From a virus, in IMG/VR virus record IMGVR_UViG_3300023174_000102, positions 1-64,000 of that record: a stretch of DNA of 64,000 bases; one strand, written 5' to 3'. The number at the start of each line of letters is the position of its first letter. Positions within the stretch are counted from its first letter, which is position 1. The notes beneath the pieces were generated by a model. The model had not been told where the DNA came from. It searched no databases and was given only the letters and a program-made list of their open reading frames with translations. Position numbers and translations under genes: made by a program. This document shows, piece after piece, positions 1-64,000 of this stretch.

Positions 1-126
1 AATGATGGGAATATTGGCACCATTAATGTCTCTCGCACTGGAAATACCGTGGCTTTAACAGTCACTCCAGATCCTGCGATCAAGCCAGTCACTGTACGTT
101 TTGCACGTATGGGACTTAAGGCATAA
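1..126 (+). CDS. Structural (tail-region) protein, C-terminal fragment
   Basis: The window opens inside a gene whose last 41 codons run in frame 1 and end with TAA at 124-126. The visible tail is rich in Thr, Val and Asn and ends in ARMGLKA, which suits a beta-rich virion protein. It sits 17 bases before a tail fibre gene and is read in the same direction, so it most likely belongs to the same tail/fibre operon. The start and most of the protein lie outside the window, so no family can be named. Confidence 0.6.
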   Translation, partial: NDGNIGTINVSRTGNTVALTVTPDPAIKPVTVRFARMGLKA

Positions 127-143
127 ATAAAAGGAGATAAAAA

Positions 144-2048
144 ATGGCAACAGTAAATAAAGATTTTAAGATTAAGAGTGGACTTATCGTTGAGGGCCTA
201 CAAGGTACAATCAACGGTAATGTAATTCTTACAGAAAATGCGGGAGATCAATACATCCTTGATCTTATTGGTGGAGAAACACTAGTAAAGTCCGTAAGCG
301 GAAACCTTTCAGTAGATGGCTCAGGAAACCTTTCAATTAATCAGACAGGTCTTGCAGCAGATCTATCAGGAAGTTATCTGTATGACAACACTGGAACAAT
401 CAATCTTGACATTGAAGGAGTCTACGACGATTTAATTAATAGCGGAGTAGCAACAACAACAAATATTACAGATGCAATTAACACAGAGGTTACAAACCGT
501 AACTCAGCAATTGCAACTGCTAAGGGCGAAGCAGAAGATTATGCTGACACCGTTGCTGGCACAGCAGAATCAAATGCTAAGTCATACGCAGACGGACTTG
601 CTTCAAACTATGACCCAGCAGGCTCTGCAGCAACAGCACAAGGAAATGCAGAAGACTATGCAGATGGACTAATCTCAACAGAGGTTACAAATCGCAACTC
701 AGCCATTGCAACTGCAAAGGGTGAAGCAATTTCATCTTCTAACTCATATACAGATTCTGCAATTTCAACAGAAGTTTCAGATCGTAACTCAGCAATTTCA
801 TCAGCAATCTCAACAGAGGTTACAAATCGTAACTCTGCAATTGCAACTGCTAAGTCTCAGGCTATTGCAGATGCTAACTCATACACAGATGCAGAGGTTG
901 CAGCACTTGTAGATTCAGCACCAGAACTTCTAAATACACTTAATGAATTGGCTGCAGCAATTGCAGACAATCCAAATTATGCAACTGATGCAGCATCAGC
1001 AGTTGCTGGAAGAGTAGCGAAGTCTGGAGATACAATGACTGGAGACTTAGTTCTTCCAGGTGCTCCAACATTAAATCTACATGCAGCAACTAAGGGCTAT
1101 GTAGATGGAGAGATTGATACTCTTGATACAGCAGCACAAGGTTATGCTACAACAGCACAGACAAATGCAGAAGGTTACGCAGATGATTTAATTTCTCAAG
1201 AAGTAACAGATCGTAATTCAGCAATCTCTTCTGCTATTACTGCACTAGACCTTTCAAATACATACGATTCTAAGGGTTCAGCAGCACAGGCTTACACAGA
1301 TGCGGTTGCTGCTGCAGCATCAGATGCTACCACTAAGGCTGATGCAGCACTACAGAGTGCAAATGGATACACAGATAGCGCTGTATCAGCAGCACTTTCA
1401 GATGCACAAAATTACACAGATACTGAAATTGATGCACTTACAACAGACGATATTGAAGAAGGCTCAACAAACCAGTACTTCACAGATTATCGTGCAAAGG
1501 TATCAGCAGTTGATCTTTTGACTAATGCTACAAAGGAAAATATTGAGATTACTTGGACTAACCAGGGTGGTCTTGTTATTGCAGCAGAAAACGGTGTGGC
1601 AGACTCTACAACTGATGATCTTGAAGAAGGTTCAACAAATCTTTATTTCCAGGATTCTCGAGTACTTGATGCAGTATCTGGTTCAAACATTCAACCAGCA
1701 TCAGTTGACATCACATGGGTTCGCCGTGAAGAAGCAACCTGGACAGGTGTTCCAACTGCTTCAACAGCAACAGTTCACTCATTTGGAACAAACAAGGGTA
1801 GCGTAAAGTACCTTGTTCGTGTAATTAGTGGTTCATTCTCTCATGTAACTGAAATTCTTGCAACAACAGATGCAAGCAACAATGTTGCAGTAGTTGAATA
1901 TGGCACAATTTACACATCAGAAGATCCACTAGCAACAGCAACTGTTGTTTGGAACGCAGGATCATCACAGTATAATCTTAATGTTACAACAGCAAACAAT
2001 AACTCAGAAGTTCTTGTTGCAGCAACATTACTATCATACAATGACTAA
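144..2048 (+). CDS. Tail fibre protein with repeated coiled-coil modules
   Basis: A 634-residue protein that starts after a clear AAAGGAGA site. After a short N-terminal module (MATVNKDFKIKSGLIVEG, shared with the next gene), residues about 110-330 and 350-430 are Ala/Ser/Thr/Glu-rich heptad-like repeats with the recurring unit EVTNRNSAIATAK, typical of trimeric fibre shafts. It also carries SGDTMTGDLVLPGAPT, a common phage fibre repeat, the motif LNTLNELAAAIADNP also found in the following fibre genes, and two copies of TDD-EEGSTN-YF, a repeat known from marine and freshwater phage fibres. The C-terminal ~110 residues are beta-rich and may form the tip. Role: host recognition or fibre shaft. 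Exact position on the virion is not visible. Confidence 0.85.
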   Translation: MATVNKDFKIKSGLIVEGLQGTINGNVILTENAGDQYILDLIGGETLVKSVSGNLSVDGSGNLSINQTGLAADLSGSYLYDNTGTINLDIEGVYDDLINSGVATTTNITDAINTEVTNRNSAIATAKGEAEDYADTVAGTAESNAKSYADGLASNYDPAGSAATAQGNAEDYADGLISTEVTNRNSAIATAKGEAISSSNSYTDSAISTEVSDRNSAISSAISTEVTNRNSAIATAKSQAIADANSYTDAEVAALVDSAPELLNTLNELAAAIADNPNYATDAASAVAGRVAKSGDTMTGDLVLPGAPTLNLHAATKGYVDGEIDTLDTAAQGYATTAQTNAEGYADDLISQEVTDRNSAISSAITALDLSNTYDSKGSAAQAYTDAVAAAASDATTKADAALQSANGYTDSAVSAALSDAQNYTDTEIDALTTDDIEEGSTNQYFTDYRAKVSAVDLLTNATKENIEITWTNQGGLVIAAENGVADSTTDDLEEGSTNLYFQDSRVLDAVSGSNIQPASVDITWVRREEATWTGVPTASTATVHSFGTNKGSVKYLVRVISGSFSHVTEILATTDASNNVAVVEYGTIYTSEDPLATATVVWNAGSSQYNLNVTTANNNSEVLVAATLLSYND

Positions 2049-2087
2049 GTTATAAAAAATAAAAATAGTTGGAAGAAGGAGTAGTAA

Positions 2088-2537
2088 ATGGCAACAGTCG
2101 AAAAAGACTTCAAGGTCAAGAATGGGTTAGTCGTCACAAACGGCGGTACATTCGGAGATGCAGTAACAGTAGGGGCACCAACCCTTAATGCCCATGCAGC
2201 AACTAAGGAGTATGTTGATTCAAGATCTATGGCTGTAGGCGATACTGCTCCTTCTTCACCAACTAATGGTACACAATGGTTAGATACTCTAACAAATAGA
2301 GTTAATTTTTACTATGAGGGTTCATGGTACACACAGGCAACCATTGATGATACAACGAATATTCCAGATCACATTCACGATACAGCAATTGATGGCACAG
2401 GCCTTATTGTAAGTATGTTTATAGATTCTGGATTTTTTGACAGCCCTATGACATCAGAAACAGATTCTGGGCTTGCTTCAGATACAGTTTTTGACTCTAC
2501 AGTAGATGGTGGAATAGCAATAGATAACTTCAATTAA
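2088..2537 (+). CDS. Short tail fibre-like protein
   Basis: A 149-residue protein with site GAAGGAG just before ATG. Its first ~45 residues repeat the N-terminal attachment module of the preceding fibre (MATVEKDFKVKNGLVV, then APTLNAHAATKEYVD). Residues about 48-80 contain GDTAPSSPTNGTQWLDT and a Tyr/Trp-rich strand (YYEGSWY), a small beta domain common in cyanophage-like fibres. The rest is Asp/Thr-rich. It looks like a fibre with the same anchor but a short distal part, perhaps an alternative or accessory fibre. Confidence 0.75.
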   Translation: MATVEKDFKVKNGLVVTNGGTFGDAVTVGAPTLNAHAATKEYVDSRSMAVGDTAPSSPTNGTQWLDTLTNRVNFYYEGSWYTQATIDDTTNIPDHIHDTAIDGTGLIVSMFIDSGFFDSPMTSETDSGLASDTVFDSTVDGGIAIDNFN

Positions 2538-2546
2538 AACTGATGT

Positions 2547-2552
2547 TATAAT
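2547..2552 (+). promoter_or_regulatory. Extended -10 promoter before the fibre gene at 2592
   Basis: TATAAT preceded by TGT (extended -10) in the 54-base gap before the next fibre gene. No good -35 is visible. A transcript would begin near 2559 and start with the hairpin at 2564-2578. Confidence 0.45.
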
Positions 2553-2563
2553 AAGATAAGTTA

Positions 2564-2578
2564 ATGGGCAGCCCCCAT
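2564..2578 (+). promoter_or_regulatory. 5' leader hairpin abutting the ribosome site
   Basis: ATGGG and CCCAT form a 5-bp stem with a 5-base loop directly before the AAGGAG site at 2579-2584. It would lie at the extreme 5' end of the mRNA and may stabilise the transcript or tune initiation. Confidence 0.4.
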
Positions 2579-2591
2579 AAGGAGAAAATAA

Positions 2592-3434
2592 ATGGCAGTA
2601 AGACAACAGCAAAGAAGAGGCACTGCAGCGCAGTGGACATCTGCAAATCCAATTTTGTCACCAGGTGAAATCGGTTTTGAAATTGATACAAACAAATTTA
2701 AGATTGGTGATGGAACAACTCGTTGGGCATCCCTAATATACTTTACAGCAGACGCAGCAGCAGCACTTGAAGATTTAATCGATGGTGCTCCAGGTCTTCT
2801 AGATACACTCAATGAACTTGCAGCAGCCGTTGGCGACGATGCAAACTTTTTCTCTACAGTAACAACAAATATTGCAACTGCTAAGTCAGAGGCAATCTCA
2901 ACAGCAGCATCAGATGCTACTACAAAGGCTAATACTGCTAAGTCAGAAGCAATCTCAACTGCTGCAGCAGATGCTACTACAAAGGCTAACAATGCTAAGT
3001 CTGGAGCAGAAACAACAGCAGCAAATGCTCTTGCTTCACACGAATCAGATACAACAAACATTCACGGCATTGCAGACACTTCACTTCTAGCAACTACAGC
3101 AAATGTAGCAACTGCTAAATCAGAAGCAATATCAACAGCAGGAACAGCAGCAGATACAAAGGTGTCAAATGCAGTAGCAGCACTAACAAAGTCTTCTGTT
3201 GGTCTTGGAAATGTTGACAATACTTCAGATGCAAACAAGCCTGTTTCAACAGCAACACAAACAGCCCTTGATTTAAAAGCACCACTAGCATCTCCAGGAC
3301 TTACTGGAAATCCAACGGCACCAACACAAGCAGTTGGTAATGACTCAACAAGAATTGCTACAACAGCATTTGTTAAGGCAGCAATACAAGACATTGCATC
3401 ACTTAACTTAGTTCTTGATGGCGGTGGCGTATAA
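2592..3434 (+). CDS. Tail fibre with Mtd-type N-terminal domain
   Basis: A 280-residue protein with AAGGAG before ATG. Residues 1-55 (QQRRGTAAQWTSANPILSPG, then EIGFEIDTNKFKIGDG) match the small domain found at the N-terminus of phage major tropism determinants and many fibres. Then follow LLDTLNELAAAVGDD, Ala/Ser/Thr/Lys repeats (ATTKANTAKSEAIST) and IHGIADTSLLAT units, predicting a fibrous shaft, and an ending with PTAPTQAVGNDSTRIATTAFV, a common fibre repeat. It is paralogous in modules to the 862-residue fibre that follows. Likely a receptor-binding or adaptor fibre. Confidence 0.8.
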   Translation: MAVRQQQRRGTAAQWTSANPILSPGEIGFEIDTNKFKIGDGTTRWASLIYFTADAAAALEDLIDGAPGLLDTLNELAAAVGDDANFFSTVTTNIATAKSEAISTAASDATTKANTAKSEAISTAAADATTKANNAKSGAETTAANALASHESDTTNIHGIADTSLLATTANVATAKSEAISTAGTAADTKVSNAVAALTKSSVGLGNVDNTSDANKPVSTATQTALDLKAPLASPGLTGNPTAPTQAVGNDSTRIATTAFVKAAIQDIASLNLVLDGGGV

Positions 3435-3464
3435 AATGTTAAATTTTAATACAAAAATAGAAAT

Positions 3465-3479
3465 GTACGCAAACCGTAC
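3465..3479 (+). promoter_or_regulatory. 5' leader hairpin abutting the ribosome site
   Basis: GTACG and CGTAC pair around a 5-base loop, immediately before AAGGGGGAG and the fibre gene at 3496. Same arrangement as at 2564 and 55198. Confidence 0.4.
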
Positions 3480-3495
3480 AAGGGGGAGAAAATAA

Positions 3496-6084
3496 ATGAC
3501 AACAAGAATGCAACAGCGCAGAGGAACTGCAGCCCAATGGACGGCTGCAAACCCAATTCTGGCATCAGGTGAAATCGGTTTTGAAACCGACACAAACAAG
3601 TTTAAGATGGGCAATGGATCGTCAACATGGACTACCCTAGAATATTATTCTAATGCAGCAGAACTTCGCAGTGCAATTAATAATCTTATAGATGCTGCTC
3701 CAGGAACACTAGATACACTTAAGGAACTAGCAGAATCTATTGGAAATGATGCAGACTTTGCTGCAACCGTAGCAACACACACATCTGCAACTACAAATGT
3801 TCATGGAATTGCAGACACATCACTACTCGCAACAATATCAGGAGTTACTTCAGCAATTTCTGAGTCACGTTCTGTTTCAGCAGCAGATGCAACTTCAAAA
3901 GCAAATGGAGCAGTCGCAGCAGCAGCCATAGATGCTACTTCAAAGGCTAACGCTGCAGCAAGCGCAGCAGCAACAGCACTCTCAAACCATGAGGCAGATA
4001 CAACAAATATTCATGGCATTGCAGATACTTCACTTCTAGCAACTAAGAATTATGCTGATGGAGCAGTATCTGATCATAACGCAGACGAGACAAATGTTCA
4101 TGGTATTGCAAATACAGCATCACTTGCAACAAAGGATTATACAGATACAGCAATTACAACTGCAACATCACAACTTACAAAGTCAGCAGTAGGACTAGAT
4201 CAGGTAAATAATACTTCTGATGCAAACAAGCCAGTTTCAACTGCACAAGCAACAGCAATTTCAACTGCAGTTTCTGATCATAATCTTGATGAGACAAATG
4301 TTCACGGTATTGCAGACACCGCAGAACTTGTAACACAGACACAACTTACAAACGCTATTTCAGGTGCAACTGTAGATCAGGCAGCACTTGCAGGAAACGG
4401 TCTTGTATGGGATGCAGCAAACTCAGAGTATGATCTTGATAATACATATATCACAACTGCTACTCAGACAGCACTTGACTTGAAGGCACCTCTTGCAAAT
4501 CCAACTTTTACAGGAACAGTTTCTGGTGTTACAAAGACACATGTTGGCCTTGCAAATGTTGATAATACTTCAGATGCCAATAAGCCAGTTTCAACTGCTG
4601 CACAAACAGCACTTAACTTAAAGGCTAATCTTGCTGGTCCAACATTTACAGGAACTGTAACTCTTCCTGCAAATACAATTACAAATACAATGATGGCTGA
4701 TGACTCTGTAGATACTGCAGAAATTAAAAATTCAGCAGTTACAAATGCTAAATTAGCAGGGTCAATTGATTGGACAAAACTCTCAGTATCTTCAACAGTT
4801 TCAGAAACAGAACTTGGGTATGTTGATGGCGTAACTTCAGCAATTCAGACACAGTTAGATGCTAAGTTGCCAAAGTCTGGTGGAACAATGACTGGAGCGC
4901 TTACACTTTCAGGTGCACCAACATCAGATCTTCATGCAGCAACTAAGGCTTATGTTGACGGAATTTCTGCAGGAATTAATTTCCACCAATCAGTAGTTGC
5001 AGCAACATCAGGTAATTTGGTTGGTGTTTATGACAATGGCACAAATGGATATGGAGCAACAATCACAGCATCAGCAAATGGTTCTATTGGAACAATTGAT
5101 GGTGCAACAGTTTCTGTTGGATCTAGAATATTACTTCGTGCACAAACAGATGCAACACAAAACGGTATTTATACAGTCACTAACGTAGGTGGATCATCAG
5201 CAAAGTGGGTTGTAACTCGTGCAGCAGATGCAGATAATAATCCAGCAGGCGAACTTGCAACTGGTGACTTCTGTTTTGTAACTGGTGGAAATACATATCC
5301 TAATACAGGATTTATTTTGTCAACATCAGGAACAATTACAATTGGTACAACCAACGTTAACTATACTCAGTTTAACGCAGCACAAGCAATTGTTGCTGGC
5401 TCAGGTTTGACAAAGACTGGCTCAACACTATCTATTGAGTCTGGCGCAATTACATCATCAATGATTCTTGATGGAACAATTGTTGATGCAGATATTAATT
5501 CAAGTGCAGCAATTGCTAAGACAAAGATTTTTGGAACAGCAATTACAGCAGCAGATTCAGGTACAGTTACATCAGCAATGATCGCTGACGGAACAATTGT
5601 AGATGGTGATATTAATGCTTCAGCAGCAATTGCACAATCAAAGATTTTTGGACTTACTTCAGATCTTGCTGCTAAGGCTCCTCTAGCATCACCTACATTT
5701 ACTGGCACAGTAACTGTTTCATCTTCAGGTATTGCATTTACAGATGGTACACAGACAAAAGAAGGTGTTGTATCACGTACACCAATTGTACAAAAGACAG
5801 CATCTTATACACTTTCAGCACTTACAGAAAGAGACTCACTAATTGAAATCTCTTCTGCATCAGCAGTAACTCTTACAATACCAACAAATGCAACACTTGC
5901 TCTTCCAGTAGGAACTTCTATTGATATCCTACAAACTGGAGCGGGGCAGATTACAGTTGCAGGAGCAGCAGGAGTAACAGTTAATGCAACACCAGGTTTA
6001 AAGTTACGCACACAGTGGTCTGGAGCAACTCTTTTCAAGAGAGCAACAGATACCTGGGTAGTATACGGCGACTTGTCAGCATAA
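3496..6084 (+). CDS. Large tail fibre with Mtd-type N-terminal domain
   Basis: An 862-residue fibre. Residues 1-55 repeat the Mtd-like N-terminal domain of the previous gene almost word for word (RRGTAAQWTAANPILASGEI). A long shaft follows, with repeated blocks: VHGIADTSLLAT/IHGIADTSLLAT (at least four copies), KS-VGL--V-NTSDANKPVST (three copies), GLTGN/ FTGTV turns, and SGGTMTGALTLSGAPTS. Residues about 490-630 form a beta domain (ATITASANGSIGTIDG) and the last ~110 residues a compact beta-rich tip ending in WVVYGDLSA. Likely the main side or central fibre that binds the host surface. The internal repeats make copy-number change by recombination likely. Confidence 0.85.
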   Translation: MTTRMQQRRGTAAQWTAANPILASGEIGFETDTNKFKMGNGSSTWTTLEYYSNAAELRSAINNLIDAAPGTLDTLKELAESIGNDADFAATVATHTSATTNVHGIADTSLLATISGVTSAISESRSVSAADATSKANGAVAAAAIDATSKANAAASAAATALSNHEADTTNIHGIADTSLLATKNYADGAVSDHNADETNVHGIANTASLATKDYTDTAITTATSQLTKSAVGLDQVNNTSDANKPVSTAQATAISTAVSDHNLDETNVHGIADTAELVTQTQLTNAISGATVDQAALAGNGLVWDAANSEYDLDNTYITTATQTALDLKAPLANPTFTGTVSGVTKTHVGLANVDNTSDANKPVSTAAQTALNLKANLAGPTFTGTVTLPANTITNTMMADDSVDTAEIKNSAVTNAKLAGSIDWTKLSVSSTVSETELGYVDGVTSAIQTQLDAKLPKSGGTMTGALTLSGAPTSDLHAATKAYVDGISAGINFHQSVVAATSGNLVGVYDNGTNGYGATITASANGSIGTIDGATVSVGSRILLRAQTDATQNGIYTVTNVGGSSAKWVVTRAADADNNPAGELATGDFCFVTGGNTYPNTGFILSTSGTITIGTTNVNYTQFNAAQAIVAGSGLTKTGSTLSIESGAITSSMILDGTIVDADINSSAAIAKTKIFGTAITAADSGTVTSAMIADGTIVDGDINASAAIAQSKIFGLTSDLAAKAPLASPTFTGTVTVSSSGIAFTDGTQTKEGVVSRTPIVQKTASYTLSALTERDSLIEISSASAVTLTIPTNATLALPVGTSIDILQTGAGQITVAGAAGVTVNATPGLKLRTQWSGATLFKRATDTWVVYGDLSA

Positions 6085-6112
6085 ATTTAAGTAGAAAAAA
6101 GGAGATATACCA

Positions 6113-7723
6113 ATGGCAGTTAATAAGAATATAGGTGGAAGATCACAGTCAGCAAATGACTTCCTTGCACCGTATGCACCAACAATTGGGACAGCAACAG
6201 ATGTTGGAACAGGTCGAGCATATAATAATGGAGCAGCAACAGTAACATTTACTGGAACTGGTCCAAATGCAGCGACCTCCTATACAGTTTATGCTGTTGA
6301 AGATAATACAAAAACTGCCACTGGTGTATCATCTCCTTTGACTGTAACTGGTCTTGCATCAGGAACAAACTATACATTTAAGGTATATGGAACAAATACT
6401 CAAGGAGGCAGAGGTTCTGATTCATCAGCATCTAACCAAATAACAGCAACAACAGTTCCTCAAACACCAACACTTGGAGCAGTAACAAATACTTGTTCTG
6501 GTCGTGGATTTGGTGATGGCTTAATTACTGTTGCTATGACAGCAAACGGTACTGGTGGAAAAGCAATTTCATCATACTATGCAATTTCAAATGCTGGACA
6601 AAATGGATCAGGTGCATCTTCTACAGTAAATGTTACTGGATTGTCAGGAGGAACATCATATACATTCCAGGGCCGTGTTTCAAATGCAAATGGTAACTCT
6701 GACTTAACAGCATCATCAGGTGCAGTTGCTGCAACAACAGTACCTGCAGCACCAGGGGCTCCATCAGCATCATCACCATCATATGGAGTTGACTCTGTTT
6801 CATGGTCAGCACCATCAAATGGTGGTTCTGGAATTACAAATTACCGCTGGACATCTTCTGATGGAAAGGCTGGAGATACTGGATCAACATCAGTATCAGT
6901 AAGTCAGGAAGTAGGAACAGCACAGACATACAGTGTTTATGCAACAAATGCTTGTGGTAACTCTGCAACATCTGCTCCATCAGGAACTGTCACAACTACT
7001 TTCGGTGCATTCGGTGCATTCGGTGCTTTTGGTGCATTCGGTGCCTTCTCCGCATTCGGTGCATTCGGTGCATTCGGTGCCTTCTCCGCATTCGGTGCAT
7101 TCGGTGCATTCGGTGCCTTCTCCGCATTCGGTGCTTTTGGTGCATTCGGTGCCTTTGGTGCCTTTGGTGCCTTTGGTGCTTTCGGTGCTTACGGTGGTGG
7201 TAGCCGTATTTACTCAGTTGGTCCAGAGACCCTAATCCTAACTACAAATGGATATGTAATGGCAGCAGATCTTGAAATAGGTGACACTCTTATTTCAGCA
7301 GATGTTCCTGGATTAGGTATGTCATTTACAACAGATGAAATGAAAGCCTGGAGAAATAGTCCAGACAATTTAGAAATTGTTCCAGATAAAACAACAACAA
7401 TCAAGGCTATTGGATTATCAAATGCAACAGTTTCTGTGATGATAGATAATGAAACATACTCAGGAACTCACCATTTACTTGCAAAAAGAGATGGTGTGGC
7501 TCAGATGATTTTATCTGCAAACCTATTGACTACAGACAAGTTGTGGTCTACAAAGACAAACTCTTGGATCGATATAGTTGACTTGGTTATAACAGAGATT
7601 AGTCATCAGGTTGTTTCAATCAACTGTGAGCCACTAGATATGTTCTTTACAGAAAACTTCCTAGTCTATGATGGCTATCAGATAGATTACCCATTACCTA
7701 GCATAGATCCTACACTAGAATAA
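6113..7723 (+). CDS. Tail protein: fibronectin III domains, GAF-repeat stalk, Hint-like domain
   Basis: A 536-residue protein with AAAGGAGATA before ATG. Residues ~22-113, ~118-210 and ~212-295 look like three fibronectin type III domains (repeated LASGTNYTFKVYGTNTQG-type strand, then TTVP linker). Residues 297-360 are a tandem FGA tripeptide run with periodic FSA. Residues ~364-525 resemble a Hint (intein/hedgehog) domain: IYSVGPETLILTTNG and DLEIGDTLIS fit block A with Ser368 in the nucleophile place, SGTHHLL fits block B with its His pair, and CEPLDMFFTENFLVYDG fits the last block but ends VYD rather than VHN. Fibronectin domains and Gly-rich stalks occur in phage tail-tip proteins. Whether the Hint part cleaves itself is unknown. 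Confidence 0.75.
   Translation: MAVNKNIGGRSQSANDFLAPYAPTIGTATDVGTGRAYNNGAATVTFTGTGPNAATSYTVYAVEDNTKTATGVSSPLTVTGLASGTNYTFKVYGTNTQGGRGSDSSASNQITATTVPQTPTLGAVTNTCSGRGFGDGLITVAMTANGTGGKAISSYYAISNAGQNGSGASSTVNVTGLSGGTSYTFQGRVSNANGNSDLTASSGAVAATTVPAAPGAPSASSPSYGVDSVSWSAPSNGGSGITNYRWTSSDGKAGDTGSTSVSVSQEVGTAQTYSVYATNACGNSATSAPSGTVTTTFGAFGAFGAFGAFGAFSAFGAFGAFGAFSAFGAFGAFGAFSAFGAFGAFGAFGAFGAFGAFGAYGGGSRIYSVGPETLILTTNGYVMAADLEIGDTLISADVPGLGMSFTTDEMKAWRNSPDNLEIVPDKTTTIKAIGLSNATVSVMIDNETYSGTHHLLAKRDGVAQMILSANLLTTDKLWSTKTNSWIDIVDLVITEISHQVVSINCEPLDMFFTENFLVYDGYQIDYPLPSIDPTLE
7001..7189 (+). repeat. Tandem 9-bp (Phe-Gly-Ala) repeat with 36-bp higher order
   Basis: Twenty-one in-frame TTC/TTT-GGT-GC(A/C/T)-type triplets of codons, where every fourth unit at the left carries TCC (Ser) in place of GGT. 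That gives three nearly identical 36-base units (FGAFGAFGAFSA) followed by a run of plain FGA units. The repeat lies between the fibronectin and Hint-like domains and probably forms a flexible or aggregating stalk. Confidence 0.9.
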
Positions 7724-7731
7724 TATTTTAG

Positions 7732-7754
7732 TATGTTTTAAATTTTAAAACATA
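7732..7754. repeat. Perfect AT-rich palindrome
   Basis: Two 11-base arms, TATGTTTTAAA and TTTAAAACATA, around a single T, just after the stop of the Hint-like tail gene. A further TTTTAAAATTTTA follows. As RNA it is a weak stem, so it may be a poor terminator. As DNA it could be a protein-binding site. Confidence 0.4.
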
Positions 7755-7818
7755 TTTTAAAATTTTATATAGATAAACTTGTGATTAGGTCATAAAAATG
7801 CTAACGTATTTGTTATGA

Positions 7819-7824
7819 TATAAT
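7819..7824 (+). promoter_or_regulatory. Extended -10 promoter
   Basis: TGA-TATAAT 13 bases before the ATG of the DUF6065-like gene. No -35 consensus at the proper distance. The leader would be only about 6-7 bases long. Confidence 0.4.
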
Positions 7825-7837
7825 TATAAGAAAGAGA

Positions 7838-8560
7838 ATGGAAATAATGAATACTATTAAATTTCTTCAGATGTATCCTCAGTTGCTAAGCATTGTTCCA
7901 GAGCCAGAGCAGGGAACAAAGAATATTCCTACATGGTATAAAGAGCAGCCAGCAATTTCAGGAAACGATGTTCCTGATAGAGGAATTATGAGGCTCACTG
8001 TAAAAAAATGTCAAGCCTTCTTTGATGCTATGGCAATGGGGTATATTCTAAAAGTTCCATGTGATATATATATAGATACAACTGAGGGAAACTTAAATAT
8101 TCAACTCCCTGCTGGAATGAATAAATATTATTCCATGCTTATAAGTGAACATTCGGCAGAGCAGGTTTCTCACTTGCCTATAGATAAAGACATTTACTGT
8201 AATAAAATTTTAAGAATTCATCCTACATGGATGGTTCAGACTAATGCTGGATATAGTACATTTTTTACAAATCCAATCCATCAGAGTCCATCTCCATTAA
8301 AGGCAATTGATGCTGTTGTTGATACTGATAACTATTTTACAGACGGGCATCTATCATTCTTGGTAAAAAAGAATTTTAAAGGAACAATAAAGCAAGGAAC
8401 GCCAATGTCTCAAGTTTTTCCATTTAAAAGAGAAGAATGGGAAATGGAACTAGATAAAAACTTTCCAGAAAAGAAAATAGAAGAACAAAGAAACAAAGTA
8501 AGGTCTACTTTTCAAAACGGATATAGATTAAAGTTTTGGCAAAAGAAAACCTTTAAGTAA
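7838..8560 (+). CDS. DUF6065-like protein of unknown function
   Basis: A 240-residue soluble protein; the start could also be the ATG at 7847. It carries PTWYKEQPA near residue 26-35, a strand-rich middle with CDIYIDTTEG and PAGMNKYYSML, then RIHPTWMVQTNAGYST and FPFKREEWEME. The layout (short aromatic-rich beta protein, 'HPTW' segment, C-terminal charged tail) recalls DUF6065 proteins, which occur in phages and bacteria and have no assigned role; this match is from memory. It stands alone between a tail gene and the ribonucleotide reductase, with its own promoter and a terminator behind it, so it is an independently expressed unit. Confidence 0.5.
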   Translation: MEIMNTIKFLQMYPQLLSIVPEPEQGTKNIPTWYKEQPAISGNDVPDRGIMRLTVKKCQAFFDAMAMGYILKVPCDIYIDTTEGNLNIQLPAGMNKYYSMLISEHSAEQVSHLPIDKDIYCNKILRIHPTWMVQTNAGYSTFFTNPIHQSPSPLKAIDAVVDTDNYFTDGHLSFLVKKNFKGTIKQGTPMSQVFPFKREEWEMELDKNFPEKKIEEQRNKVRSTFQNGYRLKFWQKKTFK

Positions 8561-8599
8561 AACTCTCAACAATAGATTTAGGTAGAGTTTTACTTTTTT
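8557..8599 (+). terminator. Rho-independent terminator
   Basis: A perfect 10-bp stem, GTAAAACTCT with AGAGTTTTAC, overlaps the stop codon of the DUF6065-like gene and is followed by six T's. A 17-base loop separates the arms. Confidence 0.75.
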
Positions 8600-8610
8600 A
8601 AAAACTCTGC

Positions 8611-8616
8611 TATACT
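8611..8616 (+). promoter_or_regulatory. -10 box before ribonucleotide reductase
   Basis: TATACT preceded by TGC (extended -10), 12 bases after the terminator T-run, with a weak TTTACT 16 bases upstream. A leader of ~25 bases carrying GAAAGGA follows. Confidence 0.45.
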
Positions 8617-8649
8617 TAAGATTATTCCGTTTTTGAAAGGACGATACAC

Positions 8650-10683
8650 ATGTCAGATTTTTTTAGTTTTAGACTTCCAGAGGATTTTGTAGGAAAGTAC
8701 AAAAATCAAGAGAGCCCATTTGGATTTAAAGATGCAGCAGAAAACTCACTTGGAGAAATTACTTTTATTCGTACATATTCTCGTATGAAGGAAGATGGAA
8801 CTAAAGAGCGTTGGCATGAGGTATGCCGTCGTGTAATCGAGGGTATGTATTCAGTACAAAAGAATCATGCTAAAGAAAATCGTTTGCCATGGAACGATTA
8901 CAAGGCTCAAAAATCAGCACAAGAAGCATTTCAAAGAATGTTTGAGTTGAAGTGGACTCCACCAGGACGAGGTATGTGGGCATTCGGAACTCCTATGACT
9001 ATGGAGAAGAAGAACTCAGCAGCATTACAAAACTGTGCAATGGTTTCTACAAAGGACCTTGACAAGAATGATCCAGGAGCATTATTTGCTTGGGTCATGG
9101 ATGCACTTATGCTTGGCATTGGTGTAGGGTTTGATACAGTAGGACAGGATAAGAATTTTTTAATCTATGCCCCAACAGAACCAGAACAGGTGTTCGAAAT
9201 TCCAGACACTCGTGAAGGATGGGTAGAGTCAGTCAGACTTCTAATAAACTCATACCTTAGAGCAAACCAGAGTATTCAAAAGTTTAACTACGATTTGATT
9301 AGACCTCTTGGTGCACCTATTAAGGGCTTTGGAGGGGTTGCTTCAGGGCCTGAACCTCTTATTAAGTTGCACGACCAGATAGACCGTGTAATCGGCTCCA
9401 GAGGCGGAGAAACGCTAGACTCTCGTGCCATCGTAGACCTTGTAAACCTTATTGGTACCTGCGTGGTATCAGGTAATGTTCGCAGATCAGCAACACTGGC
9501 TTTGGGTACTGCAGGAGATGACACATTCATGAATCTAAAGAATTCAGAAATGTTCCCAGAACGCAATTCATTTGATCCAGATAATCCAGGTTGGGCTTGG
9601 ATGTCTAATAATTCTATTTCAGCAGAAGTGGGAACAAAGTACGAAGACTATGTAGATTTAATTACAGAAAACGGAGAACCAGGTTTTATCTGGCTTGATG
9701 TTGCTCGTAATTATGGACGACTAAAGGATGCGCCAGACGGTAAGGATTATCGTGTGATGGGATTTAACCCATGTGCGGAGCAGCCATTGGAATCATACGA
9801 ATTATGTACACTTGTAGAAGTGCACTTGAATCGTCATGAATCTAAGGAGGACTTCCTGCGTACCCTGAAGTTTGCATACCTTTATGGAAAGACTGTAACG
9901 CTTGTTCCAACACACTGGCCACAAACAAACGGTATCATGCAACGCAACCGTCGTATTGGTACATCACTAACAGGTATTGCGTCATTTGCAGATCAAAAGG
10001 GTTTGCCAATTGTTCGTGAGTGGATGGACGAAGGATACAACAAGATCCGTCACTATGACCACCAGTATTCAGAATGGCTTTGTGTTCGTGAATCAATTCG
10101 TGTAACAACAGTTAAGCCATCAGGGTCAGTTTCAATTCTTTCTGGTGCAACTCCTGGAGTTCACTGGGGTCCTGGAGGAAACTTCTTCCTTCGTGCAGTT
10201 AGATTTGGAAACACAGATCCAATGATGCACTTGTTTAAAGCAGCAGGGTACACAATTGAAGATGACGTAGTATCAGCAAATACATCAGTAGTTTACTTCC
10301 CAATCAAGTCAGGTCATCCAAGATCTGAAAAGGATGTAACCTTGTTTGAAAAGATTGCACTTGCTGCAACTGCTCAAAAGTATTGGTCTGATAACGGTGT
10401 TTCTGTAACGCTTTCTTTTGACAAGGAAACAGAATCAAAGCATGTTGTTCCAGCACTTCATATGTACGAAGGACAACTAAAGGCAGTATCATTCCTTCCA
10501 ATGGGAAATACAGTTTATCCACAACAGCCATATACTCAGATTACTGAAGAAGAATATGATTCTTATATTGGCAAGTTGAAGCACATTGATTTTTCTGCTA
10601 TTTATGATGGAGCAGAAAATCTTGAGGCTCAAGGAGAGATGTACTGCACTACAGATTACTGTGAAATCAAAATAAACAAGTAG
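8650..10683 (+). CDS. nrdJ: Adenosylcobalamin-dependent (class II) ribonucleoside-triphosphate reductase
   Basis: A 677-residue monomeric class II reductase that converts ribonucleotides to deoxyribonucleotides with coenzyme B12 and supplies dNTPs for phage replication. Family motifs are complete: QNCAMVS (Cys129, one of the redox pair), SGNVRRSATLALG near 274-286, NPCAEQPLE with radical Cys375 and Glu377, the second redox Cys386 (ELCTLVEV), PSGSVSILSGATPGVHWGPG near 490-510, and a C-terminal CTTDYC pair (Cys666/Cys671) for re-reduction. Length is a little below the ~740 residues of the Lactobacillus enzyme. Start is set by GAAAGGA 10 bases upstream. It is flanked by structural genes rather than by nucleotide metabolism genes. 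No thioredoxin-like partner is visible in the window. Confidence 0.93.
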   Translation: MSDFFSFRLPEDFVGKYKNQESPFGFKDAAENSLGEITFIRTYSRMKEDGTKERWHEVCRRVIEGMYSVQKNHAKENRLPWNDYKAQKSAQEAFQRMFELKWTPPGRGMWAFGTPMTMEKKNSAALQNCAMVSTKDLDKNDPGALFAWVMDALMLGIGVGFDTVGQDKNFLIYAPTEPEQVFEIPDTREGWVESVRLLINSYLRANQSIQKFNYDLIRPLGAPIKGFGGVASGPEPLIKLHDQIDRVIGSRGGETLDSRAIVDLVNLIGTCVVSGNVRRSATLALGTAGDDTFMNLKNSEMFPERNSFDPDNPGWAWMSNNSISAEVGTKYEDYVDLITENGEPGFIWLDVARNYGRLKDAPDGKDYRVMGFNPCAEQPLESYELCTLVEVHLNRHESKEDFLRTLKFAYLYGKTVTLVPTHWPQTNGIMQRNRRIGTSLTGIASFADQKGLPIVREWMDEGYNKIRHYDHQYSEWLCVRESIRVTTVKPSGSVSILSGATPGVHWGPGGNFFLRAVRFGNTDPMMHLFKAAGYTIEDDVVSANTSVVYFPIKSGHPRSEKDVTLFEKIALAATAQKYWSDNGVSVTLSFDKETESKHVVPALHMYEGQLKAVSFLPMGNTVYPQQPYTQITEEEYDSYIGKLKHIDFSAIYDGAENLEAQGEMYCTTDYCEIKINK

Positions 10684-10693
10684 TCTTCTGTGG

Positions 10694-10699
10694 TAAAAT
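10694..10699 (+). promoter_or_regulatory. Extended -10, probable leaderless promoter
   Basis: TGG-TAAAAT ends 9 bases before the ATG at 10709, and no ribosome-binding site precedes that ATG. Confidence 0.4.
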
Positions 10700-10708
10700 A
10701 GACCTATA

Positions 10709-13700
10709 ATGTCTAATCCATCCAACCTATATGCAGAAAAAGTCTTTGCTGAGCATCCGACTGGCTTATGGGCATTGGATGATAAAGCAGACTATATTTC
10801 TTTAATTTCAGAACCACAAAGAATTTTATCAGATCCAACAAAATGGGATATAACTGGAGGAACTGCTTCGGCATATCCTAACTCAGTTGATGAACCGTTT
10901 ATTCAAAGTTATGTTGGAAGAATTGTTGCAATCCCAACATCAAATGATTCATCTTCAATTATTGCTATTAGCAAAGATATAATGAATTTAAAAGATTTTA
11001 ATAAATACCTAAAAACTTTTTCTGTTGGCGGATACTTTTATTCTGAAAGCGCATATATTGTAGGCTTTGAAATTGGATATCAGTATACAGACACAACAAG
11101 TGGACAGGATATAACTCATTTAAAAAATTACGATACCGTAATAAATAATAATTGGATTTTTATATCAGAGACATTTGATACACCACCAGATGAGACTGGA
11201 ATTAGGCTAGTATTTAAGATTAATTTTGTTGGTGGGTCAGAAACAGAAGATGCATTCTTGGTAAATGGAATAAGCCTTGGACAGTGGTCAGAAGAGTTTG
11301 CTTCAACATCTCTTGGAGTTGAGCCAATAGATATTCCTTCTGACATATCAATTGCACCACAAAAAGGAATAGTGTCAAAGTGTTATGGTCTACAGCAACT
11401 AGATGGATATTACTTAGTTGCCGATAATATGCTTAAGGCAAAAAATTCAGGAATCCCAATTGTTTATGGAACTTCAGGTTTGACAACAATGTATCCAAAT
11501 GGAGACAATCCTTCTTTAATAGTTCCAGGAGTTGGTTTATTAAATGAGTCTGGAAAGTTTAAGCAATATACCCTTGAAACTTGGCTAAGAATAAACTCAT
11601 ATAGCAATGATAGAAAAAGAATAATTGGACCAATCGCATCTGATGATGGCATATATGTTGATGGGCCTTCTATTGGACTAAAAATAGGAAATGAATATTC
11701 TACTTATTATGTTGGTGAATGGACAAGGCCAATGTTAGTTCACATGAGAGTTGGCAAAGATGTAGCATCCCTTGTTATTAATGGTCAAGAGGTTATTTCT
11801 TTAACTTATTTAACAGAAGATCTTGTTCTTCCAACTATGCTAGATGAAAATGATAAAGATCAAGATTGGATAGGTTTTTATGCACACGAGGATATATATC
11901 CAATAGAATTTGACTGTGTTGGAATTTATCCTTATATTGTCGCATCTGCTGTTGCAAAAAGAAGGTTTGTTTTTGGGCAGGGTGTTGAAATTCCAGAAAA
12001 TATAAATACATCGTATAGTGGTACATCTGTTTTTATTGATTATTCTTTTGCAGACTATACATCAAACTATTCATATCCAAAAACTGGATCATGGAATCAA
12101 GGTTTTAAAGATAATATTTCCATATCAAGTAAATCTCTTTCTGTTTTATCTCATCCTCTTCCAGAAATAGTTCTATCATCAAAAACAAAAGAAGAACTTT
12201 TTGCAGATTGTAAAGCAGTTCAGTCATCAGATACCAATAAGTTCTTTTCGTTTAGACCAAACTCATCTTGGAATTCTATTTCTGGTTATTTATTCTTTAA
12301 AAACTTTGACTCAATAAAAACTCCTGTTTCTGCATTCTATGGATCTTTTAGATTGCCACAATCATCAACTTCTATGCAAACACTTTTTAGAATTGAAAAA
12401 GAAAATACAAGCAATTACTTTTTAATACAACTTATCAATAATCAAATATCTTATGTTATAAATTACAACGGAATTACAGAAACGCTATATTCTCCATTAG
12501 TGGCAGAGCCAGGAGAGTTAGTTGACATAGGAGTTAATATTCCAGCATTTATTTCTAGGTTTGGAAATCCAGCATCAGATTTCTTTGGTTCTTTGTCAGA
12601 TCTAAGAATGTATGTTGGAGGAGATAAAACTGGATCTTCTACCTTTACTGGCAAGATATACAGAGTGGGTTTATGTTCAAACTATAATTTTCAAAAAATT
12701 AGATTTTTGTTTAATGAGATAGGTGTTCCAATCTGGAATGAAGATCTCTTTGCAGTTTATCAAAATAATCAATTAATAAATGTAGACGGAGGAGTAGATA
12801 CAACATCCATGCCACCATCAGGAGGAATAACTGATACTGCTAATGGAGCACTGTCTGGTGGCGGTGTATTAATTACTGACGAAGATAGTCTCCTTGACCA
12901 TGTTGCAACATATACATTAATTCCACAAACAATATTTGATACATACAAGTTGGCAGTATCTGCAAGCGCATACTGGGAAGATAATCTTCCCCTAACATAT
13001 TTTGCTGAATCTGTTCTTGATAAAAGAGGTGATCAGTACTTTGATCTTGATTTTATTCAATTTAATATTGATTATCCAATACCGTCAAAAACAATTGCAA
13101 TAGATACAGATCCAGAAGATTGGACATATGCAGATTTAGCAAATGAGTATGGAGTTCCAGTTCAAAGAAGTTATACATCTCTGGATAACTACTTGTTTAC
13201 TGGATATAATGATTATGAAGATTTAAAAAATAAAGTTGCAAAAGACTATAGATATGATACTGACGGTGCTGCAGTAAAAAGTTATGTAACATTTCAATAT
13301 ACAGAACTAGGAGCAAATCAGACATACTTTTATTTTACAAAAATTGAAAGACCTTCTAGAGATGGAATACTTATACCTGGGTCAGACTGGATGACAACAA
13401 AGTATGAAGTTGTAGATAATATGATTATTTATCCACCAGCAGGCGTAGATTTTAATGACCTATCTATTGTTACACATATAGAGATGAATGTTAAAGACTC
13501 AGAAAAAAACAATATTTCAATTAAAAAACTTTCGTATGCATCTCAAGCACTTAACGAATCTGATGCAAGCCCAATAGGAACAAGGTTTGGAACTTCTATA
13601 TATCCTTATACTAAGACTGGAATATATTACAATTTTAAAAGAAAAAATCCATTTTCAATTTATAATGGATCTTCCCCTTATTTATATCTAACAAAAACAA

Positions 13701-14434
13701 GCGGAATACAGTTGCGTGGAAAGTATGATCCACTTATCAATAGAGGTCTTTTGATTCCTGTAAATACAAGTAGAGCAGAAGGATTTAAGGTTATAGCAAT
13801 GCAAATGGCTTTAAGATTTGATGGAGAATACTTCCCTTACGCTCCAACACAGATTTTTGAAATGCAAAGCAAGGACTCTTACATAAAGTTTTATATGGTT
13901 GCAAATGATCCTAGTGGCAAGAGAGCAAAAATTTATGCTATAGATGCAAAGACGGGTCTTGTTCAAAATGGAATTGGTTTTTACTGGAATGGAAAAATTG
14001 TAAAAGAGCCAGTCATTACCCTGCAAGAGTGGGGATTCCTTGGAATTAACTTTGCAGATAGACTAAACTTTTCGTTTTTTGAAGGAGCGCTAAGACTAAC
14101 TGGTCCACTACTATTTAACAGCATATCCTATTATCAATCTACAAATCTACAAGAAGTACAGAATACATCAGAAAGGCCGTGGTTTAGAGTCAAGGTGCTT
14201 GGTTCTTATGGACTTGACTGGAAATTCTGGAACACTGGATCTTTTAATTGGAACAAGGTTCTTGTCCTATCGGAAACAAGTTACTATGGTGTCAATCCAT
14301 CAGATGTTTACAAGAGTTATACTGGTACTAATAAGATTATTGTAGACGATGATAGACCTGTTGTGTTAGGGCAATACGCATATACGCTATTTACTAACGT
14401 AAACTGGAAACAGTTTGTCCAAGACCCTGTTTAA
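10709..14434 (+). CDS. Giant lectin-like tail/baseplate protein
   Basis: A 1241-residue protein without signal peptide. Residues ~280-400 look like a LamG/concanavalin-type jelly roll (YTLETWLRINSYSNDRKRII ... MLVHMRVGKDVASLVINGQ). A second lectin-like segment spans ~520-660 (ISGYLFFKNF, FYGSFRLPQSSTSMQTLFRI, YRVGLCSNYNF) and further beta-rich parts follow, with a possible third at ~1030-1180. Such multi-lectin proteins are usual among receptor-binding or baseplate proteins of long-tailed phages. It has no ribosome-binding site and a -10 box just upstream. It precedes the portal operon rather than the tail-tip genes. Function is inferred from composition and position. Confidence 0.65.
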   Translation: MSNPSNLYAEKVFAEHPTGLWALDDKADYISLISEPQRILSDPTKWDITGGTASAYPNSVDEPFIQSYVGRIVAIPTSNDSSSIIAISKDIMNLKDFNKYLKTFSVGGYFYSESAYIVGFEIGYQYTDTTSGQDITHLKNYDTVINNNWIFISETFDTPPDETGIRLVFKINFVGGSETEDAFLVNGISLGQWSEEFASTSLGVEPIDIPSDISIAPQKGIVSKCYGLQQLDGYYLVADNMLKAKNSGIPIVYGTSGLTTMYPNGDNPSLIVPGVGLLNESGKFKQYTLETWLRINSYSNDRKRIIGPIASDDGIYVDGPSIGLKIGNEYSTYYVGEWTRPMLVHMRVGKDVASLVINGQEVISLTYLTEDLVLPTMLDENDKDQDWIGFYAHEDIYPIEFDCVGIYPYIVASAVAKRRFVFGQGVEIPENINTSYSGTSVFIDYSFADYTSNYSYPKTGSWNQGFKDNISISSKSLSVLSHPLPEIVLSSKTKEELFADCKAVQSSDTNKFFSFRPNSSWNSISGYLFFKNFDSIKTPVSAFYGSFRLPQSSTSMQTLFRIEKENTSNYFLIQLINNQISYVINYNGITETLYSPLVAEPGELVDIGVNIPAFISRFGNPASDFFGSLSDLRMYVGGDKTGSSTFTGKIYRVGLCSNYNFQKIRFLFNEIGVPIWNEDLFAVYQNNQLINVDGGVDTTSMPPSGGITDTANGALSGGGVLITDEDSLLDHVATYTLIPQTIFDTYKLAVSASAYWEDNLPLTYFAESVLDKRGDQYFDLDFIQFNIDYPIPSKTIAIDTDPEDWTYADLANEYGVPVQRSYTSLDNYLFTGYNDYEDLKNKVAKDYRYDTDGAAVKSYVTFQYTELGANQTYFYFTKIERPSRDGILIPGSDWMTTKYEVVDNMIIYPPAGVDFNDLSIVTHIEMNVKDSEKNNISIKKLSYASQALNESDASPIGTRFGTSIYPYTKTGIYYNFKRKNPFSIYNGSSPYLYLTKTSGIQLRGKYDPLINRGLLIPVNTSRAEGFKVIAMQMALRFDGEYFPYAPTQIFEMQSKDSYIKFYMVANDPSGKRAKIYAIDAKTGLVQNGIGFYWNGKIVKEPVITLQEWGFLGINFADRLNFSFFEGALRLTGPLLFNSISYYQSTNLQEVQNTSERPWFRVKVLGSYGLDWKFWNTGSFNWNKVLVLSETSYYGVNPSDVYKSYTGTNKIIVDDDRPVVLGQYAYTLFTNVNWKQFVQDPV

Positions 14435-14439
14435 TATGG

Positions 14440-14445
14440 TATACT
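14440..14445 (+). promoter_or_regulatory. Extended -10 of a leaderless promoter (head operon)
   Basis: TGG-TATACT ends 7 bases before the ATG at 14453. A transcript would begin at or next to that ATG. Weak TTGTCC lies 19 bases upstream. It would drive the portal, protease and capsid genes. Confidence 0.55.
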
Positions 14446-14452
14446 TGTGGTT

Positions 14453-14857
14453 ATGAATATGGAAAATCCAAACAAAAAGCGTAAAACATTGCCAAAAATG
14501 AAGGGTCAAGTGGGTGAGTCCCGTGCAACAATTATTGAAAAGCACTATGATTGGGGCCTTTATGTATATAAAAAGGCTAACGGAAAGTGGTTTACGGATG
14601 GAACTGGGTCAGTTTTAAACATTGAGTCCATGAAGGGCGACATTGCACAGATTGCAAAACTCCGTGATGCTGCAAAATATTACGGGGATGAAGGAGATGG
14701 AGAATGCATCTTTGTACCAGGACTAACTAGAATTTCAGAAGAAGAGTATTCTGAGCAAAAGCAAAGACTTGCAGAAGGATACATCCCATCGATGAATGAT
14801 CTTGGTGCATGGAAGGCTGCTCAGGATACAGTTAACAAATATGGAAGTGATGAATAA
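14453..14857 (+). CDS. Conserved-looking hypothetical protein before the portal
   Basis: A 134-residue basic-then-acidic protein. I place the start at the ATG at 14453, not at the GTG six bases earlier, because a TGG-TATACT box ends seven bases before it and there is no ribosome site (leaderless start). The N-terminus is Lys-rich (NMENPNKKRKTLPKMKG), the middle carries YDWGLYVYKKANGKWFTDG, and the C-terminus is acidic. It overlaps the portal start by one base (TAATG), so the two are co-translated. A role in head assembly or packaging is possible from position only. Confidence 0.7.
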   Translation: MNMENPNKKRKTLPKMKGQVGESRATIIEKHYDWGLYVYKKANGKWFTDGTGSVLNIESMKGDIAQIAKLRDAAKYYGDEGDGECIFVPGLTRISEEEYSEQKQRLAEGYIPSMNDLGAWKAAQDTVNKYGSDE

Positions 14858-16467
14858 TGAGCGATGAGATGGAGTACAGAATTGGTGCACGTATTGACGA
14901 GTTGCCAAAATCAGATGATACTTTTGTAAAGCAGGATCCATTTAATAAAGATTGGGATGACCTAAAAAGCCTTAGTGGTTTAGATAATAACTTTAAACGC
15001 CGTGCACAAAGAATATCAAAGACAGAAGCAAGCCCTGGATACATTGATAGCGCAATGGCAATAAGCACTGGAATTAATGGAGCAGCATCAAAAGAAATCA
15101 ATCCTGGACTTATTTATCGTAACGGATATGGATTGTTTGATGTAATTACTCCTCCGTGGAATTTATATGAATTAGCAAACTATTATGATACATCTTTTGC
15201 AAACCACGCAGCCATTGATGCAAAGGTAGAAAATATTGTAGGTTTAGGATATGACTTTAGTGTATCTCCAAGAACAATGTTAAAACTAGAATCTTCAGTA
15301 GACTCTGCTGCAACAGATCGTGCACGTAAAAGAATTGAAAGAGCAAAGATTGAAATGCGTGACTGGTTGGAAAGCCTAAACACAGAAGACTCTTTTACAT
15401 CATCTATGGAAAAGGTGTACACAGACCTGCAAGCAACTGGAAATGCATACCTAGAAATAGGTAGAACTGTAACTGGTGAGATTGGATATGTTGGCCACAT
15501 ACCAGCAACAACAATTCGTGTTCGTAGACTACGCGATGGATTTGTTCAGGTAATTGGAAACAAAGTTGTTTATTTCCGTAACTTTGGGGCAACAAATCCA
15601 AACCCACTTGGAACAGATCCAAGACCAAACGAAATTATTCATTTTAAGCAATACTCACCACTGAACACTTTTTACGGGGTTCCAGATATTATCTCTGCAA
15701 TTAATTCTTTGTATGGAGATTCTCTTGCTTCACAATACAATATTGACTACTTTAGTAATAAGGCTGTTCCAAGATATGTTGTTACATTAAAAGGCGCAAA
15801 GTTATCTGCAGAAGCAGAAGATAAGATGTTTAGATTTTTGCAAACTGGTCTTAAGGGGCAAAACCATAGAACTCTATATATTCCTCTTCCTCCAGATTCA
15901 GATACCAACAAGGTTGAGTTTAAGATGGAGCCAATTGAAAACGGTATTCAAGAAGGATCCTTTAAAGAATATAGAAAGCAAAACCGCGATGATATATTAA
16001 TTGCACATCAAGTTCCACTATCAAAAATAGGTGGAGATTCTGGGTCTATTTCTTCTGCACTATCACAGGATAGAACATTCAAGGAGCAGGTTGCAAGACC
16101 ATCACAAAGGCAACTTGAAAAGCAAATAAATAAAATCATTCGTGAAAAAACAGATATTCTAGAGTTTAAGTTTAATGAGTTAACTCTTACAGATGAGATT
16201 ACTCAGTCTCAAATTCTTGAGCGTTATGTTAAGAATCAAATTATTGTTCCTAACGAAGCAAGAGAGCAGTTGGGGCTTCCACAGCGTCCAGGAGGAGATG
16301 ATCCACTAGAGATGAATCCTCAGCAGGCAGCAGATGCAACTGCAAATAGACAAAGAGACGCAGAGCGCACCAACAACAACTCAGATAGCCCATCTACAGT
16401 ATCTGGCAGAAACCCAAAAGGTGAAGGCAGAAAGTTTGATGGAGAGTCTGAATTGTCCATATTGTGA
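14857..16467 (+). CDS. Portal protein
   Basis: A 536-residue portal of the PBSX/HK97-like type, forming the ring through which the terminase pumps DNA. Visible family features are PPWNLYELANYYDTS, HAAIDAKVENIVGLGYDFS, a long helical stretch at ~145-185, and the core FGVPD-type segment (NTFYGVPDIISAINSLYGD) near 265-285, followed by NIDYFSNKAVPRYVV. Residues ~360-400 carry FKEYRKQNRDDILIAHQVP, usual for portal wing/stem, and the C-terminal ~60 residues are polar and low in complexity. It is the second gene of the head operon and is followed by the protease and capsid genes in the standard order. Confidence 0.92.
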   Translation: MSDEMEYRIGARIDELPKSDDTFVKQDPFNKDWDDLKSLSGLDNNFKRRAQRISKTEASPGYIDSAMAISTGINGAASKEINPGLIYRNGYGLFDVITPPWNLYELANYYDTSFANHAAIDAKVENIVGLGYDFSVSPRTMLKLESSVDSAATDRARKRIERAKIEMRDWLESLNTEDSFTSSMEKVYTDLQATGNAYLEIGRTVTGEIGYVGHIPATTIRVRRLRDGFVQVIGNKVVYFRNFGATNPNPLGTDPRPNEIIHFKQYSPLNTFYGVPDIISAINSLYGDSLASQYNIDYFSNKAVPRYVVTLKGAKLSAEAEDKMFRFLQTGLKGQNHRTLYIPLPPDSDTNKVEFKMEPIENGIQEGSFKEYRKQNRDDILIAHQVPLSKIGGDSGSISSALSQDRTFKEQVARPSQRQLEKQINKIIREKTDILEFKFNELTLTDEITQSQILERYVKNQIIVPNEAREQLGLPQRPGGDDPLEMNPQQAADATANRQRDAERTNNNSDSPSTVSGRNPKGEGRKFDGESELSIL

Positions 16468-16473
16468 TATAAT
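16468..16473 (+). promoter_or_regulatory. -10 box before the prohead protease
   Basis: TGA-TATAAT immediately after the portal stop. A leader of ~17 bases with AAAAAGGGG precedes the protease ATG. Confidence 0.4.
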
Positions 16474-16496
16474 TGTAAAAAGGGGTTTATAATATA

Positions 16497-17840
16497 ATGG
16501 TGAGCAATATATCTAAAGCCCATTGGAATTCAGATGGGGAAAATTTACGTCTTTCTATGCCACTTACTAAAGTGGACAAGGAGCGTAGAATCGTTTCTGG
16601 TTTTGCTTCTTTAGATAATATCGATAAGCAAGATGATATTGTAACAGCAGAAGCATCAATGGCAGCATTTGCAAAGTTTCGTGGTAACATCAGAGAAATG
16701 CATCAGCCAGTAGCGGTAGGCAAAATGGTAGACTTTAAAGAAGATAAATATTTTGATCCAGAAACAAAGAAGTTTTATAAGGGTGTATTTGTATCTGCTT
16801 ATGTTTCAAAGGGTGCACAGGATACATGGGAAAAGGTTCTTGATGGAACACTGACTGGTTTTTCAATCGGTGGTCGTATGAACAAGTGGGATGATGCTTA
16901 TGATGAGAAGTCAGATAAAGCAATTAGAGTTATTAAGGAATATGATTTAGTAGAGTTGAGTCTTGTTGATTCCCCTGCTAATCAGTTTGCAAATATTGTT
17001 TCAGTAGAAAAAGTTGATGGCGTAGATGTAATCAAGGCAGACTCTACTGTATTAGAAAATGTTTTTTATGATAAAGAAAATGGAATTGTAATCGCATCTG
17101 AAAATGAATCAGAAGTCAGCCCAATTACTGGTGAGCAGATGGAAAATATAGGGTTCGTTGAAAAAACGGATAGTGAAAAGACAAACATGATAAAATTCTT
17201 AGTTGATAGTGCTAAAGGCATTAATACTTCTAAGATGAACAAGGAGGAAAACCTTATGGCAAAAGCAACAAAAAATACAACAGATGAGATTGTTTCAAAA
17301 TCAGAAGTTGTTGTTGAAAACACAGAGGTCGCTCCAGAGGCAGATCAGGTAGTAGAAGCAGTTGTAGAAGAAGTAGTTAGCGCTGATGAAGCAGTAACTA
17401 CAGAAGCAGTTGCTGAACCTGTTGCTGAAGAAGTTGCAAAGTCAGATGACGTTGTTGCAGAAGCAGTTGCAGAGGCTACAGTAGCATCTAAGTCAGATGA
17501 AGTAATTGCAGAAGCAGTTGCAGAAATCAATGACGGTCTTAATAAAGCCTTTAGCGATCTAGTAGAAGTAGTCAAGTCATTACAAGCAGAGGTAGAACTA
17601 TTGAAGTCTACCAAGGTTGATGTTGACGTGGCAAAGAGTTCATTTGAGGCAGTTGCAAAAGATATTGCATCAGCAACAAATGTATTTAATGAATTTGGTA
17701 AGCGTGTGGAACTTGTAGAGCAAGACACTGCTTTCCGAAAGTCTGGCGATCTCGGCGAGATAGTACAGAATCAACCTGAAACGGTTGAAAAATCCCTATG
17801 GGGCGGTAGTTTCCTCAAAACAGCCGATCTATTCAGTTAG
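16497..17840 (+). CDS. Prohead protease (XkdF/S78-2 type) fused to scaffold-like tail
   Basis: A 447-residue protein. Residues ~15-175 match the XkdF-like phage serine protease fold: RIVSGFASLDNIDKQDDIV, MHQP with His69, GTLTGFSIGGR with Ser123 and YDLVELSLVDSPANQ. It would cut scaffold and capsid precursors during head maturation. From about residue 254 the protein is an acidic, Ala/Val/Glu-rich coiled-coil segment (repeats of EAVAE, VVEEVV), like a scaffolding domain. A second in-frame start with its own strong site lies at 17256. Order portal-protease-capsid is conserved in this phage type. Confidence 0.85.
   Translation: MVSNISKAHWNSDGENLRLSMPLTKVDKERRIVSGFASLDNIDKQDDIVTAEASMAAFAKFRGNIREMHQPVAVGKMVDFKEDKYFDPETKKFYKGVFVSAYVSKGAQDTWEKVLDGTLTGFSIGGRMNKWDDAYDEKSDKAIRVIKEYDLVELSLVDSPANQFANIVSVEKVDGVDVIKADSTVLENVFYDKENGIVIASENESEVSPITGEQMENIGFVEKTDSEKTNMIKFLVDSAKGINTSKMNKEENLMAKATKNTTDEIVSKSEVVVENTEVAPEADQVVEAVVEEVVSADEAVTTEAVAEPVAEEVAKSDDVVAEAVAEATVASKSDEVIAEAVAEINDGLNKAFSDLVEVVKSLQAEVELLKSTKVDVDVAKSSFEAVAKDIASATNVFNEFGKRVELVEQDTAFRKSGDLGEIVQNQPETVEKSLWGGSFLKTADLFS
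17256..17840 (+). CDS. Nested scaffolding protein (internal in-frame start)
   Basis: AAGGAGG at 17241-17247 stands 8 bases before an ATG that is in frame with the protease gene (its Met254). Translation from it gives a 194-residue acidic, Ala/Val/Glu-rich, helix-prone protein sharing the protease C-terminus. This is the same layout as lambda C/Nu3, where a free scaffold is made from inside the protease gene. The ribosome site and composition are seen; production of the separate protein is inferred. Confidence 0.6.
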   Translation: MAKATKNTTDEIVSKSEVVVENTEVAPEADQVVEAVVEEVVSADEAVTTEAVAEPVAEEVAKSDDVVAEAVAEATVASKSDEVIAEAVAEINDGLNKAFSDLVEVVKSLQAEVELLKSTKVDVDVAKSSFEAVAKDIASATNVFNEFGKRVELVEQDTAFRKSGDLGEIVQNQPETVEKSLWGGSFLKTADLFS

Positions 17841-17863
17841 AAAAAATCACAGGAGGTGACAAT

Positions 17864-19006
17864 ATGTCGGAACAAAATATAGAAAAGAACCAGCCAGGTA
17901 CTTCAGGTAACCTAGGCGGAACAGCACCAGGACTCTATCAGGGTCAGGGAGCATTTGCATCAGGTTCAGATGCAGGAGTAAATGTACCAGGTAATTATAC
18001 TGACGGTGGTGTATTGGGTAATATCCCAACAGCACGATTCGGAGTTAATGATGGTCCAAACGCAGTAAATCCTTCAGGTGAGGCTGGATCAGGTATCCTA
18101 CGCCCAGAGCAGGCACGTCGTTTTATTGACTACGTGTGGGATGCAACCATTCTCGCCCAAGATGGCCGTCGCGTTACTATGAGAGCCAACACAATGGAAC
18201 TCGAAAAGGTAAACGTCGGAGAGCGTGTAATCCGTGCAGCAGCGCAAGCAGTTGGCGACTACACAAACGCAGGTGCAACATTCTCAAAGGTTGAATTGAC
18301 TACAAAGAAGATTCGTCTTGACTGGGAAGTATCTGCAGAAGCACTAGAAGATAACATCGAAGGTGCAGCACTAGAAGATCACATTGTTCGCTTGATGACA
18401 AATGCTTTCGGTAATGATATCGAAGACCTTGCAATCAACGGAGATGGCGCAACAGGCAATTTCTTGTCAATCATGAACGGTTTCGTAAACCGTGTAAAGA
18501 CTGAGGGAGATGCACATGAAGCAGTTGTTACAGTTGCAAACAATAACTGGACAACAGACGCAATGCAGAAGATTATTCTTGCAATGCCACGTAAGTACCG
18601 TGCTATCAAGTCTAACTTGAAGTTCTACGCAGGAACAGATGCATTCCAGGGAATCGTTAAGAATAACGGTACTCTAGCAGATGCAGTTGCTGAAGCATTT
18701 GCTTCACAGGCTGGTGGAACACCAATGAACCGTCAGGCATACCTTGATGGTGGAGCACAGACATTCGGTGGAGCACGTACAACACGTGTTCTAGGTGTAG
18801 ATGTTCAGGAAGTTCCTTACTACCCTGCAGGATATGTCGACTTGACATTCCCACAGAACCGTGTATGGGGATTCCAGCGCGATATCACAGTAAACCGTGA
18901 ATACCGTCCAAAGAAGGATACTGTAGAATACACAGTATTCGTTCGTTTTGGTATTCAGTGGGAAGAGCAGGATGCAATTGCATTCGCTGATGCTGCAGCA
19001 GAGTAA
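17864..19006 (+). CDS. Major capsid protein (HK97 fold)
   Basis: A 380-residue protein after a very strong site (AGGAGGTGAC). The first ~70 residues are Gly-rich and flexible, then RRFIDYVWDATILAQDGRRV starts the folded part. KKIRLDWEVSAEALEDNIEG and MTNAFGNDIEDLAINGDG correspond to the long spine helix region and P-domain of HK97-like capsids of the PBSX/XkdG group. The C-terminus has DITVNREYRPKKDTVEYTVFVRF, a usual closing strand of this family. Located directly after the protease/scaffold gene and followed by a strong hairpin, as expected for the most abundant virion protein. Confidence 0.9.
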   Translation: MSEQNIEKNQPGTSGNLGGTAPGLYQGQGAFASGSDAGVNVPGNYTDGGVLGNIPTARFGVNDGPNAVNPSGEAGSGILRPEQARRFIDYVWDATILAQDGRRVTMRANTMELEKVNVGERVIRAAAQAVGDYTNAGATFSKVELTTKKIRLDWEVSAEALEDNIEGAALEDHIVRLMTNAFGNDIEDLAINGDGATGNFLSIMNGFVNRVKTEGDAHEAVVTVANNNWTTDAMQKIILAMPRKYRAIKSNLKFYAGTDAFQGIVKNNGTLADAVAEAFASQAGGTPMNRQAYLDGGAQTFGGARTTRVLGVDVQEVPYYPAGYVDLTFPQNRVWGFQRDITVNREYRPKKDTVEYTVFVRFGIQWEEQDAIAFADAAAE

Positions 19007-19026
19007 TCTGTAAACAGTACAATTTA

Positions 19027-19059
19027 GGGGGAGTAGGAGTTAACGCTCCTGCTCCCCTT
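19027..19059 (+). terminator. Strong hairpin after the capsid gene
   Basis: GGGGAGTAGGAG pairs with CTCCTGCTCCCC (one G-U pair) around a 6-base loop. The T-run is short (TTA), so it may be a partial terminator or an mRNA 3' stabiliser for the capsid transcript. Confidence 0.65.
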
Positions 19060-19073
19060 ACTACTTATAATGA

Positions 19074-19079
19074 TATAAT
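19074..19079 (+). promoter_or_regulatory. Extended -10 promoter after the capsid hairpin
   Basis: TGA-TATAAT 18 bases before the ATG of the next gene, with TTTAGGAGG in the leader. No -35 consensus. Confidence 0.4.
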
Positions 19080-19097
19080 ACTATTTAGGAGGCAATA

Positions 19098-19577
19098 ATG
19101 GAAAATGTAAATGAAAATCCAGTAGCAGAAGAAGTTGTCGTTGAAGCACCAGTTGTTGAAGAAGCGCCAGTTGTTGAAGCACCAGTTGTTGAGGCACCAG
19201 TCGTTGAAGCACCAGTTGTTGAGCAAGTACCAGCAGAACCTGTAATTGAAGCAGCACCAGCACCAGCACACGATGCAATTGGTGCACCAGCATATAGCAA
19301 TAACTCTGAAGAGATTCCAGCACTAGGTGCTGTAAACAATGGAGTTATGGGAACTACTTCTGTTCCAAAGCCAGAACCACGCTCATTTGAAAAGCCAAAG
19401 GTAGAAGACTCAGTTGAGAAGGTAGCAATACACTCAACCAAGAACGTTTCTTGGCAGGGCGTAGGAAAGGTTTCTAGAGGATACAACATTGTAACAAAGG
19501 ATGCAGCAGATCAGTGGTTAACACGACCACATATTCGCATAGCAACACCAGAAGAAGTCAAGAAGGCTTTTGGGTAA
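19098..19577 (+). CDS. Head protein with VVEAP repeats (hypothetical)
   Basis: A 159-residue protein after AGGAGG. Residues ~8-60 are a low-complexity run of Val-Val-Glu-Ala-Pro units. The middle is variable and Pro/Lys-rich. The last ~50 residues (KNVSWQGVGKVSRGYNIVTK, then RPHIRIATPEEVKKAFG) look like a small folded domain. Proteins with a disordered acidic N-terminus and a short conserved C-terminus are frequent directly after the capsid gene, where they act as head decoration or connector accessories. That role is inferred from position only. Confidence 0.7.
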   Translation: MENVNENPVAEEVVVEAPVVEEAPVVEAPVVEAPVVEAPVVEQVPAEPVIEAAPAPAHDAIGAPAYSNNSEEIPALGAVNNGVMGTTSVPKPEPRSFEKPKVEDSVEKVAIHSTKNVSWQGVGKVSRGYNIVTKDAADQWLTRPHIRIATPEEVKKAFG

Positions 19578-19583
19578 TAATCA

Positions 19584-20492
19584 ATGGAGGTCATGAGAGT
19601 TCCACCTTATCCTATTACAACAACTTGGACATTACCTATACCAAACTATACGTATATCCAGTATGTTGAGGATTTGGTGGACCACTCAGTAATTGAAACT
19701 GAAGTAACATCAGATGCCAACGGTATCGTAGTATACGAACTAGAACTAGATAAAGTTCAGTACGATAGAAAGTTTTATATTAAGTTTTATGATTCAGAGC
19801 ACATTCATACTCTTTACGAAGAAAACCTAGACATAATTAGGCCATATGTTAACGCTAATAAGTTAGCAACAACTGCTTCAGAAATTTCAGAGTATAGAAT
19901 GCTAGAGTTAGTTGCAAGATCAATAATAGATACAATCATTCCAAATGGTTTTTATAACCATAAGCAAATTATTCAAACAACTGGTCAGGGAACAGATTAC
20001 TTCCCACTTTGGTACGACACAAATAAAATTTTACAGGTTTATGAAAATAACAAACTAGTCTACGACGTTGAAACACCAGAATCAAATGAGTATCAGTTTG
20101 TTATAACTTTAGATAATTCTGCAGTTCAGAAATTAATTGTTGATACCTACAACAGAGCAGAACAAGCACCACCAAATATTCCATCTGCAAGAGGAGATCT
20201 TGGCTACTATGGTTTTCAATCAGTTGGATTCCCAGCAGGTTATGACTATACCTTTATTGTTGATACAGGATATAAGACAATTCCTACAGATGTTGAGTAT
20301 GCTACACAAGTGTTAATAGAAGATATTAAGTGTGGAAAGTTAGACTACTATAAGAGATTTATAACATCATATAACACAGATCAATTTAGAATTCAGTTTG
20401 ATAAGTCCATGTTTGGAGGAACTGGCAATCTTTTGGTTGATAAGATTTTAGATAAGTATGCAAATACTATTCTTAAGCCAGGGCTAATTTAA
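19584..20492 (+). CDS. Head-tail connector region protein
   Basis: About 300 residues. The start is uncertain: ATG at 19584 or, nine bases on, ATG at 19593, since GGAGG lies between them. The first ~100 residues are beta-rich (TTWTLPIPNYTYIQYVEDLV, VYELELDKVQYDRKFYIKFYD), followed by a helical part with KLATTASEISEYRMLELVARS and a C-terminal mixed domain. I recognise no family. Its position just after the capsid genes and before three small neck-like genes suggests an adaptor or neck protein. It overlaps the next gene by one base (TAATG). Confidence 0.6.
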   Translation: MEVMRVPPYPITTTWTLPIPNYTYIQYVEDLVDHSVIETEVTSDANGIVVYELELDKVQYDRKFYIKFYDSEHIHTLYEENLDIIRPYVNANKLATTASEISEYRMLELVARSIIDTIIPNGFYNHKQIIQTTGQGTDYFPLWYDTNKILQVYENNKLVYDVETPESNEYQFVITLDNSAVQKLIVDTYNRAEQAPPNIPSARGDLGYYGFQSVGFPAGYDYTFIVDTGYKTIPTDVEYATQVLIEDIKCGKLDYYKRFITSYNTDQFRIQFDKSMFGGTGNLLVDKILDKYANTILKPGLI

Positions 20493-20938
20493 TGATATGC
20501 GAAGCAACAGACTTTATGTTTCCTATGCAGGGATCTGTCTATTACCCAATAGTTGAGCAGGGAGACTTTGGAGCAATTAAAAAAAGATGGGTACTAGATA
20601 AAACCTTTGCTTGCATATTTTCATCTGGAGGTTCTGCCTTTAAAGAAGAAGTTAAGCCTAATGTTAACATAACACAAAATTCAATTCTTGTTGGAAGGTT
20701 AAAATCAGACATAAGGATTTCTTCTCTTGATAGCAAAAATTCTTTAACTAATATACTTTTAACAGATATTAAAGACAAAGAAGGAAACCTAGTCTACATG
20801 GAAACATCTGGACCAAGATCTGGAAAAGGAACGTTGTTTGAGATTGCAACATATGAACCATTTGTGGGACCTTTTGGAACAGTTGAATTTTATAAAGTTG
20901 TAATAAGAAGATCTGAAAATCAAGCAGGTGATGTATGA
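20492..20938 (+). CDS. Probable head closure protein
   Basis: A 148-residue small beta-rich protein (YYPIVEQGDFGAIKKRWVLD, FIVGPFGTVEFYKVVIR-type ends). Head-closure or stopper proteins of this size normally follow the adaptor in this gene order. No sequence motif proves it. Start and stop overlap the neighbouring genes (TAATG before, ATGA after), so translation is coupled across the connector genes. Confidence 0.5.
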   Translation: MICEATDFMFPMQGSVYYPIVEQGDFGAIKKRWVLDKTFACIFSSGGSAFKEEVKPNVNITQNSILVGRLKSDIRISSLDSKNSLTNILLTDIKDKEGNLVYMETSGPRSGKGTLFEIATYEPFVGPFGTVEFYKVVIRRSENQAGDV

Positions 20939-21609
20939 AAGCAGTATTTAATTCTAATCAATTTAAAAAAGAAATGAACAACATTGTTGATTACTCCATT
21001 GGATTTTTAGACGGAGTACAAAAAGGTAAGACAGTATTTTTAAAAACTCTTGGAATGGAAACTGTTCAAGTTATGAAAGAGTTTGTAGATTCAAATGCAA
21101 GAATTAATCCTCAAATGCTTCATCATATATATGAATGGAATCAAACAGGAAGTCCAAGTGCAAGACTATACGATATATCATACACAACAAGCAATTTAGG
21201 TCTATCATTTAAGTCTTCATTTACTCAATCAACATCAATAAAGAATGGATCAAGAACTCCATTTTATGATAAGGCAAGAATTATGGAGGAGGGAATTCCA
21301 GTCACAATCAGACCAAAGGTTGCACAGGTTTTGGCATTTGATGAAAACGGAGAAACAGTATTTACAAAAGGTCCAGTAAAAGTTGACAACCCTGGAGGGT
21401 CAGAAGTTCAAGGTGGTTTTGAAAAAACACTTGATATGTTTTTTAATAGATATTTTTCACAAGCATTTTTGAGGTCTAGTGGAGTCGCAAGATATCTTGA
21501 AAATCCAGAAGTATATAGAAAAGACATGAATGCTGGAAAGTCACTTGGTAGATCCAAGGGTATGTTAACAGGATATCGTTGGATTGCTAATGCGGGGGTA
21601 AATGCATAA
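20935..21609 (+). CDS. Probable neck / HK97 gp10-like protein
   Basis: A 224-residue basic protein. Its N-terminus (FNSNQFKKEMNNIVDYSIGF) and the amphipathic helix FLKTLGMETVQVMKEFVDSN recall HK97 gp10-type neck proteins, which are longer here. Residues ~110-165 contain PVTIRPKVAQVLAFDENGE and a beta pair, a turn typical of gp10-like proteins ('a-VLaf'). It overlaps the genes on both sides by 1-4 bases. Confidence 0.55.
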   Translation: MKAVFNSNQFKKEMNNIVDYSIGFLDGVQKGKTVFLKTLGMETVQVMKEFVDSNARINPQMLHHIYEWNQTGSPSARLYDISYTTSNLGLSFKSSFTQSTSIKNGSRTPFYDKARIMEEGIPVTIRPKVAQVLAFDENGETVFTKGPVKVDNPGGSEVQGGFEKTLDMFFNRYFSQAFLRSSGVARYLENPEVYRKDMNAGKSLGRSKGMLTGYRWIANAGVNA

Positions 21610-22187
21610 TGGCTAATATTCATCATCCACCAACAATTATTAATAAGTATTTGGCAGCAAAAATAGACCCTAATTTTGAGTTAGATATGGATAGTCTTAC
21701 TTTGTCAGATCCACCGTTACAAGGAACAAGGACAGTTGGAACAACATATTTTTTCCCAACACTTCCAACAGATATTGAAAACCTTACTACAACTTTTCCT
21801 CAGAGCAATGAGGTTTTTGCTGTATATGACAGAATGTTTAAAATGAGAAGAACCCCATTTCCATACATTAAGTGTGAGCAACTGTTGTACTACTTTTATG
21901 CAGTGGGAGAAAATGCAACAACAAAGATGGTTATAACTCAGCAACAAATAAGCGATTTGCTTGACCGTGGTGATGACTCAGCAAAAGACCTTAACGAGTG
22001 GGCAGCAGCAAATCAGGGTGCTTGGGAAGATGAGTCTAAACAATGCTTTTTTCATAACTTTAAAATTTATCAACTTGAAGAGACCAGAGACATTATAGAC
22101 TTTGGCACAGCCCGTACTTATGCGGGGAATAAGATCATCATAGATTATGACTGGCATCCCGTATGGCCAGACTCATTAAACCCATAA
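21609..22187 (+). CDS. Probable tail terminator protein
   Basis: A 192-residue protein immediately before the tail tube gene, the usual place of the tail terminator that caps the tail and joins it to the head. Visible parts are HHPPTIINKYLAAKID, FPTLPTDIENLTTTFPQ, CEQLLYYFYAVGENAT and a C-terminal WHPVWPDS. No diagnostic motif, so the call rests on order and size. Start overlaps the previous stop by one base. Confidence 0.5.
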   Translation: MANIHHPPTIINKYLAAKIDPNFELDMDSLTLSDPPLQGTRTVGTTYFFPTLPTDIENLTTTFPQSNEVFAVYDRMFKMRRTPFPYIKCEQLLYYFYAVGENATTKMVITQQQISDLLDRGDDSAKDLNEWAAANQGAWEDESKQCFFHNFKIYQLEETRDIIDFGTARTYAGNKIIIDYDWHPVWPDSLNP

Positions 22188-22198
22188 TAAACGGCCTG

Positions 22199-22204
22199 TA
22201 TAAT
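22199..22204 (+). promoter_or_regulatory. -10 box before the tail tube gene
   Basis: CTG-TATAAT in the 65-base gap, followed by a ~45-base leader with AAGAGGTGA. A separate promoter for an abundant protein is plausible. Confidence 0.4.
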
Positions 22205-22252
22205 TAAGATGAGGAAACAACCCCCTTTTAATAAAATGAAAGAGGTGAAAAT

Positions 22253-22912
22253 ATGGCATACAGCCGTGGTTCAAGTAGTAACATCATCGTAGGTGCAGCA
22301 GCACTTTTTACATATGATGCAGGTCCAATCGGATACAACTCACAGACTGGCAAGGTAACTGATGCTCAAGCAGTAACAGACCTTCCATCTTTTACAGCAT
22401 CCGCAACATCTTATAAGAGTACTTTGACAGATCGTGACGAAGACTTTACAAATATAGGATACACATCAAATGGTTTGGAACTTGCGTTTCAGCCAGATTT
22501 TGGTGAGGTTGCAGTAGATCAACTTCTAGACGTTGCTCGTTTATTCAAGCAAGGTATGACAGTTAATCTAAATACATCTTTTGCAGAGGCAACACTAGAA
22601 AACCTTCTAGTAGCAATTGCAGGAAGTGACACAGATCTAGCATCAGCAGACGAAGTTTCAACACTTCGCATGTCTGCTGGAGATATTGGCGACGTTCCAC
22701 TAGAGCGTGGTCTTGTAGCAGTAGGTCCAGGTTCTGGTTCTGCTCTAGATCCAAAGGAAAGAATTTATGTTGCATACCGTGCACTCTCAATTGAGAATGT
22801 TACAGTAGCAGCAAAGCGTGATGAAGCAACAATGTTTGAAGTTTCATTCCGTCTTCTTCCAAATGATGATGCGTCTTACGGTAAGATCGTAGACCGCTCA
22901 CTATCAGCATAA
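22253..22912 (+). CDS. Major tail tube protein
   Basis: A 219-residue Ala/Ser/Thr-rich, beta-rich protein with good site AGAGGTG. The pattern GAAALFTYDAGPIGYNSQ, a central FQPDFGEVAVDQLLDVARLF and a closing FEVSFRLLPNDDASYGKIVD is typical of tail tube subunits, which stack around the tape measure protein. It has its own -10 box and is followed by a strong terminator, as expected for a protein made in large amount. Next come the two tail assembly chaperones and the tape measure gene, which supports the call. Confidence 0.75.
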   Translation: MAYSRGSSSNIIVGAAALFTYDAGPIGYNSQTGKVTDAQAVTDLPSFTASATSYKSTLTDRDEDFTNIGYTSNGLELAFQPDFGEVAVDQLLDVARLFKQGMTVNLNTSFAEATLENLLVAIAGSDTDLASADEVSTLRMSAGDIGDVPLERGLVAVGPGSGSALDPKERIYVAYRALSIENVTVAAKRDEATMFEVSFRLLPNDDASYGKIVDRSLSA

Positions 22913-22930
22913 TACAACTTAATATACGAG

Positions 22931-22963
22931 AGGCTCAATTCTTCGGGATTGGGCCTTTCTTTT
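22931..22963 (+). terminator. Rho-independent terminator after the tail tube gene
   Basis: AGGCTCAATTC pairs with GGATTGGGCCT (two G-U pairs) around a short TTCG-containing loop, followed by TTTCTTTTT. A TTCG loop is especially stable. The T-run leads straight into the next -10 box. Confidence 0.85.
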
Positions 22964-22966
22964 TGG

Positions 22967-22972
22967 TATACT
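22967..22972 (+). promoter_or_regulatory. Extended -10 of a leaderless promoter
   Basis: TGG-TATACT ends exactly six bases before the ATG at 22979. No -35, as that region is taken up by the terminator. Confidence 0.6.
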
Positions 22973-22978
22973 TGTATA

Positions 22979-23656
22979 ATGGCAACAAGAATTTATGATA
23001 AAAAACAGTTTAGTCTTGTAGATGGAACTAAAATTTATGCTACCCCATTAAAAATAAAATATCTTAGAGAATTTTTAGAAGAATTCGATGCAATCAAAAA
23101 AGCAAAAACAGATGATGAATCAATATCTGTTTTAGTTAACTGTGCATTAATTTGTATGCAACAGTATGCTCCACATATTCAAACTGTAGAAGATTTAGAA
23201 GATAACCTAGATCTTCCAACGATCTATGAGGTAATAGATATTGCAGCAGGTATCAAGATTAACGAAAAATCTGATGATACCGTAAAATCTCAAGCAGTTG
23301 ATAGCGGTTCATCTTGGGAAACTTTAGACCTAGCAAAACTAGAATCAGAAGCATTTCTTCTTGGAATCTGGAGAGATTACGAGGAACTAGAACAATCTTT
23401 GTCTATGGCAGAATTAACTGCAACAATAAAAATAAAAAGAGAATTAGATTATAGCGATAAAAAGTTTGCTGCAGCGATGCAGGGTGTAGATTTAGATAAG
23501 AATTCTGGAAGTGGTAATGCATGGGAAGATATGAAGGCCAAAGTTTTTAGCAAGGGTGCAGCAACTAGTGGAAATGATATTCTAGCCTTACAAGGTAAAA
23601 ATGCTGAAAAGGCTGGTTTTGGAATAGGAATGGGCCTTGACTATGAATCATATTAA
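22979..23656 (+). CDS. Tail assembly chaperone, long form
   Basis: A 225-residue protein starting at the leaderless ATG at 22979 (an in-frame TTG 30 bases upstream lies before the -10 box and is not used). Residues 1-~105 (FSLVDGTKIYATPLKIKYLR ... EDLEDNLDLPTIYEVIDIAAG) are homologous to the whole next protein. Residues ~110-225 add a T-type extension with EAFLLGIWRDYEELEQSLSM and FAAAMQGVDLDK, the hallmark of the frameshifted C-terminal part of lambda gpGT-like chaperones. It should help assemble tube protein on the tape measure. Here the long form is an ordinary gene, not a frameshift product. Confidence 0.75.
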   Translation: MATRIYDKKQFSLVDGTKIYATPLKIKYLREFLEEFDAIKKAKTDDESISVLVNCALICMQQYAPHIQTVEDLEDNLDLPTIYEVIDIAAGIKINEKSDDTVKSQAVDSGSSWETLDLAKLESEAFLLGIWRDYEELEQSLSMAELTATIKIKRELDYSDKKFAAAMQGVDLDKNSGSGNAWEDMKAKVFSKGAATSGNDILALQGKNAEKAGFGIGMGLDYESY

Positions 23657-23682
23657 TATTAAAAAATAAGCCTGTGCTATGG

Positions 23683-23688
23683 TATAAT
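23683..23688 (+). promoter_or_regulatory. Extended -10 promoter before the short chaperone
   Basis: TGG-TATAAT, 26 bases before an ATG that has a strong AAGGAGGA site. No -35 consensus. Confidence 0.5.
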
Positions 23689-23714
23689 TGACTAAACCTT
23701 ATAAGGAGGAATAA

Positions 23715-24038
23715 ATGGCAACCGCCACTGAAGAAAAGACAGTAACTTTGATCGACGGAACAAAGATCAAGGTAAGACCACTAAAGATATCACTACTTCG
23801 TCCATTTATGAAGAAGTTTGAGGATATTGCAAAGGTAGCAGAAGATAACGAGAAGTCAATGGATTTACTTATTGACTGTGTTCAAATTGCAATGAAACAA
23901 TACAAGCCAGAGTTGGCAGAAGATAAGGAAGCCCTAGAAGAAAATCTAGACCTTCCAACAGTATACAAGATTGTTGAAGAGGCATCTGGAATTAGACTTT
24001 CAGACGCTTCACTACTTGGCAACCTTGTAAATAACTAA
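23715..24038 (+). CDS. Tail assembly chaperone, short form
   Basis: A 107-residue protein with an AAGGAGGA site. It is a paralogue of the N-terminal half of the preceding protein: VTLIDGTKIKVRPLKISLLR and EENLDLPTVYKIVEEASGIR match FSLVDGTKIYATPLKIKYLR and EDNLDLPTIYEVIDIAAGIK. It ends where the long form continues, so it corresponds to the gpG-like product. I see no slippery heptamer near its stop that would extend it. It lies 17 bases before the tape measure gene, the classical place. Confidence 0.75.
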   Translation: MATATEEKTVTLIDGTKIKVRPLKISLLRPFMKKFEDIAKVAEDNEKSMDLLIDCVQIAMKQYKPELAEDKEALEENLDLPTVYKIVEEASGIRLSDASLLGNLVNN

Positions 24039-24055
24039 ATAAGAGGTGTTAATGG

Positions 24056-27000
24056 ATGGCTGATGTTCAATCCAATATTAATGTAAATATTGATACGTCT
24101 GATGCTTTAGCAAGTCTAAAACTTCTGCAACGTCAAATATCAGCCTTCCATACACAAATGGCCAAGTCTGGTACTGCAGCAAATGCGGTAGCAGCAAATC
24201 AAGCACAAAACTTGATGAACAGCATAAATGCAACTGGCAAGTTCCAGGCATCTATGCGATCAGTAAAAACAAGTACAGAGTCGTTTACAGACGCATTAGA
24301 AAAAAATAAACTAACATCAAGAGAATATTTTAGATACACTGGCGCAGCCACAAAAACTTTTGGTAGACTATTCAAGTCTGAGTTTGACACAATAAGCAAG
24401 GTAGCACGAGAGCGTGTTAAGGATGTACAGACCCAATATATTAAGATGGGTCGAGGAGCAAACGGTGCTCTCCAAGCAATTGCTGTAAGACCTCTAACCT
24501 TAGATATGAAAAACCTTGGCACACAAACAGCCATGGCAGCACAAAAACAACAACTTTTAAATCAGTTATTAAAGCAAGGTTCGACCAATCTTTTAAACTT
24601 TGGTAAGAATACACAATGGGCTGGCCGTCAGTTGATGGTTGGTTTTACAGTTCCACTTACAATGCTTGGAACAGCAGCAGCAAAAACATTCATGGCGATG
24701 GAAGAGCAGGCCATTAGATTTAAGCGTGTTTATGGAGACATGTTTACAACAAAAGAACAAACAGATGAGATGGTCAGCCAGATACAGACACTGGCAAGAG
24801 AGTACACAAAGTATGGCGTTGCAGTAGAAGAAACAATGAAGATGGCAGCAGATGCTGCAGCAATGGGTAAGGTAGGATCAGAACTAACTGCACAGGTTTC
24901 TCAAGCAACAAGACTTGCTGTTCTTGGCGGTGTTGAGCAAGCACAGGCATTAGAAACAACAATATCAATTACAAATGCTTTTGGTGTTGCTGCAGAAGAT
25001 TTAACAAAAAAGATTGACTTCCTTAACGCAGTTGAAAACCAAACTGTTGTATCTATTGAAGATTTAACAATTGCAATTCCAAAAGCAGGCCCAGTTGTTC
25101 AACAACTTGGAGGAGATGTAGAAGATCTTGCATTTTTCTTAACAGCAATGAAGGAAGGTGGAATCAATGCATCAGAAGGTGCTAACGCACTTAAGTCAGG
25201 TCTTGCATCATTAATTAATCCATCTGACAAAGCATCTAAAATGCTTGCAGGCCTTGGTATTAATATAAAGGGAATTGTAGAAGCAAACAAAGGAGATGTT
25301 AAATCAACAGTAATTGATTTTGCAAAAGCCCTTGATACGCTAGATCCACTCAATCGTGCAAGAGCAATTGAGCAATTATTTGGTAAGTTTCAGTTCTCTC
25401 GTTTGTCAACACTATTTCAAAATGTAACTGCCGAAGGTACACAAGCATCACGAGTCTTAGAGTTAACAAGGGCAACAACAGAAGAGTTAGCAATTTTATC
25501 TGAGCGAGAACTAGGTAAGATAGAAGAGACAACAACATATAAGTTTAAAAAGTCAATTGAGGATTTAAAGGTAACTCTTGCTCCAGTAGGAGAGCAGTTC
25601 TTAAAAGCATTAACACCAATTGTTGAGTTTGCTTCAAAGATTTTAGATAAGTTTAATGATCTTGGGGATGGAAGCAAAAAGTTTATAACAATTCTTACCT
25701 TAGCACTTGGTGCAGTCGGACCATTGGCTCTTATGTCTTTCGGTTTGCTTGCCAATGGTATTGCAAATATAATTAAATTATTTACAACGTTACGAGGCGG
25801 ATTTCAAAAGGCAGGATCCTCTACACAGATTCTTGGAGAGCAGACTAACTATCTAACTAAACAGCAACTTGAAGCATCTGCTGTTGCAGCATCTTTAGAC
25901 CAGGTTCATCAAAAACTTAGACAAACATTTACATCTGAAGCATCAGCCGTTGGAGCATTGGCATTAGCATACCAAAGAGCCTTATCAGCACAGCAAGCAT
26001 TTGGAATGCCAATAGGAATGCGACCTGGAGCAGTTGCTAAAAAGTTTGCAGGAGGAGGAATTGTTTTTGGTCCTGGAGGACCAACCTCAGATTCAGTTCC
26101 AATTATGGCATCAAATGGTGAGGCTATTATATCTGCAGGAATTGTTAAGAAGTACCCTGGTCTTGTAAATGGATTAATAGCAGGAAATATTCCTGGATAT
26201 AAGAATGCTGGAATTGTTGGCTCTAAATCTGTAAAATTTGGTGGAAGCGATTATTCTTTGCCTGCAGGATCACAAACAATAAAAGCAATCCAAGCAAAAG
26301 TTGATAGCAGCATTGGCACAGTAGATGACATAATTGCTCAAGCATTAAAGAACCTTGCATCAGAAACTAAAATAAGCACGAAGATGTTTGTTAAAGAAGT
26401 TAGAAGTATTGCTCAAGCAGAAGGCAGAAGAGTTGCAGATTTAGGCAAAGAGTTTGCATCCAAGTCAGAAAAAAGAGTTGGTGGAGGAGGCGCATATGCT
26501 GCACCTAAATCACTAGGAAGTCCTGCAGATCAACTAAGAAGAGAACGTGGCGCAGTTGCAGCAGCAGCAGAGATGGCACCAGCAAGAGCGTCTGCAAAAG
26601 CAATAAGACGCACAATGGAAAAGTATGGAGCAACACAGTCACAAATTGCTAATGCAACACAGATCGATAGGTCACACACTGTTGCTGTTTCAAAAGAACA
26701 AAAGGGTGTAAAGACAGGAATAAAGACTGGGATGAAGTCACCAGCCTGGAACAGTGCAGTATGGACTCCGCAAACTGGTGCAGAAAATAATTCTATTCTT
26801 GAAAGCCTTAAAAAATCTGAAAAGTATAGAAAAGTATATCAAGAGTACTTAGTAAAAACTGGTGCAACAGAAAAACAGATTGCATCTATCATGTCAAATG
26901 TAAATAATGGCGTTGCATTAACAGAAGAGCAATTGAGTATTCAAGGAAAAGCACTTAGAAAAATTGCAGCAGACTCACAAACAAATGCTGCAATTGAAAA

Positions 27001-30000
27001 GCAAACAAGTAAAAACTTTATAATGTATGCAGACGCAGTTGGTCAGGGGGCACTTGCTAGAGAAAAGGTTCTTGCAAGACAGCCAAAGCAACTAAGAGAT
27101 TTAACAGTAAGAAATCAAGAAGCAATACAGGCAATTGCAAATGAGTTACCAAATGCAGCAGCCCTAGCACTACAAACTAAGTCTCCATCACGAAAGATGC
27201 GTAAGGTAGGACAAGATGCAGGGGCTGGATTAGTTCTTGGAGCAAGAGAGTATATTGATGATGCAAAGGCAACAGGACAAGCACTTGGTGCAGCAACAGT
27301 TCAGGGATCGCAGTCAAAGGCTGCAGCATCAAGAACAGCGCTATACGGCACGGGACCAATCGATGCTAATCAAAAGTCAATAAGAAGACAACTACAGTTA
27401 CAGCAAAAGAGAAGTGCACTTGCTCAAAAGTCTGCATACCCAGCATCAGTAATTACAGCAGGATCAGCAGATTCTGCTAAAAAGCAAACACTATCTTCAA
27501 GAATGTCTTCAGTTTCTCAAAAGATAAAAGATAGAAGAGCAGAAAGAAAAGAGGCTGGAAAGAGCATGGGTGCAGGTGGCAAGATGATGGCTGCCTCTGG
27601 TGTCATGATGGCTGCTTCTATGATTCCTGGTCAAGTTGGAGATACCGCTCAAAAACTAATGATGCCTATGATGGCATTAACAGCGGTGATGCCATTGCTA
27701 ACAAGTGCAGTTGGAATTGCTGGTGTTGCTATTGGAGCAGTTGCTGCAACATTATATTATTTTAATCAAAACATAAAGAAGGCCAGAGAAGAAGGAATTG
27801 CTCTTGCAAATGCAATGTCAATGGGAACTAACAAGATTAAAGAACTATCACTTGTTACTGGCAAGGTTTCTGCATCAGAAGCAGCAAAAAGAAAAAGAGA
27901 AACAGTGGTTGCTGGAACATCAGAACAACAAAGACGATCTGGTCAAACAATTTTGCAAAGTGGTTTTGGAAAAACACTTATGTCAGATATCAATACTCAG
28001 GCAAAACAGGGAATGGGTACAGAAGCAATTGGCAAAAATATTTCAACAAACCTTGCTCAAGCAATTATGCAAGGTATTATTACAACAGACCAAGCAAAGA
28101 GTATTGCTTCTGCACTAGGTGAGCAACTGGGTGATTACTCAATCCCAGCAACAATTACTGGAGATCTAGTACAACTTTTAGGTCCAAATGGGGAAAATCT
28201 ATATACAGATCCATTATCAGTGGCACTGACTATTAAAGCCAACACAATGCAAAATGTTCAAGATGCTTTTAGTCAGGCAGTTACTGGAGCAAACGCTGAT
28301 GCAGTTTATAAGTCAATGCCATGGTGGAAAAAAGCGTTTGATGGAGTTGCAGCAGGAATCGCTCCAAATCTTATGCCATTTTCTAACAATGCAGTAGGTG
28401 CAGCAAATGCAAAATTAGATGCAGCAGCAGTTCAAACTGGAGCAATGGCAATTCAACAAAATCAAGCACAAATAGATGCACTAAATAAGCAATATGAAAT
28501 AAAAAAGCAAAATGCAAAAACTGATAAGGAAGCATTAGCCCTTGAGGATGAAAGAAAAGCAAAGGTTGAAAGTTTAAATAGAGCAAACAAACAAAGTCTT
28601 GATGAGGTAAAAACTTTGTCTAAGAGTCTTTCTGGAAAAGAGTTCACAGCAGCAATTAATACATCTATAGATGCTTTGTATAAAGATGCTCCAGAGGCTA
28701 TTAAAACTTTTGTTTCGCAAGCAAAAGATCAACTTGGGACACTTCAAGACACACCGTTTAAGAAAACAATTCAATTAGGTTTTGCTTCTGGAGATTTAAA
28801 TGCAAGCACAGTTTCAAAAATTGTAGCAGCAAGTGCTGAAGATAAAGATTTTTCAAGCAGAATTAATCTTTTGATAGAGCAGCAGGGATTTGCAAATACA
28901 GATATGATTATGCAACTTCTTTCTAAAACAGGAGCAAAAGCATCAACAATAAGCGTAATGTTAAATTATGTAAATACAAACAAAGAGTCATTTGATACAG
29001 ATTTAAATGCAGTTGAGGCTTTATCTAGATTTAAAGACCAGTATGGAATTACTTTAGATCTAAAAACAAATGGTGTAAAGCAAATGCAGATTGCTTCTGC
29101 AGCACTCACAGCAATTGCTCCGCTACCAGAAAAATTAGATTTTGCATTAATTACAAAACTTGCAGGAGAAGACCCAGCGACTTTTGCTGGCGTAAAAGCA
29201 GACTGGGCAGCACTTTCTGAAGGAAAAGATACAATAAATAAAAACTTAGTTGTAAACTATTTAGTTGGAAAGGCTGACCCAAATGTTGTTAATGCAGCAA
29301 ATAATGAATTTAGGGGCAAAGGTCTTTCTGAGAGCACTGGTGTTGCAACATATATTGCAAAGGGTTTTATAACTCCACCAGCAAAAACTTTTGACAAGCC
29401 TACTAATACTAATGACAATAAGGGAATAGATTCATCACCACTAGATGACCTGGTTAAAAGATTAAGAGATGTGAGAAAAAATCAGATCAAGGTTACAGAA
29501 GGATTTGAAGCATCTTCAAAAGCATTAAATAAATTATTTGGTGGAAATAAAACTTTAAAAATATTTAGCGGTATTGAAAATGACATGAGAAAACTAGGTG
29601 CAGGAGAAGACCTTATTGATCTCATTGTTGGAATGGATCCAAAAGATTATGAGAAACAAAAGAATAAGTTATTTAAGTTTGATGAAAAGGGCAATATATC
29701 AGGAATAAAAGATACTGCAAAAAGCATACAGGATGCAATTCAGTCCATTAAACTTGGAGAGTTCGTAAGTGAGCAAGAAAGGATGGCAAGACAAATTGGA
29801 GACCAAACTACAGCGTTAACCAGACTCAAGGCTGCTGGCGTTGAAGGCTCTATTGCTTTAGAGGCTGTGGCAGATGCAACCTTTGCAGCAGCAATTGCAA
29901 ACAAAAAATTAGATGATGGTCAAATAAAAAAGATTGTAAATGCCTGGAGAGAAGCAACAATACAAAAGAAAAATTATGCTGCTGTTGAGGCTATTCAGTC

Positions 30001-31879
30001 TGAAGAAACAGCGCTAGATGATAATGTTACGTTGCTAACAAGAATGACAGAGACCATGGGTCAGTTTAGTCAAGAACAACTTAATGCAATTATGCAAAGC
30101 GAAAACCTTAAGAAAGCATTGGTTAATTTGGCAAGCGTTAAGCCAGGATCAAAAAATTATGAAGATTTCTTAAGGGTGCTTCAAAAAGCATTAAATAAAG
30201 AAAAGGTCCAGTTACAGATTGATGCTGTTTCAATTGAAGGTATGCAAAAGATTTTTGACAGAGGATTCTCAAATGCAATGGATCAGGCAGACGTTAAGCA
30301 AAAAACACTTCAACTAAAGTTTGATATTGATACAGAAGATCTTCAAAACAAAATTGATAAAGCACAGGATGAAATTGATGCTAATCAGTATAAAATAGAT
30401 CAAAAAAATGCAGCACTTCGTGAGATTGAAAAACAAGAGCAAAAAATTAATGATAAGTATGATGAAAGAGTTAAGGCGCTAGATGAAATTGAAAAAGCAA
30501 ATGCTACAATTTCACAGCAGCAAAAGGGTCAACTAACTCTTGCAGAAGCATTAACATCTGGAGATATTGCAGCAGCAGCAAAGGCTGCTCAAGATATGAG
30601 AGCACAGGCAGCAGCAGATGCAGTGACAAAAGAAAAAGATGCTTTAGAGCAGTCTAGACAAGCAGAATTATCAAGAGTCACTCAAGATGGAAAGACTAGA
30701 AAAGACCTTGAGCAAGAGATCAGTGATTTAGAAGATAAGATATTTGATTTGGAAAATAATAAGATTAAGCCAGCACAAGAAGAAATAAGACAAAAGAGTG
30801 TAACCTTAAGAGAAGAAATAAAGCAACTAGATATTTTTAGAAGAGGTTGGGAATTACTTCAAAATCAAGTTGATGTCGCAAGAACAAACAGTGCAAAATT
30901 TTTACAAGAAATGGAAAATGCTAAAAATATTGTAGACAAACTCGTAAAGGCTTATAAGGATGAAAAGGCAGATGTTCTGCTTCCTGCAGGATCGTATACC
31001 CCAAAGCCAGGAGAAACTCCAACACCAGAACCAAAGCCAGGAGAGACCCCAGATCCAAAGCCAGGAGAAACTCCAACACCAGAACCAAAGCCAGGACCAA
31101 ATCCAGAATATCGTGGAAATGCAGGAAGCACTCCAGACAGCGCTGGTACTGGGAATAACGGTTCGGGAACTTCTACTCCTAATGGATTTACAGAAACACC
31201 ACCAACACCCTATACCCCTACATGGATGAATATAGATGATCCTACAGCACGAGGGCATGTAAAAGACCTAGAGACAAACATTGCTGCAAACATAGGAAGA
31301 AATTCTGAACTATTTAATCGTGCAGTAAATAACTTAAAGATTGCAGAAAATGCTGGTACAGGTGCAGCAATGCACTATCAAGATCTTAATAGACTAACAG
31401 ATCAAATGAACCTTGCAAAGAAATATAATACTGGACCAGACTATGCAAAACAGCAGGCTGAACAGTTGGCAGCAAATAAAGCAGCAGCAGCAAAGAAAGC
31501 ACAGGATGAAGCAAACCTTAAAAAGTTTGGCGGAAATGCTGCAGCAGCCCAAGCATTTGGAAACTGGTCTACTGGTGGACTTATTCCTAAATATTTTGCT
31601 GTTGGTGGTTTTGCAAAGGGAACTGATACAGTACCAGCAATGCTAACTCCAGGCGAATTTATAATGAGTAAATATGCTGTAGATTCCTACGGTGTAGATA
31701 ATATGAGAAAAATTAATAATGGTGATTCTATTGGTGGCACAGTGTATAATAATACATATACATTAACAGTTAATGCAAAGACAGATGCAAATCCAAATGA
31801 TATTGCACAGGCAGTAATGTCAACAATTAAAAAGGTTGATGATAGAAGAATCAGAGGAGTATCACTAAATGGCCGATGA
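24056..31879 (+). CDS. Tail tape measure protein
   Basis: A 2607-residue protein that sets tail length and is ejected with the DNA. Residues ~170-480 match the TP901-type tape measure core (MFTTKEQTDEMVSQIQTLAR, MKMAADAAAMGKVGSELTAQ, SALKEGGINASEGANALKSG-like segment). Hydrophobic stretches lie at ~545-585 and ~1190-1240. Long Ala/Lys/Gln helices fill the centre, with strong coiled coil at ~2085-2280. A Pro/Glu/Lys repeat (PKPGETPTPE units) spans ~2316-2350. Two related motifs, GGPTSDSVPIMASNGEAIIS (~670) and GTDTVPAMLTPGEFIMS (~2521), occur; the second is typical of tape measure C-termini. SD is GAGGTG; the gene overlaps the next by 11 bases. Confidence 0.92.
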   Translation: MADVQSNINVNIDTSDALASLKLLQRQISAFHTQMAKSGTAANAVAANQAQNLMNSINATGKFQASMRSVKTSTESFTDALEKNKLTSREYFRYTGAATKTFGRLFKSEFDTISKVARERVKDVQTQYIKMGRGANGALQAIAVRPLTLDMKNLGTQTAMAAQKQQLLNQLLKQGSTNLLNFGKNTQWAGRQLMVGFTVPLTMLGTAAAKTFMAMEEQAIRFKRVYGDMFTTKEQTDEMVSQIQTLAREYTKYGVAVEETMKMAADAAAMGKVGSELTAQVSQATRLAVLGGVEQAQALETTISITNAFGVAAEDLTKKIDFLNAVENQTVVSIEDLTIAIPKAGPVVQQLGGDVEDLAFFLTAMKEGGINASEGANALKSGLASLINPSDKASKMLAGLGINIKGIVEANKGDVKSTVIDFAKALDTLDPLNRARAIEQLFGKFQFSRLSTLFQNVTAEGTQASRVLELTRATTEELAILSERELGKIEETTTYKFKKSIEDLKVTLAPVGEQFLKALTPIVEFASKILDKFNDLGDGSKKFITILTLALGAVGPLALMSFGLLANGIANIIKLFTTLRGGFQKAGSSTQILGEQTNYLTKQQLEASAVAASLDQVHQKLRQTFTSEASAVGALALAYQRALSAQQAFGMPIGMRPGAVAKKFAGGGIVFGPGGPTSDSVPIMASNGEAIISAGIVKKYPGLVNGLIAGNIPGYKNAGIVGSKSVKFGGSDYSLPAGSQTIKAIQAKVDSSIGTVDDIIAQALKNLASETKISTKMFVKEVRSIAQAEGRRVADLGKEFASKSEKRVGGGGAYAAPKSLGSPADQLRRERGAVAAAAEMAPARASAKAIRRTMEKYGATQSQIANATQIDRSHTVAVSKEQKGVKTGIKTGMKSPAWNSAVWTPQTGAENNSILESLKKSEKYRKVYQEYLVKTGATEKQIASIMSNVNNGVALTEEQLSIQGKALRKIAADSQTNAAIEKQTSKNFIMYADAVGQGALAREKVLARQPKQLRDLTVRNQEAIQAIANELPNAAALALQTKSPSRKMRKVGQDAGAGLVLGAREYIDDAKATGQALGAATVQGSQSKAAASRTALYGTGPIDANQKSIRRQLQLQQKRSALAQKSAYPASVITAGSADSAKKQTLSSRMSSVSQKIKDRRAERKEAGKSMGAGGKMMAASGVMMAASMIPGQVGDTAQKLMMPMMALTAVMPLLTSAVGIAGVAIGAVAATLYYFNQNIKKAREEGIALANAMSMGTNKIKELSLVTGKVSASEAAKRKRETVVAGTSEQQRRSGQTILQSGFGKTLMSDINTQAKQGMGTEAIGKNISTNLAQAIMQGIITTDQAKSIASALGEQLGDYSIPATITGDLVQLLGPNGENLYTDPLSVALTIKANTMQNVQDAFSQAVTGANADAVYKSMPWWKKAFDGVAAGIAPNLMPFSNNAVGAANAKLDAAAVQTGAMAIQQNQAQIDALNKQYEIKKQNAKTDKEALALEDERKAKVESLNRANKQSLDEVKTLSKSLSGKEFTAAINTSIDALYKDAPEAIKTFVSQAKDQLGTLQDTPFKKTIQLGFASGDLNASTVSKIVAASAEDKDFSSRINLLIEQQGFANTDMIMQLLSKTGAKASTISVMLNYVNTNKESFDTDLNAVEALSRFKDQYGITLDLKTNGVKQMQIASAALTAIAPLPEKLDFALITKLAGEDPATFAGVKADWAALSEGKDTINKNLVVNYLVGKADPNVVNAANNEFRGKGLSESTGVATYIAKGFITPPAKTFDKPTNTNDNKGIDSSPLDDLVKRLRDVRKNQIKVTEGFEASSKALNKLFGGNKTLKIFSGIENDMRKLGAGEDLIDLIVGMDPKDYEKQKNKLFKFDEKGNISGIKDTAKSIQDAIQSIKLGEFVSEQERMARQIGDQTTALTRLKAAGVEGSIALEAVADATFAAAIANKKLDDGQIKKIVNAWREATIQKKNYAAVEAIQSEETALDDNVTLLTRMTETMGQFSQEQLNAIMQSENLKKALVNLASVKPGSKNYEDFLRVLQKALNKEKVQLQIDAVSIEGMQKIFDRGFSNAMDQADVKQKTLQLKFDIDTEDLQNKIDKAQDEIDANQYKIDQKNAALREIEKQEQKINDKYDERVKALDEIEKANATISQQQKGQLTLAEALTSGDIAAAAKAAQDMRAQAAADAVTKEKDALEQSRQAELSRVTQDGKTRKDLEQEISDLEDKIFDLENNKIKPAQEEIRQKSVTLREEIKQLDIFRRGWELLQNQVDVARTNSAKFLQEMENAKNIVDKLVKAYKDEKADVLLPAGSYTPKPGETPTPEPKPGETPDPKPGETPTPEPKPGPNPEYRGNAGSTPDSAGTGNNGSGTSTPNGFTETPPTPYTPTWMNIDDPTARGHVKDLETNIAANIGRNSELFNRAVNNLKIAENAGTGAAMHYQDLNRLTDQMNLAKKYNTGPDYAKQQAEQLAANKAAAAKKAQDEANLKKFGGNAAAAQAFGNWSTGGLIPKYFAVGGFAKGTDTVPAMLTPGEFIMSKYAVDSYGVDNMRKINNGDSIGGTVYNNTYTLTVNAKTDANPNDIAQAVMSTIKKVDDRRIRGVSLNGR
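30999..31100 (+). repeat. Pro/Glu/Lys repeat in the tape measure gene
   Basis: Units of CCAAAGCCAGGAGAAACTCC type encode repeated PKPGETP and PTPEPKPGE. The 3' half of the gene switches here from coiled coil to a short C-terminal domain, so this is probably a flexible hinge. Confidence 0.8.
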
Positions 31880-32510
31880 GCAGATAGATCCTAGGGCAAC
31901 ATATATCCAAGGTCGTAGGAAATACAACAGACCAAGCGGAATGCTTTGGTCTGAAAACTCTGGCACATTGCAAAATGGTTTATACATTCCTTACGGATAT
32001 GAGGTTGGGGTAGACCCAGAAAGCGTTGAGGATCAAACCTTACTAGATCAATTTATCTTTATTACCGATGATAACAGACAGCCACTAGAGTTTTCAGAAG
32101 AAAGAATTGAAAAGCGTGAAAGAATGATTAATGGTCGCATGAGATCATATCATATTGCAGATAAACTTACACTAAGCACAAGTTGGAATATGATTCCATC
32201 TAGATCTCATTCAAACGTACCAGCATTTGATACTGCCACAGGGGTATCTCCATATAAATCTTACACGACTGATGGAGGAGCAGGTGGAGCAGATATGCTT
32301 GAGTGGTATGACTCTCACAAAGGTTCTTTTTGGGTATTTCTTGCATACGATAGAAAGGGCATATTCAAGGGCACACCAGAGCCTTACGATCATCTAGGAC
32401 AATATAATCAACTTATTGAAATGTTTATTAGTGATTTTTCATACTCTGTTGAAAAACGAGGAAGCAATTTTGACTACTGGAATGTCTCAATAAGTTTGGA
32501 AGAGGTATAA
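31869..32510 (+). CDS. Distal tail-like protein
   Basis: A 213-residue protein directly after the tape measure gene, where the distal tail protein (hub that starts the tail tip) normally sits. It has a beta-rich middle (RSYHIADKLTLSTSWNMIPS), AGGADMLEWYDSHKGSFWVF and a closing strand FDYWNVSISLEEV. The last strand with 'W.V.I.LEEV' is usual at the end of such tail-tip domains. It overlaps the tape measure gene by 11 bases, and the next gene by one base (TAATG), so it is translationally coupled. Confidence 0.6.
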   Translation: MADEQIDPRATYIQGRRKYNRPSGMLWSENSGTLQNGLYIPYGYEVGVDPESVEDQTLLDQFIFITDDNRQPLEFSEERIEKRERMINGRMRSYHIADKLTLSTSWNMIPSRSHSNVPAFDTATGVSPYKSYTTDGGAGGADMLEWYDSHKGSFWVFLAYDRKGIFKGTPEPYDHLGQYNQLIEMFISDFSYSVEKRGSNFDYWNVSISLEEV

Positions 32511-35500
32511 TGTTTGAAGATAAAGACCTGCAAACATTTTTAGAGACTTCTTCGACGGTACGTAATAAGTCAATAATTACAGCAGAATGGAATATGAATA
32601 TACCAACCAATATCAAACATATTGGTAATTATAGATATAGACCAACAGATCCTTCTTCTATTTATTCTTCTTTGCCCACAAGTTTTGACATTAATGATGA
32701 TGGAAATTTTTATACAGGGGCAACTGATGCAGATGTTCTAGTTGATGGAACTTTTGACAATGATGACATTCCTACAACATTTTTAACAAAAAAAGAAAAA
32801 TTAAAAACTCTTTATTCTTTAGAGGCATGCTTTGAACAGTTCAGACCAAGGTCTGGAATTAATAAGGCTGCATTTTTTGAAAATGGAAAACTACACCATC
32901 CAAACCTATACATGGCAGACCGACCAAGATATTATATGCCAGATAAAAATGATAAGTTTAAATACTGGACATCTTATAGAACTGAATTAGGACAAGAGTA
33001 CGGAATTGCCTCAAAAGTCAGAGGCTCGCAAAACTCTATAGAAGATGCCTGCCCATTTGTTGTTTATAAAGAAAAGGTCCCAACAAATAGAGTTGTTGTA
33101 AAAATGCAAACACATACTGGAACAGAAAATCTTGGTCCATTCTCATCACCCACAGGCGCATTTGCAGATCCATTTTTTGGAGAACTAAATCAAAAGGTCC
33201 CTAATAGATGGAAAATTCAATTTTTAAAAGAAGGAAACTGGGAAGACGTAATTTCTTTTAACCCTGCGACAAGAAGAGCAGACGGATCACCTATTATTAG
33301 TAGTGATGGATATGTTGAAATTGCTTACGGACTAGTTGTTCCAGATGAGTGGAGATCAAACTTTGTATTTGCAGAAATATATGCAAGCATATCTTTGCTT
33401 CCAGAACAGTCTGTTGTTGGATATGCTTATCTTATTAAAGAAAATGAAAATGATATAGGTAAGTTTTATATTTGGAATGGAACAGACTATACAATAATAA
33501 CCCCAAAATATGGCTGGTATGTTCAGGATGAAACAGTAAATAGACTAACAAACTTTGTGACAGATGCAACATCTCCAAATGTATTCATAAAGTCTTTGGA
33601 TGGTAAGGCACAGTACAGAGAGTTTGAATACATCTCTGGAATTAGAATTGTTGTTCAGTCAATGAATGTAAAAGATTCAACATTTGATTTAATAGAAATA
33701 TCTCCAAGACTTGCTATGAATGTTTCTGATAAAACCTTGGACTATTCAATCAATAAGAGCGCATCAGATCTTGGCATAAGCGGTTTGCCAGTTGGACAAT
33801 TAATTGCTTCTAATGGAAGCATTAATATATTTGATTACGATCAAGCATTTAATGAAAACAACTCATCAAGTATAATAGCAAAATATGTAAATAGACATGT
33901 TCAGTTTAAATTTTATGAAGTAATCGTTGATGTTGCTGGATGGGATTATTATGTTCCAATGAAAACCCTTTACTCTGATTCATTTCCAAAGCAAGACCTT
34001 ATGGGAAAAACAGTCTCTCTTTCTTTAAGAGATATGTATTGGTATTTAGAATCAATTACTGCTCCACAAATATTGATGACAGAGGTATCAGTTAGTTCTG
34101 CAGTTTCTCTTTTGCTAGACTATATTGGATTTTCTAACTATACTTTTAAAAGAGTTGAAAATGAAAAAGAAATAATAATTCCATACTTTTTTGTTGGACC
34201 AGATAAAAGTGTTGCAGAAATTCTTCAAGACTTAGCCGTCTCAACTCAGACTGCAATGTTCTTTGATGAATATAACAACTTTGTTATGATGAGCAAAGAT
34301 TATATTATGCCAACTGCAGTTCAAAGACCAGTCACATTTGAACTCAAGGGAACTGTAGATTTAGTTCAGGATAAAGAAATTAAAAACAAAAGTACTAATA
34401 CTAAACTTGCAAATGTTATTTCTGTTTCTACCCAGCCTAATAATGTTTATAACGACGGTGTTATTAACTACACAACAAGGCACATACAAAGATCTATAGG
34501 TTCTTTAAGGCAGGCTAGTCTTTTAGATGATGAAAGATTTTACACCTATAAGCCTGCCTTGCTGTGGGAAGTATCTGGCACAGAAAATACAAAGTCCATA
34601 AACAATGAAGTCAATACACAGTCTTCTTATGTCCTTAGTGCTATACCTTTAAACTCCTATCTTTCAGCAGATGTTCCAGTTGTAAAAAATAATATTGTAA
34701 TAAATAATACATTTAGTCTTGGCGAGGCTGCATATTGGATTACAAGATATAATGGATACTTTTATTCTCAAGGAGAAATTATTAAATATGATGCAGTTCA
34801 GTATAATGTCACTGGCTTTGGAAATGTTTGGATAACATCAGTAGAAGACTATCAAAATTATTTTTCTAAACTTCCATTTAATGGAAAGATATATCCAACT
34901 GGTCTAGTAAGAATTTACTCTGAGCCAAAATACTTTGAACAGTCTGGAGTTACTAAATTACAAAATGGGGATGTTCAAAAACATGGTCGTGGACAATTTG
35001 GAACAACAATTGTTGCTCATACTGCTGGCATATCTGATTACTGGAAATCTGATGATAATGTAAAAGGTTGTTACATGTCTTCTGAATATCTTTTTGACAA
35101 AAAGCAAGTGCCTGCTGTAACACTTGTAGATTCTGCTGGAAAACTAACAGACACTAACATTTCTTCTGATGCCCTAGCAAGATCATCAACACGAACAGGA
35201 ATTATTAAAAACTTTATGTCCACTGCAAATGTTGGAGAGATAACAACAAAAACTCAGCAGATTCCTGGGTCAATTCAATCATCAGCACTTTCATTAACTG
35301 GTCCTAACTTTACAACAAAAGAAAAGCCAAGAGATTTCATTTCTTATGTTCATAAGTCATTACAGGATAAAAAGTATAAGCACTTTGGAACAAGAGTAAG
35401 AATCATTGGAAAAATAGAAAGCAATCAGGATCGTGGACAAACCTCAAATGGCTCTTCAACTTATTATGTTGTAACTGGGTCAACACCAGATAAAAACATT

Positions 35501-36799
35501 AATATTGCAGGCGGGTCTGCAGGCATTGGAGTAATGGTAAATCCAACAACAAATGTGGGATACTATTTTGAAATAGCAGCCCTGGGTCTTGGTGATTTAT
35601 CAAAAAAACAAAGACAAACTGTTAGCAATGTTTTCTTTTATAAAATAAAATCTGATGATGGAAAAGCAGTGCCAGTTGGCTTATGGGAGGGTCTGGCTAA
35701 GATTACTGTTGATGATGGTAATTTTACTGGTCAGTCAAGAGTGTTTTCTGAGGAAAATCCAACGGTATATGATCTAGCAGTAGAGTATGAAGATATAGGA
35801 CAAACAAGAAGATTTTATCTATACATTAATGGCAAACTAATAAAAACAGTAGACGACAATGAACCACTACCAGTATACTCTGAGGTAGCATTATTTACAA
35901 GAGGATCTTCAAGAGCAATGTTTGAAAATGTTTATGCTTTATGCAACAACTATTCTCAAAACACTTCTTTCTCTTTGGGTGCCCCAGTTAACTCAGTATT
36001 TGGAGATTCTGAAATTGATGCAAATGAGTCTTTCCGTAAGTATGCAATGAGTGGTTTGATACAAAATACATACCTTGCTGGCATTGGTTCTTCAGAACCA
36101 CCAAAGTACAACATCTATTTTGAAGAGTTTGGAAGCATTATGAGAGAAGCAGCAGTTTTTAACTTTAAGTATGATAAAGCATACCCAGCACTAACTGCAA
36201 AGATATCTCCAACATTTAATAAGATAAAAGGCTATGTTGTTTCTGGATTTAGAGCAGGATCGTATGGAGCAGAGTTTATTATTTTCAATGCAACAGACAC
36301 GGCTCTTAGCCTAGATGAGACAAGCGGAAACTATTTAAGAGTTCAAGGAATTACATTTACTCAACAATCAAATAATAATTTAACGGTAGATGATTATTTT
36401 AATAAAAATACTCTTGAGTCAAATCCTCAGTTTGTAGCAGATAAGTTAATTTCAAACCCATACAAGTTTAAACAAGATTATCAAGACATAAAGTTGAGCA
36501 GAATGACTTACGGCAAAAAAGATTTTTCTTTAAATACACCATACATACAGTCACAAGATGAAGCATCAGGCCTAATGAAATGGATGATTGAAAAAACAAT
36601 GAAGCCAAGAAAATCTATTGGGGTTAAAATATTTTCAATACCTACAATTCAATTAGGAGATATTGTTAGCCTAGACTACAAAGAAAATGATATAAGCATG
36701 GCATCAAGTGCTTCTACCAGATTTGTTGTTTATAATATTGAATTTTCAAGAAGTTCAGATGGACCAGAAATGACATTATTTTTAAGTGAGGTGGCATAG
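32510..36799 (+). CDS. Large tail-tip / baseplate hub protein
   Basis: A 1429-residue protein without signal peptide. The first half is hub-like, with long beta stretches, DKTLDYSINKSASDLGISGL near ~410 and VSLSLRDMYWYLESITAPQI near ~500. Residues ~940-1130 hold a lectin/LamG-like segment (HFGTRVRIIGKIESNQDRGQ, GVMVNPTTNVGYYFEIAALG, RRFYLYINGKLIKTVDDNE). The C-terminus (FSIPTIQLGDIVSLDYKEN, then VVYNIEFSRSSDGPEMTLFL) matches the closing barrel found in tail-tip hub proteins. Position two genes after the tape measure fits a tail-associated or hub role. Confidence 0.7.
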   Translation: MFEDKDLQTFLETSSTVRNKSIITAEWNMNIPTNIKHIGNYRYRPTDPSSIYSSLPTSFDINDDGNFYTGATDADVLVDGTFDNDDIPTTFLTKKEKLKTLYSLEACFEQFRPRSGINKAAFFENGKLHHPNLYMADRPRYYMPDKNDKFKYWTSYRTELGQEYGIASKVRGSQNSIEDACPFVVYKEKVPTNRVVVKMQTHTGTENLGPFSSPTGAFADPFFGELNQKVPNRWKIQFLKEGNWEDVISFNPATRRADGSPIISSDGYVEIAYGLVVPDEWRSNFVFAEIYASISLLPEQSVVGYAYLIKENENDIGKFYIWNGTDYTIITPKYGWYVQDETVNRLTNFVTDATSPNVFIKSLDGKAQYREFEYISGIRIVVQSMNVKDSTFDLIEISPRLAMNVSDKTLDYSINKSASDLGISGLPVGQLIASNGSINIFDYDQAFNENNSSSIIAKYVNRHVQFKFYEVIVDVAGWDYYVPMKTLYSDSFPKQDLMGKTVSLSLRDMYWYLESITAPQILMTEVSVSSAVSLLLDYIGFSNYTFKRVENEKEIIIPYFFVGPDKSVAEILQDLAVSTQTAMFFDEYNNFVMMSKDYIMPTAVQRPVTFELKGTVDLVQDKEIKNKSTNTKLANVISVSTQPNNVYNDGVINYTTRHIQRSIGSLRQASLLDDERFYTYKPALLWEVSGTENTKSINNEVNTQSSYVLSAIPLNSYLSADVPVVKNNIVINNTFSLGEAAYWITRYNGYFYSQGEIIKYDAVQYNVTGFGNVWITSVEDYQNYFSKLPFNGKIYPTGLVRIYSEPKYFEQSGVTKLQNGDVQKHGRGQFGTTIVAHTAGISDYWKSDDNVKGCYMSSEYLFDKKQVPAVTLVDSAGKLTDTNISSDALARSSTRTGIIKNFMSTANVGEITTKTQQIPGSIQSSALSLTGPNFTTKEKPRDFISYVHKSLQDKKYKHFGTRVRIIGKIESNQDRGQTSNGSSTYYVVTGSTPDKNINIAGGSAGIGVMVNPTTNVGYYFEIAALGLGDLSKKQRQTVSNVFFYKIKSDDGKAVPVGLWEGLAKITVDDGNFTGQSRVFSEENPTVYDLAVEYEDIGQTRRFYLYINGKLIKTVDDNEPLPVYSEVALFTRGSSRAMFENVYALCNNYSQNTSFSLGAPVNSVFGDSEIDANESFRKYAMSGLIQNTYLAGIGSSEPPKYNIYFEEFGSIMREAAVFNFKYDKAYPALTAKISPTFNKIKGYVVSGFRAGSYGAEFIIFNATDTALSLDETSGNYLRVQGITFTQQSNNNLTVDDYFNKNTLESNPQFVADKLISNPYKFKQDYQDIKLSRMTYGKKDFSLNTPYIQSQDEASGLMKWMIEKTMKPRKSIGVKIFSIPTIQLGDIVSLDYKENDISMASSASTRFVVYNIEFSRSSDGPEMTLFLSEVA

Positions 36800-37368
36800 T
36801 GACAAGTCTTATTGATGGTGGCGGTGAGCCATTAAACCCAACTGCAGCCCTTCCAGAAGCAATAGCAAAAGAAGACACTAAGTCTATCAAGGTTGCAACG
36901 CCAGACCTTATTCTTTTTAATGATGATGTTATGTCTATTGAGATAATGACAGACCTTATCTTTGAAGATATTGGTGGGTATGAACTTGCTACTATATCTA
37001 GGCATGACTTGGTAAATGGTCAAAAGGTTATTTATACCCCAATCAAAAATTTAACAGACCTATATTTACAATATAATCCAAACAATGTTTTAAGGCTTCA
37101 GGCCTCTGACTCATACCTTAAGTCTTTATCTTTATCAATTTTTGATCATCTTCCAATTTGTGGAACTGGATACGATATATTTCCACCAGACAGCAATCCA
37201 GATGAAAAAGATAAGACAAAGTGGAAAAAAGTTCCTAACTGTAAATCAGTGTACATTGACCCATTAACTGGCGATTTGGTTATTAATTTAGTTAATGTTA
37301 AAGAAAATGAGCAGGCAGAGGTTCAGGTACTAACTAGTGGAGAAATTTTTGATGATACAATATATTAA
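36799..37368 (+). CDS. Hypothetical tail protein (GTG start)
   Basis: A 189-residue protein that starts with GTG overlapping the previous stop (TAGTG). SIEIMTDLIFEDIGGYELAT and PIKNLTDLYLQYNPNN are visible, and the middle has FDHLPICGTGYDIFPPDSNP with two Cys 66 bases apart. The C-terminus is beta-rich (LTGDLVINLVNVKENEQAEV). It belongs to the tail-tip operon. No family recognised; small structural part of the baseplate is the likeliest role. Confidence 0.6.
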   Translation: MTSLIDGGGEPLNPTAALPEAIAKEDTKSIKVATPDLILFNDDVMSIEIMTDLIFEDIGGYELATISRHDLVNGQKVIYTPIKNLTDLYLQYNPNNVLRLQASDSYLKSLSLSIFDHLPICGTGYDIFPPDSNPDEKDKTKWKKVPNCKSVYIDPLTGDLVINLVNVKENEQAEVQVLTSGEIFDDTIY

Positions 37369-37380
37369 TGGGAGTGATTA

Positions 37381-38538
37381 ATGATAACTAATACAGGTAA
37401 AAATCTTTTAGCCAAATATCTTGTTGGGCAGATACAATCATATGCCTCTCATATTGCTGTGGGCTGTGGACCCACTCCAGTGGCTTCTGACGGCATCGCT
37501 GACTTTGGAGACTACTCAGAGAAAAGTTCGCTAGATTTTGAAATGTTTCGTGTTCCAATCATATCCAGAGGGTTTGTAAATGAAGATGGTTTAGATAAGA
37601 TAGTCTTAACAGCCGAACTACCAACAGAAGAAAGATACGAAATTACCGAGGTTGGAGTTTTTTCTGCAGCATCAAATCCAGTTGCTGGATCTTTTGATAG
37701 TAGGAATATTTATTCCTTTGCAGACACAGATAACTGGCTCTATCAACCATATGGTTCTTCTGCTATAGAGATAAAATCTGTATATACACCACTAGATGGT
37801 GATTCTGAAAATGGTATTATAAATCAGACAGATAGTGTTTTTCAAACAAATGCCGATAATAGAATATTTACTCAGTCACCTAGAGTGACAAGAAATGAAA
37901 GATGCAGGTTTTTAAATAACATAATTGCTATTGTTGGAAACAATTCAACACTTACGTTAAATAATCAAAACAAAATAGAAATAGGTACTGGCTCAAAGTT
38001 TATTCGTCTTAATGAAACAACTGTAGATTTTACAAAAAATAGTCCACTAGATGAATTGAGATTGGCATTTTCTGTTGTTAACAAAGTCTCCAACTCTAAT
38101 ACTGTTCCAGACAACGTTAAGATTTTGTTAGAGTTTTCTTATGCAGGCGTAGACTCTGTTCAAGAATATGCAAGGTTTGAAGTAGATATAGACGATATGT
38201 CTTATTCGCAAGGCACAGCAACAGAAAAAAGAAATCTTGCGACTAATAGATATATAGTTGCATCAAAAGCACTTAAAGATTTAAACAAAACAGATAATTT
38301 TGATTGGAGAAATGTTGCTGTTGCAAAAATTTATGCCTGTGTTACTGAGGCTGGTTCGCCCTCTGATCTTTTCTATGTTTGCTTAGATGGATTAAGACTT
38401 GAAAACATTACATCCACAAACTCTTTGTATGGACTAACTGGATACTCTGTGATTAAAAATGTTGGATCAAGGCCAATTATAAAGTCAGCAAATACAACAA
38501 ACTATATTGAATTTAGATTTGCTTTGGGTGTTGCATAA
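37381..38538 (+). CDS. Tail collar / baseplate protein
   Basis: A 385-residue protein after GGGAGTG. The N-terminal ~110 residues (NTGKNLLAKYLVGQIQSYAS, HIAVGCGPTP, TAELPTEERYEITEVGVFSA) resemble the conserved N-terminal domain of phage tail-fibre/collar-like proteins in which 'ELP..eRyeItEvGvfS' is the key strand. The remainder is a beta-rich domain (VKILLEFSYAGVDSVQEYAR, IYACVTEAGSPSDLFYVCLDGL) that may be a carbohydrate-binding jelly roll. Ends with a TAATG overlap into the next gene. Confidence 0.65.
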   Translation: MITNTGKNLLAKYLVGQIQSYASHIAVGCGPTPVASDGIADFGDYSEKSSLDFEMFRVPIISRGFVNEDGLDKIVLTAELPTEERYEITEVGVFSAASNPVAGSFDSRNIYSFADTDNWLYQPYGSSAIEIKSVYTPLDGDSENGIINQTDSVFQTNADNRIFTQSPRVTRNERCRFLNNIIAIVGNNSTLTLNNQNKIEIGTGSKFIRLNETTVDFTKNSPLDELRLAFSVVNKVSNSNTVPDNVKILLEFSYAGVDSVQEYARFEVDIDDMSYSQGTATEKRNLATNRYIVASKALKDLNKTDNFDWRNVAVAKIYACVTEAGSPSDLFYVCLDGLRLENITSTNSLYGLTGYSVIKNVGSRPIIKSANTTNYIEFRFALGVA

Positions 38539-38966
38539 TGGCAGACAAGGGTATTAAAAATGTTGTTATTAAAAAAGATTTATTGGGAAATGTAACATCA
38601 TCAAACTCAAGAGTTGTTAGATTTAGACTTATTGCAGAAGATAGAAATAGAAAGTCGGCATATTCAAAAATTTTTGTAACAAATTCAGATGCTGTTATAA
38701 TAGGAGAAGGAGATCTTAATTTTGTTGGAAATCTAATATTGGCTAACTGGACTACTGGGGAGGTATCAGTTCAAATAGTTTATGATGTTTTTGTTGGTTT
38801 TGATGGACAGACTCCAAAGTATATAGCCAGCACTGGATCTAATAACTATTCTTTTTTAAAAACTGGAACTCAGTCAGTAAGGGTTATAGTTCAAATATCT
38901 TCTATAGATCCAACACTTTCTCAAGATTTAGAAATATACGATTCTCAAATTGTGAGTCTGGTATAA
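38538..38966 (+). CDS. Hypothetical small tail protein
   Basis: A 142-residue beta-rich protein (SSNSRVVRFRLIAEDRNRKS, LNFVGNLILANWTTGEVSVQ, TGTQSVRVIVQISSIDPTLS). The segment FRLIAEDRNRKSAYSKIF is a fibronectin-like edge strand. It is coupled to its neighbours (TAATG overlap upstream). Likely an accessory protein of the tail tip. Confidence 0.6.
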   Translation: MADKGIKNVVIKKDLLGNVTSSNSRVVRFRLIAEDRNRKSAYSKIFVTNSDAVIIGEGDLNFVGNLILANWTTGEVSVQIVYDVFVGFDGQTPKYIASTGSNNYSFLKTGTQSVRVIVQISSIDPTLSQDLEIYDSQIVSLV

Positions 38967-38967
38967 T
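38962..38967 (+). promoter_or_regulatory. Extended -10 of a leaderless promoter
   Basis: TGG-TATAAT overlaps the stop codon of the upstream gene and ends exactly six bases before the ATG at 38974. Confidence 0.55.
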
Positions 38968-38973
38968 TATAAT

Positions 38974-39417
38974 ATGGCAATATTACCTGTACCAGAGCGA
39001 GGGCAACCTTTAGACGTAACTTATATATATCAGATTGTTAAGGCTATTAATGATCTTTCTGTTCAGGTATCACCATCAACATATAAGTATGTAACAGTTG
39101 ATACACCAAATGCTGGAAAGCAAAGCGTTAAAGCATCTGAGGCAAGAATTATTGGAGGGTATGTTCAGGTAACTACTAGTACAACACAAACCGCTGGATC
39201 TTCACAATCATTCTCTTATGATTTTCCAAGTGAGTTTAAGTTTGCTCCAGTAGTAACGGCAACCCCCGTAAACGTTGGAAACACAGATGCTGGAAAAGAT
39301 GTAACGGTTACGCTAAAAAGTGTTTCAACTTCAAAAGTTGAGGGCACTGTTAAGTTCAATGCTGGAGGAGACACAAGTATTGGAATTAACCTAGTGATTA
39401 TTGGAATACCAAATTAA
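38974..39417 (+). CDS. Small receptor-binding-like tail protein
   Basis: A 147-residue protein with no ribosome site but a -10 box six bases upstream (leaderless). The N-terminal helix (DVTYIYQIVKAINDLSVQVS) is followed by a beta sandwich (GGYVQVTTSTTQTAGSSQSF, FKFAPVVTATPVNVGNTDAG, KDVTVTLKSVSTSKVEGTVK) like an H-type lectin or fibre tip domain. It ends the tail gene run and overlaps the next gene by one base. A head-to-tip trimer would be likely. Confidence 0.6.
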   Translation: MAILPVPERGQPLDVTYIYQIVKAINDLSVQVSPSTYKYVTVDTPNAGKQSVKASEARIIGGYVQVTTSTTQTAGSSQSFSYDFPSEFKFAPVVTATPVNVGNTDAGKDVTVTLKSVSTSKVEGTVKFNAGGDTSIGINLVIIGIPN

Positions 39418-39608
39418 TGATTAGATGTCAAAAATGCAATGGAAGAATGTTTATAGATAGACAATATACTGAAATAAATAATTTAGAAATATATTGCATA
39501 ACTTGTGGACTAAGAAAGTTTTTTCATCCACCTAGCAATTCTCAGGAGGGCCAATGGTTATTAAAAAGGGAACAATTGAGAGCGAAAAATACAATGAGTC
39601 ACCTGTAA
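39417..39608 (+). CDS. Small zinc-ribbon protein
   Basis: A 63-residue protein beginning RCQKCNGRMF with a second CITCGLRKFF pair, so a four-Cys zinc ribbon is clear. It starts on the TAATG overlap with the tail gene and its last 55 bases overlap the HTH gene. It is the first gene after the virion block. Such ribbons bind nucleic acid or protein; specific role unknown. Confidence 0.7.
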   Translation: MIRCQKCNGRMFIDRQYTEINNLEIYCITCGLRKFFHPPSNSQEGQWLLKREQLRAKNTMSHL

Positions 39609-40096
39609 TACCAGGTAACAAAAAGGTCTGGTTTCTTAACGGAGACCTGGTTAGAATTCATCACTATAATCATTCCAACGGAATTATGTCTGTTTATAAT
39701 ATAAACAAAGATCAGATTGAAAGTTGTTTAATTAGTGAGTTTAAAAATAAAAGAGAACGAGCATACACAGTAGGTCAGACTGCTGAGTTGGTTAACCGTC
39801 ATAAAAAATATATGCCATCTCTGATGAAGCGTGGAGTGATACCGTTTCCGACGGGCTCACAAAAAGGTGGTGCAAGAGGTTTTCAGGTTAGGTCATACTA
39901 CTCAGAATCACAGGTAAGGGCTATTCGTGATATACTTGCTTCATACCATATTGGTAGGCCAAGAAAAGACAAATTAATAACTAATGATATTACGCCTAGT
40001 AAGCAAGAGTTGACACGAAGAATGGGCGATGGTATACTTACATATACGAGAACTGAAGATGGACGGTTTGTTCCAATTTGGAATGAATCTATTTAA
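39554..40096 (+). CDS. DNA-binding HTH protein
   Basis: A 180-residue basic protein after CAGGAGGG. Residues ~70-110 (RAYTVGQTAELVNRHKKYMP, then LMKRGVIPFPTG) look like a MerR-like winged-helix unit with the recognition 'VGQTAELVNRHKKYMPSLMKRG'. GRPRKDK near residue 136 is an AT-hook-like tail, suited to AT-rich DNA. The protein lies at the switch from virion to replication genes and overlaps the previous ribbon gene by 55 bases. Probable regulator of the replication operon, with a full promoter inside its own 3' end. Confidence 0.65.
   Translation: MVIKKGTIESEKYNESPVIPGNKKVWFLNGDLVRIHHYNHSNGIMSVYNINKDQIESCLISEFKNKRERAYTVGQTAELVNRHKKYMPSLMKRGVIPFPTGSQKGGARGFQVRSYYSESQVRAIRDILASYHIGRPRKDKLITNDITPSKQELTRRMGDGILTYTRTEDGRFVPIWNESI
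40010..40038 (+). promoter_or_regulatory. Full-consensus promoter inside the HTH gene
   Basis: TTGACA (40010-40015), 17-base spacer, TATACT (40033-40038) with TGG before it. It lies in the 3' end of the HTH coding sequence and would start an mRNA near 40045, feeding the genes from 40110 to the helicase and beyond. Confidence 0.65.
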
Positions 40097-40109
40097 CGAA
40101 GGGTATAAA

Positions 40110-40319
40110 ATGGAAAACGAAGACACAAAGGTATCAGTTACACTTGGATACACACTTAATCTAGGAAACTTTCAATCGCTGAGACTTGATTTGGGTATTG
40201 TTGACTCAAGACGTAACGGAGAAACTCCAGACCAAGCCTTTGAGCGTGTTTATAAGTTTGTTGAAGATAAACTAACAGCAAAGATTTTAGAAGCCCAGTC
40301 GGAGGCTGCTGAGGGATAA
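40110..40319 (+). CDS. Small hypothetical protein
   Basis: A 69-residue protein. I take the ATG at 40110, which follows GAAGGG at a normal distance, not an upstream ATG inside the promoter. The product (VSVTLGYTLNLGNFQSLRLD then FERVYKFVEDKLTAKILEAQ) is an alpha/beta protein resembling small phage replication-region proteins. It ends in a TAATG overlap with the next gene. Role unknown. Confidence 0.65.
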   Translation: MENEDTKVSVTLGYTLNLGNFQSLRLDLGIVDSRRNGETPDQAFERVYKFVEDKLTAKILEAQSEAAEG

Positions 40320-40627
40320 TGGCAGAACGCAAAGACCGTATGGCTTTGCTTTCAAGATACAGCAAGTATCATACCGCAAGGTACGAATCAAAGCCATCCC
40401 TTAACCTTAATGTAGAGCAGTGGGCTTCAGATGCTCTTGTTGAATCATATACGTTGCCAGGATGCTACGATATACTTGAGTATTATTTTTCAGTTGCAGA
40501 AAATCCATCTTGGAACTACTTTGCATATAATGCAGAAAAAATATTGCAGGCACAAAAAGAAAAAAATAAAGATGATCAAGAAAGAGCAGAGCGCAGAAAA
40601 ATGGCAAAGGAGTGGTTAAGTGAATAA
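40319..40627 (+). CDS. Small hypothetical protein before the helicase
   Basis: A 102-residue charged protein (LLSRYSKYHTARYESKPSLN, VEQWASDALVESYTLPGCYD, ending in a Lys/Glu/Arg-rich helix KKNKDDQERAERRKMAKEWL). It overlaps the helicase start by eight bases. Its place and size would suit a helicase loader or partner, but no motif proves it. Confidence 0.6.
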   Translation: MAERKDRMALLSRYSKYHTARYESKPSLNLNVEQWASDALVESYTLPGCYDILEYYFSVAENPSWNYFAYNAEKILQAQKEKNKDDQERAERRKMAKEWLSE

Positions 40628-41840
40628 TACAGAGGCAAAACTTCTTACGGCTGTTTTAAATGATAAGCAGATTCACGTGCTATTGCAGGCCAATGTTGAT
40701 AATCTTTTAAGAACGCATGGCGATATCTGGAACTTTGTTAGACTATATTTTGAAAATAACTCAGTTCTTCCTCCAGCAGAACTAGTTACTGAAAAATTTA
40801 GAGACTTTGAGCCAGTAGCAGGAGTTGGTGCAACAAAGCATCATCTTGAAGAACTTCAAGGAGAATACCTTACAGATAGCCTAAAGGATATTATTAGGTC
40901 TGCAGCAAGCGAGATTCAAAACAATAATGGAACTGGTGCACTTAACGAGTTAATTACAAAAACATCAGAACTCAAAAAAAATACAGCAGCAATTCGTGAC
41001 ATTGATGTTACAGACCTTGAGTCTGCTATTGCATATTTTGAGAATGTAAAGAAACAGCAGGCACTAGGTTTATCTGGAATTAAAACTGGACTCCCAGGTT
41101 TTGATAATTATCTTCCTTCAGGCATTATGCCAGGACAACTTGGAGTGTTTCTTGCTTACCCAGGAATTGGTAAGTCATGGTTAGCGCTATACTTTGCAGT
41201 TCAAGCATGGAAGCAAGGTAAGAGTCCAATGGTCATCTCTCTTGAAATGAGTGAGACAGAAGTTCGCAATCGTGTGTTTACTATTATGGGAGAGGGCCGA
41301 TGGTCGCATCGCAAAATTAGTAATGGTGAGATTGAAATAGATATGCTTAAAGACTGGCATGCTAAGAATCTTAAGGGCAAGCCAGAGTTCCACATCATAT
41401 CAAACGATCAAGGTGGTGAAATTAATCCCTCAGTTCTTCGTGGAAAGATTGATCAGTATAAGCCAGACTTTGTAATTGTTGATTACCTTCAGTTAATGGC
41501 TCCTAATCAGAAGTCAGATAATGAAACAGTACGAATGAAGAACCTTTCTCGTGAACTTAAACTTATGGCTATTGGTGAAGAAGTTCCAATCATCGCTATC
41601 TCATCTGCCACACCAGATGATGTAAATGACCTATCCACAGTCCCAACACTGGGTCAAACTGCATGGTCAAGACAGATTGCATATGATGCTGATTGGGTTC
41701 TTGCTTTGGGCCGTGGTACAAATAGCGATATCATTGAGTGTGCATTTAGAAAGAATCGTAACGGATTTATGGGTGATTTTTTAGTCCAGTGTGATTTTGA
41801 TAAGGGATATTACAGATATAAAGACTTTGAAGATAAGTAG
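40620..41840 (+). CDS. DnaB-like replicative helicase
   Basis: A 406-residue RecA-fold helicase with a GTG start overlapping the previous gene by eight bases. Walker A is AYPGIGKSWL (residues 179-188), Walker B is DFVIVDYLQLM (Asp288), and HPTLGQT-type motif 4 appears as TVPTLGQTAWSRQIAYDADW. TGLPGFDNYLPSGIMPGQLG is the usual DnaB linker before the motor. The N-terminal domain is short. It unwinds DNA for the primase two genes downstream and the DnaE polymerase. Compared with ~450-470 residues in bacterial DnaB it is slightly short. Confidence 0.88.
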   Translation: MNNTEAKLLTAVLNDKQIHVLLQANVDNLLRTHGDIWNFVRLYFENNSVLPPAELVTEKFRDFEPVAGVGATKHHLEELQGEYLTDSLKDIIRSAASEIQNNNGTGALNELITKTSELKKNTAAIRDIDVTDLESAIAYFENVKKQQALGLSGIKTGLPGFDNYLPSGIMPGQLGVFLAYPGIGKSWLALYFAVQAWKQGKSPMVISLEMSETEVRNRVFTIMGEGRWSHRKISNGEIEIDMLKDWHAKNLKGKPEFHIISNDQGGEINPSVLRGKIDQYKPDFVIVDYLQLMAPNQKSDNETVRMKNLSRELKLMAIGEEVPIIAISSATPDDVNDLSTVPTLGQTAWSRQIAYDADWVLALGRGTNSDIIECAFRKNRNGFMGDFLVQCDFDKGYYRYKDFEDK

Positions 41841-41841
41841 T

Positions 41842-41847
41842 TATAAT
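41842..41847 (+). promoter_or_regulatory. -10 box of a possible leaderless start
   Basis: TATAAT ends five bases before the ATG at 41853 and overlaps the helicase stop region. The distance is slightly short for a leaderless start. Confidence 0.35.
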
Positions 41848-41852
41848 ATGGT

Positions 41853-42209
41853 ATGTCAAAAAAGAGTGCCAACACTTATGATTCATACCATCATAAAACT
41901 ATCAAAAGGTTTTACCTTGATGGAATAATTTATGATGACTCAATGATTGGCAGACTTAAAGATGAGTATATAAGATTATTGGTATCGGAAATGAAATTAA
42001 GTGGTTATGTGCCAAGAATTGATCTTGACCCAGATTTTACTATAGGGTATAATGAGATAAAGAACTTTTTTGAATTTGAATTATCAATACAGGCAGTCTA
42101 CGCAGGGAAGAGGAAAAGCGAATGGATAGCAGGAATAGACGGAACAACTCCAATCTTTATTCCGCAGAACAAGTCAAGCGAGTCCTTACAGGATCGGGTA
42201 TTACCGTAG
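41853..42209 (+). CDS. Hypothetical protein overlapping the primase
   Basis: A 118-residue protein (KRFYLDGIIYDDSMIGRLKD, EYIRLLVSEMKLSGYVPRID, EIKNFFEFELSIQAVYAGKR). It lacks a ribosome site but follows a -10 box. The last 88 bases (its residues ~90-118) are also read in another frame by the primase gene, so the stretch codes twice. The part before the overlap is well formed, suggesting a real small replication protein. No family recognised. Confidence 0.6.
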   Translation: MSKKSANTYDSYHHKTIKRFYLDGIIYDDSMIGRLKDEYIRLLVSEMKLSGYVPRIDLDPDFTIGYNEIKNFFEFELSIQAVYAGKRKSEWIAGIDGTTPIFIPQNKSSESLQDRVLP

Positions 42210-43066
42210 AGTCTGAACTTGATGCAGACTTCATGATCTTTTGTCCATTTCACAATAATCACAGAACACCAGCAGGAGAAGTTCAAAAAGATAGCGGAAT
42301 GTTTTTCTGTTTCTCTTGTCAGAAATCTGCAGACCTTATAGAGTTGGTTATGTATACCTCTGGTAGGACATATTTTGAGGCTGCTAGATTTATTAAAACT
42401 AAAGAAAAATTAACTAATCTTACTACAGAGATTGATAAGGTTCTTGTAAAAGAAGAGCAGTATAAAACATTTGATGAATTAATTATTAAAAGATTACACA
42501 ACAACCTAGTTGCTTCCGAAAGAGCAAAGAATTATTTTACATATAGAAAAATTCAAAAACCTTCATGCATAAAGTTTTCATTAGGATATTCCGAAAAGCA
42601 AGACATGGTTACTGTTCCAGTTCATAGCCCAGATGGGATACCTTTAGGGTTTGTTGGTAGATCTATTGAGGGAAAAGATTTTAAAAATACGCCAGGACTA
42701 CCAAAAAGTAAAACCCTTTTTAACTTGCACAGAGTTAAGAAGTCTGATAGAGTATATGTAGTGGAATCTTCATTTGATGCTATTAGGCTTGATCAGGTAG
42801 GTCTTCCAGCAGTAGCAACGCTTGGTGCAAATGTATCAAGTACACAGATAGAATTGCTTCAGAAGTATTTTAATAACATTATTGTTATTGCTGATAATGA
42901 TGAGGCGGGAGGAAATATGAAAGATAGAATCGTTGAGAAACTATCTACTCGTGTTTCCGTTATTAAACTAAACACTCAGTATAAAGATATTGGCGATATG
43001 CCAGACGAAGAACTTAGAAATTTAGAGTTTCAGTTTGACAAATCAATATCACTTATGCTAAACTAA
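42122..43066 (+). CDS. DnaG-type primase (CHC2 zinc finger and Toprim)
   Basis: A 314-residue primase. CPFHNNHRTP and FFCFSC supply the CHC2 zinc ligands (Cys41, His44, Cys63, Cys66). The Toprim core is VYVVESSFDAIR with Glu215 and VIADNDEAGG with Asp258 and Asp260. It makes RNA primers for the DnaE polymerase together with the helicase. Length is about half that of bacterial DnaG, as in phage primases, and no helicase-binding domain follows. AGAGGAAAAG precedes ATG. The first ~88 bases overlap the previous gene in another frame. Confidence 0.88.
   Translation: MDSRNRRNNSNLYSAEQVKRVLTGSGITVESELDADFMIFCPFHNNHRTPAGEVQKDSGMFFCFSCQKSADLIELVMYTSGRTYFEAARFIKTKEKLTNLTTEIDKVLVKEEQYKTFDELIIKRLHNNLVASERAKNYFTYRKIQKPSCIKFSLGYSEKQDMVTVPVHSPDGIPLGFVGRSIEGKDFKNTPGLPKSKTLFNLHRVKKSDRVYVVESSFDAIRLDQVGLPAVATLGANVSSTQIELLQKYFNNIIVIADNDEAGGNMKDRIVEKLSTRVSVIKLNTQYKDIGDMPDEELRNLEFQFDKSISLMLN
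43035..43064 (+). promoter_or_regulatory. Promoter before the ssDNA-binding protein gene
   Basis: TTGACA (43035-43040), 18-base spacer, TGC-TAAACT (43059-43064), all inside the primase 3' end. The mRNA would start near 43071 and carry AAAGGAG before the ATG at 43090. Confidence 0.5.
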
Positions 43067-43089
43067 TATAATAAACAAAGGAGAATAAT

Positions 43090-43746
43090 ATGAGCGTAGT
43101 AAAGGGACTCAAGAATATCAATGCCCTGCTCGACAAGCCAAAGTATGAAAACGACGGGCCAAAGGTAAAGTGGCTAAAACTTGCAGACGGTCAATCTGTA
43201 AAGATTCGATTCATTGAAGAACTTGATGAAGATTCTGCAAACTATAATGAAAAGCGTGGACTAGCACTTGTTGTTAAGGAGCACGTAAACCCAAAGGACT
43301 ACAAGCGCAAGGCTGTAGACACAATGGAGTCAGAGGGTCGTGACTGGGCAGAAGAAATGCACCGCAAGGATCCAAAGGCAGGATGGCGTGGCCGTCTTCG
43401 TTTCTACTGCAACGTACTAGTTGATGACGGAATTGAAGCACCTTATGTTGCAATTTGGTCAATGGGTATCAGCAAGCAATCATCATTTAATACAATTCGT
43501 GAGTATGCTCTTGAAACAGGAAGCATCTCAAATGTACTGTGGAAGTTAAAGCGTAATGGTCAGGGGACTGAAACTAATTACACACTTATTCCATCAGCAC
43601 CAGACAAGGAACCATTTGATTGGAAGGACATTGAGCCTTATCCTCTTGAGTCAGCACTTAAGAAGATTCCTTATGCCGAGCAAGAAGCATACTATTTGGG
43701 CTTTGATGGTCCATCTGTAACTTCATCTACCAACGCAGATTGGTAA
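43090..43746 (+). CDS. Probable ssDNA-binding protein
   Basis: A 218-residue protein with AAAGGAG before ATG. The pattern VKWLKLADGQSVKIRFIEEL, the charged centre YKRKAVDTMESEGRDW and the strand pair RLRFYCNVLVDDG then APYVAIWSMG recall gp32-type phage ssDNA-binding proteins. The C-terminus is mildly acidic and aromatic (YYLGFDGP). It stands between primase and polymerase, where such a protein belongs, and has its own promoter. The zinc motif of T4 gp32 is absent. Confidence 0.55.
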   Translation: MSVVKGLKNINALLDKPKYENDGPKVKWLKLADGQSVKIRFIEELDEDSANYNEKRGLALVVKEHVNPKDYKRKAVDTMESEGRDWAEEMHRKDPKAGWRGRLRFYCNVLVDDGIEAPYVAIWSMGISKQSSFNTIREYALETGSISNVLWKLKRNGQGTETNYTLIPSAPDKEPFDWKDIEPYPLESALKKIPYAEQEAYYLGFDGPSVTSSTNADW

Positions 43747-43747
43747 T

Positions 43748-46700
43748 ATGAACTACGTCGGCTTACATGTCCATACCCATTTTAGTTTATTTGATGGGAT
43801 TGCTACTCCAGAAGAATACGTGAACCGTGCAGTTGAGTTAGGGATGCCAGCAATAGCCATCACTGACCACGGTACTTTATCTGGGCATAGGGAACTGCAC
43901 CGTATTGCAAAAGCAAAGGGCATTAAGCCAATTCTAGGTCTAGAAGGATACATGTGTGCAGACATATCTGATACACGAGATAAGTCTGAAAGAGAAGGTC
44001 AGCAAGATCTTGTCTACAACCACATTATCCTTCTAGCCAAGAATCAAATTGGTTTGGAAAACCTTAACAAGATTAGCGAATTATCTTGGACAGATGGTTT
44101 CTTTAAGAAGCCACGATTTGACTTTGAGATATTAGAAAAATATAAAGAGGGAATCATTGTTTCTTCTGCATGTCCAAGTAGCGTTCTAGTTAAAGCATTA
44201 GAAGAGGAAGAGTTTGCACTTGCCAAGAAGTATCTATCTTGGTTTAAGGAGCGATTTGGTGATGACTATTATGTTGAGGTTATGCCTCATAACGAAGCAC
44301 ATATAAACAAGTATTTAATTGAACTTGCAGATGAGTTTTCCATTAAGGTTATTGTTACACCAGATTGCCACCATGTTGATCCATCACAAAAAGAAGTTCA
44401 AGAGTTTAAGTTACTTATGAATACACACGGTAAGTTTGTAAAAGATGCAACATATGAAAAGTCAAAGAAAAAAGGCAACATCATGGAACGCCTTGATTAT
44501 CTTTATGGCGAAGACCGTCAGATTACATTTAATAAGTTTGATATCCATCTGCTTTCATATGAAGAAATTAAAGCAGCCATGGAAGAGCAGGGTATTGATC
44601 GACCAGACATCTACTCAAATACAATCCTATTAGCAGAGACAGTAGGAGACTACGGTATTCAAGAAGGATTAAACCTTCTACCAGTACAGTACAAAAGTCC
44701 TGACAAGGAACTTGCAAAGGTTGCTTTGGAAGGTTTGGCAGAGCGAGGACTATCAGAGAACAAAGAGTATCTTGATAGACTTGAAGAAGAATTACAGATT
44801 ATTAAAGATAAGAAATTTGCTCCATACTTCCTTGTTGTGAGTAACATGATTAACTGGGCCAAGAAAGAAGAAATCATGGTTGGTCCTGGTCGTGGTTCAT
44901 CTGCTGGATCTCTTGTTTGTTATGCGCTAAAGATTACAGATATTGATCCTATTGAACACAACCTTTTGTTCTTCCGCTTTATTAATCCAGAGCGCAATGA
45001 CTTTCCAGATATTGATACAGATATTCAAGATACTCGTCGTGAAGAAGTAAAAGACTATCTTGTTAGACAGTACCGACATGTTGCATCTATTGCCACCTTC
45101 CTTGAATTTACAGGTAAGGGAATTGTTAGAGACGTTGCACGAGTATTAAACATTCCCCTATCAGATGTAAATAAAGTATTAAAAACTGTGGACTCTTGGG
45201 ATGATTTCTGCAATTCAAAATCAACCAGAGAATTTCGTGAAAAGTATCCAGAAGTAGAAGTTTACGGAGAGCAACTTCGTGGTCGCATCCGTGGTACAGG
45301 TATTCACGCTGCTGGTGTGGTAACTGCAAAAGAACCAATCTTTAGATATGCACCACTTGAAACAAGATCATCTACTGGTTCTGATGAAAGAATTCCTGTT
45401 GTTGGCGTTGACATGGAAGAGGCCGAGAGAATTGGTTTAATTAAGATCGATGCCTTGGGACTTAAAACATTATCTGTTCTTAAGAATACAATTGATATCA
45501 TCAAAGAGCGTGATGGCAAAAAGATTGATCTTCTTAAAATTAAAATGGACGATGCCAATGTTTATCAGATGCTTTCAGATGGATACACAAAGGGTGTCTT
45601 CCAGTGTGAAGCAGCACCTTATACCAACCTTTTAGTTAAGATGGGTGTCAAGAATCTAAACGAACTTGCAGCATCTAATGCTCTGGTTCGACCAGGTGCG
45701 ATGAACACAATTGGTAAGGACTATGTTGATCGTAAGCATGGTCGTCAAAATATATCTTATACTCATCAAGTACTAAAACAATTTACGGAGGACACCTATG
45801 GCTGTATTCTTTACCAGGAACAAGTTATGCAAGCATGCGTACACCTTGGCGGTATGTCCATGTCGGAAGCAGATAAAGTTAGAAAGATCATTGGTAAGAA
45901 AAAAGATGCTAAAGAATTTGATCAGTTTAAAGAGAAATTTGTAGAGGGTGCATCAAAGTTTATCTCTCCAAACCTTGCTCTTGACTTATGGCATGACTTT
46001 GAGGCTCACGCAGGGTACTCATTTAATAAGTCACACGCAGTAGCATACTCAACCCTATCTTATTGGACAGCATGGTTGAAGTATTACTATCCACTTGAGT
46101 TTATGTACTCAGTGCTAAAAAATGAAAAGGATAAAGATGCGAGAACTGAATACCTTATTGAAGCAAAAAGAATGGGTATTAGCATTAAGTTACCTCATAT
46201 TAACGATTCGGATATCGATTTTAAAATTGAGGGTAAAGGTATTCGGTTTGGACTCAGTGCTATCAAGTTCATATCTGATAAAATTGGTGAACGATACATA
46301 TCTGCACGACCATTTAGTTCTTACAAAGAACTTGAAGAATTTACATTTACCAAGGGTAACGGAGTAAACAGTCGTGCACTACAGGCACTCAGAGTAATTG
46401 GTGCTGCAACCTTTAATGATAATCCTAGAAATGATCAGGAGATTAAAGAGAATCTGTACGAATATTTAAATCTTCCAGAGTTTAATATCACAATTCCTTC
46501 TCATTACTATGCCTTCATTCAGGATATTGTTGACTTTGAAGAAAAGGGATCATATATATTCATGGGTATGGTAAAATCAATTAAGCGAGGAACAGGATGG
46601 TCACGAGTTGAAATTTTGGACAAAACTGGCAGTGTCGGTATATTTGATGATGAAAATACAACTATTGAGACAGGTCGCTCTTATCTTGTCTTGTGTAATG

Positions 46701-47023
46701 ATAATAGGATTGTTTCTTTCATACCTTCAGATGAGATAAAAGAATCATCTCATGCTCTTGTAAAGTTTTTAAGTTACAAGCAGTTGCCATACAAGGATGA
46801 TGAGATGTTTGTAGTTTCTTTTAAACCAAGAATTACAAAGACTGGAAAGAAAATGGCATCTCTTACTCTTGCAGACACAAGAAGAGACTTACATTCAATT
46901 ACAGTTTTCCCTACATCATTTGCAAAAGCGTATATGAGTATTGAAGAAGGAAAAGCATACAAGTTTGATTTTGGAAAGACAAAAGACGGAACAGTAACAT
47001 TGGAGGATGTACATGTCGGTTAG
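43748..47023 (+). CDS. DNA polymerase III alpha subunit (DnaE family)
   Basis: A 1091-residue polymerase. The N-terminal PHP domain begins YVGLHVHTHFSLFDG with its His cluster. The palm has MVGPGRGSSAGSLVCYALK at ~378 and FPDIDTDIQDTRRE near ~420-428, with GLIKIDALGLKTL near 570 giving the third acidic residue. The fingers and C-terminal OB-fold (GMVKSIKRGTGWSRVEILDK) are present. It is slightly shorter than E. coli DnaE (1160). It replicates the phage genome with helicase, primase, SSB and RecA nearby. One base separates it from the SSB gene, so it is co-translated. No separate proofreading subunit is visible in the window. Confidence 0.93.
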   Translation: MNYVGLHVHTHFSLFDGIATPEEYVNRAVELGMPAIAITDHGTLSGHRELHRIAKAKGIKPILGLEGYMCADISDTRDKSEREGQQDLVYNHIILLAKNQIGLENLNKISELSWTDGFFKKPRFDFEILEKYKEGIIVSSACPSSVLVKALEEEEFALAKKYLSWFKERFGDDYYVEVMPHNEAHINKYLIELADEFSIKVIVTPDCHHVDPSQKEVQEFKLLMNTHGKFVKDATYEKSKKKGNIMERLDYLYGEDRQITFNKFDIHLLSYEEIKAAMEEQGIDRPDIYSNTILLAETVGDYGIQEGLNLLPVQYKSPDKELAKVALEGLAERGLSENKEYLDRLEEELQIIKDKKFAPYFLVVSNMINWAKKEEIMVGPGRGSSAGSLVCYALKITDIDPIEHNLLFFRFINPERNDFPDIDTDIQDTRREEVKDYLVRQYRHVASIATFLEFTGKGIVRDVARVLNIPLSDVNKVLKTVDSWDDFCNSKSTREFREKYPEVEVYGEQLRGRIRGTGIHAAGVVTAKEPIFRYAPLETRSSTGSDERIPVVGVDMEEAERIGLIKIDALGLKTLSVLKNTIDIIKERDGKKIDLLKIKMDDANVYQMLSDGYTKGVFQCEAAPYTNLLVKMGVKNLNELAASNALVRPGAMNTIGKDYVDRKHGRQNISYTHQVLKQFTEDTYGCILYQEQVMQACVHLGGMSMSEADKVRKIIGKKKDAKEFDQFKEKFVEGASKFISPNLALDLWHDFEAHAGYSFNKSHAVAYSTLSYWTAWLKYYYPLEFMYSVLKNEKDKDARTEYLIEAKRMGISIKLPHINDSDIDFKIEGKGIRFGLSAIKFISDKIGERYISARPFSSYKELEEFTFTKGNGVNSRALQALRVIGAATFNDNPRNDQEIKENLYEYLNLPEFNITIPSHYYAFIQDIVDFEEKGSYIFMGMVKSIKRGTGWSRVEILDKTGSVGIFDDENTTIETGRSYLVLCNDNRIVSFIPSDEIKESSHALVKFLSYKQLPYKDDEMFVVSFKPRITKTGKKMASLTLADTRRDLHSITVFPTSFAKAYMSIEEGKAYKFDFGKTKDGTVTLEDVHVG

Positions 47024-48023
47024 TATAGAAGAAGCATTAGCACAACTTGATCCTAAGTTAAGAAAAAGATTGGGAAGCGGAGTTGGAGTTAACTATGAGT
47101 ATCAGCCAACACCTAGTTATGGTTTAAACCGTGCACTAGGTGGAGGATTACCATATGGCAGACAGGTTCTTATTTGGGGATCAAAGTCTTCTGCAAAGTC
47201 TTCTATGTGCCTTCAGATGATTGCTCTAGCACAAGCAGAGGGAAAACTGTGTGCATGGATTGACTCTGAGATGTCATATTCAGAAGATTGGGCAAGATCT
47301 TTGGGTGTAGACCCAACAAAACTAATCTACTCACAAGCAAGAACTATCAGTGATATGGTAGATGTTGGAGTTGGTTTAATGAATGCTGGAGTTGATCTAA
47401 TTGTAGTAGACTCTATCACATCAATGCTTCCAGCAATCTATTTTGAAAAAGATACAGATGAAATGAAGGCTTTGGAAAACACAAAGCAGATTGGAGCAGA
47501 ATCTCGTGACTTTAGTAATGCGTGGAAAATGCTTAACTATGCAAATAATAAAGTTAAGCCAACTCTTCTTGTGCTTATTTCTCAGTCCCGCAATAATATT
47601 AACGCTATGTATACTAGCCAGCAGCCGTCAGGTGGTCAGGCTACTAAGTTTTACTCTTCATGCATCATCAAACTATTTAGTTCAGAATCAGACAATCAAG
47701 CAATTAAAGGCAAAATCAAGGTAGGAGATAAATTAATTGAAGAAAAAATTGGTAGAACTATTAAATGGGAACTACAGTTCTCAAAAACCTCCCCAGGGTT
47801 TCAATCTGGCGAGTATGATTTTTATTTTAGAGGTGACGATATTGGTCTTGACACCATCGGCGATCTTGTTACTACTGCTGAGTTAAACGGTATAGTTGAG
47901 CGCACTGGAGCCTGGTATATTCTTCCTGATGGATCAAAGGTGCAAGGCAAGGAAGCGTTTGTAAATCGTGTACGAGAAGATCTTGACTTGCAAGAATCAA
48001 TCAAGGCAAAATTAAATGGCTAG
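47013..48023 (+). CDS. RecA-like recombinase
   Basis: A 336-residue RecA-family ATPase. Start at 47013 is preferred: GGAGG (47002-47006) is 6 bases before it, whereas the ATG at 47007 touches it. Walker A is GSKSSAKSS (residues 56-64), where the usual G-K-T/S has Ala before Lys. The catalytic-type Glu86 lies in WIDSEMSYS, Walker B is LIVVDSIT (Asp133), and the L2/QxR-like region is LLVLISQSRNNI. It would promote strand exchange in recombination-dependent replication and repair. It overlaps the polymerase end by 11 bases and the next small gene by eight. Confidence 0.88.
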   Translation: MSVSIEEALAQLDPKLRKRLGSGVGVNYEYQPTPSYGLNRALGGGLPYGRQVLIWGSKSSAKSSMCLQMIALAQAEGKLCAWIDSEMSYSEDWARSLGVDPTKLIYSQARTISDMVDVGVGLMNAGVDLIVVDSITSMLPAIYFEKDTDEMKALENTKQIGAESRDFSNAWKMLNYANNKVKPTLLVLISQSRNNINAMYTSQQPSGGQATKFYSSCIIKLFSSESDNQAIKGKIKVGDKLIEEKIGRTIKWELQFSKTSPGFQSGEYDFYFRGDDIGLDTIGDLVTTAELNGIVERTGAWYILPDGSKVQGKEAFVNRVREDLDLQESIKAKLNG

Positions 48024-48192
48024 TTTTACAGTATATTATGGAAAGTTTACTTGTCACGAATGTAAAACTGAGGTCAAGTCTTTAAGGCTTTATGCAGAAA
48101 CAAAGACAGCAACTTGGATGTGTGCTAATAAGCATCTAAGTAGTGTTAAGTTTGGAAAGCAGAAATGGAAGGGTAATGACAGAGAAGAGTGA
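48016..48192 (+). CDS. Small zinc-binding protein (58 residues)
   Basis: A 58-residue reading frame from ATG at 48016 (overlapping the RecA stop) to TGA at 48192. It carries FTCHECK and WMCANKH, giving Cys-Cys and Cys-His pairs typical of a zinc ribbon, and a basic end (KQKWKGNDREE). Adjacent to the probable resolvase, with which it overlaps by 17 bases, so it may act with DNA-repair proteins. No family recognised. Confidence 0.7.
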   Translation: MASFTVYYGKFTCHECKTEVKSLRLYAETKTATWMCANKHLSSVKFGKQKWKGNDREE

Positions 48193-48463
48193 GTCTAAGA
48201 GAATAGGTGCAAAACAGCACAAAAACTCTGGGCGAAATACACAAAAAGGAGATGCTTCCTGGAAAAACTTTGTTGTAGACTTTAAAGAGGTCGGAAAGTC
48301 TTTTACTTTAAACAAAGAGGTATGGGCTAAGGCTACAACAGATGCCATGAAAAATGGCAAAGACCCAGCCATTATTGTAGTAATAGGAGAGGGCAACACA
48401 AAAGTTAGACTTGCTATAATTGAGATGAGTATTTTAGAACAACTTTCAGAGGATGGTGTATAA
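48176..48463 (+). CDS. Probable Hjc-like (PD-(D/E)XK) Holliday junction resolvase
   Basis: A 95-residue protein; the start is the ATG at 48176, preceded by GGAAGGG. KRIGAKQHKNSGRNTQKGDA followed by WKNFVVDFKEVGKSFTLNKE fits the PD-(D/E)XK pattern of archaeal-type Hjc and short phage resolvases: G-R/N, KGD, then a D-x-K/E strand and 'SFTL'. PAIIVVIGEG...RLAIIEMSI ends the core. It could cut branched intermediates made by the RecA and polymerase. Family assignment rests on motif spacing, not on a search. Confidence 0.6.
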   Translation: MTEKSESKRIGAKQHKNSGRNTQKGDASWKNFVVDFKEVGKSFTLNKEVWAKATTDAMKNGKDPAIIVVIGEGNTKVRLAIIEMSILEQLSEDGV

Positions 48464-48464
48464 T
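48459..48464 (+). promoter_or_regulatory. -10 of a leaderless promoter
   Basis: GTG-TATAAT overlaps the end of the resolvase gene, and ends six bases before the ATG at 48471. Confidence 0.5.
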
Positions 48465-48470
48465 ATTAAT

Positions 48471-49157
48471 ATGAATACAGGACATGAACCAAAAAATAAA
48501 ATAGTTCCACATGTGATTAGAGATTTTTTTACTGAAGCAGAAGTAGAAGTTTTACAAGCAATTGTAAAGTATCAAAAAAATGCTAAGGATTTAGATGAGT
48601 TCTATGCACCTATGCTGCTGCCTGACCTATCAAGAATGCAGATAGAAGTAATGTATCCAGAACACATACGAAGAAAACTTGAAAGGTTTGCTTCAAATTT
48701 AGTTGGAGAGGAAGTATTTATGTACCATAATAGTTATCTAAGTTACAACAAAGAACATAATTCTACCTCAAATCCAAAGTTACCAGTACACTACGATTCA
48801 GATAATTATTTTTCTAAATTAACAATGGATTACCAGTTGGGTGCTAACATAGATTGGCCTATAGTGATTGAAGGTGAAAGTTTTAATCTTCAGTACGGAG
48901 ATCTTCTTATATTTTGGGGTGCTGGTCAGGTACACTGGAGAGAGCCTGTATTGTTTAAAGAAGGAGACAACACTGAGGTTTTGACAATGCATTTCTCAAC
49001 AAAAGAAGACTTTGAAAAGTTAAACCTTGTTTCTCGTGATCCAGAAAAAAGAAAAGAAAGATTGGCAACTTGGCAGGCAGATCCACAGTTTGCACAATAC
49101 AATAAAGACTTTTTTGCAAAAGAAGATGCACTATTAAACTTTAAAATTATTGGATAA
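48471..49157 (+). CDS. 2-oxoglutarate/Fe(II)-dependent oxygenase-like protein
   Basis: A 228-residue protein with a leaderless start at 48471. A jelly-roll core carries LPVHYDSDNYF with His107 and Asp109, GAGQVHWREP with His155 and Arg157, and LQYGDLLIFWG between, matching the HxD...H...R ligand pattern of 2OG-Fe(II) oxygenases. The fold starts near IVPHVIRDFFTEAEVEVLQA, usual for P4H-like phage members. Substrate unknown; it sits among DNA-metabolism genes, so nucleic acid or a protein of that module is possible. Confidence 0.75.
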   Translation: MNTGHEPKNKIVPHVIRDFFTEAEVEVLQAIVKYQKNAKDLDEFYAPMLLPDLSRMQIEVMYPEHIRRKLERFASNLVGEEVFMYHNSYLSYNKEHNSTSNPKLPVHYDSDNYFSKLTMDYQLGANIDWPIVIEGESFNLQYGDLLIFWGAGQVHWREPVLFKEGDNTEVLTMHFSTKEDFEKLNLVSRDPEKRKERLATWQADPQFAQYNKDFFAKEDALLNFKIIG

Positions 49158-49166
49158 GGAAATTAA

Positions 49167-49472
49167 ATGCAAAACGAAGTTACGACAATAGATATGGTAA
49201 ATGGTCTTGCAGAAATTGCAGACTACATGAAAGATGAAGAACTAACTACTGCATTAACCTTTATAGCAAAAATCATTGTTAAGCCAGACATTCCTTTGAA
49301 TGTGGCTACCGTTGAAATTGTAAGACTTCAGGCTATTGCTGCAAAGATGGCTTTTAAGGCTACTTGGATGGCTAATGTAGACAAGTCAGATCGTGGAAAG
49401 AAAAACCTTTATTATACGGCAGCAGAATCTATTAATAATTTAGTATCTGCATTAAAATATATAACTCGATAG
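49167..49472 (+). CDS. Hypothetical helical protein
   Basis: A 101-residue helical protein (NGLAEIADYMKDEELTTALT, IVRLQAIAAKMAFKATWMAN, LYYTAAESINNLVSALKYIT) with AAGGA upstream. Small conserved-looking protein ahead of the Cas4-like nuclease; no family recognised. Spacing of 9 bases from the oxygenase gene indicates one operon. Confidence 0.7.
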   Translation: MQNEVTTIDMVNGLAEIADYMKDEELTTALTFIAKIIVKPDIPLNVATVEIVRLQAIAAKMAFKATWMANVDKSDRGKKNLYYTAAESINNLVSALKYITR

Positions 49473-49477
49473 TCTGC

Positions 49478-49483
49478 TATACT
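49478..49483 (+). promoter_or_regulatory. -10 box before the Cas4-like nuclease
   Basis: TGC-TATACT 24 bases before the ATG, in the only short gap of this operon. Confidence 0.4.
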
Positions 49484-49507
49484 TATACTAATAGAAACGA
49501 GAAATTA

Positions 49508-50323
49508 ATGACAAAAAATTTACTACATACGGTTATGATTAAGCCAGAAGAAAAACCAGTTCATCGTATGGATATAGCAGGGCTTGAAGCAAAAATTAAA
49601 GAAGGATACACTATTACTCGTGTAGACAAACACACAACAAAGAAAACCTTTGCTCCATCTACTATTGCGTATGGTCACGGAGAGTGTGCAAGATATTGGT
49701 ACCTTGCTTTTGACGGACAGGTATTTGAGGATAATGCCGATGCATATGCAGCAGCAAATATGACTGCTGGAACTTTATCCCATGCAAGAATTCAAAATGC
49801 AATGATGAATGCTGGCATAGTAAAGATTTATCGTGATGAAGATAATCAGGCTACAACAGAGTTTAAGATAAAAAATGAAGATCCACCTATCTTTGGATAT
49901 GGTGATGTCATGTTTGATTGGCAGGGAGAAGAACTCATTGGTGAAATTAAAACAATGATGAACGAAGGGTTTGAATATAGAAAGGCATCAGGCAAGGCCA
50001 AGAATGGTCACTTAATGCAATTACTTATTTATATGAAGATTTTAAAGAGACCAACTGGAATAATGATTTATGAAAATAAAAATAATCATGAACTTCTATT
50101 GATCCCTGTAGATGTAAACGATCATTACCGTCGGTGGGTAGACCAGGCATTTGATTGGATGAGACTAGTTCGCAAGACATGGGAAAACAGAACCCTGCCA
50201 AACAAAAACTATAGATCAAACTCCAAGATATGCAAGTCATGCCCAATTAAAAAAGCATGCGAGTCTGCAGGTCCAGGCGTATTAAAAATAGCGCCCTTGG
50301 AGATTCTCGGTGAAGAATTGTAA
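49508..50323 (+). CDS. Cas4-like PD-(D/E)XK exonuclease
   Basis: A 271-residue nuclease. Cys60 (HGECARYW) and Cys242, Cys245, Cys251 (ICKSCPIKKAC) give the four Cys of an iron-sulfur cluster. His92, Asp133 (GYGDV), Glu146-x-Lys148 (GEIK) and Gln171 (QLLIY) form the RecB-type catalytic set. This is the classical phage Cas4/RecB-like layout. It likely resects DNA ends for RecA-dependent recombination. No CRISPR genes are near, so an adaptation role is not suggested. The gene's 3' end carries the start of the next one. Confidence 0.85.
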   Translation: MTKNLLHTVMIKPEEKPVHRMDIAGLEAKIKEGYTITRVDKHTTKKTFAPSTIAYGHGECARYWYLAFDGQVFEDNADAYAAANMTAGTLSHARIQNAMMNAGIVKIYRDEDNQATTEFKIKNEDPPIFGYGDVMFDWQGEELIGEIKTMMNEGFEYRKASGKAKNGHLMQLLIYMKILKRPTGIMIYENKNNHELLLIPVDVNDHYRRWVDQAFDWMRLVRKTWENRTLPNKNYRSNSKICKSCPIKKACESAGPGVLKIAPLEILGEEL

Positions 50324-50594
50324 GTTTTGTGATAAAAATTTTAGTCAGTCAGTATCTTATCAAATATACTGTTCTGCAGAATGTAGAGATTTAGCAACAA
50401 AAGAAAAAATTGCTGAAAGATACTTACATTCAAAAAGACAAAAGAGAAGGGGGAAGACAAGGCTTTGCAAATCTTGCTCTTCTCCGCTCTCTATATATAA
50501 TGACGATACAATTTGTTCTTCTTGTGTAATAAATCCAGATGCAGTTACAAAAGCAATTAAACAAATAAAGGGTAAAACAAATGGTAAAGAATAA
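50310..50594 (+). CDS. Double zinc-ribbon protein
   Basis: A 94-residue protein starting with GTG at 50310, with GGAG 7 bases upstream, overlapping the nuclease by 14 bases. It has CKFCDK and CSAECRD, then CKSCSS and CSSC: two four-Cys units in a Lys/Arg-rich chain. It likely binds nucleic acid. The first unit resembles the zinc knuckle used by phage regulators. Confidence 0.7.
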   Translation: MKNCKFCDKNFSQSVSYQIYCSAECRDLATKEKIAERYLHSKRQKRRGKTRLCKSCSSPLSIYNDDTICSSCVINPDAVTKAIKQIKGKTNGKE

Positions 50595-51171
50595 ATGGGG
50601 CTTAGAAATAAAACCACAAAAAATTTGCGCTATCGATGCAAGTACTAATAGTCTTGCATTTGCTCTGTTTAATGGAGAGGACTTGGAGTCTGTTGGAAAA
50701 ATAAACTTTGATGGAAATGATGTTTATGAAAAAGTCATGGATGCTGGTAAAAAAGTAAAAGCATTTTTTGATATCTACGGTGGCTTTGAAGCAATTATTA
50801 TTGAGCATACTGTATTTATGAATAGCCCAAAGACAGCAGCAGATCTTGCACTAGTTCAAGGAGCAATCCTGGGATCAGCAGGACAAACTGGAACCAAAGT
50901 AATAGGCAAAGTTTCTCCAATAACATGGCAAAACTATATCGGCAATAAAAAAATATCAAAAGATGAGCAACTGTTTATTCGTTCACAAAACCCTGGAAAA
51001 TCAGAATCTTGGTATAAATCTTATGAAAGAAATCTTCGTAAAGAAAGAACAATTAGATTTATTAATACAATATATGATAGAACTATTATTGATAATGATG
51101 TTGCAGATGCTTGTGGTATTGGGCATTGGGCTTTAAAAAATTGGGGGAAAGCAATAGGAGTTGACAAGTAA
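50581..51171 (+). CDS. RuvC-like Holliday junction resolvase / RNase H-fold nuclease
   Basis: A 196-residue protein of the RNase H fold. Asp19 (CAIDAST), Glu75 (IIIEHTVF), Asp173 and Asp176 (DNDVADACGIGHWA) occupy the four catalytic acidic places of RuvC-like resolvases. It would resolve recombination or replication junctions before packaging. The start overlaps the zinc-ribbon gene by 14 bases. Second junction nuclease of the window, next to the Hjc-like one. Confidence 0.8.
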   Translation: MVKNKWGLEIKPQKICAIDASTNSLAFALFNGEDLESVGKINFDGNDVYEKVMDAGKKVKAFFDIYGGFEAIIIEHTVFMNSPKTAADLALVQGAILGSAGQTGTKVIGKVSPITWQNYIGNKKISKDEQLFIRSQNPGKSESWYKSYERNLRKERTIRFINTIYDRTIIDNDVADACGIGHWALKNWGKAIGVDK

Positions 51172-51175
51172 TACC

Positions 51176-51331
51176 ATGGCTGCTAAACTATATACAAGTG
51201 AAACCTTTATGCGTAAGAGATATCTTGTGGATAAAAAAACACCTGAAGAGATTGCAAAAGAGTGTGGATGTTCTTTAGAAACCATCTATGTTTATCTTGC
51301 TAAATTTGGATTAAGGAAATCAAAAAGATGA
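51176..51331 (+). CDS. Small HTH protein (51 residues)
   Basis: ATG at 51176 to TGA at 51331. KRYLVDKKTPEEIAKECGCS then ETIYVYLAKFGLRKSK is a clear resolvase-type helix-turn-helix (IAKECGCSLETIYVYLAKFGL). Basic C-terminus. It overlaps the next small gene by four bases (ATGA). Probable DNA-binding factor or recruiter; no family assigned. Confidence 0.7.
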   Translation: MAAKLYTSETFMRKRYLVDKKTPEEIAKECGCSLETIYVYLAKFGLRKSKR

Positions 51332-51450
51332 AAAAGATTAAATATCTTATATTTGTTATATCATTAGTTGCAGCAGTTGGAATTTCATATGCGACAGCAA
51401 CCTTGAAAAATATGCCAGAATCATTTGACTGGGAGGAAGATGATGAGTGA
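51328..51450 (+). CDS. Small membrane protein (40 residues)
   Basis: ATG at 51328 to TGA at 51450: a basic N-terminus (MKKIKY), one hydrophobic helix (LIFVISLVAAVGISYATA) and an acidic tail (FDWEEDDE). It overlaps its neighbours at both ends (ATGA before; ATG at 51443 after). Candidate single-pass membrane peptide; a signal peptide reading is possible too. Confidence 0.6.
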   Translation: MKKIKYLIFVISLVAAVGISYATATLKNMPESFDWEEDDE

Positions 51451-51685
51451 AAATTTAAACATAACTGTTGATCAGGTCAATCATCCAACACACTATACTA
51501 CAGATCCTTCTGGAGTTGAATGTATTCAAATTACACGTCATCGCAATTTTAACATTGGGAATGCCTTTAAGTATTTGTGGAGAGCAGGTATTAAAGATGA
51601 GTCTAAGACTATTCAAGATTTAGAAAAAGCAATTTTTTATATTAAAGATGAAATTAATAGACTAGAGGGAAAGTATGTCAACTGA
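51443..51685 (+). CDS. DUF3310 family protein
   Basis: An 80-residue protein. The start at 51443 is preferred because GGAGG lies 6 bases upstream, whereas the in-frame TTG/ATG codons before it have poorer spacing. Motif VNHPTHYTTDPSGVECIQIT then AFKYLWRAGIKDESKTIQDL matches DUF3310, a small nucleotide-related protein frequent in phages. Function is not assigned. It overlaps the small terminase gene by 11 bases. Confidence 0.8.
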   Translation: MSENLNITVDQVNHPTHYTTDPSGVECIQITRHRNFNIGNAFKYLWRAGIKDESKTIQDLEKAIFYIKDEINRLEGKYVN

Positions 51686-52211
51686 AGATGATCTAGTTAA
51701 GCATCTTGATCAGGTAAATCAGGTTGTAGAAGAATATTTAAAAGGCAATGACCCAACAGTAATTTCAAAACAATTGTCTATACCAAGACAAAAGGTAGTA
51801 ACACTTATTAATGAGTGGAAGGTCATGGCATCTGCTAATGATGCTATTCGTGCTCGTGCTAAAGAAGCACTTGCTGCTGCAGATACACATTACAGCAAGT
51901 TAGTCTCAAGAACATATGAAGTTATTGATGAAGCATCAATGACAAACAATCTTAGTGCAAAAACTGCTGCAATTAAACTTGTCATGGATATTGAATCTAA
52001 AAGAATTGATATGCTGCAAAAGGCTGGGCTGCTCGAAAACAAAGAACTTGCAGAAGAAATGATTGAGATTGAACGTCGTCAAGAAGTTCTTGTCGGCATT
52101 CTAAAAGACATTGCGTCTGAGTATCCACAAGTGCGTGATGAAATCATGCGTAGATTATCTTCATTTGCAAAAGACAATGAGGTGATTACAGTTGTCCACG
52201 ATGTTCAATGA
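51675..52211 (+). CDS. Terminase small subunit (probable)
   Basis: A 178-residue protein immediately before the large terminase. N-terminal helix-turn-helix (DPTVISKQLSIPRQKVVTLI) would recognise the packaging site. A central helical region (LSAKTAAIKLVMDIESKRID, DMLQKAGLLENKELAEEMIE) fits the oligomerisation part of small terminases. It overlaps the large subunit by 20 bases in another frame. Assignment by fold pattern and position. Confidence 0.7.
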   Translation: MSTEDDLVKHLDQVNQVVEEYLKGNDPTVISKQLSIPRQKVVTLINEWKVMASANDAIRARAKEALAAADTHYSKLVSRTYEVIDEASMTNNLSAKTAAIKLVMDIESKRIDMLQKAGLLENKELAEEMIEIERRQEVLVGILKDIASEYPQVRDEIMRRLSSFAKDNEVITVVHDVQ

Positions 52212-53976
52212 GTTTCTTGAGGCACTTCAAGACGATCATTTTGAAGAAACCCCAGTAGATGCAAGAACATTTGTTGAGGGTGAAGAATACCTTGGACAGC
52301 CACCATTATCAGACATTCAGTACGATATTGTTGAGGCAATGAGTCAAATTTATCGTAAAGAGGATTTGATTAATATAATGGGGGAAGAAAAAGGCACTCA
52401 GTACTACAACAAATATACAAAAAATGAAATCATTCTGCAACTTGGCAAGGGATCTGGAAAAGACTTTACATCAACTGTAGCATGCTCATACATCGTATAT
52501 AAACTTCTATGCTTAAAAGACCCAGCAAAGTATTTTGGTAAGCCCTCTGGAGATGCTATTGACCTCATTAACGTTGCTATTAATGCTCAGCAGGCCAAGA
52601 ATGTTTTCTTTAAAGGTTTTAAAACAAAGATTGAAAAGTCACCTTGGTTTATTGGAAAGTATAATGCAAAAGCAGATTCTGTTGAGTTTAATAAATCAAT
52701 CACTGTTTATTCTGGTCACTCAGAACGTGAATCACATGAGGGCTTAAACCTCTTGCTTGCAGTTCTTGATGAGATTTCTGGTTTTGCATCTGAGGTTGGA
52801 ACAGGAAACGAACAGGGAAAAACTGCTGACAACATATATAAGGCTTTTCGTGGTTCGGTAGACTCTCGTTTTCCAGACCTAGGAAAGGTTGTTTTGCTTT
52901 CTTTCCCAAGATATCCAGGTGACTTTATTTCAGAAAGATACGATGCTGTTATTGCAGACAAAGATGTAATAGAAAGAACTCATGAGTTTGTAATTAACCC
53001 ACTACTTCCAGATTCAGATCCAGACAATAAATTTCAAATATCTTGGGATGAAGACCAAATCCTTTCATATAAATATCCAGGGGTATTTGCATTAAAGCGT
53101 CCGACATGGGAAGTAAACCCAACAAGAAAGATTGACGATTTTAAAATTGCTTTTATGACAGATCTTGGTGATGCAATGATGCGATTTGCTTGTGTCCCAA
53201 CATTTGCATCGGATGCTTTTTTTAAGCAGGTAGACAAAGTTAGATCTTGTATGACCTTAAGAAATCCAGTAGATAATTTTAAAAGATTTGAAGAGTCTTT
53301 TAAGCCAGACCCAAATAAAAAATATTATGTACACGCAGACCTTGCACAAAAGCATGACAAGTGTGCAGTAGCAATTGCTCATGTAGAAAAATGGGTAAAT
53401 ATTCAAGTAATAAATAATTATGAGCAGGTAGCCCCAATAGTAGTAGTAGATGCTGTTGCTTGGTGGGAGCCTAAGATTGAGGGGCCAGTAAACTTATCAG
53501 AAGTAAAGCAGTGGATTCAAAATCTTAGAAGAATTGGTTTTGATATTGGAATGGTTTCATTTGACCGTTGGCAGTCATTTGACATTCAAAACGAATTAAA
53601 ACAAGTTGGAATGAAAACTGATACTGTTTCTGTTGGCAAGAAGCATTATGAAGATATGGCAATGCTTGTGTATGAAGAAAGATTGGCAATGCCAGCAATT
53701 GATCTACTATTTGATGAATTGACACAACTAAAGATCATGCCAAATAATAGAGTTGATCACCCAAGAAAGAAGTCAAAGGACTTGGCTGATGCCGTGTGTG
53801 GTGCCATTTTTGGTGCAATATCTCATACTCCTAAAAATATAGACACTGAAGTAGAGATTCATACATTTAAAGATAGGCCAAAGCAGTTTGACTCCGATCA
53901 TGGCAACGTGATACAATATAATCCTAGCCAAATAGAAGAAATTAAAGACTATCTGGATAGGCTAAAAACACTATAA
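52192..53976 (+). CDS. Terminase large subunit
   Basis: A 594-residue packaging motor. TTG at 52192, 9 bases after GAGGTG, fits best; ATG at 52201 is the alternative. Walker A is LGKGSGKDFTS, an unusual GKGSGKD form; Walker B is LLAVLDEISGFA. The C-terminal nuclease has HADLAQKHDKCAVAIAH, IGMVSFDRWQSFDIQNEL and KDLADAVCGAIFG, giving three catalytic Asp residues. It is far (about 37 kb along the window) from the portal gene. No cos or pac site could be read. Confidence 0.9.
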   Translation: MSTMFNEFLEALQDDHFEETPVDARTFVEGEEYLGQPPLSDIQYDIVEAMSQIYRKEDLINIMGEEKGTQYYNKYTKNEIILQLGKGSGKDFTSTVACSYIVYKLLCLKDPAKYFGKPSGDAIDLINVAINAQQAKNVFFKGFKTKIEKSPWFIGKYNAKADSVEFNKSITVYSGHSERESHEGLNLLLAVLDEISGFASEVGTGNEQGKTADNIYKAFRGSVDSRFPDLGKVVLLSFPRYPGDFISERYDAVIADKDVIERTHEFVINPLLPDSDPDNKFQISWDEDQILSYKYPGVFALKRPTWEVNPTRKIDDFKIAFMTDLGDAMMRFACVPTFASDAFFKQVDKVRSCMTLRNPVDNFKRFEESFKPDPNKKYYVHADLAQKHDKCAVAIAHVEKWVNIQVINNYEQVAPIVVVDAVAWWEPKIEGPVNLSEVKQWIQNLRRIGFDIGMVSFDRWQSFDIQNELKQVGMKTDTVSVGKKHYEDMAMLVYEERLAMPAIDLLFDELTQLKIMPNNRVDHPRKKSKDLADAVCGAIFGAISHTPKNIDTEVEIHTFKDRPKQFDSDHGNVIQYNPSQIEEIKDYLDRLKTL

Positions 53977-53995
53977 AAGAAAAGGAATAAATTAA

Positions 53996-55123
53996 ATGAA
54001 CTCATTTAAGAAAATCGCTCTAGCCATGGTTGCAGCCATGACTACCGCAACAATCATAGCAACACCTGCAAGTGCTGCTGTAATGACAGTCGCTGTATCA
54101 TTGGACGGAACTGCTAATACAACAGCATCCGCAATTGCTACACCTGCTGCATTGCCAGTCCCTGCAGACAACTCAGTTGACGCTGCTGATGCACTTAAGT
54201 TTGTAGCAACAGTAGATGCTGGAACATCAGTTACAGCAGTAGCAACAAACGCAACAATCGTGTCTGCACTACACACATCTGCTGCACCAGTAGGAGCAAC
54301 ATCAGGATCATCATCTTTGACAGTTGCAACTGGTACAGGAACAACAGCAACATTTTATGTCTATACAAAGACAACAGCAATTGGTACAGTTGCTATTACA
54401 AATGGTGGAACAACACTTACATACTACGTACAGGGAACTGCTGGAAAGATTAATAATCTAACAGTATCTGCTCCTGCTGCTGGTGCTGCTGGTACAAAGC
54501 AAGACATCACAGTAACAGCAACTGACGTATTTGGAAATAAGGTTTCAGGTAAGTCAATTACTGCAACAGTGTTTGCTGCAACAGCAACAGTTGATTCAGC
54601 AACAGCAACAACTGGCGCAACACTTTCAGACTTTGGAGTTGCAAAGTTTGCTGCAACACTTCCAACAACTGGAACACGAGCACTAATTATGTTTGCTCCA
54701 ACAACTTCAACAGATGGAACATCTGCAGATGTAGTTGGTCTAACAGCACGTACACTTGCTCCATTTGCAGAGATTGCAGTTCGTGATCTAGTATCAGAAC
54801 TTGCTGCTGCTAATGCTGCTAAGGATGCAGCAATTGCTGCTAAGGCTACATCAGATGCTGCAGTTGTAAAGTCTGCTGCAGATGCTGCTGCTGCTAAGGT
54901 TGCTTCAGATGCTGCTCTTGCAGCAGAAAAGGCTGCTTCAGCAAAGGCACTAGTAGATGCTAAGGTTGCATCAGATAAGGCACTTGCTGATAAGGATGCA
55001 CAGATTGCTAAGTTGACTGCAGATAATGCTGCAGTGCTTGCAACTCTAAAGGCATCATTCAATGCACTTGCTAAGCAATGGAATGCAAAGAATCCAAAGG
55101 CTAAGGTTACTTTGGTTAAGTAA
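53996..55123 (+). CDS. Secreted Ig-like, Ala-rich surface protein
   Basis: A 375-residue protein with signal peptide (MNSFKKIALAMVAAM, then TPASA cut). The mature part is Ala/Thr/Val-rich with one Ig-like domain (AGTKQDITVTATDVFGNKVS, SITATVFAATATVDSATA). The last ~110 residues are an Ala/Lys/Asp coiled coil (AIAAKATSDAAVVKSAADAA). Such secreted proteins resemble bacterial S-layer or surface proteins more than virion proteins; the resemblance to actinobacterial surface proteins is from memory. Lies right after the terminase and before a terminator, so it forms its own unit. Role (host surface change or superinfection exclusion) is speculative. Confidence 0.7.
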   Translation: MNSFKKIALAMVAAMTTATIIATPASAAVMTVAVSLDGTANTTASAIATPAALPVPADNSVDAADALKFVATVDAGTSVTAVATNATIVSALHTSAAPVGATSGSSSLTVATGTGTTATFYVYTKTTAIGTVAITNGGTTLTYYVQGTAGKINNLTVSAPAAGAAGTKQDITVTATDVFGNKVSGKSITATVFAATATVDSATATTGATLSDFGVAKFAATLPTTGTRALIMFAPTTSTDGTSADVVGLTARTLAPFAEIAVRDLVSELAAANAAKDAAIAAKATSDAAVVKSAADAAAAKVASDAALAAEKAASAKALVDAKVASDKALADKDAQIAKLTADNAAVLATLKASFNALAKQWNAKNPKAKVTLVK

Positions 55124-55137
55124 TTAATCCAACACTA

Positions 55138-55169
55138 AAGGGGTTGCCAATTAAGGTAGCCCCTTTTTT
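55138..55169 (+). terminator. Rho-independent terminator
   Basis: AAGGGGTTGCC pairs with GGTAGCCCCTT (two G-U pairs) around AATTAA, followed by a run of T's. Ends the secreted-protein unit. Confidence 0.85.
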
Positions 55170-55183
55170 GTGCAATAAAATGG

Positions 55184-55189
55184 TATAAT
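55184..55189 (+). promoter_or_regulatory. Extended -10 promoter
   Basis: TGG-TATAAT, 15 bases after the terminator. Transcript would begin near 55196, at the hairpin 55198-55212. Confidence 0.5.
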
Positions 55190-55197
55190 CATCCTAA

Positions 55198-55212
55198 CAG
55201 ACATCTTGTCTG
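55198..55212 (+). promoter_or_regulatory. 5' leader hairpin before the PA14-like gene
   Basis: CAGACA and TGTCTG pair around a 3-base loop two bases before AAGGGGG. The probable transcript starts at the foot of this stem. Confidence 0.5.
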
Positions 55213-55227
55213 CAAGGGGGAAGGCAA

Positions 55228-57384
55228 ATAAAACGAATAATACGCATAGTAACAGCAACAGTTTTAGCCTTTGGCTGGCTTTTTATAGCACCCCAAGATG
55301 CTCATTCTGATGACCCTCTAACTGTTTCAGCCAAGGAAATTGAAAACCTCAATAGCGCAGTAGATAAATTAGACTATAAAGATGGTCTAATAAATATGAT
55401 TGATATAGCAGAGAACAAGTTTATGTACGCTAAAAATCTGCGGGATATCAGAGATGTCTCAATTAAAAACTACGAAGATGCAGTAGAAGCAGAAGCCTTG
55501 GCATTAGAAGCAAAAGATATTGCTCAGTCAAATGTAGATGGTCAGACAGTATTGATTGGTTTAGCCCTTGAAAATAAAAATGATGCCAAAGATGCACTTG
55601 ATCTAGCCAATATAAATTTACAAACTGCACAATCAAATTTGCAAAGTGCAAGTGGTCAAGGACTTAGATATGATGTTTATAGTTTAATTAGACAAAATGG
55701 CCAGGCCGTACCCTATCAATACCTATGTTCTGGTGTTTTAAATGGAAATGCTATGTCTCCTGGATCTGCTACATGTGGATATTATCAGAATTTTATTGTT
55801 AAATTTACTGGAAAAATAACAGTTCCTTCATGGTTTACATCAACAAAATTTGCAGGATACACAGATGATGGCTTTAAAATGTATGTCAATGGAAACCTTG
55901 CTATAAATAATTGGCGAGAGCAGGGAACAACTTGGAGTGCATATTCTCCAATATACGATGTAAGTGAAGAGAAAGAATTAAATGTAGAGATTTGGTGGTA
56001 TAACGGTGGTGGTCCAGGATATTATCATCTAGGTTGGGGAATCCCTTATGACTCATCTGGTAGTTTAGGTTGGACTGGTGCAGGATGTGATTATGCTGGA
56101 AATCCAAGAGTATGGGGACAAAACTTTAGTTGTAATCTCAATACATTTTCATCTGGTTCTGAACCAACACAGCAACAACTTGATGCGTATAATCAAGCGT
56201 TATCTGATAAAAATGCAGCACAACAAAATTATAATGATAAATTAACTATTTATAATGCAGAAGTTGCTACATTAAACTCATACAATCAAGAATTAACTAA
56301 CAAAACATCTGAGTATGACAATGCAGTAAATGATACAGAAGATGCTTTATCTGAAAAAAATAATTCTATATCTAATTTTAATAATGCCGTACTTGATGTT
56401 AATAGTGCAATTGATGACGCATGGCGTTACTATGATGAGCAATCACAAAGAGAAATTCAAAGAGCAATTGCTCAGGCAGCAGCCAACGCTGCAGCAAACC
56501 AGCCAAAGCCAGAGCCATCTCCAAAGCCAACAGAAGAGGCACCAAAGCCAAAGCCTTCTCCAGTACCAACAGATAAGCCTGAGCCTCAGCCAAGCAATGT
56601 TACTGGAACAGAAGAACCAGGTCCAAAGCCAACACAACCAGGTCCAAAGCCTACAGAGCCTGGACCTAAGCCAGATCCAACAGATAACCCAAAGCCTGAG
56701 CCTACAAAGCCAGAGCACCCTAAGCCAACACCTACAGAAGAGCCTAAGCCAAAGCCAGAGCCTGCTCCAGAGCCTTCTGTCGAGCCTTTACCAGAGCCTA
56801 AACCACTTCCAAGGCCAGACTTCAAGCCAGCAGAAAATCTTGATCCAGCAATCAAAGATGCAGCGTTAGCAGCACTTATCCCAGAAAAGGGTACAGGAAA
56901 TGCAGAAGACTTGTCTGGTGTTATTGCAAACCTTACAAGCAAGGATAATAAATTAGTTAAACTTTCTGTAGAGCAAACAGCAGCAGTTAGCCAAACCCTC
57001 AAGTCTTTAACACAAGAAGCAAAAACACAAGTTGCTGAGAAACTTGGTATTTCTGCATCAGAAGTTGCAAAAGTTGCAGATCAAATAAAATCTAACCCAG
57101 CACTTGCTGCTGCATTTGTTGCATTTAATGATAAAGCAGTAGAAGCAGGAGATACTCCAATGCCATTTACATTAGCAGATGCAGTAACAGAAGTACAAAC
57201 AGATGAATTTTTAGCAGACCCACTTGGAGCAGTATTTGCAGTGGATCCATTAGAACTTTTATCCAATTTTTCTGAGTTGGGTATGGACATGACAGATGAT
57301 CAGAGAGAAAAAGCACAAGAAGTAATTGTCCCAGTGGTCATTGCATCACAAATTGCAGGGGCAATGATAAGGAGGAACAAATGA
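55228..57384 (+). CDS. Secreted PA14-like protein with Pro-rich repeats (non-standard ATA start)
   Basis: A 718-residue frame. The first ATG lies at 55396, but the frame is open upstream and encodes a clean signal peptide (KRIIRIVTATVLAFGWLFIA, then QDAHS) that begins with ATA at 55228, 3 bases after the GGGGGAAGG site. After a coiled coil (to ~150) comes a PA14-like domain at ~150-310 (FAGYTDDGFKMYVNGNLAIN, EIWWYNGGGPGYYHLGWG). A second coiled coil, a long Pro/Lys/Glu repeat (PGPKPTEPGPKP), and a helical C-terminus follow. A PA14-like domain suggests carbohydrate binding. If ATA is not used, the protein starts at 55396 and lacks the signal. Confidence 0.7.
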   Translation: MKRIIRIVTATVLAFGWLFIAPQDAHSDDPLTVSAKEIENLNSAVDKLDYKDGLINMIDIAENKFMYAKNLRDIRDVSIKNYEDAVEAEALALEAKDIAQSNVDGQTVLIGLALENKNDAKDALDLANINLQTAQSNLQSASGQGLRYDVYSLIRQNGQAVPYQYLCSGVLNGNAMSPGSATCGYYQNFIVKFTGKITVPSWFTSTKFAGYTDDGFKMYVNGNLAINNWREQGTTWSAYSPIYDVSEEKELNVEIWWYNGGGPGYYHLGWGIPYDSSGSLGWTGAGCDYAGNPRVWGQNFSCNLNTFSSGSEPTQQQLDAYNQALSDKNAAQQNYNDKLTIYNAEVATLNSYNQELTNKTSEYDNAVNDTEDALSEKNNSISNFNNAVLDVNSAIDDAWRYYDEQSQREIQRAIAQAAANAAANQPKPEPSPKPTEEAPKPKPSPVPTDKPEPQPSNVTGTEEPGPKPTQPGPKPTEPGPKPDPTDNPKPEPTKPEHPKPTPTEEPKPKPEPAPEPSVEPLPEPKPLPRPDFKPAENLDPAIKDAALAALIPEKGTGNAEDLSGVIANLTSKDNKLVKLSVEQTAAVSQTLKSLTQEAKTQVAEKLGISASEVAKVADQIKSNPALAAAFVAFNDKAVEAGDTPMPFTLADAVTEVQTDEFLADPLGAVFAVDPLELLSNFSELGMDMTDDQREKAQEVIVPVVIASQIAGAMIRRNK
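56500..56820 (+). repeat. Proline-rich repeat in the PA14-like gene
   Basis: Tandem CCAAAGCCAACA/CCAGAGCCT-type units encode PKPEPSPKPTE, PGPKPTEPGPKP and PEPKPEPAPE. Composition is unlike the neighbouring genes but like the tape measure hinge at 30999. It likely spans the cell wall. Confidence 0.8.
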
Positions 57385-57608
57385 AAATAATCAATAAAGC
57401 CATCAACCTAGTAGGCAAAATGCTAAAGGGATTAATTAAATGGTTTAAAGATGCAGGAATGGAATTAATTGCACAGGCATTTACCCTCCTTGGCTTCTTT
57501 ATCGCATGGCTAACTTTGACGGGATCAGCAAGAGATATTGTTGGTATTGCAGTACTTGCAACAACAGTTATTTGGCTAATCACAATTCCACTAAGAAAGG
57601 AGGACTAA
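57381..57608 (+). CDS. Holin-like two-helix membrane protein
   Basis: A 75-residue protein starting at an ATGA overlap with the PA14-like gene. N-terminal amphipathic basic part (KAINLVGKMLKGLIKWFKDAG), then two hydrophobic helices (AQAFTLLGFFIAWLTL, GIAVLATTVIWLITI) and a charged tail. The size and topology suit a holin or a holin-associated membrane protein. The next gene is also a small membrane protein. Confidence 0.6.
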   Translation: MKIINKAINLVGKMLKGLIKWFKDAGMELIAQAFTLLGFFIAWLTLTGSARDIVGIAVLATTVIWLITIPLRKED

Positions 57609-57609
57609 A

Positions 57610-57897
57610 ATGGCAACAAGAAAAAAGGTAGTAGAGACTCCTAAGAAAGAGCACCCACAAAAGGCTTTGACAAATGTTTTGATGCGTATTGTAGCAGTGT
57701 TTGCTGCTTCTGGTCTGTCAGTACTTGGTGCTGGAGCAGTAGTAGGAATTGACACAGTTCAGGCAGTAATGCTTGCAGGTTTATTAGGCGTAGCAACAGT
57801 CATTGAAAGACTAGCAAGGGCTTTTTTGGACGATGGAAAACTTACAATCGCAGAAATAAATGATGCATTTAAGACTGTAGACAAAAAGGCTAATTAG
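57610..57897 (+). CDS. Holin-like membrane protein
   Basis: A 95-residue protein with AAGGAGGA in the preceding gene's end. A basic N-terminus (ATRKKVVETPKKEHPQKALT) precedes one or two hydrophobic helices (VLMRIVAVFAASGLSVLGAG, VVGIDTVQAVMLAGLLGVAT) and a soluble end. Such r1t-like holins are common in actinophages. Together with the previous gene it may form the two-component pore step, although the endolysin begins ~6 kb downstream. Confidence 0.65.
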   Translation: MATRKKVVETPKKEHPQKALTNVLMRIVAVFAASGLSVLGAGAVVGIDTVQAVMLAGLLGVATVIERLARAFLDDGKLTIAEINDAFKTVDKKAN

Positions 57898-57913
57898 TCA
57901 TTGTAGGTTATAG

Positions 57914-57943
57914 TTGACAGCCCTCTCTGGGTGATGGTATACT
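57914..57943 (+). promoter_or_regulatory. Full-consensus promoter before the proteasome-like gene
   Basis: TTGACA (57914-57919), 18-base spacer, TGG-TATACT (57938-57943). Eight-base inverted arms CCCTCTCT (57921-57928) and AGAGAGGG (57960-57967) enclose the -10 and start site; TTTT follows, so the same sequence can act as a hairpin terminator for the holin operon. Confidence 0.7.
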
Positions 57944-57974
57944 TAAGTGTTAACTATCTAGAGAGGGTTTTGTC

Positions 57975-58499
57975 ATGACCTGTATTGTTGCTTTACGCCA
58001 TGAAGATAAAATTTATATGGCAGGAGATCGTGGAGCATCAGATGATGGGGTCATTCTTTCTCTTGAATCACCTAAAGTTTGGAAAACTGGACCATACCTA
58101 ATTGGATATGCTGGATCAATGGATGGTGAAAGAATGAGACATAACTTTAAACCAACTGCTCCAAATATTAAAGATACAGACAAGTTTATGCAAACAAAGT
58201 TTGTAAAAGAACTTCGTGAATTTTATAACGAGTTCTGGATTGACACATCAAAAGATGGAGAGTTTAGTTTAATAATTGGTATTCGTGGTGAAATATATGA
58301 ACATAGTTCTGGAGATATGTCTTTATCTAAATATTCATTACCATATGTTTCTATAGGCTCTGGATCAGAATATGCATATGGAGTTATGTATGCAACAGAT
58401 AAGCAAAAAAATGCAAGGAACAGAGTACAGCAAGCAGTATCTGCAGCAATTAAATTTAACCCATCATGCATGGGACCAGTTGACATCATAAGTGCTTAG
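57975..58499 (+). CDS. Proteasome/HslV-like Ntn hydrolase
   Basis: A 174-residue protein whose start MTCIVALRHEDKIYMAGDRG matches proteasome beta subunits and HslV. Removing Met exposes Thr1; counting from it, Asp17 (GDRG) and Lys33 (ESPKVWKTG) fall exactly at the catalytic places, and YAGSMDG gives the usual Gly-Ser turn. It should be an N-terminal-nucleophile peptidase or a related hydrolase. It lies in its own unit behind a strong promoter. The unusual GAGAGGG site precedes ATG. No ATPase partner is visible in the window. Confidence 0.8.
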   Translation: MTCIVALRHEDKIYMAGDRGASDDGVILSLESPKVWKTGPYLIGYAGSMDGERMRHNFKPTAPNIKDTDKFMQTKFVKELREFYNEFWIDTSKDGEFSLIIGIRGEIYEHSSGDMSLSKYSLPYVSIGSGSEYAYGVMYATDKQKNARNRVQQAVSAAIKFNPSCMGPVDIISA

Positions 58500-58508
58500 G
58501 AGTATACT
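58480..58508 (+). promoter_or_regulatory. Full-consensus leaderless promoter
   Basis: TTGACA (58480-58485), 17-base spacer, TATACT (58503-58508). The ATG at 58515 follows six bases later, so the mRNA starts at the start codon. The -35 lies in the end of the proteasome-like gene. Confidence 0.7.
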
Positions 58509-58514
58509 TAGTAT

Positions 58515-58733
58515 ATGAGCGAAGAATTTGAAGAGATCCTGAAGGACATTCAAAACATAGAGTCAGATTTTGATGAGTTTGAGATTTGGCTTAACAATGG
58601 AATTGAGCGGGGATGGGTAACAGAACCATTCTGTAATACTCATGAAGGAGATCCTTACATGACAGATGAAGAGCAGCAAGAGTGGGAAGAAGGCGGAGAC
58701 CCATGCCAAGTAGTTTTAAAAATCAAACAATAA
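58515..58733 (+). CDS. Small acidic hypothetical protein
   Basis: A 72-residue very acidic protein (EFEEILKDIQNIESDFDEFE, TDEEQQEWEEGGD) with two Cys. Leaderless start with a full-consensus promoter. No family recognised. Its acidity would suit a DNA-mimic or inhibitor type of protein, but that is a guess. Confidence 0.65.
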   Translation: MSEEFEEILKDIQNIESDFDEFEIWLNNGIERGWVTEPFCNTHEGDPYMTDEEQQEWEEGGDPCQVVLKIKQ

Positions 58734-58753
58734 ACAATAATAAGGAGAAAACA

Positions 58754-59629
58754 ATGAAGAAAGTACTACTAGCACTACTATCAGTTACCATTGCATTTAC
58801 AGCAATGCAGCCATCACAAGCAGAAGATCAAAAGGTTTTAGCAATCATTGACTCTGCTATTGATTCTACAAAGTTTAACTCAATCATATATGAGGCTTGC
58901 TTTACAACAGTAAAGAGCATGTCTTGCCCTAATGGTCAGTTATTTATGGAAGGACCAAAGTCAGCATCAGCACCTTGGCCAATGCAGACAAATGGAGTCA
59001 ACTTTGATGTCAATAACGCAACTTTTCATGGGGATGCTATGGTTAAGTCCGCTTTGACAGTAAATCCAAACCTAAAGATTGTCTTTATTCGATTTAATGA
59101 TGTTACAACCACTGGAAATTCAAGAGGAGATGTAGCAGCACTTCGTATGGCTTTTGATTGGGTAACAAAGAATGCATCAAAGTATAGCATTGATGCTGTT
59201 TCCATTAGCCAGTCTTCAGTTAGTGCAGGAAATCTAGCACTATGTTCAACAGATACAACTATTATTAAGTCTGTTGCATCTTTAAACTTGCAAAATATTC
59301 CAGTTTTTGTTGCAACTGGTAACGACAGTCGAAAAGATATTATCGGATTTCCATCATGTGTTAAGGGTGTAGTTCCAGTCGGAGCACTTGCAAATGAAAC
59401 TCAACTTGAGAAAGCAACTAACAGTGGTCCTGGACTTTCAATGGTTTCACCTGGCAAGGTAAGCATCACAAAGTACAATGGATCTTCAACAGATACTGCT
59501 GGAAGTTCTGTAGCAACTGTAGTATCTGCAGCATCATATGTAAATCGCAATACCTTTAAAACTTTTGGAGAATATCTATCATCTCTTCCAAAGATTTTAA
59601 TTGGGACAGCATCATATATCCGTAATTAA
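58754..59629 (+). CDS. Secreted subtilisin-like (S8) serine protease
   Basis: A 291-residue protein starting at the ATG after AAGGAG. Signal peptide KKVLLALLSVTIAFTAMQPS, cut near SQA-ED. The S8 triad is visible as Asp33 (AIIDSAIDS), His92 (TFHGDAM) and Ser252 (AGSSVATVV), with oxyanion Asn190 (FVATGN). The core is small, and no propeptide domain is obvious, as the enzyme domain follows the signal at once. It would act outside the membrane. Its target is unknown; host cell wall proteins or virion release are possible. Confidence 0.75.
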   Translation: MKKVLLALLSVTIAFTAMQPSQAEDQKVLAIIDSAIDSTKFNSIIYEACFTTVKSMSCPNGQLFMEGPKSASAPWPMQTNGVNFDVNNATFHGDAMVKSALTVNPNLKIVFIRFNDVTTTGNSRGDVAALRMAFDWVTKNASKYSIDAVSISQSSVSAGNLALCSTDTTIIKSVASLNLQNIPVFVATGNDSRKDIIGFPSCVKGVVPVGALANETQLEKATNSGPGLSMVSPGKVSITKYNGSSTDTAGSSVATVVSAASYVNRNTFKTFGEYLSSLPKILIGTASYIRN

Positions 59630-59664
59630 ATAATAGTCCTAGGCATGACTTTAAACTGCCCCAT

Positions 59665-59737
59665 TGCCCTATAACTCAGTTGGTAGAGTGCCGAACTGTT
59701 AATTCGGATGTCCCTGGATCGAGGCCAGGTGGGGCAG
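59665..59737 (+). tRNA. tRNA-Asn (GUU)
   Basis: Clear cloverleaf: acceptor TGCCCTA with TGGGGCA (one G-U), D stem ACTC/GAGT, anticodon stem CCGAA/TTCGG with loop CTGTTAA (anticodon GUU), T stem CCTGG/CCAGG, discriminator G. The 3' CCA is not encoded. Confidence 0.93.
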
Positions 59738-59748
59738 CAACAGTAGTG

Positions 59749-59754
59749 TATAAT
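59749..59754 (+). promoter_or_regulatory. -10 box after the tRNA
   Basis: GTG-TATAAT twelve bases after the tRNA end, in the leader of the oxygenase at 59798, which has AAAGGAGA. Confidence 0.4.
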
Positions 59755-59797
59755 TGTTATATCAATATGCAACAACATAGAATAAAGGAGATAGGCA

Positions 59798-60463
59798 ATG
59801 CTAAATACCAATGGGACTGCTATACAAAGTAACAGACCACATAAGTTTTTTGAAAGATATCTAGATAATGATCTAGATGAACTTGCTAAATTTTTAGAAG
59901 TAAAGTATCAACTAATTAAGGATGCACAACTTCGTGGTGTTAGCACAATGGAAAATGATGAAGGAGTATGGCTAGAGTCTGGAAGTTTATCAACTGTAAA
60001 GTGGAGAGAGTACAATGTGTTTCAACTTTATCATCCATCTCTACATAAGTTATACTCAGAATTATCAAGTACAGTCAAAGAAGCATGTCTTTACTATGGT
60101 GTAGACTTTGAAAAACAGCAATACTATGTTCAGGGTTGGTTTAACATTAATGAATCAGGCAATGGAAAACTTAACTGGCACGATCATGGGGCTCCAGGTG
60201 CTCCTAATTTTCATGGATATTACTGTGTAAAGGCCGAACCATCAACCACATACTATAGACTTTTTGGTGATCCAAACAGGGAAGTTGCAAATCATAATAT
60301 TGATAATAGAATGATTGTTTCAGAAATGGGTCATCCACACGCTCAGGGTGATTGGGACTGGCCTGGATCAAGAATTACAGTTGCTTATGATATTCAGCCT
60401 CTTAAGTCTCTCTTGAACGCTGGTCGTCACACAATAGAACAGCATTGGATACCATTACTTTAA
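59798..60463 (+). CDS. 2OG-Fe(II) oxygenase-like protein
   Basis: A 221-residue protein after AAAGGAGA. Metal-site pattern: GNGKLNWHDHGAPGAPNFHG (His128, His130 and following), GHPHAQGDWDWPGSRITVAYDI (His179/His181, Arg192). This fits the second class of phage 2OG oxygenases (PF13759-like pattern) rather than the oxygenase at 48471. It forms the first gene of a run with carbamoyltransferase and two SGNH-like proteins. Hydroxylation of a base, sugar or protein is possible; substrate unknown. Confidence 0.7.
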   Translation: MLNTNGTAIQSNRPHKFFERYLDNDLDELAKFLEVKYQLIKDAQLRGVSTMENDEGVWLESGSLSTVKWREYNVFQLYHPSLHKLYSELSSTVKEACLYYGVDFEKQQYYVQGWFNINESGNGKLNWHDHGAPGAPNFHGYYCVKAEPSTTYYRLFGDPNREVANHNIDNRMIVSEMGHPHAQGDWDWPGSRITVAYDIQPLKSLLNAGRHTIEQHWIPLL

Positions 60464-60464
60464 A

Positions 60465-60551
60465 ATGAAAAAAATAATTAAAATTATAAGGTACTACATT
60501 ATTAAAAGAAAAATTAAAAAAAACCCTATAGATAATGACTTTATATATTAA
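60465..60551 (+). CDS. Possible 28-residue basic peptide
   Basis: A short Lys/Ile-rich frame (KKIIKIIRYYIIKRKIKKNP, then IDNDFIY) in the 99-base gap between the oxygenase and carbamoyltransferase. There is no good ribosome site, so it may be chance. The gap is otherwise a very AT-rich leader with TTGGAGAG before the next gene. Confidence 0.2.
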   Translation: MKKIIKIIRYYIIKRKIKKNPIDNDFIY

Positions 60552-60562
60552 TTTGGAGAGAC

Positions 60563-62005
60563 ATGATAATTCTTGGTATTAATGAAACTACACATGACGC
60601 TTCAGTATCTTTGATTAAAGATGGAGAAATACTTTTTGCTGGTCATTCCGAAAGATATAGCAAACAAAAAAATGACTGGTTCACAAACAAAGAACTTATC
60701 AAAAATGCGATTCAGTATGGCTACCCAGATCAGATTGCCTATTACGAGAAGCCTTTACTTAAGAAACTTAGAGTAAAGACTAGGGGTGGATTTGGTGGAG
60801 ACAAGCCATGGTTTGAGTCTACAGAACTTGGGGACCTGCCAAGAAAAAATTTTGGTCACCACTACTCTCATGCCTCAGCGGGATACTATACAAGTTCTTT
60901 TCATGATGCCGTTATTGTTGTACTTGATGCCATAGGAGAGTTTAATACATCTACAATTTGGGTTGGTGAAGGAGAAAAGATTAAACTAAAATATAAACAA
61001 AACTATCCAGTTAGTTTTGGTCTTTTCTACTCAGCATTTACACAACTTATCGGACTTATGCCAAACCAAGAAGAATACATTATGATGGGTATGGCAGCAT
61101 ACGGTGACTGGCGCAGATACTATAAAGAAGTTGACGAATATTTCCCTAAATATAATAAGCAAAAATACAACTTCCATAAAGGCATCCATGACTGGGGCAT
61201 GCCAATAACAGAGCAAGATAAATTTGATATTGCTGCTGCAGTCCAGGTTGTTTACGAACAAAGACTAAATGATTTTATGCATATGGCCTATTCAATTACT
61301 GGGAAAAAGAATTTAGTCTTCATGGGTGGTTGTGCGCTCAACTCATCAGCAAACACTTTGCTATGGAATATATTTGACATGGTTTGGATCATGCCAAACC
61401 CAGGTGATGCTGGATCATCATTAGGTGCAGCAGCAGCCCTGTACGGAAAGCATATCAACTGGAAGACCCCATACCTTGGCTATGATCTTGGCGGAGAATA
61501 CCCAGTCCAGCAAATTGTGGACGGTATATTGAAAGATGGAATCGTAGCAGTAGCATCAGGCAGAGCAGAGTATGGACCAAGAGCGCTAGGCAATAGAAGT
61601 ATCCTTGCGGACCCAAGAGATCCAAATATTAAGGACAAGGTTAATTTAATTAAACAGAGAGAGTTGTTTAGACCTTTTGCTCCAGTAGTTTTGGAAGAAT
61701 GTGCATCTACGTGGTTTGACATGGACTTTGCAAGTCCCTATATGCAGTATACAGTTAAGTGTCTTAAGCCAGAAAAAATTCCATCCGTTGTTCACGCTGA
61801 TGGGACATCTAGAGTTCAAACAGTAAATAGAGATCAACATAGGGGTTTGTATAGAGTTTTAAATAAGTTTTATGTTGAAACTGGTGTTCCAGTACTGCTC
61901 AATACTAGTCTTAACATAAAAGGTCAGCCACTACTTAATGATGAAACAGACATCATTAAATGGGAAAAAGAATACCTTACAAAAATTATTGGACCAAATT
62001 TATGA
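60563..62005 (+). CDS. NodU/CmcH-type carbamoyltransferase
   Basis: A 480-residue enzyme with TTTGGAGAG before ATG. It has the N-terminal Kae1-like fold (LGINETTHDASVSLIKDGEI, FGHHYSHASAGYY metal/adenylate motif, VVLDAIGEFNTSTIWVGEGE, MGGCALNSSANTLLWNIFDM) and the C-terminal domain with SGRAEYGPRALGNRSILADP and VLLNTSLNIKGQPLL. It transfers carbamoyl from carbamoyl phosphate through a carbamoyl-adenylate to a hydroxyl. In phages the target may be a modified base or a sugar. It overlaps the next gene by four bases (ATGA). Confidence 0.85.
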   Translation: MIILGINETTHDASVSLIKDGEILFAGHSERYSKQKNDWFTNKELIKNAIQYGYPDQIAYYEKPLLKKLRVKTRGGFGGDKPWFESTELGDLPRKNFGHHYSHASAGYYTSSFHDAVIVVLDAIGEFNTSTIWVGEGEKIKLKYKQNYPVSFGLFYSAFTQLIGLMPNQEEYIMMGMAAYGDWRRYYKEVDEYFPKYNKQKYNFHKGIHDWGMPITEQDKFDIAAAVQVVYEQRLNDFMHMAYSITGKKNLVFMGGCALNSSANTLLWNIFDMVWIMPNPGDAGSSLGAAAALYGKHINWKTPYLGYDLGGEYPVQQIVDGILKDGIVAVASGRAEYGPRALGNRSILADPRDPNIKDKVNLIKQRELFRPFAPVVLEECASTWFDMDFASPYMQYTVKCLKPEKIPSVVHADGTSRVQTVNRDQHRGLYRVLNKFYVETGVPVLLNTSLNIKGQPLLNDETDIIKWEKEYLTKIIGPNL

Positions 62006-62910
62006 AAGAACACAAAGAACTAACACAGTACCTAATGAGGAAGATTGTAAAGAAAAAGAACACTCATGCACTTTTTTTTAATGAAATAGACAGTGTTGTA
62101 AGACAAAAAGAAGAAGAGTTTTTAATTTATGGTGAATTGCTCAGAGAAGATTATGACCAGGATGATAGCGTAAGATATTATTTTAACTCTTTAGGTTATC
62201 GCTCAGATGAGTTTACAAATTATCATGATGGACAACATATATTATTTGCTGGTTGTTCAGAAACAGAGGGTCAGGGTGGTAACTTGGAATCTTTGTGGGC
62301 CCACATGGTGTATAAAAAACTTTCTGAGACAAAAAAAATATCTGGATTCTTTAACTTGTCAAGAGGAGGCTGGGGACACGACATAATTATCTCAAATATA
62401 ATCGAGTATATTAAAAGATATGGAAAGCCAGATAAGATTTATATATTGTTCCCAAATCTTTCAAGAGACTTTGATTGGCAAGGTCTTGAACATAACGAAG
62501 AGTTGTACTATTATTCAATAAAGACTACATTTTTTAGTAAAAAACAATTTATTTTATCAGATGGTACAGTAAGACAAAAACAAAAGTTAAAGGAGCAAAG
62601 AGATTTAGTAACCAAGTTTATAAACTTGATAAAACTATTTGAAGAATATTGTGCTTCAAACAACATAGAACTAATTTGGTCAACATACTCTATACCTGAT
62701 GGCAAAAACTATAAAAACCTAAATGTTTTTAACAATTTTATTGAGATGTTGGATGCTGATGAAATTATTTCTAAAAGCAAAAAATTGTTTAAAGAAGAAC
62801 TGTACAATAAAAAAAATATAATAAACAAAAGAGATGGTCATCAAGGATATATTTTTCACTACCACTGGGCACAAAAATTTTTAGGTTTATCAACAGAACA
62901 AAGACTATAG
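62002..62910 (+). CDS. SGNH-like hydrolase family protein A
   Basis: A 302-residue protein; start is the ATG of the ATGA overlap with the carbamoyltransferase. Block I is HILFAGCSETEGQGG (Ser of a GCS motif), a Gly block is NLSRGGWGHDI, and the last block is KRDGHQGYIFHYHWA with Asp and His. This agrees with an SGNH/GDSL-type acyl hydrolase or transferase. It is paralogous to the next gene over the whole length. N-terminal ~40 residues form a short helix. Likely target: acyl or acetyl group on a sugar or wall polymer. Coupling to the carbamoyltransferase supports a shared substrate. Confidence 0.65.
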   Translation: MKEHKELTQYLMRKIVKKKNTHALFFNEIDSVVRQKEEEFLIYGELLREDYDQDDSVRYYFNSLGYRSDEFTNYHDGQHILFAGCSETEGQGGNLESLWAHMVYKKLSETKKISGFFNLSRGGWGHDIIISNIIEYIKRYGKPDKIYILFPNLSRDFDWQGLEHNEELYYYSIKTTFFSKKQFILSDGTVRQKQKLKEQRDLVTKFINLIKLFEEYCASNNIELIWSTYSIPDGKNYKNLNVFNNFIEMLDADEIISKSKKLFKEELYNKKNIINKRDGHQGYIFHYHWAQKFLGLSTEQRL

Positions 62911-62918
62911 GATAAATA

Positions 62919-63803
62919 ATGCAAGAATATATAATGAAAAAAATTTCAGAATCTAATAATATGAACGCATTGTTTTTTAATAAAATAGATAGCATTGTGA
63001 GATCAAAAGAAGAAGAGTTTTTAATAAATAGTGAAAAAATATTGCCAGAATTTATGGGAGACGATAACGTAAGATATTACTTTAATTCTTTAGGTTTTCG
63101 TTCAGATGAGTTTTTAGAAACTCATATAGGTAAGCATATACTCTTTGCTGGCTGTTCAGAAACAGAAGGATTTGGTGGCAGTTTAGAAGACTGTTGGTCT
63201 CATATGGTGTATACAGAAATCTGCAAAACAGAAAAAATATCTGGATTCTTTAATCTATCAAGGGCTGGTTGGGGAAATGAAATAATAATAGCAAATATAA
63301 TTCAGTATATTAGCAGGTACGGTAAACCAGATAAAATTTACATGCTTCTACCAAATCTTTCAAGAATGTTTGAATACGTTGGACAAGAAGAAGGCCTAGA
63401 AATATATCGGCACACACAACTAACCCCCTATTGGTCAAAAAAGGAGGTAGAAGGAAATAATGGAGAAAAAAGAAAAAGGCAGACCATAGAGCATCAAAGA
63501 AACATAATTCCATCATTTGTAATTTTAATGAAACTCTTTGAAGAATATTGCATTTCTAATAATATAAAATTGGTATGGGCAACTTGGGCACAAGAAGATG
63601 GAGAAAACTATAAAGGTTTAAATGTTTTTAATAGTTTTATCAAACTTCCAGACCATGCAGATGTAATTTTGGAAAGTAAAAATTTTCTTACCAAAGATAA
63701 AGAAAAAAGAAAGCACTTACTAAAAAAAAGAGACGGACACCACGGTTACCTATATCACTACATGTGGGCACAAACATTTTTGGGTCTGCTTGAAACAAAG
63801 TAA
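62919..63803 (+). CDS. SGNH-like hydrolase family protein B
   Basis: A 294-residue paralogue of the previous protein. The same blocks are present: HILFAGCSETEGFGG, NLSRAGWGNEI, KRDGHHGYLYHYMWA. The two proteins agree over nearly all regions, including the N-terminal NALFFNKIDSIV. The nucleophile Ser and the terminal Asp-x-His are retained in both, so both may be active, with different specificity or as a heterodimer. Its start follows GATAAATA with no good ribosome site, so coupling from the upstream gene is likely. Confidence 0.65.
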   Translation: MQEYIMKKISESNNMNALFFNKIDSIVRSKEEEFLINSEKILPEFMGDDNVRYYFNSLGFRSDEFLETHIGKHILFAGCSETEGFGGSLEDCWSHMVYTEICKTEKISGFFNLSRAGWGNEIIIANIIQYISRYGKPDKIYMLLPNLSRMFEYVGQEEGLEIYRHTQLTPYWSKKEVEGNNGEKRKRQTIEHQRNIIPSFVILMKLFEEYCISNNIKLVWATWAQEDGENYKGLNVFNSFIKLPDHADVILESKNFLTKDKEKRKHLLKKRDGHHGYLYHYMWAQTFLGLLETK

Positions 63804-63818
63804 TACTAATGATATAAT
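63790..63818 (+). promoter_or_regulatory. Promoter before the endolysin gene
   Basis: TTGAAA (63790-63795), 17-base spacer, TGA-TATAAT (63813-63818). The leader of ~22 bases ends with TAGGAGGA. Confidence 0.65.
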
Positions 63819-63846
63819 ATATATAAGCCTATAGGAGGAAATAAAC

Positions 63847-64000
63847 ATGGCAGCAAAAGGATCACTAGAAGCAATCATTGAGGTTGCAAAGAAGGAAGTG
63901 GGCACAATTGAAGGCCCAAAGGATAATGAAACAAAGTACGGCGCTTGGATTAAGGTAAACTTCCAACCATGGTGCCAGTCATTCGTTTCTTGGTCAGCAT
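63847..64000 (+). CDS. CHAP-type endolysin, N-terminal fragment
   Basis: The window ends inside a gene of at least 51 codons with a strong AGGAGGA site. The product starts ALEAIIEVAKKEVG-like (AKGSLEAIIEVAKKEVG) and has KYGAWIKVNFQPWCQSFVSW, where Cys in WCQSFVSW is the usual nucleophile of CHAP-family peptidoglycan amidases/peptidases. It would cut the wall at lysis. The rest lies outside the window. Confidence 0.75.
   Translation, partial: MAAKGSLEAIIEVAKKEVGTIEGPKDNETKYGAWIKVNFQPWCQSFVSWSA

Follow-up and report, generated by a model that had tools for sequence, protein, structure and literature searches.

The Hint fold is horseshoe-like and all-beta, and both of its ends meet at the active site. 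Class 1 inteins have Cys or Ser at position 1, a TxxH motif in block B, and a terminal His-Asn that is followed by Cys, Ser or Thr at the +1 position. Class 3 inteins have neither Cys nor Ser at position 1 and carry a Cys at F:4 (the WCT motif). As a nucleophile, serine is weaker than cysteine. Among the BIL domains, those of the A-type have a conserved C-terminal His-Asn, those of the B-type are cleaved on the N-side and have the intein motifs other than the C-terminal one; only about 60% of inteins retain the Asp of block F (PMC7765530). Hedgehog carries out the first acyl shift only (PMC7664689).

Hint domains at the ends of phage tails are already present in annotation. The original prediction for this locus had pointed to other phage Hint tail proteins as a comparison, and homologous C-terminal domains with Cys1, TxxH and His-Asn were found when the domain of a distant relative was used as the query. 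These were located in cultured phages, chiefly jumbo phages, in proteins annotated either as tail proteins or as structural proteins of the virion. The protein studied here resembles the jumbo-phage tail proteins (Alexandravirus, with Erwinia pEa_SNUABM_33, Alexandra and Dickeya AD1; phage NCTB) and that of Alcaligenes phage Afa-NA1 in having a terminal Hint domain, a repetitive stalk and a place in a fibre cluster. Unlike those proteins, in which Cys1, TxxH and His-Asn are accompanied by a residue at -1 that is mostly Gly, it has Ser1, SxxH and Tyr-Asp, and in contrast to their collagen-like stalks, which gave no fn3 match, it has FN3 domains and an F-x-A stalk. Searches of a paper library on Hint and intein-like domains of phage tail proteins found no discussion of these proteins, and such papers may exist. 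What is new here is a conserved lineage with Ser, SxxH and Asp in these places, combined in the window (the whole stretch of 64,000 nucleotides that was analysed) with FN3 domains and the F-x-A stalk.

The record to which the window belongs is that of a freshwater virus of bacteria (98,310 bases, window included), with a gene set comprising a tape measure protein, portal, head protease, terminase and DNA polymerase. The gene for the Hint fibre is present in a single copy in this record and consists of one ORF with an ATG start codon, directly 5′ of which is AAGGAG. Because the ORFs upstream matched Mtd_N domains and tail-fibre families, the gene was placed within a fibre cluster, and its product is thus a protein with a C-terminal Hint domain encoded among fibre genes. 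Many relatives have in common the gene order of fibre genes, Hint-fibre gene, phrog_7084 gene and two long conserved ORFs. The gene and its reading frame were retained at dozens of related loci, which come from many metagenomes, and chance or artefact was rejected on this ground. A tblastn search of phage records with the full 536-residue protein gave no match at 1e-3, a search of NCBIfam returned nothing meaningful, and near the gene no promoter or terminator signal exceeded chance. Two scans of genome contigs found no relatives in cellular genomes, a weak result since the scans rely on short peptides. The coordinates of the gene and its features are collected in Table 1.

Table 1. Positions in the window of the Hint-fibre gene and of the features of its product.
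Feature	Position	Strand	Description
Tail-fibre type protein	6113..7723	+	536 aa: N-terminal segment, three FN3-like domains, F-x-A stalk, Hint, short tail
N-terminal segment, residues 1-19	6113..6169	+	Roughly K-x-x-G-R-x-S-Q-x-A-N-D-F-L-x-P, kept across 17 aligned full-length relatives
Three FN3-like beta-sandwich domains, about residues 20-115, 116-210 and 211-296	6170..7000	+	Pfam, model and FN3 matches
Stalk, residues 297-359	7001..7189	+	21 F-[G/S]-A units from a 9-bp tandem repeat
Linker YGGGSRIY, residues 360-367	7190..7213	+	Tyr367 is the -1 residue
Hint domain, residues 368-522	7214..7678	+	Predicted fold, structural matches, profile match
Ser368, place of intein Cys1/Ser1	7214..7216	+	Ser in 39/39 Ser-lineage representatives
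Block B, Ser450-Gly-Thr-His453	7460..7471	+	SxxH replacing TxxH; first position Ser 35, Thr 4; His 39/39
Block F, I503-N-C-E-P-L-D509	7619..7639	+	F:4 Asp replaced by Ser502; Cys505 at F:7
Tyr519-Asp520, place of intein His-Asn	7667..7672	+	Asp in 39/39 representatives
C-terminal tail, 16 residues	7673..7720	+	Variable between relatives

The three fibronectin domains of the original prediction were borne out. Pfam fn3 recognized only the first of them (3.9e-11), and the full-length AlphaFold2 model, built from a 17-sequence alignment, showed three FN3-like beta-sandwiches over residues ~20-296 with high confidence, followed after an unstructured stretch by the Hint domain. Foldseek and VIA matched the first part of this model to FN3 tandems and also to single FN3 domains. 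The same prediction had made the rest of the chain a stalk of FGA units; the F-[GS]-A array is indeed present, but it covers only 63 residues, and FN3 makes up most of the chain preceding the Hint domain. The stalk DNA was identified by TRF as a repeat of 9 bp in 21.8 copies (7001-7196, score 217), within which a 36-bp higher-order unit has two exact occurrences. Residues 299-364 were predicted by AlphaFold2 to be without fixed structure, with a pLDDT in the stalk of about 25-35. The F-x-A stalks of relatives have 7 to 25 units, and other relatives have very different stalks, among them FxFTP, PNPGF, FPPFFP, GHGYGGF and polyproline repeats. Among these relatives the tip is constant while the N-terminal domains and stalks are swapped.

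The assignment of residues 368-522 to the Hint fold is well supported by the predicted structure, as the original prediction had proposed. The AlphaFold2 model of the domain had a mean pLDDT of 90.6 and a pTM of 0.84. The best 50 Foldseek matches of this model in the PDB were without exception inteins, BIL domains or Hedgehog domains. VIA found 86 chains at Z ≥ 5, and among the 50 matches listed all were again intein, BIL or Hedgehog, with BIL2 of Tetrahymena (6y75) the best at Z 17.4, followed by a BIL domain of Clostridium thermocellum (2lwy; 17.2) and the Hedgehog domain (1at0; 16.3). By sequence profile alone the best match was likewise the BIL domain 2lwy (E 0.005). No Pfam Hint family matched the window protein at E 0.1, and Pfam Hint_2 matched five of seven close members with a best E of only 0.078; the family is too diverged for the Pfam Hint profiles, and the fold is the stronger test. 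The closest viral models in BFVD included A0A6J5NYB8, A0A6J5MFV5 and A0A6J7WKC1 (TM-score 0.77-0.82 for the Hint domain), proteins of uncultured Caudovirales annotated as 'Fibronectin type III' or 'Hint domain containing protein', the likeness being one of annotation and model only.

The register of the active site was taken from the VIA alignment with the Mtu RecA intein, in which residue 3 of the model corresponded to residue 1 of the intein and residue 155 to its last residue, 440. This alignment places Ser368 at position 1 and Asp520 at the terminal position. Ser368 had been named as the residue in the nucleophile place and the terminal His-Asn had been described as replaced, and both statements agree with the alignment, in which Tyr519-Asp520 occupies the place of His-Asn. 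The Thr-His-His that had been read as block B was out of register, the motif being formed by Ser450 to His453. His454 is not conserved and is replaced in relatives by Tyr, Trp, Phe and other residues, whereas His453 is invariant. Block F was numbered by our own alignment to the end of the Mtu RecA intein.

Conservation of these residues was assessed in 39 representatives of the Ser group, among which Ser1, the block-B His and the terminal Asp did not vary, down to about 32% identity with the window. The penultimate residue in this set was Tyr, Phe or His. Similar results were obtained with 101 unique domains drawn from all loci, most of the 39 representatives among them: all 73 Ser-type domains reaching residue 1 kept Ser and the block-B His, the block-B hydroxyl (Ser or Thr) was retained across them, and their terminal residue was Asp save in three close sequences with Asn. 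Both TCN and AGY codons were in use for Ser1, and on the tree the AGY label must have changed at least twice. With block F left out, 8 of 140 columns were invariant, including three of the five catalytic ones (P about 0.001, simple hypergeometric), a value that is only a guide since the sequences counted have common ancestry. Short peptides, most of them taken from block F, served as search patterns, which partly inflated the invariance of INCEPYD; Ser1, His453 and Asp520 fall outside the patterns of the main search. The term degenerate, which the original prediction had applied to the domain, is too strong, as the altered residues are conserved family-wide, which disfavours random decay.

Like a class 1 intein the domain has a nucleophile, Ser368, at position 1, with SxxH for TxxH in block B and Tyr519-Asp520-Gly521 for His-Asn and the +1 nucleophile. 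Our search of the literature for inteins ending in Asp found none. A class 3 intein was rejected, as the protein has Ser both at position 1 and at F:4 and its block-F Cys lies at F:7. The BIL domains 2lwy and 6y75 are among its best structural matches, and the absence of a +1 nucleophile from the window protein is a further likeness to them; its Tyr-Asp end departs from the His-Asn end of the A-type. It is nearer to the B-type, to which the combination of Ser1, SxxH and no His-Asn conforms loosely and by motif pattern alone. The Hedgehog C-terminal autoprocessing domain is, like that of the window, a C-terminal Hint domain, and a one-sided N-terminal reaction would be common to both; Hedgehog has a Cys nucleophile and a sterol-recognition region and transfers its ester to cholesterol, in contrast to the Ser of the window protein and the mere 16 residues that follow its Hint fold.

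The relationship of the Ser family to the Cys1/His-Asn family was supported by profile comparison (probability 98.7, E 2.6e-16), and Cys1/His-Asn tips were also present in contigs from the environment, where they sit on other stalks. In the maximum-likelihood tree the branch dividing the Ser and Cys groups had a support of 100/99; the root of this tree is not known, so that the direction of change was deduced from what is canonical in the superfamily. A tail-like protein (L188, IMGVR_UViG_3300029448_006778) has the NCEPYD block F of the Ser group alongside Cys1, TxxH and His-Asn and may be an intermediate of the two lineages by its sequence, its branch being long and its placement unsure. In phage NCTB a second, free-standing Hint-like protein is encoded directly after the Hint-tipped tail gene (L085:3959-4420); it is without the usual residues at position 1 and in block B and has His-Asn near its end.

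From the sequences and models we tentatively favour a Hint tip whose active site, altered but under selection, would carry out one-sided N-terminal processing. The Hint domain would be the C-terminal tip of the fibre, borne on a flexible low-complexity stalk. At the Tyr367|Ser368 junction, His453 of block B would promote an acyl shift from N to O, and the resulting ester would be hydrolysed or handed to another nucleophile. The Asp end would block Asn cyclisation, making the overall reaction closer to that of Hedgehog or a B-type BIL domain than to splicing. Splicing and Asn-driven C-cleavage are unlikely in the window protein because it has no terminal amide, penultimate His or +1 nucleophile, and, with the Asn lost, at most the N-terminal acyl shift remains. 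Position 1 and block B, which this shift requires, are both kept. The invariance of Ser1, of the block-B hydroxyl and His, and of a terminal Asp or Asn argues for a kept active site over a dead relic. Against the acyl shift, the F:4 Asp, which assists the first step, is replaced in the lineage by Ser, Thr, Gly or Asn (F:4 is also variable in the Cys1 lineage), the -1 residue, Gly in the other lineage, is now in most cases Lys or aromatic, and the nucleophile is Ser in place of the stronger Cys. The conserved residues could be kept instead for folding or binding.

A purely structural tip, which the original prediction had listed beside autocleavage and cross-linking, explains the data nearly as well and is nearly as likely. 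The Hint fold may have been kept as a stable module for adhesion or capping, in which no peptide bond is cut and Ser1, SxxH and Asp serve as a hydrogen-bond network or binding site. Loss of the F:4 Asp, and of the terminal Asn in nearly all members, is consistent with a non-catalytic tip, and a constant tip under exchanged N-terminal domains and stalks is expected of a receptor-binding or capping tip. Such a role accounts less readily for the positions of the N-terminal reaction being invariant or hydroxyl-keeping, and for the persistence of Ser1 through switches of codon class.

Two-sided self-processing, as in an A-type BIL domain or intein, would have both ends cut or the domain spliced out, with Asp replacing Asn and Ser at +1 in some relatives. 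His precedes the terminal Asp in 12 of the 39 representatives and Ser is at +1 in 12, many reading His-Asp-Ser in the manner of His-Asn-Ser, and three other sequences retain Asn. This reading is nevertheless improbable for the window protein, which has Tyr-Asp-Gly in that place and would have a C-extein of only 16 residues. More improbable still is a form of one-sided processing in which the Ser-[Ser/Thr]xxH-Asp tip, at the stalk's end, would form an acyl ester and covalently transfer the fibre to a nucleophile on the host surface or on another virion protein; if true, this would be Hedgehog-like attachment by a phage tail. Least probable is decay, by which a formerly active Hint domain would have been left as a relic without function; this would explain the departures from Cys1, the F:4 Asp and His-Asn, the canonical residues, but these departures are common to a whole well supported group, the replacement residues are invariant, the frames stay open throughout and the fold is predicted confidently.

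That a canonical lineage and a related one with conserved Ser, His and Asp occupy the same position provides a natural test of whether the Hint fold can be kept for a one-sided reaction or for a purely structural role. If the favoured N-terminal processing does occur, the tip in the window would represent self-processing at a phage tail tip.

Several further observations were made in the surroundings of these genes. The phrog_7084 gene is the next gene 3′ of the Hint gene in the window (7838-8560) and has a weak match to DUF6065; this adjacency is kept in many relatives, and the profile of the gene had no match among solved structures. The genes just 3′ of the Hint fibre in some relatives (L047:7036-7599, L012:6708-7373 and neighbours) include 2OG-Fe(II) oxygenases and a small protein that is GNAT-like by eye; that these products modify the fibre is a guess. 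The virus record encodes five PF13640 2OG-Fe(II) oxygenase matches above the cut-off, noted at 72005-73816 (+) and 88628-90553 (-) outside the window. A single contig, IMGVR_UViG_3300034066_000840 (L004 and L012), carries two distinct Hint-tipped fibre genes ~9 kb apart. Finally, a carbamoyltransferase-like gene (Nol-like, phrog_1601, 9e-105) is located at 60563-62005 of the window.

Follow-up and report, generated by a model that had tools for sequence, protein, structure and literature searches.

AAH proteins are proteasome homologues of alpha-proteobacteria, Actinobacteria and many phages, and the cited part of PMC8665760 reports no Actinobacteria-specific phage that carries one. The PPH proteins, described in the same part of that source, are phage-borne group I homologues of about 140 amino acids without helix H2. 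The homologue BPH, in the cited part of PMC5777263, showed epoxomicin binding at Thr1 and no cleavage of model substrates. A BPH-like gene is named in a Citromicrobium phage in a passage of PMC8953757 that includes no testing of it. A literature search found no functional study of any phage proteasome-like peptidase. As for gene control, the cited passages of PMC3014915 and PMC2988022 describe phage T4 genes e, soc and I-TevI, in which a hairpin hides the ribosome site in long transcripts. The T4 late promoter sits in the 5' strand of this hairpin, and the proximal RNA is translated.

Here, we describe a peptidase gene of a freshwater phage, and its leader, in a window of 64,000 nucleotides, the whole stretch of DNA analysed, which comprises positions 1 to 64,000 of the 98-kb IMG/VR record IMGVR_UViG_3300023174_000102. 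The peptidase is a confirmed new member of an already published family, whose wide occurrence in phages was known before. The control element ahead of its gene, which varies a known arrangement, is more interesting than the protein; its hairpin was absent from an earlier, sequence-only reading of the locus. The literature search found nothing in print on such a promoter-hairpin leader of a peptidase.

The peptidase and its family

The peptidase gene (57975-58499, plus strand) encodes an AAH-like Ntn hydrolase of the proteasome/HslV type, 174 residues long, with the N-terminus MTCIVAL. The protein passes the gathering cut-off of the Pfam Proteasome family PF00227 (E 9.8e-06; 25.8 bits against 22.4). 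Its best PHROG match is phrog_1040, 'peptidase HslV family' (E 2.4e-21, residues 1-173), which provides a family label only. A family profile of 64 relatives matches BPH at E 1.8e-12 and HslV at 8.9e-12. Matches to the NCBIfam proteasome and HslV models are all far under their cut-offs, and we therefore regard the peptidase as a divergent member of the superfamily, neither an HslV nor a 20S beta equivalog. Identity as an HslV equivalog was ruled out by the TIGR03692 score of 21.6 bits against a cut-off of 157.75. PADLOC gave no match for the four proteins submitted. The ORF is a homologue of proteasome/HslV-type Ntn hydrolases and not a chance pattern.

The AlphaFold2 model of the peptidase, computed from 64 sequences, has a pLDDT of 94.6 and a pTM of 0.90. 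The best solved match is BPH (5ovt; Z 20.4, rmsd 2.3, 165 aligned residues), tied with HslV (6kr1; Z 20.3, rmsd 2.6, 162 aligned residues). Residues 2 to 174 of the model align with residues 1 to 186 of the BPH chain, which places the N-terminal Thr at the Thr1 position. BPH (5ovs, 5ovt and 5ovu) also shares Thr1, Asp17 and a catalytic Lys with the peptidase and is described without an apparent unfoldase; it differs in its sequence, about 19-25% identical, and, in the cited part of PMC5777263, in having its Lys at residue 37 and a long acidic pore loop. HslV has the same fold and an aligned Thr1 region, but the peptidase does not reach TIGR03692, and PF07724 finds no HslU-type ATPase in the phage record. 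Helices 50-57 and 68-86 of the model lie between strands 41-46 and 98-103.

With Met removed and Thr numbered 1, the putative catalytic residues are Thr1 (codon 57978-57980), the nucleophile, Asp17 (58026-58028) and Lys33 (58074-58076). The sequence-only reading had proposed a proteasome/HslV-like protein with this complete triad, and family membership, profile, predicted fold and conservation bear it out. Related phage proteins with the same residues were looked for and found: IMG/VR holds 525 relatives, and all three residues are kept in each of the best 80 of the 525, which are 83-95% identical to the peptidase. Among phages in one collection, 158 records match by tblastn, all at less than 60% identity, and 28 of them cover at least 80% of the query in one place. 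Asp166 and Ser169 of the proteasome have no clear counterpart; the best 80 of the 525 relatives contain Asn or Ser at position 162 and Cys at position 165.

Two alignments (A1 and A2) diverged too much to be used in a degenerate scan, and scans with single proteins found no locus for the Vibrio homologue and two for the Salmonella homologue. The wider family was gathered instead with a DNA pattern for MTCIV[A/G] plus GD, which yielded at least 119 hits in new loci. From 119 pattern hits and the window protein, incomplete sequences and those outside 140-260 amino acids were left out; the 105 that were kept, window protein included, were reduced to 61 at 75% identity. Because the pattern fixes T2, C3, I4, V5, G17 and D18 (Met-counted), and thus Asp17, by design, only Lys33 and the other columns are independent evidence in this set. 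Lys33 is present in 61/61 sequences, and Gly44, Gly128 and Gly130 are each present in 60/61. Several homologues start with TTG or GTG. In Moorella phage MTATph1 (L083:4001-4043), the annotated start lies downstream and removes Thr1; an upstream TTG start gives back the N-terminus TCIAG. Aeromonas phage 2L372D (L087:4570-5454) has two adjoining genes annotated 'peptidase HslV family'.

The peptidase fits the published AAH group, an assignment that rests on taxonomy and length. Like the AAHs in the cited part of PMC8665760, it is a compact group I homologue near BPH and HslV, has no propeptide and belongs to a family of bacteria and many phages. The N-terminal pattern occurs in 98 stretches of a genome collection, where an earlier scan of genome contigs made without the pattern had found no relative. 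Eighty titles of these stretches are mostly of Azospirillum, Rhizobiaceae and Actinoplanes-type genera, alpha-proteobacterial and Actinobacterial names that match the AAH distribution, and 82 of the 98 translations are 160-200 amino acids long. In the seven loci looked at, out of 98, the bacterial neighbourhoods of the family seemed uninformative. PPH was considered and rejected: the peptidase is likewise phage-borne and of group I, but PPH is expected to have about 140 amino acids and no H2, whereas the peptidase has 174 and a pair of helices where H1 and H2 would lie. A tree of 84 rows, reduced from 188 at 70%, mixes viral with bacterial rows and sets the window clade among viral ones. Support is 99 for the window clade and 92 for a ten-row group, values from a short search with no bootstrap.

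The phage record is probably that of an actinophage, because it encodes a WhiB protein over the cut-off (E 1.4e-12, 71165-71338), which is taken as an actinophage mark in the cited part of PMC6802176. In this the peptidase differs from the AAHs of PMC8665760. A peptidase homologue of 178 amino acids with a GTG start is present in OX376640, and OX376641 is also matched by tblastn. OX376640 fits phage E7 of 'Ca. Planktophila' LanE-43, as described in the cited part of PMC10202952. Another homologue is found in Mycolicibacterium palauense (L346:2539-3090), possibly in a prophage. One ORF among its neighbours we take, by its likeness, to be terminase-like.

The promoter-hairpin leader

The peptidase gene has its own promoter (57914-57943, plus strand), with a -35 TTGACA (57914-57919) and an extended -10 TGG-TATACT ending at 57943. 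The promoter claimed by the sequence-only reading is thus present, though 'full consensus' was slightly too strong for TTGACA-18-TATACT, which has 11/12 matches, a spacer of 18 and the extended TG. The left arm of the hairpin (57919-57933), identified by folding and in the arm list, overlaps the spacer between -35 and -10. The right arm (57955-57969), supported by folding and arm swap, holds the Shine-Dalgarno-like AGAGAGGG (57960-57967). The promoter therefore forms the left arm and the loop, and AGAGAGGG lies in the right arm at Shine-Dalgarno distance from the start. The TGACA of the -35 (57915-57919) also pairs, with a TGTCA at 57971-57975 whose last base is the first of the start codon.

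The 86-nt leader has a minimum free energy of -33.9 kcal/mol (z -5.05), and 0/200 shuffled sequences were as stable. Among 55 gene leaders of the window that were folded, that of the peptidase is the most stable (-28.7 against a mean of -9.7, s.d. 5.5). In folding, RNA begun after the -10 is devoid of the left arm and forms no comparable structure. Across 38 leaders with the hairpin, the mean unpaired probability of the Shine-Dalgarno region is 0.14 in read-through RNA versus 0.51 in promoter-initiated RNA. The promoter-hairpin cassette occurs once in the record, and the best of 109 shuffled promoter-like sites formed 8 pairs versus 11 in the real cassette. A search of Rfam with the leader gave no match.

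Of 45 distinct leaders, 38 retain the hairpin, with changes that compensate each other. These 45 were derived from 104 leaders, in which overlapping contigs are counted more than once and 95 have the hairpin; the native duplexes range from -19.4 to -31.3 kcal/mol. MAFFT aligned the arms poorly, so duplex energies and an arm swap were used in place of pair counts. In 21 leader classes, native duplexes have a mean of -21.4 versus -18.6 after swapping, and 0/20000 permutations were as good, in a test that ignores shared ancestry; L054, L203 and L136 have no recognisable -10 and were dropped from it. The arrangement recurs in leaders L180 and L197 on a stem of unrelated sequence, and the protein of L180 is 63% identical to the peptidase. 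The -10 core TATAC is invariant over 41 aligned leaders, the 45 distinct ones less L054, L203, L107 and L136. The start context TGTC[A/G]TG is present in 25/45 distinct leaders, and pairing with the start codon is thus not general.

Seven of the 45 distinct leaders (L048, L054, L055, L107, L136, L152 and L203) have no good hairpin directly upstream, and gene insertion explains only L048 and L054. The relatives L107 and L136 are about 40% identical to the peptidase, and L203 about 52%. Among the matches listed, the cassette leads directly to the peptidase in 157/166 loci and to an inserted gene in 9/166; contigs recur among these loci, which represent 82 distinct neighbourhoods. The peptidase follows the insertion in eight of the nine (in L310 by tblastn); the ninth, L233, stops short of where the peptidase would lie, but L049 from the same contig shows it. 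A tetrapyrrole-methylase-like gene (PF00590; L054:5159-6004) is located exactly between hairpin and peptidase and overlaps the peptidase start by ATGA. In a second lineage, a 238-aa ORF without a Pfam family is inserted (L048:5241-5957, likewise L049 and L051), and L224 and L310 contain starts similar to that ORF. The full cassette stays at the head of the operon in both lineages (L054; L048/L049/L051).

A promoter-embedded hairpin was not found in eight other phage homologues and L088, of which the GC-rich L084 folds strongly though, and a hairpin of the peptidase type was not seen in the leader of the OX376640 (E7) homologue. A sister clade encodes a version of the peptidase of 188-189 amino acids. 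Its -10 element lies 5-8 nt ahead of the ATG in 23/23 leaders, and a strong hairpin is present in 0/24 leaders (the 24 include L208, outside the clade). RNA begun at these promoters would be leaderless, so that only the proximal RNA could be translated.

Gene neighbourhood

The large terminase, orf53996, orf57381, the peptidase and an acidic 72-aa ORF are present in 34/34 loci with enough flank. Other neighbours are less constant (orf55396 in 32/34, orf58742 in 29/34 and orf57610 in 26/34). The sequence-only reading had set the peptidase among lysis genes. What remains of this is a weak holin match of orf57610, directly upstream (phrog_443, E 7e-4), which has a better match to a nuclease-labelled family; orf57381, two genes upstream, has no Pfam or phrog match. 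The acidic ORF (58515-58733, plus strand), which contains Cys and His residues, follows the peptidase in all of these loci and has no match in the phage collection. A Nol-like carbamoyltransferase gene (60563-62005; phrog_1601, E 9e-105) is also near the peptidase in the window and was matched in the flanks of only 4/34 relatives.

The next promoter (58480-58508, plus strand) overlaps the last peptidase codons, and its -10 ends 6 nt before the following ATG, as in a leaderless type. In most of the best 80 of the 525 relatives, such a promoter likewise lies within the last part of the peptidase gene. The -10 elements of window promoters 22964, 38959 and 58480 end about 6 nt before the starts at 22979, 38974 and 58515, and the GTG at 14447 is even closer to promoter 14437. 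Promoters that abut start codons suggest leaderless mRNAs in this phage. Some promoters of the window have an extended -10 TGGTATAMTT and no clear -35. Within 22920-22979, a leaderless-type promoter is immediately preceded by a hairpin that resembles a terminator and has a T tract.

Proposed control and alternative readings

We favour, as reasonably probable, an explanation in which the gene encodes an AAH-like Thr peptidase that is predicted to be made only from its own promoter by means of a hairpin that hides the Shine-Dalgarno sequence. Its computed basis is the protein family, the fold, residue conservation, the hairpin, the coupled change of the arms and the retention of the cassette after insertion. 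Host methionine aminopeptidase would expose Thr1, which, judging from the family, Lys33 and Asp17 would activate. By analogy with BPH, the peptidase would probably work without a dedicated unfoldase, and an assembled ring or a smaller oligomer may act on a limited range of polypeptides of the phage or the host. In read-through RNA from the side of the terminase and the holin-like gene, the hairpin would fold and hide the Shine-Dalgarno sequence. RNA begun at the gene's own promoter would be without the left arm and translatable, and the peptidase gene would form an expression unit of its own. The enzyme's activity and substrate, its oligomer, the block to translation and the timing are what we infer.

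The arrangement resembles that of T4 genes e, soc and I-TevI in that the Shine-Dalgarno sequence lies in a hairpin whose left arm is missing from the predicted proximal transcript. It differs in the proximal promoter, which is late in T4 and of host type, with -35 and -10, in the peptidase gene; the timing may therefore be the reverse of that in T4. With a host-type promoter, the gene is predicted to be active early or throughout and to stay silent in late read-through RNA.

The hairpin might instead serve chiefly to end transcription of the upstream operon, as an intrinsic terminator, its overlap with the promoter and the hiding of the Shine-Dalgarno sequence being incidental. The GC-rich stem is followed by T residues (TTTTG in the window, six T in L180 and L197), and termination would also insulate the peptidase gene. 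However, the T tract is only 3-4 long in most leaders of the window clade, the loop is long, a terminator scan restricted to loops of up to 8 did not list the hairpin, and the right arm, rich in purines, is spaced from the start as a Shine-Dalgarno sequence would be. We consider this reading unlikely, and a terminator role nonetheless a serious rival or partner of the hiding of the Shine-Dalgarno sequence. That the inverted repeat is a DNA operator, bound by a phage or host repressor of the peptidase promoter, seems improbable. The repeat overlaps both -35 and -10 and is imperfectly symmetric, but its stem sequence changes while pairing is kept, where conservation of sequence would be expected of a protein-binding site, and the spacing between the arms varies.

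The protein itself allows two further readings. Proteasomal ATPases exist in some Actinobacteria, and a host AAA+ unfoldase could feed the peptidase. The statement of the sequence-only reading that no ATPase is visible holds for the 98-kb record, which may be incomplete: PF07724 has no match in it and the two matches of PF00004 are both under the cut-off, the host being outside the search. This result favours a host partner, but BPH is likewise without an apparent one in the cited part of PMC5777263, and we give the host unfoldase a low probability. It is similarly improbable that the peptidase is a non-proteolytic or degenerate Ntn protein. Connectase, a proteasome homologue, is a ligase and not a protease according to the cited part of PMC8665760, and BPH is inactive on model substrates (cited part of PMC5777263); against this, the nucleophile and the Lys are conserved in relatives of the peptidase, and epoxomicin bound to Thr1 of BPH, which has the same three residues.

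Phages often carry proteasome-like peptidases (one collection has 158 records with a match), yet we found no report on their function. If the AAH assignment holds, the peptidase would fill a gap in the cited part of PMC8665760, where Actinobacteria-specific phages with an AAH are missing. Since 'Ca. Planktophila' is a cultured member of an abundant freshwater lineage, the homologue in its isolated phage provides a system for laboratory work. The sequence-only reading had suggested that the peptidase may cut a phage or host protein at a given time, and the hairpin is an indirect hint that expression of the peptidase is restricted; a conserved element that seemingly restricts its timing suggests that the level of the peptidase matters, and the predicted timing can be tested. 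We speculate, with somewhat less than even confidence, that two related lineages independently reached control of the peptidase by transcript origin, one by the hairpin and the other by leaderless RNA, begun at or close to the AUG, so that its read-through RNA would lack a ribosome site; this would imply an early or dose-limited proteolytic job. If this is true, synthesis of the peptidase would in both lineages depend solely on the gene's host-type promoter and stay outside late structural transcription.

Follow-up and report, generated by a model that had tools for sequence, protein, structure and literature searches.

A predicted O-carbamoyltransferase (CT) and the SGNH-like proteins encoded beside it in a freshwater virus form, with a probability that we put at roughly 0.6, one functional and mobile glycan-modifying module that would act inside the infected cell. 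The genes lie in the window, the whole stretch of 64,000 nucleotides that was analysed, which comprises bases 1-64000 of an IMG/VR record of 98,310 bases. The record encodes portal, head-protease, tail and DNA polymerase genes as well as a CHAP endolysin, and it carries a WhiB gene at 71165-71338 (PF02467, E 1.4e-12). Since whiB is an actinophage marker in the literature (PMC10202952, PMC6802176), a freshwater actinobacterium is the most probable host.

The preliminary description had placed four consecutive genes here, with an ATGA overlap and an 8-base gap, and the open reading frames on the plus strand agree with it in every coordinate. OX (59798-60463, +; 221 aa) has a 2OG-Fe(II)-oxygenase fold according to an AlphaFold2 model, PDB structure matches and invariant residues. 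It is followed by CT (60563-62005, +; 480 aa), recognized as an O-carbamoyltransferase of the NodU/CmcH/TobZ type by Pfam, PHROG and profile matches and by its motif residues, and by two SGNH-like genes, S1 (62002-62910, +; 302 aa), ATGA-coupled to CT and assigned from its reading frame, the overlap and the fold and motifs of its family, and S2 (62919-63803, +; 294 aa), a tandem paralogue of S1 assigned by AlphaFold2, Foldseek and invariant residues. The overlap occupies 62002-62005 and the gap 62911-62918; the length of S1 is counted from the ATGA start, and an in-frame ATG is also present at 61960. The cassette occupies a slot between the terminase and endolysin genes whose conserved borders lie on the same strand: an HslV/proteasome-like peptidase (57975-58499, +; Pfam Proteasome E 1e-5, PHROG 1040; 74 loci) and a subtilisin-like protease with a signal-peptide-like start (58682-59629, +; PHROG 3677 'protease', E 1e-10; 71 loci) on the left, and on the right the CHAP endolysin gene, which starts at 63847-64000 (+) and runs on to about 64491 of the record (L002:5847-6491, Pfam CHAP E 9e-11).

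Purifying selection acts on all four genes, with NG86 dN/dS values of about 0.04-0.06 for CT, 0.10-0.18 for OX and 0.14-0.22 for SGNH. The G+C content of S1 and S2 (30-31%) is lower than that of CT (38%) and of the window (37%), which is consistent with the SGNH copies having been swapped or acquired separately from CT. Promoter and terminator scans were both near background (35 found versus 26.8 expected, and 7 versus 3.2, respectively), with the sole exception of a good site directly before the endolysin. Between the terminase and the cassette, at 53996-57384, lie a secreted-looking repeat protein and a PA14/long proline-rich protein; both are possible surface or virion acceptors, and the proline-rich stretches are conceivable targets of prolyl-hydroxylase-like genes. 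Elsewhere, this phage encodes a KatG-like catalase-peroxidase that appears full-length by eye (L003:785-3031, -), and AhpC/AhpD-like genes (f72/f71) adjoin CT-SGNH in relatives, which suggests an oxidative-stress cargo.

The CT is certain, as a prediction from its sequence, to be a full NodU/TobZ-type O-carbamoyltransferase, and the preliminary NodU/CmcH assignment was sound. Both Pfam domains are detected far above their curated cut-offs (Carbam_trans_C, E 2e-53, 180.9 bits against a cut-off of 27; Carbam_trans_N, E 1e-33, 117.5 bits against 24), the protein belongs to PHROG 1601 'Nol-like carbamoyltransferase' (E 9e-105), and its profile matches among solved structures are NovN (E 2e-103), GdmN and TobZ (E 5e-91). 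These closest solved relatives are antibiotic O-carbamoyltransferases. The metal and catalytic residues (H, HHxxH, D and D, and the C-domain R/K/R with NTS) are all in place as H11, H99/H100/H103, D122, D282, R340, K364, R366, R370 and NTS447-449, with metal-site and carbamoyl-AMP-domain roles that we take to be those of the equivalent residues in TobZ.

S1 and S2 are 56% identical and, as was first proposed, paralogous; neither has a convincing match in Pfam, PHROG or NCBIfam. Single-sequence searches of IMG/VR returned one relative for S2, two for S1 and six for another SGNH protein, and tblastn of S2 against a phage collection gave no match. Because these proteins change too quickly to be caught by pattern searches, hidden Markov models were applied to CT-centred loci instead, and the divergent family so collected has 111 members in the fetched loci. 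In S2 numbering, G78, S80, G84, R149, C211, D272 and H274 are invariant among 59 sequences. The block I serine and the block V aspartate and histidine of SGNH proteins are thus represented by S80, D272 and H274 (59/59), and the block II glycine by G117 (56/59). At the block III position, N146 in S2 and N in S1 (FPNLSR), the family has D in 26, N in 13 and E in 7 of 59. The S2 model is of high quality (AlphaFold2 pLDDT 94.4, pTM 0.92) and its top Foldseek matches are mostly SGNH esterases, although weak ones (best E 1.2e-3, probability 0.99, TM up to 0.57); a profile match to a lysophospholipase-L1-like esterase was also found (E 2e-4). There is good reason to call S1 and S2 SGNH-like, but esterase activity may be absent because the block III asparagine is not conserved and the Foldseek match is weak. 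A third SGNH-like protein of this phage, 24-27% identical to S1 and S2, is solitary and not beside CT (L003:3925-4935, -; record 81925-82935).

The main evidence for a module comes from the gene neighbourhoods of related viral CTs. From 581 matching IMG/VR loci the best 80 were analysed, and their CTs collapsed at 95% identity into 56 clusters. An SGNH gene lies immediately beside CT in 40 of these 56 clusters, compared with 56 of 1320 background genes having an SGNH neighbour; the sample was chosen by CT, its CTs, at least 81% identical, are not independent lineages, and p-values ignore relatedness. One to four SGNH genes are present, before or after CT, 55 of the 63 in CT loci sit inside the CT-contiguous block, and neighbouring CT and SGNH genes mostly overlap or are separated by only a few bases, commonly with an ATGA junction. 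No SGNH gene was present in the 33 OX-bearing loci that lack CT (545 kb; Fisher p 1e-12, relatedness ignored). In the endolysin slot SGNH adjoins CT in 20/36 clusters, whereas outside that slot it is kept in 20/20, with 17 different flanking gene pairs; CT and SGNH therefore appear to move as one unit. The 16 of 56 clusters without an adjacent SGNH gene are all in the endolysin slot and indicate that CT can work without one. The exact order OX-CT-SGNH-SGNH was not found elsewhere, but parts of it recur, namely OX-CT-SGNH with a single SGNH gene (L006/L078 and L086) and CT-SGNH-SGNH (several other contigs). A marine gammaproteobacterial MAG contig, possibly phage (L166:4863-9485 and 6940-7813), encodes a CT 45% identical to that of the window, preceded by two SGNH-like genes that are of GCSF type by eye, and also a kinase/NMN-adenylyltransferase-like pair that is similar to one protein (f7) of the phage family to which the window belongs.

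The association extends to bacteria, where SGNH is adjacent or fused in 19 of 77 CT loci compared with 26 of 782 background genes. In a Verrucomicrobia MAG (L178), two successive ORFs (1111 and 1104 aa) each encode a fusion in which a complete CT follows an SGNH/GDSL domain at the N-terminus; the polysaccharide cluster around them is of the sialic-acid type, with NeuB, UDP-GlcNAc 2-epimerase and glycosyltransferases. Among 289 genomes of the phylum Verrucomicrobia, one further genome has a full-length fusion (1092 aa) and most CTs are unfused. Fusion of the domains argues strongly for SGNH and CT activities that serve one pathway, and the earlier suggestion that CT and the SGNH pair are linked on one substrate is strongly supported by comparative genomics as regards the link. 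Phage CTs and 5hmC carbamoyltransferases were already known. Open-licence papers on carbamoyltransferases with SGNH/GDSL proteins in polysaccharide or O-antigen contexts were searched, and neither the SGNH partner nor the fusions were found described there.

The oxygenase-fold protein belongs elsewhere. Its model (AlphaFold2 pLDDT 88.6, pTM 0.88) has a double-stranded beta-helix with 104 PDB matches at E<=1e-3, of which the 50 listed are 2OG oxygenases apart from two uncharacterized proteins of the same shape that rank first. The HDH...H...R pattern noticed earlier (H128-D-H130, H181, R192) is exact, and all its residues are invariant in 56 relatives except D129 (D in 55, E in 1). The canonical HxD/E...H iron triad is replaced by HxH, so we call OX an oxygenase-fold protein, an assignment for which the modelled fold gives good grounds. 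The sequence has no family match, its search against the PDB gave chance matches to formins only, and among phage proteins it matched only cyanophage proteins, at E 0.03-0.07. Only 21 of the 56 CT clusters have OX no more than five genes away from CT. OX also occurs in 33 loci without CT and usually belongs to a block of its own, f21-f6-OX-f19, where f19 lacks any Pfam or PHROG match but is, by inspection, a probable glycosyltransferase. In CT-less phages OX, often as tandem paralogues, accompanies f21/f6/f19 or comes right after the tail-fibre/minor-tail-like genes f14/f23. The full cassette, as seen in relatives L005, L082 and L053, runs protease, f21, f6, OX, f19, one or two PF13640-type oxygenases, CT, SGNH and endolysin; f21, f6, f19 and the PF13640 genes are missing from the window slot, and this is why OX stands next to CT. 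OX is thus a separate, loosely linked enzyme of an adjacent putative glycosyltransferase/tail-fibre module and not a partner of CT, and a pathway in which it hydroxylates a substrate that CT then carbamoylates, as originally proposed, was rejected because the two assort independently. Many more 2OG/JmjC-type oxygenases were noted at L002:9108-15867 and 17258-17872, including Asp_Arg_Hydrox, PF13640 copies (some tandem) and a JmjC_2 protein. An unusual fusion of 475 aa joins a luciferase/F420-type monooxygenase, recognized by eye, to a C-terminal PF13640 2OG oxygenase (L003:10616-12043, -; record about 88616-90043).

The genes around CT in other phages and in bacteria point to sugars. The flanks of phage CT/SGNH include Gly_transf_sug, GlcNAc-type and GT61 glycosyltransferases and an NTP transferase, Pelagibacter phage Mosig has SGNH and a UDP-Ara4N-type aminotransferase near CT, and cyanophage CTs occur in nucleotide-sugar/heptose clusters, some beside tail fibres. 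In bacteria, carbamoylation of LPS heptose is known, with wapO as the putative transferase (PMC8005017), and the candidate mutants involved in infection of P. syringae pv. porri by phage KIL3b included CT insertions (PMC7216180). Two sulfotransferase-like genes elsewhere in the genome of this phage (L003:9949-10485 and 12967-13545, -) also speak for a glycan; they lie beside 2OG oxygenase genes and could be another glycan-modifying set. Counting against a glycan module, the cassette of this phage has no glycosyltransferase next to it.

A sugar target for CT is nonetheless much better supported than DNA, and not merely as likely, as had been suggested. Synthesis of 5-carbamoyloxymethylcytosine on phage DNA, with OX supplying the hydroxymethyl group in a TET-like manner, would draw on a proven phage-type 5hmC carbamoyltransferase of the same family (PMC8670742) and on the hydroxylase-type fold adjoining CT, yet it is highly improbable here. 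Neither thymidylate synthase nor dCMP hydroxymethylase (PF00303) was found in the 98-kb record, which is possibly incomplete, whereas the proven 5hmC-CT contigs and Xanthomonas phage Xp15 do carry thymidylate synthase, in Xp15 close to CT. The window CT reads PRALGNRS where the 5hmC enzyme has PRALCNTT, at positions equivalent by motif to TobZ G421/R423, and G343/R345/S346/K364/R370 where the 5hmC enzyme has C/T/T/N/M; bacterial rows of this comparison were picked by canonical motifs, so that only the contrast between the window and 5hmC enzymes counts. The latter is 25% identical to the window CT and the most distant of 93 tips in the tree, and glycosyltransferases flank the CTs of unmodified contigs (PMC8670742). 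DNA modification was rejected on the missing thymidylate synthase and the missing 5hmC-CT residues.

Two further explanations concern the proteins modified and the reality of the pair. The putative glycosyltransferase, CT, SGNH and OX might together decorate tail-fibre or other virion proteins, with OX hydroxylating a side chain that is later glycosylated. The OX modules that follow f14/f23 in CT-less phages, the several cyanophage CTs near tail fibres and a cassette position suggesting late expression make this worth considering, but we judge it unlikely: the bacterial CT-SGNH pair sits in a surface-polysaccharide cluster, OX and CT assort independently, f19 matches no Pfam or PHROG family, and no acceptor protein was recognized. 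Rather less credible is that SGNH acts independently of CT, for instance as small esterases that aid lysis or wall remodelling with the endolysin, adjacency being hitch-hiking in a variable slot. The slot does adjoin the CHAP endolysin, the difference in G+C is consistent with separate acquisition, and 16 of the 56 CTs lack an adjacent SGNH gene; however, SGNH accompanies CT into endolysin-free contexts (20/20), is absent from the 33 CT-less loci, is translationally coupled to CT through the overlap and is fused to CT in bacteria, and inspection by eye reveals no signal peptide in either S1 or S2.

For the CT-SGNH module, the gene content, modelled folds, conserved residues, recurrent adjacency, coupling, co-mobility and fusions are observations, and from them we infer the glycan substrate, the cytosolic site, the SGNH reaction and the benefit. 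CT would transfer the carbamoyl group from carbamoyl phosphate, with ATP, to a sugar hydroxyl, the acceptor hydroxyls being those of a glycan, a glycan precursor or a glycan-bearing virion or surface protein, and the SGNH-like proteins would use their serine for acyl reactions on that acceptor. In the simplest case, which is much less certain than the module as a whole, SGNH would free an O-acetylated hydroxyl that CT then carbamoylates (acyl-for-carbamoyl exchange); alternatively, it could add or remove a neighbouring acyl group. Since CT depends on ATP and carbamoyl phosphate from the cytosol, the SGNH half fused to it is expected to act there too, in contrast to the exported OatA/PatB/AlgX type. 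The phage might gain an altered surface or virion glycan, e.g. for receptor masking, or superinfection exclusion through a changed host surface; the late-region position would fit virion glycan modification. A bolder and speculative version holds that SGNH strips O-acetyl groups and CT caps the freed hydroxyls, an O-acyl to O-carbamoyl exchange that would be a new surface or virion glycan conversion by phages, with SGNH paralogues swapped to match the host glycan.

CTs are widespread in aquatic phages, and no assigned role was found for them there. The SGNH partner and the bacterial fusions offer a concrete, testable hypothesis for their function and set a large CT branch apart from the DNA-modifying 5hmC carbamoyltransferases. 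Should the two proteins indeed remodel glycans of the surface or the virion, this would be an unrecognized route by which freshwater actinophages change receptor recognition, and a function could be assigned to many SGNH-like phage genes that now lack annotation.

Comparison with known systems delimits what is particular to this cassette. The window CT has both Pfam domains and all motif residues checked of NodU, NolO, TobZ, GdmN and NovN, but it is shorter (480 aa versus 576-702 for the PDB chains), virus-encoded and coupled to SGNH genes. With the 5hmC carbamoyltransferase (MetaGPA; Xp15-like phages) it has the superfamily and phage coding in common, while that enzyme differs in its altered active-site motif and thymidylate synthase/dCMP deaminase neighbours as well as in identity (25%). 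The 'Nol-like' CTs of cyanophages and pelagiphages (S-SSM7, P-SSM2, HTVC008M) are likewise phage-borne members of PHROG 1601, often in sugar/LPS-type clusters (PMC3037559), yet are at best 28-43% identical to the window CT; in the annotated regions examined with the SGNH HMM none has a directly adjoining SGNH gene, that of Mosig lying two genes from CT. Fold matches and the Ser/Asp/His residues connect S1 and S2 to SGNH/GDSL hydrolases such as TesA, acetyl xylan esterase, isoamyl acetate esterase and the OatA catalytic domain, from which their family departs by GCS in place of GDS, DxH in place of DxxH spacing, a variable block III residue and invariant R149 and C211. The bacterial SGNH-CT neighbours and fusions in polysaccharide loci have the same two domains, adjacent or fused, as the window pair; unlike it, the fusions are single chains with a canonical GDS motif on a bacterial chromosome.
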